Shown here: one piece after another, positions 1 through 42,127 of the stretch
Layout: each line of letters opens with the position of its first letter
How positions within the stretch are numbered: the stretch's first letter is position 1
Source: an uncultured Methanobrevibacter sp.
GTDB lineage: Archaea > Methanobacteriota > Methanobacteria > Methanobacteriales > Methanobacteriaceae
NCBI RefSeq assembly: GCF_946404245.1
Contig: NZ_CAMJCX010000012.1
Coordinates: forward strand, 1 to 42,127
Direction of reading: 5' to 3'
DNA: 42,127 bases
Position numbers and translations under genes: made by a program
The notes under the pieces: generated by a model
What the model was told of the DNA's origin: nothing
The model's input: the letters and a program-made list of their open reading frames with translations, nothing else
The model's database searches: none

Positions 1-1003
1 CAAATGCTTCAACAGCTTCCTCATCATTAACCGGGACATATTCCGCCCTGCCGATATCCCTTAGGTATGCATGCTCAGGTCCGACACCAGGATAGTCAAG
101 ACCCGCTGAAACTGAATAAACAGGGGCTATCTGACCATATTCTCCCTGATTAAAAAAGGATTTCATTCCATGGAATATGCCAATTTGACCTTTTGTTAAT
201 GCAGCCGCATTATAAGGAGTGTCCACCCCTTTTCCGCCGGCTTCACAACCTATAAGCCTGACCTCTTCATCATCTATGAAATTGTAAAATGCACCCATAG
301 CATTACTTCCCCCACCTACACATGCAACAACTGCATTTGGGAGTCTTCCTTCAATGTCCAAAAATTGCTGACGTGCTTCGGCACTTATTACAGCTTGAAA
401 ATCACGAACCATCATTGGAAATGGATGAGGTCCCATTGTAGAACCTATTACATAATTAGTATCATGAATACGGGCAATCCAATCTCTGAATGCATCATTT
501 ACTGCATCCTTAAGTGTTTTTGTTCCGGATTTTACTGAATGAACTTTTGCTCCAAGCAATTCCATTCTATAAACATTTAACGCTTGTCTTTTTGTGTCCA
601 CCTCTCCCATGAACACTTCACATTCCATATCTAAAAGCGCAGCGGCAGTTGCAGTAGCTACACCATGTTGACCCGCACCGGTCTCTGCAATTACTCTTGT
701 CTTACCCATTTTTTTAGCAAGCAACACTTGCCCTAAAACATTGTTAATCTTATGAGCGCCAGTGTGGTTTAAATCTTCACGTTTCAAATAAATTTTTGCA
801 CCGCCAAGGTCCTCAGTCATTCTTTTTGCATAGTACAAAAGGGAAGGCCTTCCAGCATATTCCTTCAATAATGTATTCAACTCATCTACAAAGTCAGGAT
901 CATTCATGTAATGATGATATTGCTCTTCCAAGTACAATAGCTCATTCATTAACGTTTCAGATATGTATTGGCCACCATACTCACCATATCGTCCTTTACT
1001 CAA
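1..1003 (-). CDS. trpB: Tryptophan synthase beta chain (3' end cut by window edge)
   Basis: TrpB condenses indole with serine in a PLP-dependent reaction, the last step of tryptophan synthesis, normally in an alpha2-beta2 complex with TrpA. The frame is open from a TTG at 1003 to the window edge. It begins [17 protein letters not shown], the usual TrpB N-terminus, and contains GAHKINN with the PLP lysine near residue 85. The TTG start is chosen because GGAGG lies 7 bases upstream and because its TTGA overlaps the trpF stop by 4 bases. It is the last visible gene of the trp operon, and trpA is expected next, outside the window. About 334 codons are visible of a family length near 390-400. This is the TrpB1 type, linked to the operon. 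Confidence 0.95.
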
Positions 1004-1599
1004 TTTATTGCCTCCATAATCTCTTTAATCTTATTTTCATCTTTATAATCATTAGTTTCAAGACTTGAACTTAAATCAATAGCATAAGGGTCAAATTCTT
1101 CGATAGCTTTTTTAACGTTTGTGGAATTGATTCCGCCAGCTAAGAAAAATTCCTTTTTTAAATCTGTCCTTATCAGTTTCCAGTCAAAGGTTTTTCCGCT
1201 GCCTTTCCCACTGTCAAGAAGCAAATAATCCGCAGGAGAATTATCATATTTTGATAAGTCCTCATCCTCAGACATTTCAATCGCTTTGATAATTTTTAGT
1301 TCATTGTTAGTATTTTCTTTTAAATTATTAATATAATCTTCATCTTCCATACCATGCAGCTGTGCAATTTCAATAACATCATCATTGAACAATTCCAAGA
1401 TTTCATCCTGAGGCGCATCAACAAAAACGCCTACAGATATTATATCAGAACTCAAATTATCTTTCATTTTACTTGCAATTTCATGAGACACTTTCCTTTT
1501 TGAATCTGCAAATACAAAACCCACATAATCAGGTTTGTATTTATTCACTATCTCCACATCTTCCAAACGTCTGAGTCCGCAGATTTTAATCTTAACCAT
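1000..1599 (-). CDS. trpF: Phosphoribosylanthranilate isomerase
   Basis: TrpF converts N-(5'-phosphoribosyl)anthranilate to CdRP, the third step from chorismate to tryptophan. The 199-residue protein has the expected single TIM-barrel length. The N-terminal motif [13 protein letters not shown] carries the catalytic Cys. [14 protein letters not shown] follows, and the phosphate-binding [10 protein letters not shown] and IDLSSSLE segments lie near the C-terminus. The ATG at 1599 has GGAGTTGAAGA in front and overlaps the end of trpC by 8 bases, which suggests translational coupling. It is a stand-alone gene, not fused to trpC as in enteric bacteria. Confidence 0.95.
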
Positions 1600-2368
1600 T
1601 CTTCAACTCCAAAATCATGGCCTTTTTGTCATCACTTTTCATTAAAGTTTCACCTATTAAAACAGCATCAACATTATTTTCTTTTAATCTCCTTACATCT
1701 TGCGGTGTTTTAATGCCACTTTCAGAAATAAATATGACATCTCCACTTACACATCTACGTAGACTGATACTATTTTCAATGTCAACTGTGAAATTTGTCA
1801 AATCCCTATTGTTTACGCCGATTATTTCAGCACCAACATTGAGTGCAGTTCTGATTTCTGTAGCGTCATGAGCTTCAACAATAGCGGACAGACCCAAATC
1901 ATGTGCCAAATCCAAGTATTTCTTTAATTCAACCATTGACAGAATAGAGACTATCAGCAACACTGCAGATGCTCCCAGTTGCTTTGCCTCCCAGATCATG
2001 TACTCGTCTATGACAAAATCTTTTCTTAAAATTGGAATGCTTACATTTTGAGAGATTTCCTGAAGATAGTCATTAGACCCCTTGAAAAAATAAGGTTCTG
2101 TTAAAACTGAAATGGCAGATGCTCCCGCACTTTCATAATCCTTTGCAATAGCAACATAATCAAAATCCTCGGCAATCAGCCCTTTTGAAGGTGAAGCCCT
2201 TTTAACTTCCGCTATAATTGAAATTTCAGATTCGCTTAAAGCATTTTTAAATGGAAAATCCTGAGTTATTTCTAATTGTTGAACTTCAGCCTTAAGTTCT
2301 TCAAGAGACTTGTTTTCCTTTGATTCGACCAATCTTTCCCTGGTTTTTGCAACAATTTCATCCAACAT
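1592..2368 (-). CDS. trpC: Indole-3-glycerol phosphate synthase
   Basis: TrpC closes the indole ring, converting CdRP to indole-3-glycerol phosphate. The product is about 258 residues, the normal single-domain TIM-barrel length. Recognisable family segments are IIAEVKRASPSKGLI (catalytic Lys and phosphate loop), LRKDFVIDEYMI, AIVEAHDATE, GVNNRDL and FISESGI. The start is not certain. An ATG at 2368 (MLDEIVAKTRERL) is chosen, but an in-frame TTG at 2377 would overlap the trpD stop as TTGA, the pattern seen at trpF/trpB. The two choices differ by three residues only. Confidence 0.94.
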   Translation of the reverse strand: MLDEIVAKTRERLVESKENKSLEELKAEVQQLEITQDFPFKNALSESEISIIAEVKRASPSKGLIAEDFDYVAIAKDYESAGASAISVLTEPYFFKGSNDYLQEISQNVSIPILRKDFVIDEYMIWEAKQLGASAVLLIVSILSMVELKKYLDLAHDLGLSAIVEAHDATEIRTALNVGAEIIGVNNRDLTNFTVDIENSISLRRCVSGDVIFISESGIKTPQDVRRLKENNVDAVLIGETLMKSDDKKAMILELKNG

Positions 2369-2373
2369 AATAA

Positions 2374-3381
2374 TCAACTGTTTGTAATTTCTATAAATCT
2401 TTCTAACTGTTTCAATGCTTTTCCGGAATCAATGATCTCCTCTGCAAGTTCAACACCCTCACGAAGAGAATCAACTTCACCTGCAACATATAGTCCTGCC
2501 GCTGAATTAAGTAAAACCGCATTTCTTTTTGGCCCCTTTTCACCATTTAAAATTGCCAATGTGATTTTTGCATTTTCTTTAGCATCTCCGCCAACAAGGT
2601 CTTCTTTAGAAGCTTTTTCCATTCCAAAGTATTCTGGTGTAATCTCATAAGCCATGATTTCACCATCCTTAAGCTCACAGACTGAAGTTTTATCACTTAC
2701 AGATATTTCATCCATTCCGTCAACACCATAAACTGTCAATGCAGATTTAACACCTAAGTTTTTTAAAACTTTTGTCAAAGGTTCTACAAGGTCTTTTTCA
2801 TAAACTCCAAGCACTTCCATGGATGCACCCGCAGGACTTGTTAACGGACCCAAAATATTAAAGATTGTTCTAATTGATAACTCTTTACGGACGCCTGCAA
2901 CGTATTTCATTGCAATATGATAGTTTTGAGCGAACAAGAAGCATAAATTAATTTCCTTTAAACATTTCAAGCTTTTTTCAGGTTCAATATGGATATTTAC
3001 ACCCAATTCCTCTAAAACATCAGCAGCGCCACATTTGCTTGATGCAGATCTGTTTCCATGTTTTGCCACAGGAACTCCTGCCGCTGAAATAACAATTGAG
3101 GATGTTGTGGATATATTGAATGTATTTGAACCGTCACCACCGGTTCCAACAATCTCCAAAACTTCCTTGTCATTCAATAGCCTTACACAGTGAGCCCTCA
3201 TAGCTTCAGCAGATGCGGTTATCTCATCGATTGTTTCGCCTTTCATGGACATTGCGGTTAAATATGCGCTCATCTGCACTTCACTAGCTTCACCGCTCAT
3301 GATTTCATCCATGGTTTGGTAAGCTTCATCATATGTTAAGTTTTCATTTTTATATACCTTTAAAATAGCTTCTTTAATCAT
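2374..3381 (-). CDS. trpD: Anthranilate phosphoribosyltransferase
   Basis: TrpD transfers phosphoribose from PRPP to anthranilate. The 335-residue protein has the PRPP-binding [18 protein letters not shown], the anthranilate-site [21 protein letters not shown], and [12 protein letters not shown], all hallmarks of the family. ATG at 3381 overlaps the trpG stop by 4 bases (ATGA), with AAGGG just upstream. Here trpD follows trpG directly. In the Methanothermobacter operon it is at the end (trpEGCFBAD), so the gene order differs. The C-terminus ends in the usual helical segment, with no sign of truncation. Confidence 0.95.
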
Positions 3382-3962
3382 AAAATCCCTTTCTCAACCT
3401 TTTCTAAAAAATTTTCAATAATTGTTAACCCATCCGGAGTAAGAATTGATTCCGGATGAAACTGGAGACCGTAAACATTGAAATCCTTATGTTTCACCGC
3501 CATTATTTCACCGTCGTCTTTAGCCTTGGATATCACATCAAGACAGTCCGGAATACTGTCATCAACCAGGCTTAATGAGTGATATCTTCCAACCTCAATT
3601 TCTGTCGGCAATCCTTTGAATATGAAATCATAATCAAGTGAAATTCTTGAAGTTTTTCCATGCATCAGTCTTTTCGCATGAGATATTTTGCCACCAAACG
3701 CTTCACAGATAGATTGATGTCCTAAGCAAACCCCCAAAATTGGAATTTTACCTGAGAAATTTAAAACAACATCAATGCAAATTCCCGCATCTTCAGGTTT
3801 TCCAGGCCCAGGGGACAAAATTATGCATTCCGGATCCAATTCGGAAATTTCTTCAATAGTTATCTTATCATTTCTGACAACTTTAATATCCTGATTTACT
3901 TCACCTATCAATTGATACAAGTTATATGAAAAGCTATCATAGTTGTCTATTAAAAGAATCAT
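3378..3962 (-). CDS. trpG: Anthranilate synthase glutamine amidotransferase component
   Basis: TrpG hydrolyses glutamine to give ammonia to TrpE. The 194-residue class I glutaminase shows [15 protein letters not shown] at the N-terminus, [13 protein letters not shown], the nucleophile elbow [14 protein letters not shown] with the catalytic Cys, and the His-Glu pair in [13 protein letters not shown]. An open frame reaches 4022, but the family N-terminus and a GGGGG binding site 6 bases upstream place the start at ATG 3962. There it overlaps the trpE stop as ATGA. The upstream extension is trpE coding sequence read in another frame. Confidence 0.95.
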
Positions 3963-5455
3963 TCTATCCCCCCGTTTGCAATTTCCAATGCATTTATTAC
4001 AGCAGCTGCTTTGTTTAAACATTCATCGAATTCATTGTCAGGTACGCTGTCGGCGACTATTCCTGCTCCTGAACGTATGAACACTTTGTTATTTCTTGCA
4101 AATGCAATTCTAATTGAAATACATGTGTCAATATTGCCGCTCAAATCAACATATCCAATCGCTCCGCCATAAATTCCTCTTTTGTTATCTTCAAGTTCAT
4201 TTATTATTTCACAGGCCCTTATCTTTGGAGCTCCGGACAATGTTCCTGCAGGTAAAATTGAATCTATCGCAACAAGAGAGTCCAAATCGCTTCTTAAGGT
4301 TCCACTAACTGTAGAACCGATGTGCATCACATGTGAAAATCTCTCAATTGACAGGTATTTTTCAACATTGACGGATCCGATTTCAGATATTCTTCCAATG
4401 TCGTTTCTTCCAAGGTCCACCAGCATATTATGTTCAGCCAGTTCCTTTTCATCGGCTAGCAATTCCCTTTCAAGTTCTAAATCTTCCTCTTCGGTTTTTC
4501 CACGAGGCCTTGTTCCGGCAAGAGGGAATGTGAACAATTTTTTGTCTGTAAGTTTCACCAGGGTTTCAGGAGATGCACCGGCTATCTCAATGTCATCACT
4601 TGAGAAATAAAACATGTATGGAGAAGGATTGGTTGTTCTCAAGACCCTGTAAGTGTCAAACAGACTTCCGGCGATGTCTGCCTCAATCCTGTTTGAGAGG
4701 ACAACCTGAAAAATGTCTCCTTCTTTAATGTAATTTTTAGCTTTTAAAACCATGTCACAATATTTTTCACGGGAAAATACAGGTTTGAAATCTGATTTTA
4801 ACTCCAATGGTTTTATTTCAGCTTTTTTACCATTTTTGATTAAGTCTGCAATTTCCTTTAAATCATCACATGCCTTTATGTAATTGCTTTCTAAATCGTC
4901 AGTCTTAATATTTGAAATAAGAATAATTTTTTGCTTGAAGTTATCAAAGGCTATCACCTTGTCAAACAGCATCAGGTCAATGTCCTTGAACTGGTCCTGA
5001 TTTTCCGCATCAAGATTTAGGGAAGGTTCAGCATACTTTATGTAGTCATATGCAAAATATCCAACAAAACCGCCAGTGAAAGGAGGCAAATAATCGATTT
5101 TTGGTGATTTATTCTTATTTACCAAATCCTTAATTATTTCACTTGGATTGTCAGTTTCAATTGTTATTTCATCATCATTGAACTCATCAAAGTTTTCACT
5201 GCCTTTAATTTTGACAATACCATCCTGACAGGTAAACTCCAAAAGCGGATTGAAACCTAAAAAAGAATATCTTCCCCATTTTTCCGCATCTTCAATACTT
5301 TCCAACATATAACAGTGCTTACTGATATTTTTCAATACTCTTAAAACTTCGATTGGAGTAGCAATATCCGAAAATAATTCATATGAAACCGGAATACGCT
5401 TATACTCCTCATTTTTTGCTATATTTTTTATCTCTTCTAAACTTGGGGAAAACAT
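3959..5455 (-). CDS. trpE: Anthranilate synthase component I
   Basis: TrpE makes anthranilate from chorismate with ammonia from TrpG and is the committed, usually feedback-inhibited step. The 498-residue protein has the chorismate-binding core in its C-terminal half: EGDIFQVVLSNR, NPSPYMFYF, GASPETLVK, PLAGTRPRGKT, DLGRNDIGR, LPAGTLSGAPKIRA and the GGAIGY segment. An N-terminal SYELFSDIATPIEVL resembles the region that holds the tryptophan allosteric site. It is the first gene of the operon. TRP-box-like hexamers and TATA-like sequence lie in the 90 bases upstream. Confidence 0.95.
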   Translation of the reverse strand: MFSPSLEEIKNIAKNEEYKRIPVSYELFSDIATPIEVLRVLKNISKHCYMLESIEDAEKWGRYSFLGFNPLLEFTCQDGIVKIKGSENFDEFNDDEITIETDNPSEIIKDLVNKNKSPKIDYLPPFTGGFVGYFAYDYIKYAEPSLNLDAENQDQFKDIDLMLFDKVIAFDNFKQKIILISNIKTDDLESNYIKACDDLKEIADLIKNGKKAEIKPLELKSDFKPVFSREKYCDMVLKAKNYIKEGDIFQVVLSNRIEADIAGSLFDTYRVLRTTNPSPYMFYFSSDDIEIAGASPETLVKLTDKKLFTFPLAGTRPRGKTEEEDLELERELLADEKELAEHNMLVDLGRNDIGRISEIGSVNVEKYLSIERFSHVMHIGSTVSGTLRSDLDSLVAIDSILPAGTLSGAPKIRACEIINELEDNKRGIYGGAIGYVDLSGNIDTCISIRIAFARNNKVFIRSGAGIVADSVPDNEFDECLNKAAAVINALEIANGGIE

Positions 5456-5484
5456 TATATCACTTGGTATAATATTTTATATAA

Positions 5485-5520
5485 TGTACTATTTAAAACC
5501 TTGTTGTCATAATTTGTACA
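5485..5520 (-). promoter_or_regulatory. trp operon promoter region with TRP-box-like sites
   Basis: On the minus strand the palindrome TGTACA is at 5520-5515. A second site, AGTACA (TGTACT on the plus strand), lies 30 bases nearer the gene at 5490-5485. Between and below them are TATA-like runs (TTTTAAATA near 5498-5490 and TATATAAAATA near 5482-5472). TGTACA is the published TRP box bound by the repressor TrpY in Methanothermobacter. That this strain uses it the same way is inference, because no trpY lies next to the operon here. Confidence 0.5.
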
Positions 5521-5547
5521 TTAAAAAATATGTGAAAAAAAATAGGA

Positions 5548-5946
5548 TTACATTTTATCCTGTTCTTTAGAAAATTGAATAACAATCTTTTTTATTTCCC
5601 TGCTTTCCAAATAAGGAAGCTTTTCAGTTATTTCATTTTCCAAATCCTTATTTAACTGCAATCTTTTTTGAACATATTCATCACCAGTGAATTCACTGCG
5701 ATACTGTTTATTCAGATTGGAATATTTGGTAATCAGAGGTTGAAGAACCTTGCCAATATCAACATCCAACTTATCATTTTTGATTTTTTGCTTTCTGATT
5801 TCAGAAACAAAACCGACGACAGTTACAAAAAAGCCCAAAACAGTTACTGTCAATGCAGGGACAAAAATCTTTTCATTGTCTAGAAATACGACAGTTAAAA
5901 CTATTCCAATAAATATTAAAGCAATACCAATTTTTCTTAAATCCAT
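5548..5946 (-). CDS. Small membrane protein, unknown function
   Basis: The family is not recognised. The product, about 132 residues, starts with two hydrophobic segments (about residues 5-21 and 26-46, with DNEK between) that would form a membrane hairpin. A basic cytoplasmic-type tail with charged, probably helical sequence follows (LNKQYRSEFTGDEYVQKRLQLNKDLENEI). The ATG at 5946 (MDLRKIG) is preferred over an in-frame TTG at 5964. Neither has a clear ribosome binding site. It lies 22 bases downstream of the CPBP protease gene and is probably co-transcribed with it. Confidence 0.7.
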   Translation of the reverse strand: MDLRKIGIALIFIGIVLTVVFLDNEKIFVPALTVTVLGFFVTVVGFVSEIRKQKIKNDKLDVDIGKVLQPLITKYSNLNKQYRSEFTGDEYVQKRLQLNKDLENEITEKLPYLESREIKKIVIQFSKEQDKM

Positions 5947-5968
5947 GATAAATAGTCTATACAATTAA

Positions 5969-6742
5969 TTATTTAATTGTATTCAATTCAACGACCATGA
6001 ACCTTAATAAAAATATTGCGGATAAAACCGCTAAAATACTCATAATCAACATTACAACATTATTTGTAAACAGTAACTCATTAACATCAATAATCCTTAT
6101 TATTTCTGCAAATAGATTGTTTAAAAAATGAGCCACAATAGGAACACAAATATTTTCAGTTTTCAAATACAGAATGGCCATACAGATTGCAAATACAATC
6201 GCTGAGGTGATGCTTCCAAAATTATGAAGAGATCCGAAAAGCAGCGCTGATATTAAAACCGCAAATACAGTAGGAACATAAATCTTTAACCTGTTTAACA
6301 AAACACCCCTGAATATCAGCTCTTCAGCAATTGGAGAAACAACAATTGTGGAAAGCAATGGTGCAAAACTAAGCAGCGACATGGACGGAATGGCAAAATT
6401 CATTAAAAAGTTCAAACTAGGAAAACTGACCGCCAGATAGTTTGCCGCATAGAGCATACCATATGAAAAGAAAATATTGACAACCACGATTAAAAGAATA
6501 TGCTTGAGCTTTATTTTTGAAAAAACATTGAAAAAATCATTTTTAAAATCTTCAGAACAATCCCTCAACATAAAAATGAAAAACAAAATCACAAAAACAT
6601 AAATCCATTTCGGATTAATTACTGATGTAAAATGCCCCAAAGCATATAAAACCACATATAAAAGAATTATAATAATAGTTAAATGTCTAATCTTAATATT
6701 TTTAATAACATCGTTGCATACGGACATAATATCTGAAAACAA
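5969..6742 (-). CDS. CPBP family intramembrane glutamic endopeptidase
   Basis: The sequence matches the CPBP (CAAX protease and bacteriocin-processing, formerly Abi) family. In a multi-pass membrane protein the three diagnostic motifs appear in order: SPIAEELIFRGVLL (EExxxR, about residues 141-146), FGSLHNFG (His near 172) and VAHFLNNL (His near 204). These Glu and His residues form the active site in the family. Its 257 residues and about seven to eight hydrophobic segments fit. Family members process prenylated or small membrane proteins or give bacteriocin immunity; the substrate here is unknown. A membrane protein follows, possibly in the same transcript. Confidence 0.88.
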   Translation of the reverse strand: MFSDIMSVCNDVIKNIKIRHLTIIIILLYVVLYALGHFTSVINPKWIYVFVILFFIFMLRDCSEDFKNDFFNVFSKIKLKHILLIVVVNIFFSYGMLYAANYLAVSFPSLNFLMNFAIPSMSLLSFAPLLSTIVVSPIAEELIFRGVLLNRLKIYVPTVFAVLISALLFGSLHNFGSITSAIVFAICMAILYLKTENICVPIVAHFLNNLFAEIIRIIDVNELLFTNNVVMLIMSILAVLSAIFLLRFMVVELNTIK

Positions 6743-6836
6743 ACTCTTTAATTAAATAAAAAAAATAATAAAAAAAATAAAATAGCATATATATTAACTT
6801 AAACTAGCCATTGAGTTAACTAATTCAAAATCTCAT

Positions 6837-7040
6837 TCAATCATCTTCGTTAAACACAAAAACCTCTTCAATAGCATTTTTGCCCAAAACCTTTGTGATT
6901 TTGTAGGCCAATAACAAGGAAGGATTATAACGAGCATTTTCTAAAGCATTTATTGTTTGGCGAGTTACACCAACAGATTCAGCCAATTCCTGTTGAGTAA
7001 TGCCTTTTTCTTGGCGTAATAGCCGTATTTTTGTTTCCAT
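6837..7040 (-). CDS. Small Xre-family HTH transcriptional regulator
   Basis: This 67-residue protein is almost wholly a Cro/C1 helix-turn-helix: [30 protein letters not shown] is the classic five-helix core with the recognition helix near residues 28-38. It ends in an acidic tail. The ATG at 7040 follows GGAGGTGA; an upstream in-frame start would begin before that site and is rejected. Such mini-Xre proteins are often autoregulatory, and an inverted repeat lies just upstream (7055-7068). The usual partner, a small membrane protein, is not immediately adjacent. The CPBP gene downstream (94 bases away) could be its target. Confidence 0.9.
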
Positions 7041-7054
7041 ATACTCACCTCCCA

Positions 7055-7068
7055 TAACCTCTAGGTTA
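7055..7068. promoter_or_regulatory. Inverted repeat near the expected start of the Xre mRNA
   Basis: TAACC and GGTTA flank a 4-base spacer directly upstream of the regulator's GGAGGTGA. A TATA-like TATTTAAA on the minus strand near 7094-7087 would place transcription start close to this repeat. This is consistent with an operator for autorepression, but nothing in the sequence proves it. The same 150-base divergent region also carries TATATAAA near 7102-7109, reading toward purB. Confidence 0.4.
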
Positions 7069-7191
7069 CAGGGGTTGATATAATCTCTTTAAATAGAGCA
7101 TATATAAATTTTTTGTAGGAATATACAACAATATTATTTAAGGAACTGAACATATATTATAATATAATAAATTAAAAATGAGTTGATAAAA

Positions 7192-8541
7192 ATGGCTATA
7201 CATCCAATCGAATTTAGATATGGAACCCCAGAAATGAAAAGCATCTGGGAAGAGGAAAACAAATTACAAAGAATGCTAGATGTAGAATCCGCATTGGCAC
7301 AGGCTGAAGGAAGACTCGGAATCATCCCACAGGAAGTTGCAGATGAAATTGCTGCAAAAGCCAATACTGATTATGTCAAACTGGAAAGAATGAAAGAAAT
7401 CGAAGCTGAAACCAACCACGATATTGCAGCATTATCCAAATCAATTACAGAAGTTTGTGAAAATGGTGCAGGAGAATACGTTCACTTTGGAGCTACATCT
7501 AACGACATTGTAGACAGTTCAAATTCATTGCTTATTCGCGATTCAATAGCAGTATTAAAAGAAAAACTTGAAAGATTAACAAAAATCATGCTTAAATTAA
7601 CCGAAGAAAACAAAATGAAAGTATGTATCGGACGTACACACGGACAACATGCACTTCCAACAACATACGGTATGAAATTCGGTATTTGGGCTGACGAACT
7701 CCACAGACAATACGAAAGATTAGAACATGCTGAAGGAAACGTTTGTATTGGAATGATGGACGGTGCTGTTGGAACAACCGCTGCATTAGGCGAACAAGGA
7801 TGGGAAATCCACAAAACCGTTGCAGAAATTTTAGGCCTTCCAGCTGCAACAATTACAAACCAGGTTGTTCAAAGGGACAATCACGTAGAATTCATTAGCG
7901 TTTTAGCAAATATCGCAAGTACATTAGATAAAATCGGACTAGAAATCAGAAGCTTACAAAGAACAGAAATCATGGAAGTTGGAGAATTCTTTGATCCTGA
8001 AAAACAAGTTGGCAGCAGTACCATGCCACACAAAATGAATCCTATTACAGCAGAAAGAATCTGTGGTGTTGCAAGAATCGTCAAATCATATGTCAATGCC
8101 GCTTTGGACAACAATCCACTCTGGCACGAAAGAGACTTGACCAACTCATCATGTGAAAGAATAATGTTCCCGGAAAGCTGCATTTTAACCGATTACATTC
8201 TCAATTTAACCATTAAATTAATGAACAACCTCATTTTCTATGATGAAAATATTGAAAGAAACTTAAACTTAACTAACGGTTTAATTATGGCTGAAAGATT
8301 AATGGCAGAACTTACACGTGCAGGAATGGGAAAACAAACTGCTTACGGAATTGTAAGAAAAAATGCAATTAAAGCCAATAAAGAAAAACTCCTGTTAGGC
8401 GAATTAATCTTGGAAGATGAAGAAGTTCAAAAATACTTAACTGAAGAAGACGTTGAAAAAATAATGGATCCTCACACTTACGTCGGTTCCATTTCAATAA
8501 TCATCGATGAATTACTTGAAAAATCAAAAGATTGGTTTTAG
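7192..8541 (+). CDS. purB: Adenylosuccinate lyase
   Basis: PurB acts twice in purine synthesis, cleaving SAICAR to AICAR and adenylosuccinate to AMP, with release of fumarate. The 449-residue protein belongs to the fumarase/aspartase superfamily. The N-terminus MAIHPIEFRYG is typical, GRTHGQHALPTTYG carries the catalytic His region, and the superfamily signature GSSTMPHKMNP lies near residues 273-283. The start is ATG 7192. An in-frame TTG three codons earlier overlaps what looks like the ribosome binding site (GAGTTGAT). Several TATA-like stretches lie between 7100 and 7175. Confidence 0.96.
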   Translation: MAIHPIEFRYGTPEMKSIWEEENKLQRMLDVESALAQAEGRLGIIPQEVADEIAAKANTDYVKLERMKEIEAETNHDIAALSKSITEVCENGAGEYVHFGATSNDIVDSSNSLLIRDSIAVLKEKLERLTKIMLKLTEENKMKVCIGRTHGQHALPTTYGMKFGIWADELHRQYERLEHAEGNVCIGMMDGAVGTTAALGEQGWEIHKTVAEILGLPAATITNQVVQRDNHVEFISVLANIASTLDKIGLEIRSLQRTEIMEVGEFFDPEKQVGSSTMPHKMNPITAERICGVARIVKSYVNAALDNNPLWHERDLTNSSCERIMFPESCILTDYILNLTIKLMNNLIFYDENIERNLNLTNGLIMAERLMAELTRAGMGKQTAYGIVRKNAIKANKEKLLLGELILEDEEVQKYLTEEDVEKIMDPHTYVGSISIIIDELLEKSKDWF

Positions 8542-8550
8542 GTGTAAAAA

Positions 8551-9402
8551 ATGAGTAGTGTAAAAGAATTAAAATCAGTTGATTTATCATCATACACTAT
8601 TATTTCAACTGCGATTGCTGTTTTATTTTCAATAATCAGTTCAATAATACTTGTAATTGCAATCGGAGTAATGAGCCCTGCAGCCATGGGAATTTCAGTA
8701 TACTTAGTTTCCACAATAGTAGTCGGAACCCTAATGTATACTACCTACAACTCATTTTGTCAAGGATTCCTTTACAATCTATTGGCTACAAAGCTCAATA
8801 CAATACAAGTTGCCTTTAAAGATGACAAAGAAATTATTAAAATTTCTACTACTTCAACTGCAATCATTACAGCCATGATACTGACAATACAAGTAATTTT
8901 ACTTTATCTTGCATCAGTATTCCTGGTTCCATTATTATTAAACGCAATGATGCAAACATTGATGTATTCAGGCCAACAATTGCTAGCATATAGCCTTTAT
9001 CAATTCATATATCTATTAAGTCAACCTACCACAGTTGCTATGATAATTTTTGGTACATTCATCATCACATTCGTGTTTGTTTTGCTCGGATGTTACATAT
9101 ACAACATTGTTGCAAGTACTGGAAGAGGAGCTGTTGTAGAACTATCAAAAGAAGGCAACATGACTTCAGTCGAGTCTGTTGATATTTTAAAATTAGCTAT
9201 TGTATTTGCAGCTGTTGCAGGAATTTTAAATTTGGTTCTCGCACTCATATCATTAGTTAGTGGCGGAAACATAATGACTGCAATAGGAAATATCATAGGC
9301 GGTTTCATCGGTTCATTTATTGAAGGTGCACTTTTAGCTGCATTCTACAATATCCTTGCACCGAAACTTGGAAAATTAAAATTAGAATTAATTGATCAAT
9401 AG
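8551..9402 (+). CDS. Multi-pass membrane protein, unknown function
   Basis: No family is recognised. The 283 residues contain about six hydrophobic segments (roughly 17-45, 50-68, 100-130, 155-185, 210-235 and 245-270). The last ones are glycine-rich (LVSGGNIMTAIGNIIGGFIGSFIEGALLAAF), which suggests tight helix packing. There are no obvious charged catalytic motifs. GGTG before ATG 8551 and only 9 bases after purB suggest one transcript with purB, but the functional link is unknown. It converges with copA, leaving 5 bases between the stops. Confidence 0.75.
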   Translation: MSSVKELKSVDLSSYTIISTAIAVLFSIISSIILVIAIGVMSPAAMGISVYLVSTIVVGTLMYTTYNSFCQGFLYNLLATKLNTIQVAFKDDKEIIKISTTSTAIITAMILTIQVILLYLASVFLVPLLLNAMMQTLMYSGQQLLAYSLYQFIYLLSQPTTVAMIIFGTFIITFVFVLLGCYIYNIVASTGRGAVVELSKEGNMTSVESVDILKLAIVFAAVAGILNLVLALISLVSGGNIMTAIGNIIGGFIGSFIEGALLAAFYNILAPKLGKLKLELIDQ

Positions 9403-9407
9403 ACCAA

Positions 9408-11900
9408 TTAATTTTTACTTTCTCTTTTTATTTCAGGAACATATCTCTTAAGCATTAATGAAAGAGATATGACTGTAACAGAACTTAAAGCCATTGCCAG
9501 ACCAGCTAATGCCGGTTCGAATGTTATTCCGAATGCAGGATATAAAACACCTGCTGCAATAGGAATCAATATTGAATTATAAGCAAAGGCCCAGAAGATG
9601 TTTTCCTTAATTCTTCTCATTACCTTTTTGGAAAACTGTACCGCTGCAACAACATTTTCCAAATCACCTTCCATGATAACGATATCACCACTTTCCATAG
9701 CAATATCAGTTCCATTACCCATAGCAACACCAATATCAGCTTGTGTTAATGCCGGAGCGTCATTGATACCGTCTCCAACAAACAATACTTTCTTGGTGTG
9801 ATTTGCCTGAGTTTCCTTGACTATTTCAAGTTTGTTTTCTGGCAATACTCCAGCACGGACATTATCAATTCCCACCTCATGGGCAACATTGAGTGCGGTA
9901 GATTCATTGTCCCCAGTCAGCATATAGGTTTTAACATCCATCTTATGCAATTCATCAATTGCTCTTTTAGAATTAGCCTTGATTTTATCGGATAAGCTTA
10001 AGATACCTTTAACGGACTTATCCTGCGCTAAAAAGATAATGGTTTTTGAAAGCTTTTCAAGTTCGTGATATTTATCAACCAACTCGCCTGAAACATCAAT
10101 ATCGTTAGCCTGCATCAGTGAAAGGTTTCCTGCAAAAACATCACTATCATTTAATTTTGCCTTAAGACCCTTACCGGTTACATTTTCAAATTCACTGGTG
10201 GAGTCCAAATCCAGATTCATCTCTTTTGATTTGTTTACAATAGCTTTTGCGATAGGGTGATTGGAGTTTTGCTCCACACTTGCTGCAAGTTTAATTAGCT
10301 CATCTTCAGAACAGCCAATAGGAATTATGTCGTCAACTTCAGGTTTTCCCTCAGTAATTGTTCCAGTCTTATCGAATGCGGCGACATCAATTTGGCCCGC
10401 ATTTTCCAAAGTGTCACCATTTTTGATTAGAATACCATATTCGGCAGCCCTTCCAACACCAACAGTTACAGCAGTCGGAGTGGCCAGACCCAATGCGCAT
10501 GGACATGCAACAACCAGTATTGAAATCAGGCATGTCAGTGAGAATAGCAATGTGGCACCCAATACCAAATACCATATCAGGAACACAACAATTGCAATTG
10601 TCAGAATTACCGGAATAAAGTAACTTACAATAGTATTTGCAAATTTTTGAACAGGAGGCCTTGAGGATTGTGCCTTTTCAACCAAACGGATGATGTTTGA
10701 CAGCACGGTCTCCTTACCGATTTTTTGAGCCTTGATATATAAAACCCCATCCTGATTTATGGTTCCGGCAAAGACTTCTTCACCATCCTTTTTGACTTTA
10801 GGAATCGGTTCCCCATTAATCATGGATTCATCCACATAAGACTCTCCGCCGACAACATCACCGTCTACAGGAATCTTATCTCCAGGTTTTACCAATAGCA
10901 AATCACCAATTACAATGTCAGCGATTGAAACCTCTTTTTGAGAAATGATTTCATTGTTTTCATCAAGCTCAATTGCAGTTGCAACAGTAGGCTGAAGACC
11001 AATCAGTTCACGGATTGAATCAGAGGTTCTTTTCTTAGCTCTTGCCTCCAGATACCTTCCAATCATTAAAAATGAAGGAAGCATGACGGCAGAGTCGTAA
11101 AACATGAAAGTGTGGTCTAAAACTATGCCAAATGTTCCAAAAATACTTGAAATGTAAGCAACTAGAATACCCATTGAATACATTACATCCATATTCAAAT
11201 TCTTATGCATCAATCCATTGATTCCTGCTTTTAAAATTGGCAGTGAAACATATAAAAACGGAGCGATACTTACAATGAGTGATAATAATCCCATTGATGA
11301 AATATGAATTCCGGTAGCTTCGTGAATACTGTGGGTGAAGCTCATCAAAGGATCCCATCCGCTGAACATTAAAATCATTAAAATAGCTGAAAATATCAAA
11401 CCTACAATGATTCTATTACGTTTTTCAGCCAAATCCTTTTGATAGATTGCTTCCTCATCTATTTCAGTTTGACCTTCAACACCCAGAAGTTCAAATCCTA
11501 AAGAAGTGATTACCTCTTCAATCTCATCCAAAGTAACTTTTGATGAATCATACCTGATTTTTGCGGTTTGAGATGTCAAATCCGCTTTAACATCAAAAAT
11601 TCCATCCAATCTTATTAAAAAATTCTCAACATTCATTGTACAGGAAGCACAATGCATTCCCTGAATTCTTATAGTCATTTCATCAGAGTGAAGATCAAAG
11701 CCCAAGTTTTTGACCAATCTTTCCATTTCTTCATAAGATATTTTTTTAGTATCAACAGTAATATGCAATTTATTTGCTGCAAGGTCTGCATCGACTTCCT
11801 CTACTCCCTCGATTTTTCCAAAGGTTTTATTAACGCTTAAAACACAGGAAGCGCAATGCATTCCTTCAATTGGCAAATCCATATGTTTATGTTTTACCAT
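9408..11900 (-). CDS. copA: Heavy-metal (copper-type) translocating P-type ATPase
   Basis: This 830-residue P1B-ATPase pumps a soft metal ion, most likely Cu(I), across the membrane using ATP. Two N-terminal HMA domains each carry GMHCASC (about residues 13-19 and 82-88). Eight transmembrane segments follow, with the transport-site motif ACPCALGLATP near residue 465, the phosphorylation loop DKTGTIT near 509, the nucleotide-site SNHPIAKAI, and GDGINDAPAL. The CPC motif and CASC domains point to copper or silver rather than zinc. GTGAT precedes ATG 11900. No copper chaperone or copper regulator is adjacent, and TATA-like stretches lie between 11920 and 11958. It appears to be monocistronic. 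Confidence 0.93.
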   Translation of the reverse strand: MVKHKHMDLPIEGMHCASCVLSVNKTFGKIEGVEEVDADLAANKLHITVDTKKISYEEMERLVKNLGFDLHSDEMTIRIQGMHCASCTMNVENFLIRLDGIFDVKADLTSQTAKIRYDSSKVTLDEIEEVITSLGFELLGVEGQTEIDEEAIYQKDLAEKRNRIIVGLIFSAILMILMFSGWDPLMSFTHSIHEATGIHISSMGLLSLIVSIAPFLYVSLPILKAGINGLMHKNLNMDVMYSMGILVAYISSIFGTFGIVLDHTFMFYDSAVMLPSFLMIGRYLEARAKKRTSDSIRELIGLQPTVATAIELDENNEIISQKEVSIADIVIGDLLLVKPGDKIPVDGDVVGGESYVDESMINGEPIPKVKKDGEEVFAGTINQDGVLYIKAQKIGKETVLSNIIRLVEKAQSSRPPVQKFANTIVSYFIPVILTIAIVVFLIWYLVLGATLLFSLTCLISILVVACPCALGLATPTAVTVGVGRAAEYGILIKNGDTLENAGQIDVAAFDKTGTITEGKPEVDDIIPIGCSEDELIKLAASVEQNSNHPIAKAIVNKSKEMNLDLDSTSEFENVTGKGLKAKLNDSDVFAGNLSLMQANDIDVSGELVDKYHELEKLSKTIIFLAQDKSVKGILSLSDKIKANSKRAIDELHKMDVKTYMLTGDNESTALNVAHEVGIDNVRAGVLPENKLEIVKETQANHTKKVLFVGDGINDAPALTQADIGVAMGNGTDIAMESGDIVIMEGDLENVVAAVQFSKKVMRRIKENIFWAFAYNSILIPIAAGVLYPAFGITFEPALAGLAMALSSVTVISLSLMLKRYVPEIKRESKN

Positions 11901-11996
11901 GATATCACGACCGTTTCTATTATATAAAACAATATATGAAATTCAAATATTATAAAAGTTTAGGCAATACTAAAATTATCTAACAAAATCATGAAT

Positions 11997-12028
11997 AAAA
12001 AAAGATTTTGAGAAACACAAGTGTCTCT
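11997..12028 (-). terminator. Terminator after the nitroreductase gene
   Basis: On the minus strand, immediately after the stop codon, AGAGACAC can pair with GTGTTTCT (one G-U pair, very short loop). It is followed by a run of seven T (complement of 11997-12003). The form is hairpin plus U-tract. In archaea the U-tract alone may be enough to end transcription. Confidence 0.5.
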
Positions 12029-12820
12029 CTACATATATTTAACTTTAATGTCCTTGTGAGGAACTGTTCTTTTAAAGGTCTTTTTAGGATAACCAATGAT
12101 AAAAGAAGAGTACATATGCTTGTTTTTATCAATTTGAGGGAAAAATTCCATCAATTTATCATGATCAATCTCATCTGCCTTTAGGATAAATAATGAGTAG
12201 AAACCGCCGAGTCCCAATGAATATGCAAGCAGTTCCATACGGGTGTTTGCAATTACAGCGCTTGTCTTATCTGTTGAAAATGTCAGTATCAGCTGTTGGC
12301 CCTGCCATAAAAGAGGATGGTATTTCCTTGTGGAACTATCCTTCAAATATTCTCCCAACTGCTTAATTCTGAAAAATTCTTCCTCTTCGACTTTGATGAT
12401 ATCATAGACATGTTTCATAAAGTCATTTAATCTTTTGTCAAGAACAACAAATTCAACATCCTGTTCGTTTTGAGCGGATGGAGAATAATATGCTCCTTCA
12501 AATATTTTATTGAAAGTATTTTTATCAACTTTTTTCTTTTTAAACCAACGAACGGAACGTCTTCTTTTTAAAAATTCCAATAAATCATCATAACTTAAAG
12601 GAGATTCCTTGGAATTATAATCTACAATTCTACTTTCACGGCCTTTGAATATCTTAAGTGTTATTGCGCCAGTTGGGCAAATCGCCATACAGTGACCGCA
12701 TTCAAAACAGTTGCTGCCTGTTTCATAGGCAACTTCATCGATTTCAATATTATCTCTAATGCATACAGACTTACATTGTCCGCAACCAATACATTTGTCG
12801 TCATAAATCATTAATTTCAT
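12029..12820 (-). CDS. Ferredoxin-nitroreductase fusion protein
   Basis: The N-terminus holds two 4Fe-4S clusters in a bacterial-ferredoxin pattern (CIGCGQCKSVC near residues 11-21 and CFECGHCMAICP near 38-49). An FMN-dependent nitroreductase domain follows (RRRSVRWFKKKKV, then SPSAQNEQ, the usual flavin-binding stretches). Such 250-270 residue fusions are common in anaerobes and methanogens, where they probably move electrons from ferredoxin to an unknown acceptor. Its ATG overlaps the amidohydrolase stop by 4 bases (ATGA), so it is the last gene of that cluster. The physiological substrate cannot be read from sequence. Confidence 0.9.
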   Translation of the reverse strand: MKLMIYDDKCIGCGQCKSVCIRDNIEIDEVAYETGSNCFECGHCMAICPTGAITLKIFKGRESRIVDYNSKESPLSYDDLLEFLKRRRSVRWFKKKKVDKNTFNKIFEGAYYSPSAQNEQDVEFVVLDKRLNDFMKHVYDIIKVEEEEFFRIKQLGEYLKDSSTRKYHPLLWQGQQLILTFSTDKTSAVIANTRMELLAYSLGLGGFYSLFILKADEIDHDKLMEFFPQIDKNKHMYSSFIIGYPKKTFKRTVPHKDIKVKYM

Positions 12821-14031
12821 TTTAAAACATCACCATCTTGTAAAACATGCAAAATGTTATCATTAACACTTAAAACAGAAACATCATCCAAAGGATTTGA
12901 ATTGACCAAAATCAAATCTGCGACATAATTCTCTTTTACCAATCCCAGATTATCATGGCCAAGATATTGAGCAGCATTAACAGTTCCACTAGCAATTGCT
13001 TCGTCAGGTGACATTCCAATGTCAGTTAAATGGATTAATTCCTCTAAATTATGTCCATGAGGAATAACCCCACTGTCAGTGCCCATTAAAATATTGACAC
13101 CCTCATCATAAGCAACGGATATGTTTTCTTTGTGAACTTTGACTATTTCTTTTAGTTTTTCTGTTTTTTCAAGTGCGTAGTTGTCCCATGCAGGAAAACC
13201 ATGCTCATACAAGAATTGATGTACTAATAGTGTTGGAACTAAACTAACTTTCTTTTCAACCATTCTTTGAGCAGTCTTCTTATCAATGAATGTACCATGT
13301 TCAATTGATGAAAATCCTGCATCAATACAGTTGTTCATACCTTTAAGACTATGGCAATGAGCAGAAACCTTCATGTCATTAGCACTGGCTTCTTTAACTA
13401 TTGTCTTAAGTTCCTTTTTATTGAACTGTGCAAATTCCGGAGAGGTGTTGGTTGTCAAAACTCCGCCACTGCACATAACTTTTATAAAATCGGCACCTGC
13501 CCTTTTAACTTCACGTGTCTTTTTCAATACCTCTTCAACCCCATCACATCTTCCTTTGGGAAAACCGGGATACATTATTTCCATGTCAAAACCGGACGGA
13601 AGCAACAAGTCAAAATGACCTCCAGTCATGACCAATGGAGTTATTGACAGGTAGATTTTAGGTGCCTTGAATAATTTTCTCTCTTGCGCCAATTTAAAGC
13701 TTAAATCGGCAGATCCACAATCCCTAATTGAAGTTACACCTGCATTGATTGTTTGAAGTGAGTGGGGAACAGCATTGTAAAAATGAAGCCCCAACGGATT
13801 TGCCATGTTTTCCTCTTTGTGAAAACCTTTTGCAAAAATGTGAGTGTGACAGTCAATAAAACCAGAAAGCAAATAGTTATCCTCACCGTCAATAACATTA
13901 ACGTTATCTTTAGTGTTAATTTTGGATGAAGATATTTCTTTTATCAAATTATCTTCAATCAATACATTCTGATGAGTTTTAACATCTTCAAACGGATTTA
14001 CTATATTGACATTTTCAATTAGAGTTTGCAT
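12817..14031 (-). CDS. Metal-dependent amidohydrolase (imidazolonepropionase/prolidase-like)
   Basis: This is a 404-residue amidohydrolase-superfamily protein. The metal-ligand motifs appear in order: CHTH near residue 62 in FIDCHTHIFAKG, a probable carboxylated Lys in ADFIKVMCSGGV, His in VSAHCHSLKG, His in SIEHGTFID, and Asp in MGTDSGVIPHG. The C-terminal LGLVKENYVADLILVNSNPLDD is the typical return of the beta-sandwich domain. The closest general class is the one annotated as imidazolonepropionase-like or Xaa-Pro dipeptidase-like hydrolases; the true substrate is unknown. GTGAT precedes ATG 14031, 7 bases after the AcnX small-subunit gene. Confidence 0.85.
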   Translation of the reverse strand: MQTLIENVNIVNPFEDVKTHQNVLIEDNLIKEISSSKINTKDNVNVIDGEDNYLLSGFIDCHTHIFAKGFHKEENMANPLGLHFYNAVPHSLQTINAGVTSIRDCGSADLSFKLAQERKLFKAPKIYLSITPLVMTGGHFDLLLPSGFDMEIMYPGFPKGRCDGVEEVLKKTREVKRAGADFIKVMCSGGVLTTNTSPEFAQFNKKELKTIVKEASANDMKVSAHCHSLKGMNNCIDAGFSSIEHGTFIDKKTAQRMVEKKVSLVPTLLVHQFLYEHGFPAWDNYALEKTEKLKEIVKVHKENISVAYDEGVNILMGTDSGVIPHGHNLEELIHLTDIGMSPDEAIASGTVNAAQYLGHDNLGLVKENYVADLILVNSNPLDDVSVLSVNDNILHVLQDGDVLK

Positions 14032-14038
14032 ATTATCA

Positions 14039-14428
14039 CTACAACAGTTCTATTGTTCCGTTATCCCCATCAACTTCAACCAAGGTTCCGTTAGTTAAAT
14101 CCTTAACATCACTTGGAGAGTCAACCATAGGAATATCAGACATGATAGCGCCAGTAGCAATGATAGGCTCAGCATTAAGGCATATGATTGCTTTTGGAGC
14201 AGTATTGTTTTTCATCATCTGGAAAATTACATAAGACCCGACAGTAGATCCTTTTCCTCCTGGAATAAACAATACCTTATCTTTAATTGATTGTCCTTTC
14301 AATTCATGATTAGGGTCAATGACTTGACCATTTTCAGGATTTACTCCGCCTAAAAAACTAATTGGCTCGGATGAGACAATAAGTTCCCCTTTTCCTTTTC
14401 CTTTTGCGATACTTCTACATTCAATCAT
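14039..14428 (-). CDS. AcnX small subunit (DUF126), phosphomevalonate dehydratase swivel subunit
   Basis: This 129-residue protein is the swivelling domain of aconitase X. Family hallmarks are [30 protein letters not shown] at the start, the glycine loop [15 protein letters not shown] and the [17 protein letters not shown] segment. In archaea the AcnX large and small subunits dehydrate 5-phosphomevalonate in the modified mevalonate route to isoprenoid lipids. The start ATG 14428 is set by GTGAT 4 bases upstream. The GTG at 14437 in that same site is rejected. The large subunit is not in this window, so the pair is split in this genome, or the large subunit lies elsewhere. Confidence 0.88.
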
Positions 14429-14440
14429 AAAAATCACTGA

Positions 14441-15013
14441 TTATAATAATTTATCTTCAACACTTTCACCATTATTCAGAGCATTTGTGGACTGAATTAC
14501 ATCGACTAATGCCCAAATCCATATTACTAAGACCAATATGAATCCTATAAGTAATAAAATCAAAATAGCAGATACAACATAAGCTAATAAAAATATTGCA
14601 CCCTTACGGGACAGTCCTAAATAAAAATGGCCTAAACCAGGTATAATGATACTTAAAATGACTGATACAAGAACACTTTTCTCCTCTGTTGTTACGACTG
14701 AATCATATGCCCTTGACCTTACCTGGGTCTTGTTTTCCAAATCATATCCGCAATTTGGACAGAATTTATAGTTACCGTCAAGCTTAAATCCGCAACTGTG
14801 ACAGAATTTAGGACCATTACTTGAACTGGAAGGAATTTCCTCTTCAGTTTCCACTTCTTCAGCTACTACAGGAATTGTTTCAACAACTTCTGTTTCAACT
14901 GGTGTTGCGTCTTCAACTTCAACATTTTCACTTTTTTCAGGAAGAGCAGCTCCACAATTTTTACAGAAATTAGCATCTGGAACTTCTTTTCCACAATCCG
15001 GACAAACTACCAT
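14441..15013 (-). CDS. Double zinc-ribbon membrane protein
   Basis: The 190-residue protein has two zinc ribbons separated by a Glu/Val/Thr-rich acidic linker (about residues 30-65). The first is CPDCGKEVPDANFCKNCG near residues 4-21 and the second is CHSCGFKLDGNYKFCPNCG near 71-89. The C-terminal part has hydrophobic segments starting SVLVSVILSIIIPGLGHFYLG, like TM2-type domains, which often have a G-x-G-xx-YLG turn. The ATG at 15013 follows AGGTG. Its role is unknown; such proteins are frequent in methanogens. It lies 10 bases downstream of truD. Confidence 0.8.
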   Translation of the reverse strand: MVVCPDCGKEVPDANFCKNCGAALPEKSENVEVEDATPVETEVVETIPVVAEEVETEEEIPSSSSNGPKFCHSCGFKLDGNYKFCPNCGYDLENKTQVRSRAYDSVVTTEEKSVLVSVILSIIIPGLGHFYLGLSRKGAIFLLAYVVSAILILLLIGFILVLVIWIWALVDVIQSTNALNNGESVEDKLL

Positions 15014-15023
15014 ACTTTCACAC

Positions 15024-16280
15024 CTAAATAACATCTTTTTTCATTATTTCTCTTAAAACTGCAGTTGCATAAGAACCCTTATCTATTGAAAATTCGCATA
15101 AAAGACCATCATCGGTTGGAGTTGCCTTTGTGTCCCATACCTGGAAACGCATTTGGCGTCTAAGACCGTGACTTCCTAACCTAGGCATTTTTGGAACTTC
15201 AAAATCTTGTTTTGTGATATCATATTTCTTTAAAATATCCTCTTCCATCTCACCAACTTCACCGTCTGCAAACGGCACTTTTGTACCGAACAGCGGACAG
15301 GTTGGATTGGCCTTAAAGTTTGTGATTAATTCCTGATACTCTTCAACAGTTTTATCACGAACTATATTTTCTTCTGTATCAATAACTATGTCTCCTTCAA
15401 TATATTTATCTATACCCATAGAGACCCTATTGCTTACGGCTTCGTTGAATAAATAAGATTGATAAGCATGCACAAACATTCTCTGAAGTGGTTTTGGAAG
15501 TGCATGGAGCGCATTCATATAATATTTATCGGTCAAATCTCCTTTTTTAGAACCCCTAATCAATTCTTTTATCATCATTTTTTCATAGCGCATTCCTTTT
15601 CCCATAAGATTAAGAGATTCTTCCAGATTTCCGTCATCATAAGCCTGTCTTGCAAGTTGATTTTCCTCTGATTCATCATCCTGAGGATTTCCGATATAAG
15701 TGTCAACTGCCTTTTTTAGGTCATTTTCGACCAATGCCCTGCCGACCAAATGAGTTATTGTCCTTGGCTTTCCGAATCTTTGCCATCCGAAATAATTCGG
15801 AACACCAGTTATCTCAAGTTGGGCTAACACTTCGTTTGCAATGTCTGCACTTTCCTGAATGTCATCCAAATCCTTGACTAGAATTTTGAATTTATTTCCT
15901 TTAAGCTGACCCATCCTGAGCTTTTTGCGTCCACGGACCACTTTTAAAAAATCAGTTTTGTAAATATCAAGGTTTTCAACTTGCTTAAGCTGCTCCTCTG
16001 AGTCCATGTTTGCTATGCAGATCCATTGACGGGTAATTGCCTTTTTGTCCTTCATTCCTGCAAAACCCATTCTTTTTCTTGAAATGTGCAAGTCACGAGC
16101 AATGTCAAGTACAACATCCAATGTGGTTCTTCCCAGTTTTTCAATCCACACATAAACATTAGGACCTTCACCTTCTGGAATGACTTCAGGAATTTCTTCA
16201 ACATAAAAATCTTCATATTGGTTTCTGATAGTTCCACCAATACCCTTTTGAGATGTAACATAAGTATTAGCATTTAACAT
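15024..16280 (-). CDS. truD: tRNA pseudouridine(13) synthase TruD
   Basis: TruD isomerises uridine to pseudouridine at tRNA position 13 (archaeal and eukaryal relatives, Pus7-type, act more widely). The 418-residue protein contains GFAGMKDKKAITRQW with the catalytic Asp at residue 78, IPNYFGWQRFGKPR, and the archaeal insertion domain between. An open frame reaches 16394, but that extension runs through the tRNA gene. The ATG at 16280 is preceded by GTGAT at the right spacing and begins a normal TruD N-terminus. It lies 21 bases downstream of tRNA-Arg on the same strand. Confidence 0.93.
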   Translation of the reverse strand: MLNANTYVTSQKGIGGTIRNQYEDFYVEEIPEVIPEGEGPNVYVWIEKLGRTTLDVVLDIARDLHISRKRMGFAGMKDKKAITRQWICIANMDSEEQLKQVENLDIYKTDFLKVVRGRKKLRMGQLKGNKFKILVKDLDDIQESADIANEVLAQLEITGVPNYFGWQRFGKPRTITHLVGRALVENDLKKAVDTYIGNPQDDESEENQLARQAYDDGNLEESLNLMGKGMRYEKMMIKELIRGSKKGDLTDKYYMNALHALPKPLQRMFVHAYQSYLFNEAVSNRVSMGIDKYIEGDIVIDTEENIVRDKTVEEYQELITNFKANPTCPLFGTKVPFADGEVGEMEEDILKKYDITKQDFEVPKMPRLGSHGLRRQMRFQVWDTKATPTDDGLLCEFSIDKGSYATAVLREIMKKDVI

Positions 16281-16301
16281 AATAATCACGGAAAATAACA
16301 A

Positions 16302-16375
16302 TGCCCTGGCCGGGATTTGAACCCGGGGAATGGGATCCGCAGTCCCATGTGTTATCCAAACTACACCACCAGGGC
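16302..16375 (-). tRNA. tRNA-Arg (anticodon GCG)
   Basis: A complete cloverleaf can be drawn on the minus strand. The acceptor GCCCTGG pairs with CCAGGGC, the D arm is GTGT/ACAC, and the anticodon stem TGGGA/TCCCA has loop CTGCGGA. The T arm CCGGG/CCCGG has loop TTCAAAT, and the discriminator is A. The anticodon GCG reads CGC and CGU. The variable loop is 4 bases. CCA is not encoded and there is no intron. D-loop position 13 lies in the stem region that the TruD family modifies. Confidence 0.95.
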
Positions 16376-16393
16376 AAACAAAATAAGATAACA

Positions 16394-16406
16394 TTTTAAT
16401 ATATGC
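16394..16406 (-). promoter_or_regulatory. TATA box for tRNA-Arg
   Basis: On the minus strand CATATATTAAAA is centred near 16400, about 25 bases from the tRNA 5' end. This is the canonical archaeal TATA-to-start distance, so transcription probably begins at or very near the mature 5' end. truD, 21 bases beyond the tRNA, may be read from the same promoter. Confidence 0.6.
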
Positions 16407-16426
16407 TATTAATAGTATTTAAATTA

Positions 16427-16864
16427 TTACCATACATACAATGTATATGAATAATCTCCATAGGTCCGGGTTGCAACAGATACCTCTTTAACATTATTGC
16501 CATTGCCCTTATAAGCCAGTACCTTCCCTTTCAATTTGTTATTCTCACAAAACTTGTAATTAGTAAATTTAAAGCTGTCCAGTTTATTTTGACAGATTTC
16601 AGAAACCTCACCTATTGATTTTTTTGAATTCTTGTTTTCCTTTAAAATAGTTGAGATTTCACCCAAAAACGTTTGGTCTTCAAAATCTATTTTTCCAGCC
16701 AGAACCTCCATCGTATCCTGAGCTGAAGTCAAATCGTAGGCTTCATATGAATATTCTGGAGACGGAATTGAAATTACGGTATTTACAACTAAAACAGCTA
16801 CCAAAAGAATTGTGATTGCCAAAATGGCCTCGATTATGTATAAACTTCCGCTATTGTCTTTCAT
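16427..16864 (-). CDS. Pilin-like single-span protein, unknown function
   Basis: No firm family match is recognised. The 145-residue protein has a short polar start (MKDNSGSLYIIEA) running into one long hydrophobic helix (about residues 8-32) with a Glu just inside it. An exported-looking C-terminal domain with two cysteines follows. This layout is typical of class III/type IV pilin-like precursors and other archaeal surface proteins. No Shine-Dalgarno-like sequence precedes ATG 16864, so a leaderless or short-leader mRNA is possible. It stands alone between a terminator-like hairpin and the tRNA-Arg promoter. Confidence 0.7.
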   Translation of the reverse strand: MKDNSGSLYIIEAILAITILLVAVLVVNTVISIPSPEYSYEAYDLTSAQDTMEVLAGKIDFEDQTFLGEISTILKENKNSKKSIGEVSEICQNKLDSFKFTNYKFCENNKLKGKVLAYKGNGNNVKEVSVATRTYGDYSYTLYVW

Positions 16865-16880
16865 GAAGAAAGATTGTTAT

Positions 16881-16938
16881 CAAAAATAAATAAAAAATAG
16901 GTAAGTGCGACATTATGACAATGTGCATTGTCACACTT
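16881..16938 (-). terminator. Terminator after the AIR-synthase-related gene
   Basis: On the minus strand downstream of the stop at 16956, AAGTGTGACA (16938-16929) can pair with TGTCGCACTT (16912-16903; one mismatch). A nested perfect repeat TGACAATG/CATTGTCA sits inside, as an alternative fold. After it come T-runs (complement of 16881-16897). This would end the cfbD-hisH transcript before the pilin-like gene. Confidence 0.55.
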
Positions 16939-16955
16939 TAGAAATACTTAAAAGA

Positions 16956-18320
16956 TTAGTTTCCACGAATGTGTTCTATGACTTTTTCCTTTTTGGCAAT
17001 AGCTGCATCTGAAGCCTTTTGAACCTTTTCCTTCATTTGCTCAAAGTCTTCAGGTGTTGTTTCACCAACCAGTTTTTTGATTTTAGTGTATGCAGCTTCC
17101 CTGAACAAAGGAACAAGTTTCTCTTCTGTGGAATCTTCTTTTATTAAAATCGGTTCTCCTGAATTGTTAACCTCACCAATCTCAGAAATTGCAACATCAT
17201 ATTTGGCAACTGCCTTTTTGATGTCTCCTACAATTTCAGGAGGTGCAATTAACATCAATGAATCGGTTGAAACACCCAACGGATCAATATTCAATGTTTC
17301 AAGCATGTTCAGCACATTTGGAGCAACCATCTGTCTGATTTCCTTTTCATAGAACTCCAAACCAACACCGGTTGTGTTTGATATTTCATGCGCATCTCCC
17401 CTGAGACCTCCATTTGTCACATCAGTCATTGCATGAATGTCCTTTACAAGGTCCGCTTCAAACAGTGCATGTGATGCCTGAACAAAGTTAACGTTCATTG
17501 TATCCCATACAACATCAAAGAATCCATTGTAAAGTGCTGTTGTAGTTATTGTTCCTCCTCCGGAACCTTCTGTTAATAAAATTACATCCCCTTCAGTTGC
17601 ACCTTTTCTTGCAGTTGGCGGATAAGCTGATACTCCTACACTTCCGACCGCTGAGACAAATCTGTCACCTAAAACCATGTCCCCTCCGACACGTAAGGTA
17701 CTTCCGGCCACAATAGGCACATCAACAAGTTCTGAAACTGCAGCAACACCTGCTGTGAAGTCAAAAATCTTTGCAACATCACCGTCATCTGCAAGGTGGA
17801 CATCACTCAATATTGCAACAGGATCCGCTCCCATCACACAGACATCCCTCAGTGTTGCACGAGTTACATGAAAACCTCCTAAAAATGGATATTCACTTAA
17901 TCTTGAGTGTATTCCATCAACAGCAGTTGTAATATAAACTTCATCGTTGTTGACTGGTGCTTTTACAACACCTCCATCGTCCTGTTCTGACGGATTAACC
18001 AGTGATGCAGTGTTTGTAGATGATACGATTTCCGCTATTTTTCTGTGAACAAAAAAGTCGCCCGCTCCACGGGACCCTACGCCCATTTCACCCATAAGCA
18101 CATCAGCCTTATTAACACTAGCTATCTCTTTTAAAAACTCGTCATCACTTTCCTGCAATTTTAAAGTTGTTGAGACTTCATCAATTACTGCTTTTGCCAT
18201 TTCTACTGAGTTTTCTTCTGATATATTTTTGTATTCGCGTATTCTTACTGCTAAAATTTCTGCCAAATCATTATAGTCATAATCATCAATTCTAGCTCTT
18301 ACAAAGCCTTCAATATCCAT
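16956..18320 (-). CDS. AIR synthase-related (PurM/HypE/SelD-fold) protein, methanogen type
   Basis: The 454-residue protein has the two-domain PurM-like fold of HypE, SelD and ThiL. A glycine-rich N-terminal loop (MGEMGVGSRGAGDFFVHRKIAEI, about residues 76-98) would bind nucleotide. Acidic segments DDGGVVKAP and AVDGIHSRL and the MGADPVAILSDVHLADDGD stretch are the usual Mg-ATP-binding regions, and AMTDVTNGGLRGDAHEI matches the domain hinge. The family usually phosphorylates or dehydrates a carboxyl or carbamoyl group. The specific reaction is unknown. It starts 2 bases after hisH ends, with GGAGAT as binding site, in the cfbD operon. Confidence 0.82.
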   Translation of the reverse strand: MDIEGFVRARIDDYDYNDLAEILAVRIREYKNISEENSVEMAKAVIDEVSTTLKLQESDDEFLKEIASVNKADVLMGEMGVGSRGAGDFFVHRKIAEIVSSTNTASLVNPSEQDDGGVVKAPVNNDEVYITTAVDGIHSRLSEYPFLGGFHVTRATLRDVCVMGADPVAILSDVHLADDGDVAKIFDFTAGVAAVSELVDVPIVAGSTLRVGGDMVLGDRFVSAVGSVGVSAYPPTARKGATEGDVILLTEGSGGGTITTTALYNGFFDVVWDTMNVNFVQASHALFEADLVKDIHAMTDVTNGGLRGDAHEISNTTGVGLEFYEKEIRQMVAPNVLNMLETLNIDPLGVSTDSLMLIAPPEIVGDIKKAVAKYDVAISEIGEVNNSGEPILIKEDSTEEKLVPLFREAAYTKIKKLVGETTPEDFEQMKEKVQKASDAAIAKKEKVIEHIRGN

Positions 18321-18322
18321 AA

Positions 18323-18919
18323 TTAAATCTCCAAATTAGTAAAGTTTTTCAAAATTTTTAATCCTGCCTTTCCACTTTTTTCGGGGTGAAACTGAGTGGA
18401 AAACAAATTGTTTTGTGATAGTGATGCAACCACATCTCCACCATATTCACAAACTCCTGCAACAATGCTTTCATCATCGGGAATTACATGATAAGAATGA
18501 ACGAAATAGAAAAATTCACCATCGATTCCTTCCAAAATTGGTGAATCATTAATAACTTTTAACCTGTTCCATCCCATGTGAGGTATTTTAACACCTTCCG
18601 GAAGCAATTCAACATGCCCTTTAAACAAGTCAAGTCCTTTAACACCTTTTGACTCTTCACTTGAACTCATGAGCACCTGCTGGCCAAGACAAATTCCTAA
18701 AAACGGTTTATTGTCATTGACATGCTCATTAATTACATCTTCAAACGGTTTTAGGTTTTCCATTGCGCTTCCGAACGCACCGACACCAGGCAATACCAGA
18801 TAATCACTGTCTGCAATGACCTGCTTATCATCGGTGATTTGATAATCTGCACCGATTTTTTTAAACCCATTGGAAATGCTTTTCAGATTTCCGCTTTTAT
18901 AATCAATAATTGTTATCAT
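18323..18919 (-). CDS. hisH: Imidazole glycerol phosphate synthase glutaminase subunit HisH
   Basis: HisH supplies ammonia from glutamine to HisF in histidine biosynthesis. The 198-residue class I amidotransferase has [15 protein letters not shown] at the start, [13 protein letters not shown], the nucleophile motif [27 protein letters not shown], and the His-Glu pair in [10 protein letters not shown]. The ATG at 18919 overlaps the cfbD stop by 4 bases (ATGA), and GGTGG lies upstream; a longer frame to 18931 is not needed. hisF is not adjacent. The gene sits between a coenzyme F430 gene and an AIR-synthase-like gene, an unusual place for hisH. Confidence 0.94.
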
Positions 18920-20001
18920 TCGTTTAACCACCCAATAACTGCTCTAATCATTTCACCAAAGTCTGAAAATACTATTTCATCTACTCCTAAAGTTTTTGAG
19001 TGAGCATCGAGCTCTGCAACAACATGGTCATATCCTAACTCCCTTAAAGGTTCCACCAGACGTGGACCATCTGTCACTGCAATTGACTCAGTATCAAAGT
19101 CTTCAATTGGAAACGCGTGAGGAACACCGAATACAACAATCAAGTCCAAGTCCTTATCTTTCAAGTATTCTGCAGCATTATTTCCGGTGATAGGATACTC
19201 ATCAAGACCCCCAGTGATGAAATCCGGTTCCATATCCAATTGCTCTTTAATGTTTACCGCATGCTGCCTGATTCTTGGAAGTCCAATATTTTCATCGAGA
19301 TTGGCTACAAAAATAGGCTTGTTTTCAGGATTGATTTCATTATAGTCAAAATTGACAATATCTGCAAATAAGTATGATGTTTCCTTTTTAACATTTAAAA
19401 CGAATGCCACTTTTTTATTGTCTTTTAAGGCATTTACAACAATTTTTGCAACTTTTTCCTTTGAGTCTCCGAAGTTTGGTTTGATATATTTTCCCTGTGC
19501 CATTCCACGGGTCTTTTCAACTTCGGTTGCCTTTTCCAGCATTTCAATTTGCCTGTCTGATTCTTCGCGAGGAATCACGCCGGCTTCAACTGCCGCATCC
19601 AATGCCATGATTGCCCCAACGGTATTGTCTCCTTCACCTGATCCCCCATGAGATTCGACAGGTATTACTGTGCATGGCAAATCTGCAGTTTCGATTGCAT
19701 CTTTTAAATCCTCACCAATAATCATACTTGCACAGGTCCCTGCAATTCCCATTAATTTGGGTTCAAATTCATCATAGGCTTCAATTAATGTGTCAACCAG
19801 CTTTTCACCGGCCCCCAATATAAAATCGTTTTCAGACATTCCAGTAGTTACAACACGAACTCCATCGCTTTCTAAAAGCCTTGCTGTCCTAAAACAGCAC
19901 CCTGTAGGCCCATGCATAACAATAACATCAACATTCATATCTCTTAATGTGTAAAGAGTTGCGGCAATCGGACTTGGTCTTGGATGTATAATTTTTATCA
20001 A
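18916..20001 (-). CDS. cfbD: Ni-sirohydrochlorin a,c-diamide reductive cyclase, NifD-like subunit
   Basis: CfbD, with the NifH-like CfbC, catalyses the six-electron reduction and lactam ring closure of Ni-sirohydrochlorin a,c-diamide on the way to coenzyme F430, the nickel cofactor of methyl-coenzyme M reductase. The 361-residue protein has the diagnostic [17 protein letters not shown] start and the cluster-ligand region [13 protein letters not shown] (Cys35, Cys36). A second ligand sits in [10 protein letters not shown] (Cys90), followed by [13 protein letters not shown]. This marks the organism as a methanogen or close relative. cfbC is not in the window. It is the first gene of the cfbD-hisH-AIR-synthase-like operon and diverges from the C_GCAxxG-type gene. 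Confidence 0.93.
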
Positions 20002-20068
20002 CTCACAAAATTTAATAAATAAATATTTTAAATTCGTTATTAATATAATTATTTAAGGAGATTGCATT

Positions 20069-20467
20069 ATGAAACTTGACAAACAAATTCTAGAAGAGAA
20101 AATTCGCGAATACAGGACTTTCAAAAGTTGTTCTGAGTCAACCTTAATGGGACTTTGTGAAACAACAGAAGCAGACATTACACAAAAAGAAATGGTCAAA
20201 TTAGCCTGTGGATTTGCAGGCGGAATGGGTGGAACATTTGATGAAGGAACCTGCGGTGCTGTAACAGGCGCATTGATGGCGAACGGAATAATTAATGACG
20301 ACCCTGCTGAAATAAAAGCAAACGCAAAAGAAATATTCAATGCATTCAAGGAAGAATACGGCACAGTGCGCTGCGATATCATAAGTAAAAACGGAGAAGA
20401 CAAATCCCCTTGTGTCGACTGCTGCGTATTCATCGCAAACAAAGTAGCTGACTTGCTGGATAAATAA
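20069..20467 (+). CDS. C_GCAxxG_C_C-type redox-active cysteine protein
   Basis: A small (132 residues) cysteine-rich soluble protein of the kind annotated as C_GCAxxG_C_C family. Eight cysteines are visible, including SCSESTLMGLCE near the start, GTCGAVTGALMANG in the position of the GCAxxG motif, and a C-terminal SPCVDCCVFIANKVADL. The motif is degenerate (CGAVTG for GCAxxG). Family members are thought to bind a metal or to be redox-active, with no settled function. AAGGAG precedes ATG 20069. It is divergent from cfbD and convergent with the MATE gene. Confidence 0.85.
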   Translation: MKLDKQILEEKIREYRTFKSCSESTLMGLCETTEADITQKEMVKLACGFAGGMGGTFDEGTCGAVTGALMANGIINDDPAEIKANAKEIFNAFKEEYGTVRCDIISKNGEDKSPCVDCCVFIANKVADLLDK

Positions 20468-20497
20468 TTACTCCCTATTTTTCTTTTTTTTCAAAAA

Positions 20498-21859
20498 TTA
20501 ATTTAAAGTGGTTTTTAGCTTTTTAATTGTGTATCTAGCATAACTATAGTTTAGAATAGATGCTAAAATCCTACCAACAGCCAAACCAGTCCAGATACCT
20601 ATTAATCCCCAGCCAAATACTATTCCAAACAGGTAAGTGCAACTAACTGTAAATATTACTTCCCTTATAATTGTCCAGCAAAGACTTGTGGTTCCACGAC
20701 CAATTCCCTGATAGAAAAAGCTTGAAGGCATTCCAATACCCACCAAAAGCAAACCAAATGATGCAATTCTTAAAAAATTTGTAATTTCAGGAATCAGAGG
20801 AGCTGTTTCAGGAGTATAAGCAAATATCAATGATAACTGAGGTGCAAATATTACTAAAATAAGCATTATAACCAGTGCAATTGCTGTTGCAAATTTTGTA
20901 CCGAATTTGTGAGTTCTGTTAAGATAATCCCAGTTTTTAGCCCCGAATGCACTGCCACTAACGGCTGCAACTGCACTACCTATTGCAGTTAAAGGCATTA
21001 TTCCAAATAAGTATAACCTTTGACCGGATGTAAATGCTGCAATACCATATTCTCCACCTATTGATGAAATAAACATGAGATATAAACTCATTGCAATTGA
21101 CATCATCAGCATATCCAGAGAAGAAGGAATTCCAACTTTTAAGATATCACGGGCTATTTCAGATTCAAATTTGAAGTTCTTAAAGGTTACATTAACATAA
21201 GTGTCCTTCTTGATTAAAATCCAATACATGATAACACAAGCGGAACCAACGGAACTTACAATGGTTGCAAGAGAAGCACCTGCTGAACCCAAATTCAAGA
21301 CATAAATGAACAGGGGATCCAAAACGAAATTTAAAACAACAGAGACAATCATTGCATACATTGCCCTTTTCATATCACCTTCACCACGAAGAACACCGCT
21401 TCCCCCATTAGCAAATATGAAAGCGAACAAACCTAAAAACAATGGAGTACCATACTTAATACCCTCAACCAATGACTGACCGCTTGCACCATATGTTTTA
21501 AGCAATGGCTCCTGAATTACGAGCAAAAGCACTGTTAATATTATGGAAGCTATTAAAAATATCAAAAGAGAGTGTGTTGCTGATTTGCTGGCTCCTTCAT
21601 GGTTTCTTGCACCAACTGCACGAGCAATACTGCTTGTTGCACCATTTCCAAGACCTACGCTAACACCATTCAAAATCATGAATATCGGTGTGACAAATCC
21701 TATTCCTGCAATAGCTGCCTGACCCAGTCCTGCCACCCAAATTCCGTCGACGATATTGTATGATGCTGTCAAAAGCATTGATATCATGATTGGAATTGCA
21801 AGTTTTCGAACTGCTATTTCAGGCTCTCCCCTCATCAATTCAACATTTTTATTAGCCAT
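20498..21859 (-). CDS. MATE family efflux transporter
   Basis: The 453-residue protein has 12 predicted membrane segments in two related halves. It shows MATE/DinF-type motifs: RKLAIPIMISMLLTASYNIVDGIWVAGLGQAAIAGIGF in TM1-2, SSIARAVGARNHEGAS after TM3, and the second-half copy PSSLDMLMMSIAMSL with SGSAFGAKN. These transporters export organic cations or drugs using Na+ or H+. ATG 21859 follows AAGGAG; an extended frame to 21892 includes this site and is rejected. A TATA-like AGTATATATC near 21905-21896 and concentric dyads at 21977-22082 lie upstream. The substrate is unknown. Confidence 0.93.
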   Translation of the reverse strand: MANKNVELMRGEPEIAVRKLAIPIMISMLLTASYNIVDGIWVAGLGQAAIAGIGFVTPIFMILNGVSVGLGNGATSSIARAVGARNHEGASKSATHSLLIFLIASIILTVLLLVIQEPLLKTYGASGQSLVEGIKYGTPLFLGLFAFIFANGGSGVLRGEGDMKRAMYAMIVSVVLNFVLDPLFIYVLNLGSAGASLATIVSSVGSACVIMYWILIKKDTYVNVTFKNFKFESEIARDILKVGIPSSLDMLMMSIAMSLYLMFISSIGGEYGIAAFTSGQRLYLFGIMPLTAIGSAVAAVSGSAFGAKNWDYLNRTHKFGTKFATAIALVIMLILVIFAPQLSLIFAYTPETAPLIPEITNFLRIASFGLLLVGIGMPSSFFYQGIGRGTTSLCWTIIREVIFTVSCTYLFGIVFGWGLIGIWTGLAVGRILASILNYSYARYTIKKLKTTLN

Positions 21860-21976
21860 TAAAATCTCCTTATTAATCATTTGATTTTTCACAGATATAT
21901 ACTATCACAAAATATTGAAGATGGAATTTATTAAATGTTATTGAACTGGAAAATATTGAATAATTTTAACCGACAT

Positions 21977-22082
21977 TGACATTAACGGCGAGCATTTTGA
22001 AAATTAAATATAAATAAAAATTAGGATATATATCCTCAAAAGAAAACCAGCTGAAAAACGTGAATGTCAAATGTTAATGTCA
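21977..22082. promoter_or_regulatory. Concentric dyad-symmetric region upstream of the MATE gene
   Basis: TGACATTAAC (21977-21986) and its exact reverse complement GTTAATGTCA (22073-22082) are arranged around the perfect 14-base palindrome AGGATATATATCCT (22023-22036). Both dyads share the same centre, 22029.5. Further GACATT/AATGTC half-sites lie at 21972-21977 and 22063-22068. No gene is seen in 21860-22146 apart from this and the terminator next to it. An operator for a dimeric or tetrameric regulator is inferred. Confidence 0.4.
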
Positions 22083-22091
22083 CAATACATT

Positions 22092-22133
22092 AAAAAAAAT
22101 CTCAGAAGTGCAAAACCTTTGGAAATGCACTTC
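22092..22133 (-). terminator. Hairpin-plus-T-run terminator of the small membrane protein gene
   Basis: The 8-base perfect arms GAAGTGCA (22105-22112) and TGCACTTC (22126-22133) lie just downstream of the stop at 22147. On the minus strand they are followed by eight T (complement of 22092-22099). This looks like a classic intrinsic terminator for the 22147-22975 transcript. Confidence 0.65.
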
Positions 22134-22146
22134 AAAATCTAATCAC

Positions 22147-22386
22147 TTATTGCATACCCATTCCTAAGAATGCAAGACCCATAGTTGCAGAAATTATAAA
22201 GAACAAAATGATAAATGCTACAAGTGACAAGATCATTATAATTTTAGAGTGTAAATTGACAAATGAATCTTCTTTTTTCCAAAGATACAAAATTAACCCA
22301 TATACGAAACCTAACGGGAATCCTTGGAAAATAGCAAGAATATATCCTATAATTACTAAAATCAAGTTAGTGTTATCTTCAGCCAT
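22147..22386 (-). CDS. Small two-span membrane protein, unknown function
   Basis: A 79-residue protein with two hydrophobic spans (about residues 7-36 and 46-72) joined by a charged loop (WKKEDSFVNLHSK). It has a methionine- and glycine-rich end. The family is not recognised. AGGAGGTGA, an unusually complete Shine-Dalgarno site, precedes ATG 22386, so it is probably well translated. It lies 35 bases downstream of the DUF2115 gene and has its own terminator-like hairpin. Confidence 0.75.
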   Translation of the reverse strand: MAEDNTNLILVIIGYILAIFQGFPLGFVYGLILYLWKKEDSFVNLHSKIIMILSLVAFIILFFIISATMGLAFLGMGMQ

Positions 22387-22420
22387 CTTTTTCACCTCCT
22401 AAACATTTAATACCCATTAT

Positions 22421-22975
22421 TTAAAAATCCAATTGTTCTGCAATGCACATTTTACATACAGCATTTGGAGACTCCAGATTTGCATCCTTAACAGGACAAT
22501 AGAATTTTCCGTCATGCTCTTCAACATATAATGAGCCAGGAAACGGAGTACCAACCGGATGAATCGGTTCTTCAAGTATGAAAGTAGTGTAAATGGAAAT
22601 TATTCCATAAATTAAAGGAAACTTTGTTTTAGAAGTTACCGATTCGTTGATATGATATGATTTTAATGTAGCAATTGCATCAATGAACTCCTCTTTATCA
22701 ATGTCATGATCATAGGAGTTATTGTCACTGTGTACGTCCTTAATACGACCTAAAAAGTATTTTACGTAAACACCATGACTTTTATGCTTGTAATTCTCCT
22801 GGACATATTTGTTCTCTTCAATCATCTCAGCATTAACGGCCATCAAATCAAATACAGAGATAGTGCCAGAATATTTCTTTAAAATATCCAGAACAGAGTC
22901 TGTAGAAATGCTTTCCTCATTTGAAACGACATTTGAAAAATCATCATACATCCTTAAAGAGTCATTCATAAACAT
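22421..22975 (-). CDS. DUF2115 / UPF0305 family protein
   Basis: The C-terminal half carries the signature of this methanogen-restricted family: HPVGTPFPGSLYVEEHDGKFYCPVKDANLESPNAVCKMCIAEQ. Its cysteines (one in YCPVK, then C-x2-C) could bind a metal or cluster. The N-terminal part is charged and probably helical. At 184 residues it has a normal family length. The function of the family is not known. The ATG at 22975 (an alternative ATG lies two codons on) has no clear binding site. It follows the SLC13-type permease gene by 30 bases on the same strand. Confidence 0.88.
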   Translation of the reverse strand: MFMNDSLRMYDDFSNVVSNEESISTDSVLDILKKYSGTISVFDLMAVNAEMIEENKYVQENYKHKSHGVYVKYFLGRIKDVHSDNNSYDHDIDKEEFIDAIATLKSYHINESVTSKTKFPLIYGIISIYTTFILEEPIHPVGTPFPGSLYVEEHDGKFYCPVKDANLESPNAVCKMCIAEQLDF

Positions 22976-23005
22976 AATATTGAACTTGAAAAATTAAATA
23001 GTTTT

Positions 23006-24010
23006 CTAATTAAGTAAAAAATATGTAACAGATAATATAATCAGTAAAATAACATTTAAAACTGTAAATATCAACAGATATCTGGTTTTAAACTGCCCAC
23101 ATTCCTTTGCAAGAATTTTATATGAAATCAGATTAGCCATGGAGGCAATGAGTGTTCCGAATCCCCCAATATTGATTCCAACTATAATCGCTTCATAATT
23201 ACTGCTGAAACCACTAAGTAGAATGGCCGCAGGAACATTAGAAATTACTTGAGATGCAATGACTCCCCATAAAACCTCATTACCAATAATAAACTGCCTA
23301 AACAAAGAATTGAAAAACGAAATGTTTTCAAGATTGCCTATTAAAATAAATAAAGTGATGAAAGTTAAAAGCAAATAATAATCAACACCACATAAGACCT
23401 TTTTCAAAAAGTTTTTAGTATCAACAGTAATTTCAGACATCTTTGGCAAATAAATACTCTCTCTTGGAATTAGAAACAATAGAATTGCTAAAAATACCAA
23501 TGATACTGCAATATACGGCAAAAGTATTAGGAAAAATGATTCAAATGGAATATTGGATACGGTAAACATCACGATATTGTGCGGGGCGCCAATAGGAAGA
23601 ACCATACACCCAACATTGGCTGCAATGGTCTGGAGAGAAACTGTCAAAATTACTAAATCCAATCTACCAACCTTATTTAGGGCCAATATTGCAAATGGAA
23701 CAAAAATTATCAGTGAAACATCATTTGTTATAAATATTGAGCTTAAAAAGCAGGCAAACACCAAAACCAAAACAAGCTGACAGGTGTTGGAAATTTTGGA
23801 CAATAATTTCCTGACCACCATCTCAAAAATTGACAAGTTTTTAAGAATTTCGACAATAATCATTATTGCAAAAAGCAGCAGTATTGTATCCCAGTTGATA
23901 TAATTTAAGTAATTAACATTCGGTTGTACAAAAAAACAGGAAATAAACGCTAAAATTAATGATATTGAAAATACAGTTTCGTTTTTAAAAAAATCAATAA
24001 CTTTAGCCAT
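23006..24010 (-). CDS. SLC13/ArsB-type anion permease
   Basis: A 334-residue integral membrane protein with about ten hydrophobic segments in the ion-transporter superfamily pattern (SLC13, CitMHS, ArsB). The most telling stretches are FACFLSSIFITNDVSLIIFVPFA, with the hairpin Asn-Asp, and TIAANVGCMVLPIGAPHNIVMF; their second-half counterparts are ASQVISNVPAAILLSGFS and GINIGGFGTLIASMANLIS. The half-motifs S-N-V-P-A and G-T-L-I-A are typical. The substrate is unknown: a dicarboxylate, sulfate or arsenite are possible. It is shorter than many relatives (about 400 or more residues). ATG 24010 follows the TIGR04076 stop, with GATTGAT upstream. Confidence 0.85.
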   Translation of the reverse strand: MAKVIDFFKNETVFSISLILAFISCFFVQPNVNYLNYINWDTILLLFAIMIIVEILKNLSIFEMVVRKLLSKISNTCQLVLVLVFACFLSSIFITNDVSLIIFVPFAILALNKVGRLDLVILTVSLQTIAANVGCMVLPIGAPHNIVMFTVSNIPFESFFLILLPYIAVSLVFLAILLFLIPRESIYLPKMSEITVDTKNFLKKVLCGVDYYLLLTFITLFILIGNLENISFFNSLFRQFIIGNEVLWGVIASQVISNVPAAILLSGFSSNYEAIIVGINIGGFGTLIASMANLISYKILAKECGQFKTRYLLIFTVLNVILLIILSVTYFLLN

Positions 24011-24018
24011 AATATCAA

Positions 24019-24333
24019 TCAATCTGCATCTTCATCCATTGTTTCCAAAAGAAAGCTTACAGGCCTGAAACCGTCATTGCAGGATATCATTGCTGATTTT
24101 TTGTTCTTCATCCATCCGCCATAGAAATCCTCTGCACCATTGGCCAAACCCATTACAAAAGCAGATAAACTTTCCCATGCACTGTCACAGAATCCTTCAG
24201 GCTTTTGCCATCCGTTTGCAATGAAAATCTGACCTTCCTCAACATCACACTCATGTTCCAACGGATTTTCATATTCTTCAATCAAATCATCGTGCCTTAC
24301 CTTTCTCATGACAGTAATCTTTACCTTTTTCAT
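24019..24333 (-). CDS. TIGR04076 family protein
   Basis: A 104-residue protein of the widespread but uncharacterised TIGR04076 family. It starts with VKITVMRKVRHDDLIEEYEN, continues with CDVEEGQIFIA, and has the signature KPEGFCDSAWESLSAFVMGLANG, ending with SCNDGFRPVSFLLE. Conserved Cys residues suggest a metal or redox role, but nothing is proven. It overlaps the SAP-domain gene stop by 4 bases (ATGA) and is followed by the permease 8 bases later, so the three form a tight operon. Confidence 0.85.
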   Translation of the reverse strand: MKKVKITVMRKVRHDDLIEEYENPLEHECDVEEGQIFIANGWQKPEGFCDSAWESLSAFVMGLANGAEDFYGGWMKNKKSAMISCNDGFRPVSFLLETMDEDAD

Positions 24334-24890
24334 CGCAATGCCTCCAAATCACTTTCCTCATACTTGTTATGACCTTTAATAGATTTTTTGTATTTCCAAC
24401 ATTTAATAGCATCATCCAAGGACCTGCCATCATTGTTTTCAAAGAAATCCCTAATATATTGATTGTATTGAAATTGTTTATCTATTTTGGTTTTCTCACC
24501 CGAATTTTGAATTTCAAAATATGCCTCAATAGCATCAGCATATGTTTTGTCGGGATTTGATTTTAACCATTTTTGAAACTTGACCTTGAACTTGAAGCCT
24601 TTACCGATTTCACGCTCAAAAAATGCCCTTTTATCTTCACTGCACTTGAAATTTTCACCGAGCTTTGAATCAAGTGAAATTTCAGATAAAGAATCATTGC
24701 GAATTTTTTTAACATGAACTTCTTTTAACTCTTCACCAGTAGCCAGATAATGAATAATCCTTTTTTCCAAATCCTGTTTTGATCCGCTTACATTTAAACC
24801 TTCGGCCCTGCAGAAATCTTTCAATTCCTCTTTTAAAAAATAGTAGTCCTTAAATTCCTCTGGATTTAAATTTCGAGTTAATTTAACCAT
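24330..24890 (-). CDS. SAP-domain protein (DUF6434-like)
   Basis: The first 50 residues hold a SAP-like helix-extended-helix motif (YFLKEELKDFCRAEGLNVSGSKQDLEKRIIHYLATG), a small fold that often binds DNA. A later charged region has two similar blocks, FQKWLKSNPDKTYADAIEAYFEI and IRDFFENNDGRSLDDAIKCWKYKK. These look like an internal duplication around a '(K)tyaDAI.aw' motif. The 186-residue protein resembles bacterial and archaeal SAP/DUF6434 cytoplasmic proteins of unknown role. It heads the operon with TIGR04076 and the permease. Confidence 0.8.
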   Translation of the reverse strand: MVKLTRNLNPEEFKDYYFLKEELKDFCRAEGLNVSGSKQDLEKRIIHYLATGEELKEVHVKKIRNDSLSEISLDSKLGENFKCSEDKRAFFEREIGKGFKFKVKFQKWLKSNPDKTYADAIEAYFEIQNSGEKTKIDKQFQYNQYIRDFFENNDGRSLDDAIKCWKYKKSIKGHNKYEESDLEALR

Positions 24891-24900
24891 GAAAATCTTA

Positions 24901-24930
24901 AAAATAAAAAAAGTAGAGGATTTAACCTCT
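24901..24930 (-). terminator. Short terminator overlapping the ychF stop codon
   Basis: On the minus strand AGAGG (24930-24926) pairs with CCTCT (24919-24915) around TTAAAT, which contains the ychF stop. Seven T and then five T follow (complement of 24901-24912). The stem is only 5 bases, so the T-runs are the stronger signal. Confidence 0.45.
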
Positions 24931-26112
24931 TGTTACAATACTGATAATGTCTCCGTCCTGAAGCTCATAATCACTGGCTACACGCATGTTTTTTCTTGCA
25001 TCGACAGCATGCATGAACTTGTCACCGATATCGGTGTGGACGATATAAGCCAATTCCTTAGGTGTTGAACCTTTAGGAACTAAAAATCCGTCAGGAAGGA
25101 CATTGCCCTTTTGGTCAGTGTATTTGTTTTCATCCTGAACAGGATAGACAACAATTTGGTCGAGCAAGTCGAATATAGCATAGTTTAAAGCATCCTGAAC
25201 ACCGGTGCTTCCATATACATCCAAAATGTTTGTCTGAATATATTCCAAACCATTGCGTTGAGCATCGGACAATTCTTCAGGTTTCAAGATTTCAAAATGG
25301 TCTTCACCAGATATGTAACTGATTAATCCACTTTCTGCCGCCTTTACAAGTGCAAGTTCTGAACCTGCAGAAGTTGGAATTACATTCGGATATTTTTCCT
25401 TGATTCTTTTGATGTTTTCAGCGGAAGTAGGCAAGTCAGCCTTGTTTGCAATAATCATCATAGGTTTTGCAATGTGTAAAATGTTACGGGTTAACTCAAT
25501 TAAGTCTTCCTCTTCCCATTTATTGTAATCAGGTTCCACTGTTCTTTTAGCTTCGATAATATCCTCAATAGCTATTCCAGTACCTGAAAGTTGGTCAAAT
25601 AACACTTTTGAAATATCAAGGTGTTCTGCACCCACTTTTCTTATAAGTCTGACCCAATTTTTAGATAAAATTCCATACATCCACATTACTATCTCGTTTT
25701 CCAAGAATTCCAAATCTTCAAGTGGATCATGGCTTCCAGCATCAACAGGATTTCCTTCAAGATCTGTTGAACCTGATGCATCAATAACATTAATGAATAC
25801 TTTAGCTTGCATTAAATCATCTAAAAATTTATTACCTAATCCTTTTCCTTCATGCGCTCCAGGAACCAGTCCTGCAACATCTATCATTTCAATTGGAAGC
25901 AATCTTTTTCCATCGACACATATTGAGTTGTGCGGATTGCATGTCACACCTAACTCCTGACATGGGCAATCTTTAATTACATGAGCAACCGCTTTATTGG
26001 CATCAATTGTTGTGAATGGATAATTTGCCATTTCCACAGCAGATGCAGTTGCTGAATTGAAAAAAGATGATTTTCCTACATTTGGTTTTCCACAAACTGC
26101 AATTTGAAGCAT
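24922..26112 (-). CDS. ychF: YchF/Obg-like P-loop ATPase, archaeal type
   Basis: A translation-associated P-loop NTPase, 396 residues. G1 is [13 protein letters not shown] (about residues 6-18), the switch region has [11 protein letters not shown]3 is [21 protein letters not shown], the base-recognition site has [11 protein letters not shown], and a C-terminal TGS domain ends with [13 protein letters not shown]. The archaeal branch has the extra cysteine stretch [15 protein letters not shown]. YchF binds ribosomes and hydrolyses ATP rather than GTP. ATG 26112 follows GTGAT. It is divergent from the metallophosphoesterase gene and has a terminator-like hairpin at its stop. Confidence 0.94.
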
Positions 26113-26191
26113 AATAATCACTTTATAAATAATAACATCTTAATTTATGTAATTGAAATTATAAATAGTTTCAGAAAGTAATGTAATAATA

Positions 26192-27061
26192 ATGAAAGAT
26201 GAAGATATTGAACGTCCACAGGCAATGAAAATTCGTCAGGGCATTCAGGATGCAATGACATATTCCCTACCGGACAAGAAATTTAATCCAAAAAATATTG
26301 ATTTAGTGGAAATTGACATTGAATTAGAGGATTTAGGCTGGAATTTCAACAATTTCAGGATTTTAAATCTAGCCGACATTCATTTGGGCCAATGGATCAA
26401 TCCAGAATATCTAAATGACTTAACCGACTATGTCAACACATTAAACATTGATTTGATAACCCTGACCGGAGATTACTTTTCATATGTTATTGAAGGGTAT
26501 GAAAAATCCCTGGAGGAATCCTTCAAGAAACTGCATGCCCCTTACGGCAAGGTAGGCGTTTTGGGAAATCACGACCATTGGATGAGCTCCAATAAAATAA
26601 GGGAAATCTTCAAAAATGCCAACATTGTTGACTTAAGCAATGATGTAATTACCCTTAAAAAAGATGGCGATTGTCTTAATATCTGCGGTGTTGACAGCTG
26701 CACAGTTTGTGCAGACAATTTAGATAAAGTAATTGCTAAAATGCCTAAAAACATTCCAAGCATTTTGCTTGCCCATGAACCGGATTTTGCAAAAGAGTCA
26801 TCACAAACCGGATTATTTGATTTGCAAATTTCAGGACATTCCCATGGTGGGCAATTTATCATCCCAAAATTTGAAACAACACCATTCAGAGGACCTAACT
26901 CAACAAAATATCCTGTTGGATTATACAAAGTCAGGAACATGATTCAATACACAAGCAAAGGGCTGGGAACCAATTCATTTAGAGTTAGAATTAACTGCAA
27001 ACCGGAAATAACTATCATTACATTAAAAACAACCAAAAAACATAAAATTGAGATAGAATGA
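26192..27061 (+). CDS. Calcineurin-like metallophosphoesterase
   Basis: The five metallophosphoesterase blocks are all visible in this 289-residue protein: LADIHLG (D-x-H), TGDYF (GD), LGNHDHW (GNHD), LLAHEPDF (H) and SGHSHGGQFIIP (GHxH). They bind a two-metal centre. It has no signal peptide or membrane span, unlike YkuE or LpxG relatives that it otherwise resembles; here the membrane part may be supplied by the next gene. A TATA-like TTATAAATA at 26159-26167 is about 27 bases from ATG 26192, and there is no binding site, so a leaderless mRNA is likely. It overlaps the next gene by 4 bases. Confidence 0.9.
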   Translation: MKDEDIERPQAMKIRQGIQDAMTYSLPDKKFNPKNIDLVEIDIELEDLGWNFNNFRILNLADIHLGQWINPEYLNDLTDYVNTLNIDLITLTGDYFSYVIEGYEKSLEESFKKLHAPYGKVGVLGNHDHWMSSNKIREIFKNANIVDLSNDVITLKKDGDCLNICGVDSCTVCADNLDKVIAKMPKNIPSILLAHEPDFAKESSQTGLFDLQISGHSHGGQFIIPKFETTPFRGPNSTKYPVGLYKVRNMIQYTSKGLGTNSFRVRINCKPEITIITLKTTKKHKIEIE

Positions 27062-29181
27062 TTAAAAACCGATTAATTTCATCATTGAGGACAATAATCA
27101 CCACCATATTGTATATATTAGGCAGTGCTATCGCAATTTATGCAGTGGATTATATCAGCACAGATTTTACTGTTGGGCCATGGTATAATGCGTTCATCAT
27201 CGTCATAGCCGTTGCAATTGCAAATGCACTTCTCTGGCCCATATTCAGACGTTTTCTGATGAAAATAATCATATTTACTTTGGGTATCGGATCAATATTT
27301 CTTAACTCAATAATCTTTTATATCGCCTCCTTATTTATCCCTGGTGTTTCAGCAGGAGTTTATGGAGTCCTGCAAGTTACAATTGTAACTGCAATAGCCA
27401 CAACATTCGTTTCACACATTACAAACACCAATTACTACGACAGATACCTGAAAAACATTTTAAGATATGCCCTAAAACAAAAAACACAATATAAAAAGAG
27501 ATATCCTGGAGTGATAATGCTTGAAATTGATGGCCTTTCAATAAATATCCTTAAAAAAGCTATTGAAAAAGGAGTTATGCCCAACATTAAAAAATGGATA
27601 GATGACAAATCACATACTCTGAAAGGCTGGGAAACAGATTTATCTTCACAGACCGGATCAAGCCAGGCGGGAATTCTACATGGAAATAATAAGGACATTG
27701 TAGCTTATAGATGGGTTGAAAAAGAAAACAACAATCAAATGATTGTTTCCGGAAAATTAAGCGATGCTCCAGAAATAGAAAGAAGAATCAGCGATGGCAA
27801 GGGCCTGCTTGTAAACGGCATCAGCATTGCAAACATGTTTTCGGGAGACAGCAAGATTCCAACATTAACATCCTCCCAATTGAACGGCATGAAAAACATT
27901 TACAACAAAACATTGGATGCAGTGTTTTTAGATGCCTACAACTATCAAAGATTAATTGTATTGTTCTTATGGGATATAGTATTAGAGTTAAAGTCCCAAA
28001 TAGTTCATCGCGTGAAAAATATACAGCCACGACTTAGAAGAACAATTGTTTATGCTGCCGTTAGAGCAGGAGCCAATATTGCGTTAAGAGAAGCAACAAC
28101 TGATGTTTTAACAAGTGAAATTTTAACAGGAAATATTGACACCGCCTATGCAACATACATGGGCTATGATGAAATTGCCCACCATTCAGGTGTTGAGGAT
28201 GACGACGTCTGGAAAGCATTGAAATATATTGATTTTCAATTTAAAAAACTAACATCAGCCATTGAAATGAGTGATAGAAATTATGAAATTGTTGTCCTGT
28301 CAGACCACGGCCAGTCCAAGGGCGCCACTTTCAAACAGAGATATGGAATCACCTTAGGGAATTATGTTAGAAAGTTCCTTCCGGACGATATGCTGATATA
28401 TAAAACAGAATACAATATTGACCACTTCAGAGATGCAGTCATTCCTGAAAATAAACAGATCAGAAATATTAAGGACAAATTTGGAAATATCCGTGAGGAT
28501 TTATTTGAAGATATCAAATCACTGCAAGACATTAGGGATGAAGTTGAAAAAAGAAAACCTGCAATAATATTTGAAAACGAGCAATACAAAAAAATACGGG
28601 ACAGATATTCAAATAGTTTAGACTATATCAGCAAATATGAAAGTGTTGAACAGAGTACCAAAAAAGCAAAAGACTCAGAATTGATTGTTTTGGGCTCAGG
28701 CAACTTAGGTTTAATTTACTTGACCCAATGGAGTCAACGCCTTACCTATGAGGAAATAGTAATGCTGTTCCCTGATTTGATTCCAGGTCTTGTAAATCAC
28801 TCAGGAATAGGATTTATACTGGTTAATTCAATAGCCAATGGAGGAATGGTCATAGGTCAGAACGGAATTTACTATCTGGAAACCGACGAGATAATCGGTG
28901 AAAATCCTCTCAAGGGCTTTGGAGAAAATGCCGCAAGACACCTGAAAAGAGAAAATTCATTTAAAAACATGCCAGACATTTTAGTCAATAGCTTTTACGA
29001 TGAAAAATATGATGAGGTATGTGCATTTGAAGAGCTGATTGGGTCCCATGGAGGATTGGGAGGGGATCAAACCAAACCATTTATTTTATATCCCTCCGAA
29101 TGGGAAGACCCCGGCGATTTGATTGGGGCAGAATCAATATATAAATTTTTAAAAAAAGAAATAGAGAATTTAAACTCTTGA
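27058..29181 (+). CDS. Holin-like membrane domain fused to alkaline-phosphatase-superfamily domain
   Basis: A 707-residue two-part protein. Residues 1-125 have four membrane spans like the phage-holin family 4 domain (IANALLWPIFRRFLMKIIIFTLGIGSIFLN). Residues 145-707 are an alkaline phosphatase/type I phosphodiesterase domain: MLEIDGLS gives the first metal Asp, TDLSSQTGSSQAGILHG the Thr/Ser nucleophile region, GYDEIAHHSG an Asp/His pair, LSDHGQSKG a second pair, and LIGSHGGLGG the last His. It is probably a membrane-anchored phosphodiesterase or phosphotransferase acting on envelope lipids or polymers. It is coupled by ATGA to the upstream metallophosphoesterase. Its stop overlaps the SirTM stop region by 12 bases. 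Confidence 0.87.
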   Translation: MIKNRLISSLRTIITTILYILGSAIAIYAVDYISTDFTVGPWYNAFIIVIAVAIANALLWPIFRRFLMKIIIFTLGIGSIFLNSIIFYIASLFIPGVSAGVYGVLQVTIVTAIATTFVSHITNTNYYDRYLKNILRYALKQKTQYKKRYPGVIMLEIDGLSINILKKAIEKGVMPNIKKWIDDKSHTLKGWETDLSSQTGSSQAGILHGNNKDIVAYRWVEKENNNQMIVSGKLSDAPEIERRISDGKGLLVNGISIANMFSGDSKIPTLTSSQLNGMKNIYNKTLDAVFLDAYNYQRLIVLFLWDIVLELKSQIVHRVKNIQPRLRRTIVYAAVRAGANIALREATTDVLTSEILTGNIDTAYATYMGYDEIAHHSGVEDDDVWKALKYIDFQFKKLTSAIEMSDRNYEIVVLSDHGQSKGATFKQRYGITLGNYVRKFLPDDMLIYKTEYNIDHFRDAVIPENKQIRNIKDKFGNIREDLFEDIKSLQDIRDEVEKRKPAIIFENEQYKKIRDRYSNSLDYISKYESVEQSTKKAKDSELIVLGSGNLGLIYLTQWSQRLTYEEIVMLFPDLIPGLVNHSGIGFILVNSIANGGMVIGQNGIYYLETDEIIGENPLKGFGENAARHLKRENSFKNMPDILVNSFYDEKYDEVCAFEELIGSHGGLGGDQTKPFILYPSEWEDPGDLIGAESIYKFLKKEIENLNS

Positions 29182-30021
29182 AAGCCAATAGTCAAAAATC
29201 TCTGATATATCTTCATCAAACCCTATTGTCTTATCTTTATTTTGAGGAATTGCCTGAGGATAGTCCTTATTCAATCTAATTAAAGTAGTATTTGGATTGT
29301 CAAAAGTCATCTGTTCAAAAGGATATCTTATAATACCTGGAGTATTATATCCGACACCCAGTTCCAGAAATACCAGATTTTTATTCTCATCAATATGGTT
29401 TAAAAATTCTGCATATTTTCCGTTCATTTCATGCCATTTAGCATCCTCAACAAAACGATTATCAACTCTTAAATTTAATTCCATCTCTTCACCACAGATT
29501 GGGCATTTTGGTATTGATTCTGTAGGTATTTTAAAATTTTTTGTATTTTCCAACCATTCGAAAACTTGATTTTCATTTGAGTACAATTTATCATGGCATG
29601 GTTTACTACATTGTAACAAGCCGTAATCCCCTTGAGTGGCAAAAATTCTGCTATCATCAAATCCATTAATCCAAAATTGAGATTCCACATTTGTTGTTAG
29701 GATAAAATAATCCTTATTTTCAACCAATTGCAGCAGTTTTTGATAAACATCAGTTTTGCCTACATCATATCTATTTGCAAAAACGTGCCTTGCCCAATAT
29801 GCCCATTTCTCTTCAGATGTTTCAAAAGGATAAAATCCAGAAGAATACATATCAGTAAAACCGTATTCTTTTATGAAATCTTTGAAATACCTTTCAAACC
29901 TTTCCCCAGTGTACTCTATTCCTGCTGCAGTTGACAGACCTGCTCCAGCACCAATGAGAATGTAATCTGCATTTTTAATAGCATCATAAGCATTATCTAA
30001 TCTTTGTACAAAACGTTCCAT
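29170..30021 (-). CDS. SirTM-class sirtuin, protein ADP-ribosyltransferase
   Basis: A 283-residue sirtuin of the class M type. The NAD site GAGAGLSTAAGIEYTGERF is at residues 24-42. TTNVESQFWINGF carries Asn111, and ATQGDYGLLQC has Gln130 where deacetylase sirtuins have the catalytic His. A C-x3-C and C-x2-C pair (138/142 and 173/176) should bind zinc. SirTMs are known to ADP-ribosylate a lipoylated GcvH-like protein in Staphylococcus and Streptococcus, and the residues seen here match those of that class. ATG 30021 is preferred over ATG 30024 because GGTGAT ends at 30025. It lies 9 bases after the macrodomain gene. Confidence 0.9.
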   Translation of the reverse strand: MERFVQRLDNAYDAIKNADYILIGAGAGLSTAAGIEYTGERFERYFKDFIKEYGFTDMYSSGFYPFETSEEKWAYWARHVFANRYDVGKTDVYQKLLQLVENKDYFILTTNVESQFWINGFDDSRIFATQGDYGLLQCSKPCHDKLYSNENQVFEWLENTKNFKIPTESIPKCPICGEEMELNLRVDNRFVEDAKWHEMNGKYAEFLNHIDENKNLVFLELGVGYNTPGIIRYPFEQMTFDNPNTTLIRLNKDYPQAIPQNKDKTIGFDEDISEIFDYWLSRV

Positions 30022-30030
30022 CATATCACC

Positions 30031-30807
30031 TTAAAATAATAATTTTTTATATATTGAATAGTCATCATCCGTAAACACATTGAAAATAATATGTTTCAAA
30101 GTAGTTTCATTGTTTTCTAAATACTCATTAACAGTTCTAACCGCAATTTCTGCCGCCAATTCCTGAGGAAAATTGAATACCCCAGTTGAAATGCAGCAGA
30201 ATGCAATGGATTCGAGTTCATTATAGCTTGCTATTTCCAAACAGGATCTATAACAGCTGGCCAATGCCTCACAGTCATCATCTGAAGGTTTTAATCCCTG
30301 AGGGATAGCAGGCCCAACAGTATGAATTACATATTTTGAAGGCAGGTTATATGCTCCTGTGATTTTTGCCCTGCCAACTTTTTCATCCTCGTTTTGTATT
30401 TTCATTATCGTATTACACTCATCCCTTAACTGAACGCCTGCTGCTGAGTGAATAACATTGTCAATACAGTTGTGAAGAGGAATAAAGCAACCCAATAACT
30501 TTGAGTTTGCAGCATTAACAATTGCGTCCACGTCTAATGTTGCAATATCCCCCTGCCAAAGCATGAGTTTGCCATTGACTTCTTCAATATCATCAACAGA
30601 AGTCAAGTCTTTATTTAATGTTTCATTTGTTAAAAAATCATCTTGAACTTTTAAAAATTCCTCTGATACTTTAGAGGGCATTCTTACATTCATCAATGCA
30701 CGAAGCAAATTTCTTTTATCCTGATAATCCTGAGGAATATCAATTGATTCTGCTCTTTCATCTACTAAGTAATTAATTAAAAAATCCAATTGTTCGCGTG
30801 AATTCAT
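30031..30807 (-). CDS. Zinc-type macrodomain, protein-ADP-ribose hydrolase
   Basis: The 258-residue protein has the long N-terminal helical extension of the PRK04143-type family ([26 protein letters not shown]). A macrodomain follows: [42 protein letters not shown], and later [10 protein letters not shown] and [18 protein letters not shown]. Cys107, His112 and Cys114 are spaced as the zinc ligands of Zn-macrodomains, which remove ADP-ribose added by SirTM. AGGAGGGAT precedes ATG 30807. It is the first gene of the macro-SirTM operon and is divergent from the HxlR gene. Confidence 0.92.
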
Positions 30808-30863
30808 CTAATCCCTCCTAATTTGTTAATTATAATATTTATTTAGATATTTAAATGATTTTT

Positions 30864-30898
30864 GTAACTTTTAAGAAACCATGTAACCAAAAAGTAAC
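30864..30898. promoter_or_regulatory. Three GTAAC repeats between the macrodomain and HxlR genes
   Basis: GTAAC occurs at 30864, 30883 and 30894, with spacings of 19 and 11 bases, so the copies fall roughly on the same face of the helix. They lie between TATA-like sequences for the macrodomain gene (minus, near 30848-30857) and HxlR (plus, ATATATAA near 30902-30909). The latter is about 25 bases from the HxlR ATG, suggesting a leaderless or short-leader mRNA. A binding site for the HxlR protein is inferred. Confidence 0.4.
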
Positions 30899-30929
30899 TA
30901 ATATATAATAATTTAATCAAACTATCACT

Positions 30930-31313
30930 ATGAACACCGAAAAAATAATTTGTCCAGTTGACAGAACTCTAAACCTAATCAATAAAAAATGGAGCATACA
31001 AATCATAAGAGACATGTTTTTTGGCAAAAAACATTTTAAGGAATTTAAAGAGGACAAACCCAAATTAAGCAATAAAGTTTTATCAAATTGTTTAAAGGAA
31101 TTAGAAGAAAATGGTTTGATTGAAAAACATGTTTTGGACACAACACCAATAACTACAGAATATCACTTGACTGAATATGGCAAATCAATGAACAAAATCA
31201 TCTATGAACTCGCAATGTTCACATTACATGATTCAAATGACAACAGTTACTCTGACGAAATTAGAAATGATTTGAAAAAAACATTTAAAGAAAAATTAGA
31301 GATAAATGATTAA
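30930..31313 (+). CDS. HxlR-family winged-helix transcriptional regulator
   Basis: A 127-residue winged-helix protein. It starts with the family motif CPVDRTLNLINKKWSIQIIRDMFFGKKHFKEF, followed by LSNKVLSNCLKELEENGLIEK (recognition helix and turn), and YHLTEYGKSM, the wing end. The Cys near residue 9 is the conserved one used as a redox or ligand sensor in several members. It is divergent from the macrodomain-SirTM operon and just ahead of cbiE, whose ORF abuts or overlaps it. It could regulate either or both. No Shine-Dalgarno-like sequence precedes ATG 30930. Confidence 0.93.
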   Translation: MNTEKIICPVDRTLNLINKKWSIQIIRDMFFGKKHFKEFKEDKPKLSNKVLSNCLKELEENGLIEKHVLDTTPITTEYHLTEYGKSMNKIIYELAMFTLHDSNDNSYSDEIRNDLKKTFKEKLEIND

Positions 31314-31314
31314 A

Positions 31315-31953
31315 ATGACCGGTAAAATTTATATTGTTGGAATAGGGCCTGGTGCAAGTGAATATTTGACCAAAAAGGCTATCGATACAGTTAGGTCAAG
31401 TGACTATACTGTCGGAAGCACCCGCGCAATAGACCTGTTTGATGATGTAGCGGGCAAAATTGCTTTTAATGTGAAGGATTTGTTAGACAAACTTGAAGAA
31501 GGTGTTCAACTGGCTTGTGACGGAAATACTGTTTCAATATTATCAACAGGAGATCCAGGTTTTTCAGGTGTTTTGAATACTGTTTTGAGAATATCCGGTG
31601 AAAAGGACTTCCCAAAGGAAAATATTGAAGTGATACCTGGAATCAGTTCACTACAGCTTGCGGCTGCGAAATGCCACATCCAATGGGATAATGCCAACGT
31701 GATGACATTTCACGGAAGAGAAAACATAGAAGACATCCTCCCAGTAATCAACAATGGAAAAGTGACAATAGCTCTCCCATCACGTAAGGTTAAGGATATG
31801 GCTCAGTTCCTTCTGGACAATGGGGTTGAACCGGACCGGAAAGTTGTCGTCTGTGAGCGATTGAGCTACCCTGATGAAAAAATTGTAGAGTCCAATTTAA
31901 AAGATATTGCTCAGAGTGAATTTACCTATATGTGCATTATTGTCATATATTAG
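31315..31953 (+). CDS. cbiE: Cobalt-precorrin-7 C5-methyltransferase
   Basis: CbiE methylates C5 of cobalt-precorrin-7 in the anaerobic cobalamin pathway; B12 derivatives are needed by methyltransferases of methanogenesis. The 212-residue protein is a typical CbiE-size tetrapyrrole methylase. It has KIYIVGIGPGASEYLTKKA at the N-terminus (SAM-binding GPG), the STGDPGFSG loop, EVIPGISSLQLAAAKCHIQW, and the TFHGRENI segment. The ATG at 31315 is chosen; an ATG at 31306 overlaps the HxlR gene by 8 bases and is an alternative. No cbiT fusion is present, so the decarboxylating half must be encoded elsewhere. Confidence 0.93.
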   Translation: MTGKIYIVGIGPGASEYLTKKAIDTVRSSDYTVGSTRAIDLFDDVAGKIAFNVKDLLDKLEEGVQLACDGNTVSILSTGDPGFSGVLNTVLRISGEKDFPKENIEVIPGISSLQLAAAKCHIQWDNANVMTFHGRENIEDILPVINNGKVTIALPSRKVKDMAQFLLDNGVEPDRKVVVCERLSYPDEKIVESNLKDIAQSEFTYMCIIVIY

Positions 31954-32038
31954 AGTTATTTACTCTTAAAATTCATTTTAAAAGTCATTTACTATTTAAT
32001 TTTAAAAATAAAGTTCATATATTAAGCATTTCATACTT

Positions 32039-32071
32039 TAATTGTTGATTTTAATTAAAAATTGACAATTA
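32039..32071 (+). promoter_or_regulatory. Imperfect dyad at the adhesin-like gene promoter
   Basis: A 33-base imperfect inverted repeat (outer TAATTGT and ACAATTA) ends just before the ribosome binding site of the adhesin-like gene. A TATA-like CATATATTAAG near 32017-32027 would place transcription start inside it. An operator or 5'-leader hairpin is possible. Confidence 0.35.
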
Positions 32072-32082
32072 AGGTAGATATT

Positions 32083-34950
32083 ATGAATGCAAAAATAAAC
32101 ACCATATGTTTTGTTTTCATATTGCTCTTTTTAATTTCTGCCGTTTCAGCTGCAGACAATGAAAATGAAACATTACAACAAATTCAACCGGAATCCCAGG
32201 AGGATTTGACTACATTAAGTGTATCGAACAATGATGTTCAAAACATTGAAAAATTAAGTGCAACACAGACTGTCGAAAAGAAAAAGGTCACTTTAAGCGC
32301 TCCCGACGTTAAAATGCATTACAAGGACGGAAGCAAATTTACGGTGACTTTAAAATACAAAAAGAAGGTTATCTCCAATGCAAAAATACAGATCAATATC
32401 AATGGTCAAAGTTTTACAAAAACCACCGACAAGACAGGAAAGGCATCGATTAATCTCAATTACAAAAGTGGAACGTATACTGTCTTAAGCATATGCAATG
32501 GAAACAGTGAATTTGAGGGCGCCACCGCCAAAAGCACAGTGACGATAAAAAGTACCATAAAATGCAGCGATTATTCAAAATACTATAAGAATACCGGAAA
32601 ATACTCCTCGACATTTTATGACAAAAAGGGAAAACTTCTTAAAAATACCGCAATAAAATTCAAGCTAAATGGCAAGGTCACTTCCGTTAAAACCAACAAT
32701 AAAGGAGTTGCAACACTAGCCATCAATTTAAAGCCCGGAAAATATTCCATCGTCGTTACAAATCCCAAAACTACTGAAAGCCTGACAAAGACAGTTACGA
32801 TAAAATCATTGATTGTGACAAATGACCTGACCTTTAACGAGACTCAAAAGGCAAAATTCAATGTTAAAATCCTAAACAGCAATGGCAAAGCCTCACCCAA
32901 TAAAAAAGTTACATTGAAAGTAAACGGAAAAACATATACCAAAACCACAAATAAAAACGGTATCGCAACACTTGATTTAAGTTTATCCAATGGAAAATAT
33001 ACAATAACAACACAATATTCCGATTTAACAGTTAAAAATAAAATAACAGTTAATAAAGCGATAAATCCCAGTAGATATACTCATACAATTTTTATTCCGA
33101 ATTATGTCAATGTGACCTTAACCCATGTGTTTGAAAATTCAGCATACACAATAAAATCCGGATTAAACGGAATCATAAAAATGCCTAAAAATGAGATTTT
33201 TACCGTACAGATTGGCGATAAAAGTTATTTGTTTTCCAATATCCGAATTGATGGAGTAAATTCCACACTGATAGGATATAAATACCACTTAATACCTTTA
33301 GACGGAAGCGGAGTGAAAAGTGACACTAACAGAAGCAATTTAAAGGGAAATGGAATCATCATTTCAAAAATTAACGGATTTACTCAAATAGACTACCAGT
33401 CAAACACCAAGGACAATCTAGAACTCTTCGGATTTTATGCAGACAAGGGCCTTCAAAACAGCGAAACATTCACATATATGCAAAACGACAAGATAACCGC
33501 AAAAGTTAACGTCATGACACAAAGCTATGACGAAATGGGCGTGAAATACAGCCTATCAAAATTCTATCAAAAAACGATTTATGACTTTAACTACAAAAGC
33601 TATGACGAGATTACTAATTACAATACTAATTCTATCAGATTTACAAACACCAACATCCCAGTGACATTTACATATTTCGGACGAAGCATTGAAGGATATG
33701 TATCCAAAGAGGACATCATTACAAAATTTTTTGTAAATGGTGAGGAAAAGCTTGAAAAAGGAGAAACAATCAGCTATGGATTAGCTGACAAATACCGGAA
33801 AACACTGGGTTTTGAGGTATTGCAGGCATACAGCATAATCAATGATAAAATAACTCCTGAACTCTTAAAGAGTTGGGTAAATAAAAACAATCTTTATTTA
33901 AACCGTTTTGGAGTCATGAATGTTTATGGCATGCATTTGGCATCCCTTGAAACCACATGGCTTGCAGACAAAATAGCAGATGAATATGCCGGCCAATTTG
34001 CAGTAACATGGAATCGTGGAGATACATTGACAATACTTGGAGGAATAAATCTGGACGATACCTATCTGAATGTTTTAGATTCAGATATGGGAATGTCAGT
34101 TAAAGGAAATAAAGACAATGTGAGTTTATTCAGGTTAATGAATTCACTTCAGCTGCCAAATATTGAGGAATATTGCCTTGAAGAAATTTCAGCAAGATTC
34201 ATGGACACAACAACCAACTCACAGGACAATATCCTCATGGCAATAGCTAACAACAAAACCAGCATAGTGCAATTTGGTGAAATGCTATACCTTTTTGCTG
34301 AAGATGGGAGCAATTCCGCAATTGTGCTCAATTCCACCAGCGGAGTTTCAAGTGTAATCTATTCCCATAATGGTGCAACCTATAAGGGTTCATCGATTGC
34401 CACAAGCTGTGACTGCTGCAGCGTTGGCATGATACCTAAAGACACAATATCCGGAATAAAAACTGCATTGAACATCCTTACGCCCCTAACAAAACTCTAT
34501 GACATAATAAATCAGATACACCCTTTAAGCAAAATATTATATAAGATTTCAACATTCATTGCGGGAAAAGTGGTTCCAGGCGCTACAAAATCTTTTTTAA
34601 GTCTTTTAGGATCAATGGTTTTCATACAGCAAATGGGTGTTGATGCAAGAAACGAATTTATTGACGAAAAGGATTGGCACATGGTCATGGATACAATAAC
34701 ATTCACACGTCCTGGATACCAGCAGGACAAAAAGGTGTATAACATCCCAAACAATAAGGGCGGATATGACTACATTGAAGTTGAAATCAATAGTGACCTC
34801 AGTTTAAATAGAAATAACGCAATATATATAAGTGATGGACAAACAAAGAAATTAACAAAGTCTGAAACATACAAGTATTTCAGTGATGAAAGTTGGTCAC
34901 CCTTCAGCATGCCAACAAAATACTGGGATAAAAGCTGGAAGATATCATGA
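32083..34950 (+). CDS. Secreted adhesin-like protein with three Ig-like repeats
   Basis: A 955-residue exported protein. Residues 1-23 form a signal peptide (TICFVFILLFLISAVSA, then ADNE). An Asn/Gln/Ser-rich linker is followed by three tandem Big/Ig-like repeats (about residues 65-155, 156-240 and 243-330). Each repeat has a '(T)VTLK.NGK..TKTTNK.GIATL.L..GKYTI' pattern, as in Methanobrevibacter adhesin-like proteins. The remaining 620 residues are a single unrecognised region containing a SCDCCSVGMIP cluster near 775 and a hydrophobic stretch near 838-855. The start ATG 32083 is supported by the signal peptide and an AAGGTAGAT site. It is followed by two small membrane proteins in one operon. 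Confidence 0.87.
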   Translation: MNAKINTICFVFILLFLISAVSAADNENETLQQIQPESQEDLTTLSVSNNDVQNIEKLSATQTVEKKKVTLSAPDVKMHYKDGSKFTVTLKYKKKVISNAKIQININGQSFTKTTDKTGKASINLNYKSGTYTVLSICNGNSEFEGATAKSTVTIKSTIKCSDYSKYYKNTGKYSSTFYDKKGKLLKNTAIKFKLNGKVTSVKTNNKGVATLAINLKPGKYSIVVTNPKTTESLTKTVTIKSLIVTNDLTFNETQKAKFNVKILNSNGKASPNKKVTLKVNGKTYTKTTNKNGIATLDLSLSNGKYTITTQYSDLTVKNKITVNKAINPSRYTHTIFIPNYVNVTLTHVFENSAYTIKSGLNGIIKMPKNEIFTVQIGDKSYLFSNIRIDGVNSTLIGYKYHLIPLDGSGVKSDTNRSNLKGNGIIISKINGFTQIDYQSNTKDNLELFGFYADKGLQNSETFTYMQNDKITAKVNVMTQSYDEMGVKYSLSKFYQKTIYDFNYKSYDEITNYNTNSIRFTNTNIPVTFTYFGRSIEGYVSKEDIITKFFVNGEEKLEKGETISYGLADKYRKTLGFEVLQAYSIINDKITPELLKSWVNKNNLYLNRFGVMNVYGMHLASLETTWLADKIADEYAGQFAVTWNRGDTLTILGGINLDDTYLNVLDSDMGMSVKGNKDNVSLFRLMNSLQLPNIEEYCLEEISARFMDTTTNSQDNILMAIANNKTSIVQFGEMLYLFAEDGSNSAIVLNSTSGVSSVIYSHNGATYKGSSIATSCDCCSVGMIPKDTISGIKTALNILTPLTKLYDIINQIHPLSKILYKISTFIAGKVVPGATKSFLSLLGSMVFIQQMGVDARNEFIDEKDWHMVMDTITFTRPGYQQDKKVYNIPNNKGGYDYIEVEINSDLSLNRNNAIYISDGQTKKLTKSETYKYFSDESWSPFSMPTKYWDKSWKIS

Positions 34951-35129
34951 AACTAATAGAATATTTTAAGGAAGAACCGCTGGCGATTGAAATATTATAC
35001 ATCATATTCATCGTGTGCCTCATTTACGAGTTTATTCTGATATTCATGGATAAGCAGCTGAATCTGTCAATGTCCACACTGATGTTATTTATAATATTTG
35101 CAGTTACCGTCCACAACTTGAAAAACTAG
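34947..35129 (+). CDS. Very small two-span membrane protein
   Basis: A 60-residue protein with two hydrophobic segments (about residues 13-34 and 41-58). It overlaps the adhesin-like gene stop by 4 bases (ATGA) and is followed 12 bases later by another membrane protein. The coupling argues that it is real and works with the adhesin-like protein, perhaps in its membrane retention or assembly, but no family is recognised. Confidence 0.65.
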   Translation: MKLIEYFKEEPLAIEILYIIFIVCLIYEFILIFMDKQLNLSMSTLMLFIIFAVTVHNLKN

Positions 35130-35141
35130 GTAGGTGATTTA

Positions 35142-35480
35142 ATGAACAGGACTGAAATGATATTTATGATTGCAGTAACAGCAATACTGCTCATATGTGT
35201 CGCAACAATGCCACAATATTTCTTCATATTTGTATTTCTGCTAGCTTTGGCTTTAATAGTTATTACAATGTCCCTTTTAGCAAAATACAGGCAAAAATAT
35301 GAAAACAGGAAATTATCTTTGATATTTTGCATATTGGCAGTGATACTTTTCATAATATACTTTGTAAATTCAGTTTACATTGACTTTACAAATAAGGGTT
35401 CTACAGGTGATAGCCTACTGCTATTGGCATTGTTTATAATTTCAATAAGTCTCGGATGGTTTTTTGAAAAAAATGATTAA
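35142..35480 (+). CDS. Small multi-span membrane protein
   Basis: A 112-residue protein with about four hydrophobic segments (5-24, 24-46, 62-78 and 90-107) and a KYRQKYENRK basic loop. GGTGAT precedes ATG 35142. It is the third gene of the adhesin-like operon, ahead of a bidirectional terminator. No family is recognised, and its function is unknown. Confidence 0.65.
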   Translation: MNRTEMIFMIAVTAILLICVATMPQYFFIFVFLLALALIVITMSLLAKYRQKYENRKLSLIFCILAVILFIIYFVNSVYIDFTNKGSTGDSLLLLALFIISISLGWFFEKND

Positions 35481-35519
35481 AAGTTAAAATAATAATTATT
35501 TTAACTTATTTTTACTTTT
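35481..35519. terminator. Bidirectional terminator between adhesin operon and arsA
   Basis: A perfect 27-base inverted repeat (12-base arms AAGTTAAAATAA and TTATTTTAACTT, 3-base loop, 35481-35507) lies between two convergent genes. It is followed by TATTTTTACTTTTT on the plus strand; the minus side has only short T-runs. It can serve both directions, although the arms are AT-rich. Confidence 0.65.
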
Positions 35520-36623
<1,104 letters not shown>

Positions 36624-36770
36624 TCAATACAATTTTTTATAAACCCACTCCCCAATATTATGAATCAAAAAAAATTTCATAGATTTTGTTAATTCCTGAT
36701 AACTGCAGAAGATTTAAATACGATAACATATATGATTAATATATCAAAAATAATTTACATGTGATAAAAT

Positions 36771-37619
36771 ATGGACAATTTAAGAATATCAAAAATACTA
36801 CTTCCATTAGACATTAAAAGTTTATCAATGTTGGAAAGAATATGTTCAATATTAATTTACACAATTCCTCTTCTATTATTAGCTATATTAACATGTATGA
36901 ACTTAAATGACTTTTTTAGTATTGTAATATGGATATTATATTGCATTTTGTTTAGTCCATGGTTTTATTACCTTTTGAATTATGAAAGATTAGAAAAGAA
37001 ATACAAAATCATGTCTGATATTAGATTTGGAAATAGCTATGAGTTTTTGTCTAAATTGATGGTATTTTCAGTTCCCGGAATCATTATTACAATAATTACA
37101 ATTACTTATTTTTTAAACCAATTAAATTTAGGAATAGTTATTTCATCTGCTTTTATTGTACCTTCATTGGCATTATATTTTAGAAATGATGTTTTTAATG
37201 ACGAAAGTTGTATTGAAGGTGAAGAAATTATCCTTGGTTATATTCCAACATGGTATGGATTATTAAGTTTGGCTGTGGGAATTTACGGTTATTTTAATGC
37301 ATTTAAATTAAGTAACTTAACCATTGCAATAACTTTAGGTTTAATAACTTTAATTTTCCAAATTTTATTTGTCATTCCAGATAAATTCAATAGAATATTA
37401 TCATTTGAAGTTAGAAGAAAGAAAGGATGCTTACTCCTTTTGATTTCATTAAGCATATTATTTTTCTTAATATCTATGATATTCAGTTCTCATATGGCCA
37501 ATTTTAATAATATTGATTTAACTTTTGAATCTATTATGATGAAAGTTATTACATGGAGTATTGCTATTATTTTAGCAATACTTTTTGCAAGGAAAATTAA
37601 AGATATGAATCAAAAATAA
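36771..37619 (+). CDS. Multi-pass membrane protein, unknown (paralogue-like with 37821-38573)
   Basis: No family is recognised. The 282-residue protein has about eight hydrophobic segments and few charged motifs. Landmarks are YFRNDVFNDESCIEGEE near the middle and IPDKFNRILSFEVRRKKGCLLLLISLS toward the end. These resemble DFFDEKF and STDVANKILPFELKGIEG in the convergent gene at 37821-38573. Only short stretches match, so the relation is inference. GTGAT precedes ATG 36771, and TATA-like sequence lies near 36726-36745. Confidence 0.75.
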   Translation: MDNLRISKILLPLDIKSLSMLERICSILIYTIPLLLLAILTCMNLNDFFSIVIWILYCILFSPWFYYLLNYERLEKKYKIMSDIRFGNSYEFLSKLMVFSVPGIIITIITITYFLNQLNLGIVISSAFIVPSLALYFRNDVFNDESCIEGEEIILGYIPTWYGLLSLAVGIYGYFNAFKLSNLTIAITLGLITLIFQILFVIPDKFNRILSFEVRRKKGCLLLLISLSILFFLISMIFSSHMANFNNIDLTFESIMMKVITWSIAIILAILFARKIKDMNQK

Positions 37620-37674
37620 AATGTTTCCCATCCCGTTCATTTAAGAAAATCTTTCAAATTTAATTCATGCGTTT

Positions 37675-37709
37675 TTTCATAAAGTCACACTTCAAAAATG
37701 TTTATTGTA
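37675..37709 (+). repeat. 35-base direct repeat, copy 1
   Basis: This copy matches 30 of 35 positions with 38674-38708, exactly 999 bases away on the same strand. The invariant core is CACTTCAAAAAT. It lies 56 bases after the stop of the preceding membrane-protein gene. The two copies bracket the gene at 37821-38573. A weaker, related core occurs on the minus strand near 16903-16920. Confidence 0.6.
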
Positions 37710-37820
37710 AAAAAGAGTAAGCAAATGATTTTCCAATTGGTAATTTCAGTAAGCTTAGGATTCATCAAATACGATTTTGAGCGAAATTATGAATTTACAA
37801 TTGGTGATTTTAGATATTGT

Positions 37821-38573
37821 TTAAATTACAATATTAAAAACTAACAATATACCCATAAACAAAAATGAAATTAGAATAAATTTCCTAATCCCTTCAATTC
37901 CTTTTAATTCAAATGGCAATATTTTATTCGCAACATCAGTGGAGAGAACAAAACATTCTAAAAGTAATGCCAACATGACTAAAATTAAATCCATATTAAA
38001 AAATGAACCTTTAACAAAGATGTTTTTTAAAAAACTTGTTAAAGATATCCCTAAAGGTCCGGAAGCTACAGTAATACCCATAACCCAATGAAAAATTGGA
38101 TTAAATCCCATATTATCATCATGCACAGAATTGTTGTTTTCATTAGAGTATGAATTTATTCTTAAAAGCATGAATACTCCTGGAAAACACACCGCTAAAG
38201 AAAATGCAATGGCATTATATAATCCATATTTTAAAGCCGCACAGAAATACGCCCAAGATACTAAAAATGACGATACAAATAAGAATAGAATTATTCCCTG
38301 ATTAGTACCTTGCATTAAATCAGAGGAAAATAATTGAAATTTTTCATCAAAAAAGTCACGTTTATATATTAAAATTGTGAACATGACACTAACAATTGTA
38401 AAACCAGCCATAGACAACATGAAATCAGATTTGAATAGCAATTTTAATAGTATTGCAATCACGACACTCAAACAGATGCATTCTATAAAAATGCCTAATG
38501 AATAATATTTAAGTTCCTCACAGTTCAAATACATCCATTTTGTCCTCATGATTTCTTTTAAACTTTTGTCCAT
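37821..38573 (-). CDS. Multi-pass membrane protein, unknown function
   Basis: A 250-residue protein with about seven hydrophobic segments. No family is recognised. It shares with the convergent gene 36771-37619 the order of a central charged turn (YKRDFFDEKFQ) and a C-terminal DVANKILPFELKGIEG block followed by one hydrophobic helix. The two may be distant paralogues. GAGGA precedes ATG 38573. It is bracketed by 35-base direct repeats, which might reflect a past duplication or insertion. Confidence 0.75.
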   Translation of the reverse strand: MDKSLKEIMRTKWMYLNCEELKYYSLGIFIECICLSVVIAILLKLLFKSDFMLSMAGFTIVSVMFTILIYKRDFFDEKFQLFSSDLMQGTNQGIILFLFVSSFLVSWAYFCAALKYGLYNAIAFSLAVCFPGVFMLLRINSYSNENNNSVHDDNMGFNPIFHWVMGITVASGPLGISLTSFLKNIFVKGSFFNMDLILVMLALLLECFVLSTDVANKILPFELKGIEGIRKFILISFLFMGILLVFNIVI

Positions 38574-38673
38574 ATTTATTCCTCAGGATATTATCAGCCA
38601 TTTATAATATATTATTTACATCTAATATAAAACTATTTAAATTGAAATTCTGAGTGATTTTTAGCCTGTGTTA

Positions 38674-38708
38674 TTTCATAAGGTCGCACTTCAAAAATAT
38701 TTATTATT
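38674..38708 (+). repeat. 35-base direct repeat, copy 2
   Basis: This is the second copy of the repeat at 37675-37709 (30 of 35 identical). It lies upstream of the MNT gene, about 50 bases from its start, and just before TATA-like sequence near 38722-38735. It may therefore be part of that promoter, or a boundary mark. Confidence 0.6.
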
Positions 38709-38756
38709 AATGAAATTGAAACTTATTATATGTAAAAATAATCTTTGGTGAATATC

Positions 38757-39059
38757 ATGAATAGATTAGAAATTGCTCAGGAGTTTGCAAAGACTGTAAA
38801 TTCAAAATATATCCTTAAAATCATTTTGTTCGGATCCGTTGCAAGATGTGAGGATGGTGAAGATTCAGATATTGATATTTTGATAGTGTCTAATTTTCCT
38901 GAAAAAATCGAAGATCAAATCGATGATGAAGTTGCCTGGATTATGCATGATAAAAGTGAATTAATTTCCGCCCACATCATGTCTGAAGACAGATTCAACA
39001 ATACTCAACATTTTTCTTTTTTAAGTAACGTTCTTTCTGAAGGTGTTGAAATTGGATGA
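38757..39059 (+). CDS. MNT-type nucleotidyltransferase of a HEPN/MNT pair
   Basis: A 100-residue minimal nucleotidyltransferase: LFGSVARCEDGEDSDIDILIV (about residues 25-45) gives the GS-x-x-R loop and the D-x-D metal site. In HEPN/MNT modules this protein acts as antitoxin, in studied cases by adding nucleotides to the HEPN RNase. ATG 38757 follows GGTGA; the in-frame codons upstream are discounted. It overlaps the HEPN gene by 8 bases. The pair lies beside repeats and orphan membrane proteins, an accessory-type setting. Confidence 0.9.
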   Translation: MNRLEIAQEFAKTVNSKYILKIILFGSVARCEDGEDSDIDILIVSNFPEKIEDQIDDEVAWIMHDKSELISAHIMSEDRFNNTQHFSFLSNVLSEGVEIG

Positions 39060-39423
39060 AACTCAAGCATTTTTTGATAAATCAAACAAAAAATTAACTC
39101 TTGCAAAAACAGCTTATTCTATGGAGGATTATTCGGATGCCGTTAGCTTATCTTATTATTCCATGTTTTTAGTTGCTAAAGCATTAATTCTTAAAAAAGG
39201 AATTAAACCTCCTAAAACTCATGCAGGCTTAATTCATTTATTTAACACACATTATGTTAAGGAAGATGAATTTCCCTATGAAAAATATAAATATTTAGCA
39301 TCCACTCAAGCACAACGTGAAACAGCAGATTACGATGCCATCGATGAAATTGATGAAAGGATTGCAAGAAAAAGAATCAAACAAGCTGAAGAGTTTATTA
39401 AAGAAGCAGAAAGATTCATATAA
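39052..39423 (+). CDS. HEPN-domain protein (UPF0332-like) of a HEPN/MNT pair
   Basis: A 123-residue all-helical protein of the HEPN class. Signature stretches are DYSDAVSLSYYSMFLVAKALILKKGI, PKTHAGLIHLF and QRETADYDAIDEIDERIARKRIKQAEEFI, typical of the UPF0332 type. The strict R-x4-6-H RNase motif is not obvious, so RNase activity is not assured. The start is uncertain: a TTG at 39052 (6 bases after GGTG) is used, with GTG 39043 or TTG 39046 as alternatives. It overlaps the MNT stop region, suggesting coupled translation. Confidence 0.87.
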   Translation: MDETQAFFDKSNKKLTLAKTAYSMEDYSDAVSLSYYSMFLVAKALILKKGIKPPKTHAGLIHLFNTHYVKEDEFPYEKYKYLASTQAQRETADYDAIDEIDERIARKRIKQAEEFIKEAERFI

Positions 39424-39431
39424 TTTATTAA

Positions 39432-39457
39432 AGTAGTTAATCTTGCAGGTAACTACT
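39432..39457 (+). terminator. Hairpin after the HEPN gene
   Basis: AGTAGTTA (39432-39439) and TAACTACT (39450-39457) form an 8-base perfect inverted repeat with a 10-base spacer, 8 bases after the HEPN stop. It is followed by GATTTTATA. The T-run is weak, so this may be a 3' hairpin rather than a true terminator. Confidence 0.4.
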
Positions 39458-39562
39458 GATTTTATATCTTCACTAACAGCAAAAAAACAAATTTTATACC
39501 GAAGATGACAGTATTTTATAAATTGTCTGAAAATAGTAACCTTATGATTTTCCATAATCATG

Positions 39563-39598
39563 CTTTTAGTTACTAAATGCAATTTAAATTTTTTATAG
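39563..39598. repeat. Near copy of the arsA promoter dyad, without an adjoining gene
   Basis: 31 of 36 positions match 36559-36594, starting with an identical 14 bases (CTTTTAGTTACTAA). It lies between the HEPN gene and the convergent NTF2-like gene, where no gene start is evident. The right half of the dyad is altered (GCAATT for GTAACT). It may be the remnant of a duplicated promoter. Confidence 0.5.
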
Positions 39599-39626
39599 CT
39601 AAATAACTTTGCTAAACTTTTTTGAA

Positions 39627-40022
39627 TTAATTATCCCATTTCGAAAAGTACCATTTACCGTCAATCTTTTCAAAATCAACTGTAGTGTCCAATGTCCATT
39701 TTCCATTTATTCCATAGACCTTAGCGGTTAAAGTTACATCAGCAATCAATGTTGGCCTTTCATCATCATCCCAAAGGATTGTCGGCTCAATGATTTCAGA
39801 TTTATAATAATTCAGAGTGCCGTCCATAATTTCACCGATGAATTCCTGTTTAGTCTGTTTTTTGCCGGACATATGGATAAGCTCATATTTTTCAGTTAAA
39901 ATCTCGTTCAGTTTAGCTTCATCCTTGTCAATCAGCGCCTGCTGAAATTCCATGAACCTGTCAATAATCTCACTGTCAATATCTGAAAATGATTTTTTGG
40001 AAATAAGTTCTACATCTGACAT
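39627..40022 (-). CDS. NTF2-like / SnoaL-type small domain protein
   Basis: A 131-residue protein with the NTF2-like cone fold pattern (DUF4440-type): DIDSEIIDRFMEFQQALIDKDEAKLNEILTEKYELIHMSGKKQTKQEFIGEI, and a final strand pair TVDFEKIDGKWYFSKWDN. Family members are ligand-binding or isomerase-like domains of very varied role, so none is assigned here. It is divergent from nadE. There is no clear ribosome binding site at ATG 40022, and a TATA-like TTTATACATAA near 40067-40057 suggests a short leader. Confidence 0.85.
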   Translation of the reverse strand: MSDVELISKKSFSDIDSEIIDRFMEFQQALIDKDEAKLNEILTEKYELIHMSGKKQTKQEFIGEIMDGTLNYYKSEIIEPTILWDDDERPTLIADVTLTAKVYGINGKWTLDTTVDFEKIDGKWYFSKWDN

Positions 40023-40087
40023 AATATAATTTATTAATTAATAAGTACATATTACTTTATGTATAAATGATTTAAGTTGGTGAAAAC

Positions 40088-40876
40088 ATTAGCATAATTC
40101 CAGATATAGACTTAGAAAAAACAAAAATTGACCTAGTCGAATTCATCAAATCCAAAGTTAGCGAGTCAAAAACCGATGGAATTGTTGTTGGTTTGAGTGG
40201 AGGAATCGATTCCACACTTTCAGCATATCTGGCCTGCGAAGCTTTAGGAAAAGAGAATGTATTTGGACTTGTATTGCCATCTGCTACAACACCAACCGAA
40301 GATACAGACCACGGCATTAAAATAGCTCAAAATTTAGGAATTGAATATAAAGAAATAGCTATTGACGGCATTTTAAACGAGTTTTTATCAATGACTCAAT
40401 TAGAGGAAAATGCTTTAGCTATCGGTAACCTTAAGGCTAGAATAAGAATGTCCATCATTTATTATTTTGCAAATCAGAAAAATTACCTGGTAAGTGGAAC
40501 AGGCAACAAAAGCGAAATTCTAATCGGTTATTTTACAAAACATGGAGATGGCGCATGTGATATGGAGCCTATTGGAGATTTGTACAAAGTTGAAGTTTTC
40601 AAATTAAGTGAATACCTAGGCATTTCAGAAGCAATCCTTGAAAAGCCACCTCGCGCAGGCTTGTGGAACGGTCAAACCGATGAGGATGAAATTGGAATGG
40701 GATATGATTTGCTTGATCAGATTCTTTATTTATACACAGAAAAAGATTTGAAAGACACTGAAATAGCTGAAAAGTTAAATATTTCAGTTGATGACGTTGA
40801 TATGATTATTACAAAAATTATTAGGAGCGAGCACAAAAGTAAAGTTCCTGAAAGCCCTAAAAAAACAATATTATAA
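40088..40876 (+). CDS. nadE: NH3-dependent NAD synthetase with apparent ATT start
   Basis: NadE converts deamido-NAD to NAD with ATP and ammonia. The 262-residue protein has the PP-loop [22 protein letters not shown] (about residues 34-55), the [36 protein letters not shown] signature, and [14 protein letters not shown]. In frame upstream of the PP-loop there is no ATG, GTG or TTG back to the stop TAA at 40073; the first canonical codon, TTG 40193, lies inside the PP-loop. GGTGA at 40079-40083 is followed 4 bases on by ATT 40088 and then the expected short N-terminus. An ATT start is inferred; a sequencing error at this codon is the alternative. Confidence 0.9.
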
Positions 40877-40886
40877 TGGTGATTTA

Positions 40887-42127
40887 GTGAGCGAAAATAT
40901 CGAAAAGAAATGGCAGAAAAAATGGGCAGATGCAAAGCTTTTTGAATCTAACCCAGATGAACGAGAAAAACTATTCCTTACAGTAGCATTTCCATACCCA
41001 AGTGGTGCAATGCATATCGGTCACGGACGTACTTACACCGTACCAGATGTTTATGCAAGATTTAAAAGAATGGAAGGATACAACGTATTATTCCCTATGG
41101 CATGGCACGTAACCGGTGCTCCAGTTATCGGAATTGCTGACAGGATTAAAAGAAAAGACCCTTGGACCTTAGATTTATATGAAAGAGTTCACGGCGTTCC
41201 AAAAGAAACCTTACCTCAATTGGAAGACCCTGAATTTATTGTAAAATACTTCTCAACCGAATACCACGAAGTTATGGAAGAGATGGGTTATTCAATCGAC
41301 TGGAGAAGAGAATTCAGAACTATTGATCCAACCTACAAGAAGTTCATAGAATGGCAGATTACCACATTGTATGAAAAAGGACTAGTTCAAAAAGGGGAAC
41401 ACCCTGTAAAATACTGTCCGAACTGTGACAACCCTGTAGGAGACCACGATTTGCTTGAAGGTGAAGGTGTTGGAGTCAATGAACTTACACTCTTAAAATT
41501 CAAAATTGATGATAAAGTTTTAGTAACCGCTACACTCAGACCAGAAACAATCGTTGGAGCAACCAACATCTGGTTGAACCCGGATGTGGAATATGTACTT
41601 GTTAATGCTGAAGGCGAAAACTGGGTAATTACAAAAGAAGCTCACTACAACTTATCCAATCAAATTAAGGACTTGGACATAATCGAGGAAATCAATCCTA
41701 ACGATTTGATTGGAAAAATGGCAACAAACCCATTCACCGGTGATGAATTGCCTATTTTCCCAGCAAGCTTTGTAAGTGCATCCTACGGAAGCGGAGTAGT
41801 ATTCTCAGAACCTGCTGATGCACCGGCAGACTACATTGCACTTCAAGACTTAAAAAATAACGATGAATTAATAGCTAAATACCACCTGGAAGGAATTATC
41901 GATAACGTTGAACCGATTCCAGTGTGTACCCTTAAAGGATACGGAGAAATTCCGGCTGCAGACATCATCGAAAGATTAGGAATTACAGACCAAAACGATG
42001 AAAAGTTACATGAAGCCACCAATGAACTGTACAAAGCACAGCACAGTAAAGGTAAAATCATAGACTCCATTCCAGGTTTCGGCGGAATGAAAGTTCGTTT
42101 TGCCCGTGAAGAGCTAAAAGAAAAATT
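40887..42127 (+). CDS. leuS: Leucyl-tRNA synthetase, archaeal type (3' end cut by window edge)
   Basis: LeuRS charges tRNA-Leu. The visible 413 codons hold the catalytic class I core: [45 protein letters not shown], with HIGH near residue 45. The zinc-like [13 protein letters not shown] insert and the start of the CP1 editing domain ([19 protein letters not shown], the T-rich loop) follow, in the archaeal/eukaryotic arrangement. The KMSKS region is beyond the window. GTG 40887 follows GGTGAT by 3 bases and begins [12 protein letters not shown], the family N-terminus. It lies 10 bases after nadE and is probably co-transcribed. Confidence 0.96.

Follow-up and report, generated by a model that had tools for sequence, protein, structure and literature searches.

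The DNA analysed here is a 42,127 nt stretch of contig NZ_CAMJCX010000012.1 (hereafter the window) from an uncultured Methanobrevibacter sp. (GCF_946404245.1). It carries a two-gene operon on the minus strand, in which a macrodomain gene is followed after 6 bp by a sirtuin gene, and a divergent regulator gene. An earlier reading made from the letters alone (the sequence-only reading) had placed the two operon genes at 29170-30807 with a divergent HxlR gene beside them, and both operon ORFs lie where it put them. The features of the locus are:

29170..30024, minus strand: SirTM, predicted protein mono-ADP-ribosyltransferase, 284 aa (PDB matches, alignment, AF2 model)
30031..30807, minus strand: Zn-macrodomain (Zn-Macro) ADP-ribosyl hydrolase, gene 1 of the two-gene operon, 258 aa (NF003163, 8rsi)
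30850..30856, minus strand: TATA-like TTTAAAT (in tatttaaatga), predicted Macro-SirTM promoter (genus intergenic alignment)
30864..30898, no strand: predicted HxlR operator, two boxes of spacing 5-N6-5 (genus alignment and cross-lineage recurrence)
30902..30908, plus strand: TATA-like TATATAA, predicted HxlR promoter (from the sequence)
30930..31313, plus strand: divergent HxlR/DUF24-type regulator with N-terminal Cys8, 127 aa (PF01638; same gain/loss cassette)

The predicted operator lies between TTTAAAT on the Macro side and TATATAA on the HxlR side, the latter about 25 bp from the HxlR ATG, which is consistent with a leaderless mRNA.

The sirtuin matched SpySirTM (5a3a; phmmer 2e-61) and a fungal macro-SirTM fusion, Mfs1 (8rsn; 1e-31); at E<=0.001 these were the only PDB matches, and neither Pfam nor NCBIfam gave one. 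Its catalytic residues N112, Q131 and R186 align with N118, Q137 and R192 of SpySirTM, mutation of which cuts activity dramatically (PMC4518038). As expected for class M, Q131-G132 occupies the place of the HG of deacylases. A zinc-binding Cys4 set (C139/C143/C174/C177) and the motif GVGYNTP (223-229) were also found. All 98 intact relatives compared, of which 24 are archaeal and 74 bacterial, have identical residues at the N/Q/R, Cys4 and checked GVGxxTP positions. The AF2 model (pLDDT 95.6) had 5a3a as its closest PDB structure (TM 0.93, rmsd 1.6 A) and 8rsn as its second, while canonical sirtuins reached a TM of only ~0.6. The writer had been read from the sequence as a class M sirtuin with Asn111 and Gln130; the class, the residues and an intact active site all stood, but the numbers become 112 and 131 when counted from the first of two consecutive ATGs. 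The count giving 111 and 130 starts at the second.

The macrodomain carries both marks of a Zn-Macro, namely the zinc loop Cys-x4-His-x-Cys (C107, H112, C114, numbered exactly as the sequence-only reading had them) and the N-terminal 3-helix bundle, the latter indicated by a full-length match to 8rsi that includes the N-terminal region (6e-124). It also scored 363 bits against the protein-ADP-ribose hydrolase family NF003163 (cut-off 272). In 66 of 75 bacterial loci, and in almost every archaeal one, SirTM has a macrodomain gene beside it. The identities of the two enzymes are near certain from sequence and structural comparison, and SirTM is predicted to be an NAD+-dependent ADP-ribosyltransferase.

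The closest enzyme to the window macrodomain is MorMacro of Methanobrevibacter oralis, the protein in 8RSI, solved together with 8RSJ and 8RSK from a "minimal operon" whose substrate was stated to be unknown (Ariza et al. 2024, PMC11490716). The window locus, a pair without a carrier or ligase gene, is of the same family and operon type, with the same two genes and zinc loop, and comes from a different species. On PARP1 E988Q, MorMacro removes ADP-ribose linked to Glu/Asp; it does not remove ADP-ribose from lipoyl-GcvH-L, and the charged patch used for GcvH-L is missing from it (PMC11490716). The pair had been presented as unusual in the sequence-only reading, which is not supported, as a minimal Methanobrevibacter operon, the structure and the inactivity on GcvH-L were published in 2024 (PMC11490716) and the stand-alone form was the only one seen among the 75 bacterial loci. 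The window pair is a well-formed further member of the known minimal Zn-Macro/SirTM systems. HxlR is not mentioned in the searched text of PMC11490716, and that text likewise does not cover the operator, the behaviour of the cassette or the whole-genome lack of lipoyl genes.

The GcvH-L and lipoate ligase genes, noted earlier as missing from the window, were not found in searches of the whole genome either (1.83 Mb, 87% complete). No GCV_H protein was found there, and no LipA above cut-off; the single Biotin_lipoyl (PF00364) protein was a PycB-like biotin carrier with a C-terminal EAMKMEN domain, and the single BPL/LplA-type protein a biotin ligase adjoining a pycA-like gene. None of 36 congeners had a GcvH above cut-off, and nearly all had a single BPL. 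Sub-threshold GcvH matches in two congeners (G004, G014) were ORFs of 574-580 aa beside an OYE homologue, as PycB would give. No GcvH gene was found near SirTM in any of the 75 bacterial loci. To our knowledge GcvH-L is the only known SirTM target. Since no lipoyl machinery was found in the genome, the lipoylated protein is very probably not present in this methanogen, which accords with the earlier suggestion that the substrate could be a different protein. The extended operon of S. aureus and S. pyogenes comprises GcvH-L, LplA2, Macro, SirTM, OYE and LLM (Rack et al. 2015, PMC4518038). The methanogen pair is orthologous in its writer and eraser chemistry and in its N/Q/R catalytic residues, but its genome yielded neither GcvH-L nor a lipoate ligase and its operon is linked to HxlR instead.

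As the only PF00364 (biotinyl/lipoyl-type swinging-arm) protein found in the genome, PycB might itself take the place of lipoyl-GcvH-L as the target, and an OYE homologue adjoins it, echoing the OYE of the extended operon. We give this very little probability: PycB with its adjoining OYE also occurs in the SirTM-lacking congeners G004 and G014, PycB has no operon link to the SirTM pair, and MorMacro is without the patch that serves the lipoyl carrier (PMC11490716). Their presence in SirTM-free congeners led us to reject PycB and OYE as special SirTM partners.

SirTM was detected in 75 of 152 Methanobacteriota genomes, confined to 4 of 20 genera, all of one family, and in 21 of the 37 genomes searched within the genus. 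At least 594 matching stretches were found in GTDB genomes; the best 80 of these, a sample that leans to near relatives, were mostly from gut Clostridia and Bacteroidales. None was found in viral contigs. In the tree, archaeal SirTMs fell into at least two supported clades (98/94 and 99/99) nested among gut Bacillota, and therefore repeated transfer of SirTM between domains is suggested. The usual order in congeners is phosphodiesterase-like (707 aa), SirTM, Macro, HxlR, tetrapyrrole methylase. The two flanking genes are joined within ~75 bp, without SirTM, Macro or HxlR, in six SirTM-lacking congeners, and in five more SirTM, Macro and HxlR were unmatched within 1.5 kb. The trio was found as a unit at other sites (L044, L048, L193) and intact at another position, beside a PNPOx-like gene, in G028, G003 and G096. 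From these empty sites and relocated trios it follows that HxlR travels with the Zn-Macro/SirTM pair, and the three genes form one cassette, probably mobile, that is gained and lost as a whole and whose site is cleanly empty in relatives. The genes flanking the window cassette also adjoin each other in cassette-free genomes.

Such patchy presence and the nesting of several archaeal clades among gut Bacillota are what would be expected if the genes had been left behind by horizontal transfer and served no selected function. This explanation is extremely improbable, since across tens of species every catalytic and zinc residue checked is kept, as is the operator, and loss is clean with no decay seen.

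The divergent regulator matched PF01638 with 79.9 bits (cut-off 20.8) and has the N-terminal Cys, kept as Cys8 in 52 of 54 HxlR proteins. An N-terminal Cys is common among HxlR/DUF24 proteins, so this conservation is weak evidence for sensing. Between the divergent promoters we found half-sites at 30864 (GTAAC), 30875 (GAAAC), 30883 (GTAAC) and 30894 (GTAAC), i.e. two boxes. Across the genus, 24 distinct intergenic sequences were aligned, and in them this block is conserved with a mean identity of 0.81, only slightly above the 0.74 of the rest of the short intergenic region, and conservation within the genus is therefore not decisive alone. The recurrence of the box across lineages is stronger evidence for a candidate operator. 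Where the cassette is relocated, and in other genera, whose proteins are 40-60% identical, exact or degenerate GTWAC-N6-GTWAC boxes precede HxlR, PNPOx or Macro. Against control by HxlR, two SirTM-bearing congeners (L043, L053) have no HxlR match at the locus, though the box is still there.

Among bacteria, 37 of the 75 loci had an HxlR within 3 kb; 38 matches lay within that distance, 31 of them upstream and divergent, and 3 beyond it, counts obtained with a profile built from the same loci and thus mildly biased. The box was found with at most one mismatch upstream of the SirTM-associated HxlR in 21 of 35 regions from Bacillota and others, for a total of 25 sites where 1.1 were expected from dinucleotide shuffles, with a consensus near TAGTTACCAAAAGGNAACTATTG. 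A scan for further regulon members, covering 1.61 Mb of the own genome, was unproductive; the window box alone has an A-rich spacer, and the number of remaining pattern matches, 11, is close to that expected by chance.

On comparative grounds, control of the SirTM/Zn-Macro pair by HxlR is well supported, and the redox input earlier suggested for this regulator gains from the conserved operator and the conserved Cys8. The regulator resembles the HxlR/DUF24 thiol regulators YodB of B. subtilis and QsrR of S. aureus in its winged-helix family, its N-terminal Cys and a palindromic site that extends over two major grooves. In YodB the sensing residue is Cys6 and the bound site TACT-N7-AGTA (PMC8063818), whereas the predicted window operator is GTWAC-N6-GTWAC, the genes it would regulate are for ADP-ribosylation, and thiol sensing is here a prediction.

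A point against a stress role is that no redox gene adjoins the cassette at the window locus; in relatives such genes are found nearby. Archaeal examples are rubrerythrin, an F420H2-oxidase-like flavodiiron protein (FprA) and a C_GCAxxG_C_C protein (L044), an EFR1 ferredoxin (L180), an FMN reductase (L055) and a PNPOx gene, while glutathione peroxidase and flavodoxin-like genes are near the cassette in L180, L181 and L189. PNPOx-ferredoxin-type matches occurred in 25 loci, all bacterial except L055, and other bacterial neighbours included Rrf2, an NAD(P)-binding protein, nitroreductase and DUF1848. A PNPOx-like protein was dismissed as a universal partner, its close orthologue being missing from the own genome.

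These neighbourhoods, which hold redox rather than defence genes, also bear on whether the pair serves in defence or as a toxin-antitoxin system, with SirTM depleting NAD or hitting a vital target and Macro as the antidote. The pairing of writer and eraser, the position of Macro upstream of SirTM and the patchy gain and loss would all suit such a system. We nevertheless regard it as very unlikely, as SirTMs are highly target-specific transferases (PMC4518038) and PADLOC models matched none of SirTM, Macro and HxlR, a result on which anti-phage defence was set aside.

Two related archaea (G013, G133) have a further HxlR operon that is flanked by the same box and carries the ACGX system. This operon encodes a peptide in which the ACGS unit is repeated six to seven times, a PIG3-like oxidoreductase, a PNPOx-ferredoxin and a radical SAM/SPASM enzyme that scored 574 and 566 bits against TIGR04340 (cut-off 400). 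In 8 of the 75 bacterial loci the ACGX radical SAM enzyme is encoded upstream of Zn-Macro/SirTM in the same gene cluster, with a recognisable peptide in 7 of the 8 and TIGR04341 in all 4 tested. No published link between ACGX and SirTM was found in the open literature searched. By this bacterial linkage of peptide (TIGR04341) and enzyme (TIGR04340) to Zn-Macro/SirTM, and the shared box in the two archaea, SirTM of the window might act on a modified peptide rich in thiols, or on some other redox carrier, which we consider unlikely. Most bacterial SirTM loci are without the system, and of the own genome's 1.83 Mb the 1.61 Mb read yielded neither the enzyme nor the peptide; the ACGX peptide therefore cannot be claimed as the target here.

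Taken together, we favour, with a probability of roughly 0.65, a switch under HxlR control in which a protein that carries no lipoate is reversibly ADP-ribosylated when oxidants or electrophiles stress the cell. Without such stress, the GTWAC-N6-GTWAC boxes between the TATA boxes would be occupied by an HxlR dimer that keeps both promoters low. Oxidants or electrophiles would modify Cys8 and release HxlR, whereupon SirTM would transfer a single ADP-ribose from NAD+ to an acidic side chain on a non-lipoylated protein with a chromosomal gene, and Zn-Macro would hydrolyse the ADP-ribose bond and reset the target. The target is very probably not the lipoate-carrying protein of Staphylococcus because the methanogen appears to make none. 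Sequence and comparison provide the enzyme identities, the intact catalytic and zinc residues, the pairing, the cassette and the conserved operator, as well as the apparent absence of lipoyl machinery and the redox-gene neighbourhoods of relatives. From these we infer repression of the SirTM operon by HxlR and sensing through Cys8, while an acidic (Glu/Asp-type) linkage would accord with the published activity of MorMacro, and oxidative or electrophile stress is the likely signal.

Most of the SirTM genes examined lie in operons without GcvH-L, and since methanogens without lipoate have this pair too, lipoylated GcvH cannot be what SirTMs act on in general. With an HxlR operator in common, the inducing signal can be tested and partners can be sought through the regulon, and for bacteria that have both in one operon the ACGX link points to modified Cys-rich peptides as a concrete class of candidates. 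As a more speculative possibility, lipoate-free SirTM/Zn-Macro may be a two-domain redox module in which a Cys-type HxlR acting through one operator governs the pair together with flavin and Fe-S oxidoreductases; in a subset it would also govern the ACGX Cys-repeat peptide, modified by its radical SAM enzyme, which would replace the lipoyl carrier as the redox-active partner or target of SirTM, and the window would hold a pared-down archaeal version whose partner is a comparable thiol carrier with its gene elsewhere. We give this proposal as a whole a low probability. The type of predicted HxlR binding site, in any case, is common to a gut methanogen and gut bacteria.

The predicted HxlR operator box was kept at two loci of the class M sirtuin (SirTM) and Zn-macrodomain genes at which no HxlR match was observed, and this retention suggests that an HxlR protein encoded elsewhere controls them.

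L043:9012-9176, box-bearing locus
L053:9690-9791, box-bearing locus

In the window, a gene for a large, predicted exported, repeat-containing adhesin-like protein (32062-34950; 962 aa) lies beside the cassette and is syntenic across the genus. The OYE-family gene adjoining that for the PycB biotin carrier (L001:1804-2805, + strand) was also present in congeners without SirTM.

One sister genus carried a second SirTM copy in tandem, downstream of Macro-SirTM.

L176:7509-8411, +, tandem second SirTM
L177:7603-8460, +, same
L178:5669-6523, -, same
L179:1990-2844, -, same

These copies, with ~35% identity to the window SirTM, retained the Zn Cys4 but had altered catalytic positions (Q131 to N, R186 to T) and a disrupted GVGxxTP motif, and look like a conserved pseudo-sirtuin. 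Genome G002 encoded a second, divergent SirTM (L055:8064-8894, + strand; 38-40%, motifs intact) with no adjoining macrodomain, in a neighbourhood of FMN reductase and PNPOx genes and four genes for HxlR. Elsewhere in the family, in a different genus, a glutathione peroxidase homologue and a flavodoxin-like gene lay directly downstream of (Macro-)SirTM.

L180:7611-8572, glutathione peroxidase homologue/flavodoxin-like gene
L181:7440-9300, same
L189:5172-6124, same

Several bacterial SirTM operons (L065, L068, L078 and others) were adjoined by a DUF1848 protein.

Bacterial SirTM genes also clustered with the ACGX radical-SAM/Cys-repeat-peptide system (L073, L080, L084, L094, L102, L126, L133, L134), and two archaea (L221, L222) carried this system under the same operator box. 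Such an association of ADP-ribosylation with a system for a modified peptide has apparently not been reported before.

Follow-up and report, generated by a model that had tools for sequence, protein, structure and literature searches.

What could a class M sirtuin (SirTM) and a zinc macrodomain (Zn-Macro) act upon where no lipoyl carrier is encoded beside them? To our knowledge, SirTM has been characterised biologically only in systems whose substrate is a lipoylated GcvH-L. The question is raised by two adjacent genes in the window analysed here, a stretch of 42,127 nucleotides from an uncultured Methanobrevibacter sp. The two ORFs of the original prediction were confirmed at the positions it gave, both on the minus strand (Table 1). 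As a novelty the stand-alone pair was not supported, since independent SirTM plus macrodomain operons had already been described in 2015 (Rack et al., PMC4518038) and the minimal operon of Methanobrevibacter oralis was crystallised and assayed in 2024 (Ariza et al., PMC11490716). The window pair thus adds another species to a published arrangement, for which the targets were called unknown by the latter authors (PMC11490716); what we add is a search for lipoyl genes in the genome and the family, the partnership with an HxlR regulator, a conserved operator and a set of redox neighbours.

Table 1. Positions in the window of the macrodomain-sirtuin operon, its candidate control elements and the divergent regulator.
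Feature	Position	Strand	Basis
Class M sirtuin (SirTM), predicted ADP-ribosyltransferase (writer), 284 aa	29170..30024	-	phmmer, AlphaFold model, conserved residues
Zn-Macro, predicted ADP-ribosylhydrolase (eraser), 258 aa, first operon gene	30031..30807	-	MorMacro 8RSI, NCBIfam
TATA-like box ATTTAAATA of the macrodomain-SirTM operon	30848..30856	-	Directly downstream of operator; promoter role inferred
Candidate HxlR operator GTTAC-N6-GTWAC-N3-GTTYC-N6-GTTAC	30864..30898	-	Conserved in relatives and in a second genus
HxlR/DUF24-family regulator, divergent, Cys8	30930..31313	+	PF01638, 1e-22

The sirtuin gene begins with tandem ATG codons (30024 and 30021); relatives mostly align from the second, which is probably the true start, and our Asn112 and Gln131, counted from the first, are the Asn111 and Gln130 of the original prediction, counted from the second. 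No Pfam or NCBIfam model matched the protein in profile searches, and a phmmer search of the PDB retrieved the S. pyogenes SirTM (5A3A, 2e-61), the fungal Mfs1 fusion (8RSN, 1e-31) and no further match. An AlphaFold model obtained from a 29-sequence alignment (pLDDT 94.9, pTM 0.91) superposed on 5A3A over 279 residues with an rmsd of 1.6 Å and a Z of 36.0, and on the fungal SirTM with a Z of 29.9, whereas the classical deacylases (Hst2/SIRT5) reached about 19 at best; a Foldseek search was concordant, and the modelled fold is nearer to SpySirTM than to the deacylases. We also looked for a loss of the active site and found all four class M marks as used in the 2015 paper (Asn, Gln, Arg and GVGx[NT]TP; PMC4518038). 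The catalytic HG is replaced by QG (TQGDYG, Gln131), invariant across the 29-sequence alignment, and Asn112, Arg186 and GVGYNTP are the counterparts of SpySirTM Asn118, Arg192 and GVGx[NT]TP; all four are conserved in the aligned relatives. Judged by this alignment and the modelled fold, the window sirtuin is a SirTM, and the writer assignment of the original prediction stands on the 5A3A match, the fold and the active-site residues. In three other loci (L109, L110 and L111), a second sirtuin gene directly follows SirTM; this tandem paralogue no longer has the active site (AGGEYLS replaces GAGAGLS, SNGD replaces TQGD, and GVGxNTP is missing) and is possibly a pseudoenzyme partner. Three Bacteroidales SirTMs (L084, L085 and L093) have lost the four zinc-ribbon cysteines and kept the NAD and QG motifs.

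The macrodomain matched MorMacro of M. oralis (8RSI) over its full length (6e-124, about two-thirds identity over 258 residues), and the NCBIfam protein-ADP-ribose hydrolase model scored 363 bits against a cut-off of 272. Its zinc motif, Cys107, His112 and Cys114, exactly the residues named for the eraser beforehand, aligned with those of 8RSI, 5KIV and 8RSM, and it replaces the glycine-rich catalytic loop, as in a MacroD-type Zn-Macro. The activities expected of the pair have been shown by others in relatives, transfer for SirTM and hydrolysis for MorMacro (PMC4518038, PMC11490716), and the window proteins are assigned them by analogy. The operon consists of the pair alone, with 6 bases between the Zn-Macro stop and the sirtuin ATG, and is flanked by a convergent phosphodiesterase gene, the 3' end of which is overlapped by the SirTM stop over 12 bases, and by the divergent HxlR gene. 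The minimal operon of M. oralis (8RSI-8RSK; PMC11490716) belongs to a different species of the same genus and has the same macrodomain-SirTM arrangement and zinc motif, with no GcvH-L or LplA adjacent in either; the papers on it that we found and read make no mention of the divergent HxlR or its operator. The fungal Mfs1 (8RSN) shares the order of macrodomain before sirtuin and the lipoyl-independent context, although it is a single fused polypeptide, the sirtuin part of which is about 28% identical where the two align.

A Zn-Macro gene was adjacent to or near SirTM in 96 of 105 loci. Beside the SirTMs of L051, L054, L092 and L121 no adjacent macrodomain gene was detected, and in the first two a protein of 263-279 aa without a Pfam match occupies its position. 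The window Zn-Macro starts with ATG (30807). Across the genus, 26 of the 44 distinct sequences of this gene have ATA, ATT or ATC aligned to the start (non-ATG starts are found, for example, in L034, L035, L036, L041, L048, L125, L130, L131 and L136), nearly all of them with a normally placed Shine-Dalgarno; in L130 and L131 a stop codon lies immediately 5' of the non-ATG start. Control genes of the same loci were started by ATG in 28 of 30 cbiE, in all 18 phosphoesterase and in 37 of 43 SirTM genes (plus 3 GTG), and in 26 of 39 HxlR genes, a count affected by shifted N-termini. These codons suggest a conserved non-AUG initiation of the eraser in the genus.

Is a lipoyl carrier encoded elsewhere? 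GcvH, LplA and other lipoyl genes were not seen around the pair. In the own genome, a MAG of 1.83 Mb that is 87% complete, a profile search with the GcvH model gave nothing over the cut-off; the single weak match was the biotinyl domain of PycB (pyruvate carboxylase subunit B), the only PF00364 (biotin/lipoyl domain) protein found there. No lipoate ligase was present in this 87% complete genome among the BPL/LplA/LipB family, of which the sole member is a biotin ligase gene placed directly after a biotin-carboxylase-type, pycA-like gene. The lipoate-ligase and lipoyl-domain searches cover the own genome; to narrow, though not close, the gap left by its completeness of 87%, the GcvH search was extended to 139 Methanobacteriaceae genomes, 75 of which carry SirTM. 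Nearly all matches were in long frames of about 565-610 aa, a length that fits PycB (the identity was confirmed in the own genome only), a few fell in shorter or cut frames, and in none of the 139 genomes did a match lie in a frame with the length of GcvH (about 130 residues). Among the 39 bacterial genomes that carry related pairs, 27 likewise gave no GcvH match at 1e-5. The absence of GcvH and LplA from the genome, together with family matches of PycB size, argues that the target of the pair is very probably not a lipoyl carrier, and the pair generally exists without one. The absence of carrier and ligase that the original prediction noted in the window was borne out by the whole-genome search for GcvH-L, LplA and lipoate genes that it had proposed, and its doubt about what the substrate in this archaeon is was likewise supported.

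The macrodomain itself is consistent with this reading. In SpyMacro, Arg172, Lys175 and Arg183 lie at the interface with GcvH-L (PMC11490716), and the aligned positions of the window protein are Ala167, Gln170 and Asp178, so that the basic carrier-binding patch is gone and its charge partly reversed. MorMacro hydrolyses Glu/Asp-ADP-ribose and cannot demodify GcvH-L (PMC11490716). Compared with the extended operon of S. aureus and S. pyogenes (PMC4518038), the window shares the SirTM active site, the Zn-Macro, their linkage and an association with redox enzymes, but the operon is without GcvH-L, LplA2, OYE and LLM genes, no GcvH was found in the genome, and the GcvH-L-facing basic patch is absent from the Zn-Macro.

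The same observations bear on the idea that the pair modifies the biotinyl domain of PycB, a biotin carrier being regulated as the bacterial system regulates its lipoyl carrier. PycB is the sole swinging-arm carrier found, the only PF00364 protein and the best match of the GcvH model in the genome, its biotinyl domain has the GcvH-L fold, and pycB is immediately followed by an Old Yellow Enzyme (OYE) family gene (L001, 1804-2805), OYE being a component of the extended operon. However, GcvH-model matches of the PycB type are present in genomes of the family whether or not these carry SirTM, no copy of the candidate operator was found beside pycB in the own-genome search, and the loss of the carrier-facing basic patch from the Zn-Macro speaks against such a target. 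The genome holds at least six OYE-family genes, which makes the adjacency weak, and for this reason the one next to pycB was discarded as a lead. We consider PycB an improbable target.

The divergent HxlR with a conserved Cys, to which the original prediction had ascribed a possible redox input, resembles HxlRs of the redox type, and its gene overlaps the cbiE start. Its nearest solved relatives are YodB (5HS7) and YybR/HypR (4A5M/4A5N), which are thiol-based sensors. Cys8 stands before the first helix, aligns with the Cys of YodB where the match begins and is kept in nearly all SirTM-linked HxlRs. The window protein belongs to the same fold family and has its N-terminal Cys at the position of HypR Cys14 and of YodB Cys6 (PMC8063818), but a clear partner matching YodB Cys101 is missing. 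Of the 39 bacterial SirTM sequences, 13 have an HxlR gene within four genes, and so do three archaeal genus groups. Outside the genus block it is divergent in another genus (L120 and L122), co-directional with the pair in two species (L124 and L133) and three or four genes off the pair in a third group (g9). Genomes carry 1-14 HxlR genes, for which one within 5 kb of the pair is expected by chance in about 2% of loci; since the contexts were hand-picked, we set the low P value of the linkage aside. In two genomes (G097 and G140) the only HxlR gene sits at the pair. The pairs of the Methanosphaera-like group (g12) and those at most bacterial loci had no HxlR that we could see beside them, so the regulator is not obligatory. 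On the basis of this recurrent gene order, we regard the divergent HxlR as a true partner of the pair.

A four-box candidate operator in the HxlR/macrodomain intergenic region is kept in relatives, and also in a second genus, whose SirTM has only about 37% identity and in which the first pair of boxes forms a perfect palindrome, GTTACTATTTAGTAAC. In the intergenic alignment, the TATA-like box is conserved as AAAATCATTTAAATA. A three-box pattern had 33 exact matches across the 139 genomes (reversed control, 0), and a comparison of coordinates placed 26 of them at SirTM loci; in the own genome this locus was the only exact match. The concentration of exact matches at SirTM loci and the single copy in the own genome point to a dedicated local repressor; the HxlR would bind these boxes. 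A GcvH-L/LplA pair under the same regulator elsewhere was looked for and not found, the genome having no GcvH and a sole exact operator copy, at this locus. A wider regulon was also sought and rejected: allowing one mismatch in the own genome gave 1 match against 2 in the reversed control, and only the exact site at the locus is therefore trusted.

In 30 genus loci the pair lies in one syntenic block with HxlR, cbiE, phosphodiesterase and phosphoesterase genes. The phosphodiesterase gene of the window (27058-29181) converges on SirTM and keeps its syntenic place throughout the genus; its product, of 707 aa, combines a PF04020 membrane domain of four helices with a domain of the type I phosphodiesterase/nucleotide pyrophosphatase family. 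Redox genes recur near the pairs of other lineages: a glutathione peroxidase directly after SirTM or within three genes of it in 11 g12 loci (downstream of SirTM in L074, L086, L102, L105 and L114, among others), a PNPOx-like flavoprotein in 15 loci, and also flavodoxins and an aldo/keto reductase. There are non-redox neighbours too, such as transporters and acetyltransferases. The redox neighbours fit the connection with oxidative stress that has been put forward for bacterial and fungal SirTM systems (PMC11490716). No substrate candidate emerged among the conserved neighbours, no partner gene being constant across contexts. A 264-aa gene at the GcvH-L position in Clostridia (cluster 28), which has no Pfam match and looks like a metallo-beta-lactamase-type protein, was rejected as a lead, as it was not seen at archaeal loci.

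Macrodomains process O-acetyl-ADP-ribose and other ADP-ribose derivatives. Considering this activity and the lack of a constant partner protein across loci, the pair might have no separate target protein and serve chiefly to process a small molecule or to modify SirTM itself, through NAD+ turnover, free ADP-ribose derivatives or automodification. We judge this unlikely, since it is a protein that SpySirTM modifies (PMC4518038), and MorMacro takes ADP-ribose off proteins (PMC11490716).

In a quick tree from which no root was inferred, the genus SirTMs form one clade (32 rows, SH-aLRT 99) near bacterial sequences, and those of other archaeal genus groups fall among Clostridia or on a long branch, which makes several transfers of SirTM between gut bacteria and methanogens likely, with no direction assigned. 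In L120 and L122 (G009 and G006), SirTM is very diverged (36-37% identity), with HxlR, macrodomain and operator all retained at 52-60% identity, as would be expected of a replaced or fast-evolving writer. Both writer/eraser pairs for ADP-ribosylation and defence proteins with a Sir2 domain are known, and the pair might be a toxin-antitoxin or anti-phage module of the DarTG kind, with SirTM as toxin and the macrodomain as antitoxin. We think this very improbable, because PADLOC had no model for SirTM, Zn-Macro or HxlR at E 0.01, the close-relative search returned no relative on viral contigs, the syntenic position is stable across the genus, where the sequences cluster in a vertical-looking manner, and the SirTM fold differs from that of DarT.

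We believe that a redox-gated, reversible mono-ADP-ribosylation switch, in which writer and eraser act on a non-lipoyl target, is the likely explanation for this locus. Computation gave the identities of the proteins, the residues of their active sites, the order of the genes, the lack of lipoyl carrier genes, the recurrent HxlR linkage and the conserved operator; how HxlR binds and represses, what part Cys8 plays as a trigger, what the target is and how the cell benefits are inferred as follows. HxlR would bind the GTWAC boxes between the divergent promoters and repress both its own gene and the macrodomain-SirTM operon, until Cys8 reacts with an oxidant, disulfide or electrophile and the regulator is released. 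SirTM would then move ADP-ribose from NAD+ onto a target other than a lipoyl carrier, probably an acidic side chain in a protein whose gene lies elsewhere, and the Zn-Macro would strip it off once the stress has passed. Signals other than redox can drive HxlR proteins.

More tentatively, and with more doubt than belief on our part, the locus may represent a lipoate-free archaeal ADP-ribosylation pathway that combines a thiol-gated local repressor, a new class of protein target, horizontal sharing with gut Clostridia, Bacilli and Bacteroidales also without GcvH, and an eraser throttled at translation by AUA/AUU starts in many species. This lineage would uncouple the switch from lipoylation altogether, and with the two separated the target would show the general function of the pair. 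The operator and HxlR offer a concrete route to the inducing signal, some Methanobrevibacter species being cultivable. The lineage would also place reversible ADP-ribosylation alongside redox genes in the dominant host-associated methanogens.

Follow-up and report, generated by a model that had tools for sequence, protein, structure and literature searches.

The gene for NH3-dependent NAD+ synthase (nadE) of an uncultured Methanobrevibacter species very likely begins on ATT, as probably do its counterparts in much of the genus, where ATT or ATC occupies the aligned position in 38 of 65 genomes. The gene lies in the 42,127-nucleotide stretch of DNA analysed here (the window). In the reading that we favour, and to which we assign a probability of about 0.85, the AUU would be recognised through the placement of a GGUGA sequence and would have been kept by selection for low or stringency-dependent output. 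Initiator Met-tRNA would start translation at the AUU at 40088, positioned there by a GGUGA Shine-Dalgarno (SD) sequence four bases upstream, and selection would have retained this weak codon across about 44 species. The likeliest benefit would be a NAD+ synthase output that is low, or that depends on how strictly the ribosome chooses its start codons. The parts of this reading differ in strength: initiation at ATT is strongly indicated by the comparisons below, a yield from AUU below that from AUG is likely, and an active regulatory role of the AUU, exerted through start-codon stringency, is possible.

That the ATT-started gene encodes an NH3-dependent NAD+ synthase is clear from NCBIfam, Pfam and solved relatives. 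The protein scores 325.1 bits against NF010587 (cut-off 255), 262.8 against TIGR00552 (cut-off 63.65) and 289.4 against PF02540 (cut-off 21), matches PDB 2e18 among solved structures (E = 1.6e-59), and carries both the SGGxDS P-loop and an N-terminus of family length. An earlier note on this DNA had proposed the ATT start on the grounds that the frame holds no canonical start codon between the upstream stop and the P-loop save one, that GGTGA stands at the spacing usual in the window, and that the N-terminus comes out at the expected length, and all three grounds proved sound. After TAA at 40073-40075 the frame reads GTT GGT GAA AAC ATT AGC ATA ATT CCA, and the sole ATG, GTG or TTG before the P-loop (40196) is the TTG at 40193, the codon adjoining SGGIDS. 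Eighteen window genes have, at their best canonical start, an SD match of at least five bases, and the spacing is 4 or 5 in 13 of these; from the ATT, residues 6-259 match positions 8-260 of the NF010587 model (length 267). The note also held that a start at TTG would truncate the protein by 35 residues and remove part of the active site; the 35 residues would indeed go, together with the strand before the loop, but the SGGIDS motif would be kept. A scan for long stretches free of canonical starts, covering 314 gene-like open reading frames (36 of them from the window and the others from 400 kb sampled from the related genome G028), placed nadE first: its gap of 39 codons from stop to first canonical codon is the longest of all, and its coding score of 16.2 is the highest among the listed frames with such a gap.

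Table 1. Features around the nadE start, in window coordinates, and two further genes with proposed ATT/ATA starts, in locus coordinates.
Feature	Position	Strand	Remark
AT-rich conserved stretch TACATA...TGTATAAATGAT, probably the promoter region	40046..40071	+	most ATT genomes
In-frame TAA upstream of nadE	40073..40075	+	frame read directly
Putative Shine-Dalgarno GGTGA, 4 bases before ATT	40079..40083	+	invariant in 38/38 ATT/ATC genomes
Predicted nadE start codon ATT	40088..40090	+	aligned codon ATT 36, ATC 2, TTG 5, ATG 22 (n=65)
nadE, NH3-dependent NAD+ synthase, 262 aa, stop included	40088..40876	+	profile matches, PDB 2e18
TTG, nadE start for an ATG/GTG/TTG-only caller, 227 aa	40193..40195	+	first canonical codon in frame
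P-loop motif SGGIDS of nadE	40196..40213	+	residue 37
Presumed leuS, GTG start, GGTGAT at spacing 4	40887..42127	+	runs off window
pheA	L115:1415-2278	-	further loci L117-L146, L193-L226
KamA-family aminomutase, radical SAM	L112:2592-3842	+	further loci L147-L167

Comparison of the aligned codon in relatives, which the earlier note had put forward as a check, bears the proposal out. All 67 Methanobrevibacter genomes were searched and 65 proved to have nadE, of which a single copy per genome entered the codon count (a second match in G086, 48% identical, was left out); the first codon is ATT in 36, ATC in 2 and otherwise one of the recognised starts, TTG in 5 and ATG in 22, and nothing else occurs in this column. 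Every one of the 38 ATT/ATC genomes has GGTGA at -9 to -5, a well-placed and conserved SD, and an A at -3, whereas -1, -2 and -4 vary. Outside the genus, 55 of 60 genomes were matched and 30 loci fetched, one of which proved to be in-genus and was dropped; 28 of the 29 loci read have an ATG placed 34-42 codons ahead of the P-loop, and in 12 of them the distance is exactly 36 codons, that of the ATT. An Rfam search gave no match near the nadE start, and the leader element was rejected as an operator of a NAD regulon, TRTATAAATGAT occurring 1-4 times per genome versus 1-6 times for a reversed control (four genomes). The gene downstream of nadE (40887..42127) we take, from its sequence, to be leuS.

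In a NadE tree of the 65 proteins (quick method, midpoint root), all ATT, ATC and TTG genes plus a single ATG gene (that of G007) fall into one group of 44 with an SH-aLRT of 96, and the four states of the start codon require 5 changes. ATG was probably replaced by the ATT start a single time, after which the ATT was retained; with one origin, the 38 species do not count as 38 independent events. Within the 38 ATT/ATC genes the start codon needs 2 changes, while 16 near-invariant isoleucine codons need 1 to 16, four of them at most 3. Isoleucine codons 4, 125, 126 and 243 vary about as little as codon 1, so that constancy of the third base is by itself weak support; the low change count would thus back selection on the codon itself only mildly.

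Behind nadE in the same scan, ranks two and three were taken by pheA and a KamA-family gene, both in G028, and both look like real genes that start on ATT or ATA. The former encodes prephenate dehydratase, with position 4 of model NF008865 falling on the fourth codon from its ATA, and in the 64 genomes read (of 66) the aligned codon is ATT in 37 and ATA in 12, or 49 altogether. Of the remaining 15, six have ATT and six ATG one codon upstream (G008, one of the six with ATT, has a nearby in-frame ATG too), two carry ATG at the aligned position itself, and in G019 an ATG stands two codons further downstream. That species differ in having ATG or ATT at a single site is the behaviour expected of a start codon, and the 6 changes of this codon match the count for the least variable of 15 isoleucine columns. 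Counter-evidence comes from 18 of the 49 ATT/ATA genes, in which a canonical codon stands upstream in the same frame, frequently as the GTG inside GGTGAT. The KamA-family gene (best model TIGR04368, at a score below its cut-off) is present in 20 of 148 genomes of the order, all in this genus. Its start is ATA in 21 of the 21 genomes carrying the gene, 13 of which lack an in-frame canonical codon upstream, and this codon shows 0 changes versus 1 to 7 for 23 isoleucine columns.

Such starts do not appear to extend to the gene complement at large. Most genes scanned have ordinary starts, and a comparison of G028 with G009 outside the pheA-nadE region flagged 15 of 135 orthologous genes without yielding a convincing non-canonical start; one flagged gene, G028_394, has an ordinary ATG further upstream. 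Since none of these 135 pairs was convincing, non-canonical starts appear to be rare and gene-specific, with no general loosening of start choice. In the pheA-nadE region itself 13 of 112 pairs were flagged, a scan that yields no rate because the region was picked for its two known cases. Many of the flags in both regions, among the matches listed, were discarded on reading by eye because they reflected only an ATG shortly after a conserved 5' UTR.

Could the odd codon belong to a damaged or misread gene, or could translation start elsewhere? The window genome is fragmented and 87% complete, which leaves room for a sequencing or assembly error or a gene broken in this strain. The frame has no internal stops, however, and ATT is present in 35 other genomes, among them the single-contig, 2.27 Mb G028 and independent assemblies from three projects (L031-L033); being shared by independent genomes, the ATT is not an error or a strain mutation, and what chance such an explanation retains is negligible. 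A short NadE started at TTG 40193 has in its favour that this is the first canonical codon in frame and that the shortened protein still reaches 294.7 bits on NF010587, above the cut-off. We nevertheless regard it as highly improbable: no SD was found for that TTG, the residues ahead of it show conservation and line up with those of relatives that start on ATG, and a canonical codon occurs at its column, the commonest such column across codons 2 to 60, in only 14 of the 38 ATT/ATC genomes. Ten of the 38 have no canonical codon at all from the upstream stop to codon 45. Initiation upstream, either at an in-frame ATG near -21/-24 or at the out-of-frame GTG of GGTGA followed by a frameshift, draws on the seven of 38 genomes with an in-frame ATG, GTG or TTG before the ATT (for example, ATG at -21 in G009, G071, G079 and G086). 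Against it, the other 31 are free of canonical codons from the upstream stop to the ATT, the distance from ATG to GGTGA varies so that the frame differs between species, no conserved slippery site was seen, and the four bases before the ATT vary except for the one A. Such an origin is very unlikely for the set as a whole, although canonical codons upstream in 7 of 38 and between the ATT and the P-loop in 12 of 38 make another nadE start conceivable in some species.

A different objection accepts initiation at ATT and denies that it matters, the codon being a neutral or slightly harmful relic, free of regulation and made tolerable by a good SD. Other genes of the genus also use ATT or ATA starts, so its ribosomes may just tolerate them, and some species have swapped the nadE codon for ATC, TTG or ATG. 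Yet ATG lies a single base change from ATT and is found in only 1 of the 44 members of the group, a rarity that would lend selection stronger support than the change counts do, and the kamA start has stayed unchanged in 21 genomes. We rate a relic as unlikely, though with a sizeable minority chance. The retention of ATT in most relatives, together with at least two further genes that behave alike, suggests that the weak start is deliberate rather than an error, in keeping with selection for a low or stringency-dependent output.

Conserved AUU or AUA starts are known from a handful of bacterial genes, in which they limit or regulate output. The gene for initiation factor IF3, infC, is reported to start with ATT, ATC or AUA in several bacteria; like nadE it has a weak, AUU-type start recognised through the SD, but it is autoregulated by IF3, whereas nadE encodes a metabolic enzyme in an archaeon (PMC5472188, PMC13009471). 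In Staphylococcus, reporters of cvfC1 (AUU) and ccpN (AUA) are described as giving about 10% of the AUG level in poor medium; these genes share with nadE a conserved AUU/AUA start outside infC and a conserved SD, strong in cvfC1 and ccpN, but they are bacterial, have extended SDs and were demonstrated by Ribo-Ret and reporters, while the SD match of nadE is the five bases GGTGA (PMC13009471). These staphylococcal starts, which depend on their strong SDs, are the precedent for the likely lower yield of nadE. The Streptomyces gene sigR, with a reported GTC start in 32 of 34 cases and GTT in 2, likewise retains a non-canonical start genus-wide, one that limits sigR output, although its codon differs, its product is regulatory and its start is experimentally proven (PMC5472188). 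Judged by its sequence features, the nadE ATT is the same kind of site as those of bacterial infC, sigR and cvfC1/ccpN, here in an archaeon. The open-licence literature, searched by title or abstract, yielded no AUU or AUA start in Methanobrevibacter and one inferred archaeal precedent for an ATT start, in an Asgard tubulin. That gene, AtubA, had been missed by annotation and resembles nadE in that an archaeal ATT start was inferred from sequence and ribosome-binding-site spacing; it is a single gene assigned by alignment, fold and that spacing, as against 38 of 65 species and several genes here (PMC13394414).

The case has practical as well as mechanistic bearings. NAD is an essential cofactor, and in these methane-producing archaea of the gut its making is served by a nadE that appears to have an odd start. 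Automated annotation of many gut methanogen genomes would truncate NadE, PheA and the aminomutase or put them in the wrong place, since a caller confined to ATG, GTG and TTG is often left without a correct start. To our knowledge archaea have no bacterial IF3. Start-codon fidelity in archaea is credited to aIF1, which is reported to favour discrimination against non-canonical starts (PMC6237735), and a clade-wide archaeal case would offer a natural system for testing start-codon stringency under this factor. An aIF1-type gene (TIGR01158) was detected in 40 of the 67 genomes, including the ATT species G028 and G036, and with the gene present in ATT species, loss of the initiation factor was rejected as the cause of the ATT start. 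The search gave no TIGR01158 match in 27 of the 67, among them 8 of the 37 high-quality genomes; assembly gaps are a likely reason for these absences. It is tempting to speculate, although we consider it doubtful, that nadE, pheA, the KamA-family aminomutase and perhaps some adhesin-like surface proteins make up a start-codon-stringency regulon built on AUU/AUA starts, probably governed by aIF1 or initiator supply and acting on whole pathways.

Several other genes have unusual sequence around their starts. Large adhesin-like genes with signal-peptide-like N-termini, observed in the pheA-nadE region of G028, G009, G071 and G079 (loci L115 and L168-L192), begin GAGGTG(G/T)AATTATTAA(A/G) with no ATG, GTG or TTG near the SD; GAGGTGGAATTATTAAA and similar starts without ATG were seen there as well. 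A gene at 18916-20001 of the window (minus strand), presumably cfbD-like to judge by its N-terminus, was matched in 66 of the 67 genomes. Among the 30 loci read, the codon before HPRPSP is ATA in 27 and ATG in 3, and all 27 ATA loci have a GTG or TTG four codons upstream, the intervening bases being invariant. Finally, in G028 the gene at 2067153-2068547 (locus L168), which we take from its sequence to be gatB-like, reads GGAGGAATTATTATTAGTGATGATGTCGATATGATG, with an SD better placed for an ATT than for the ATG that follows 20-odd bases later.
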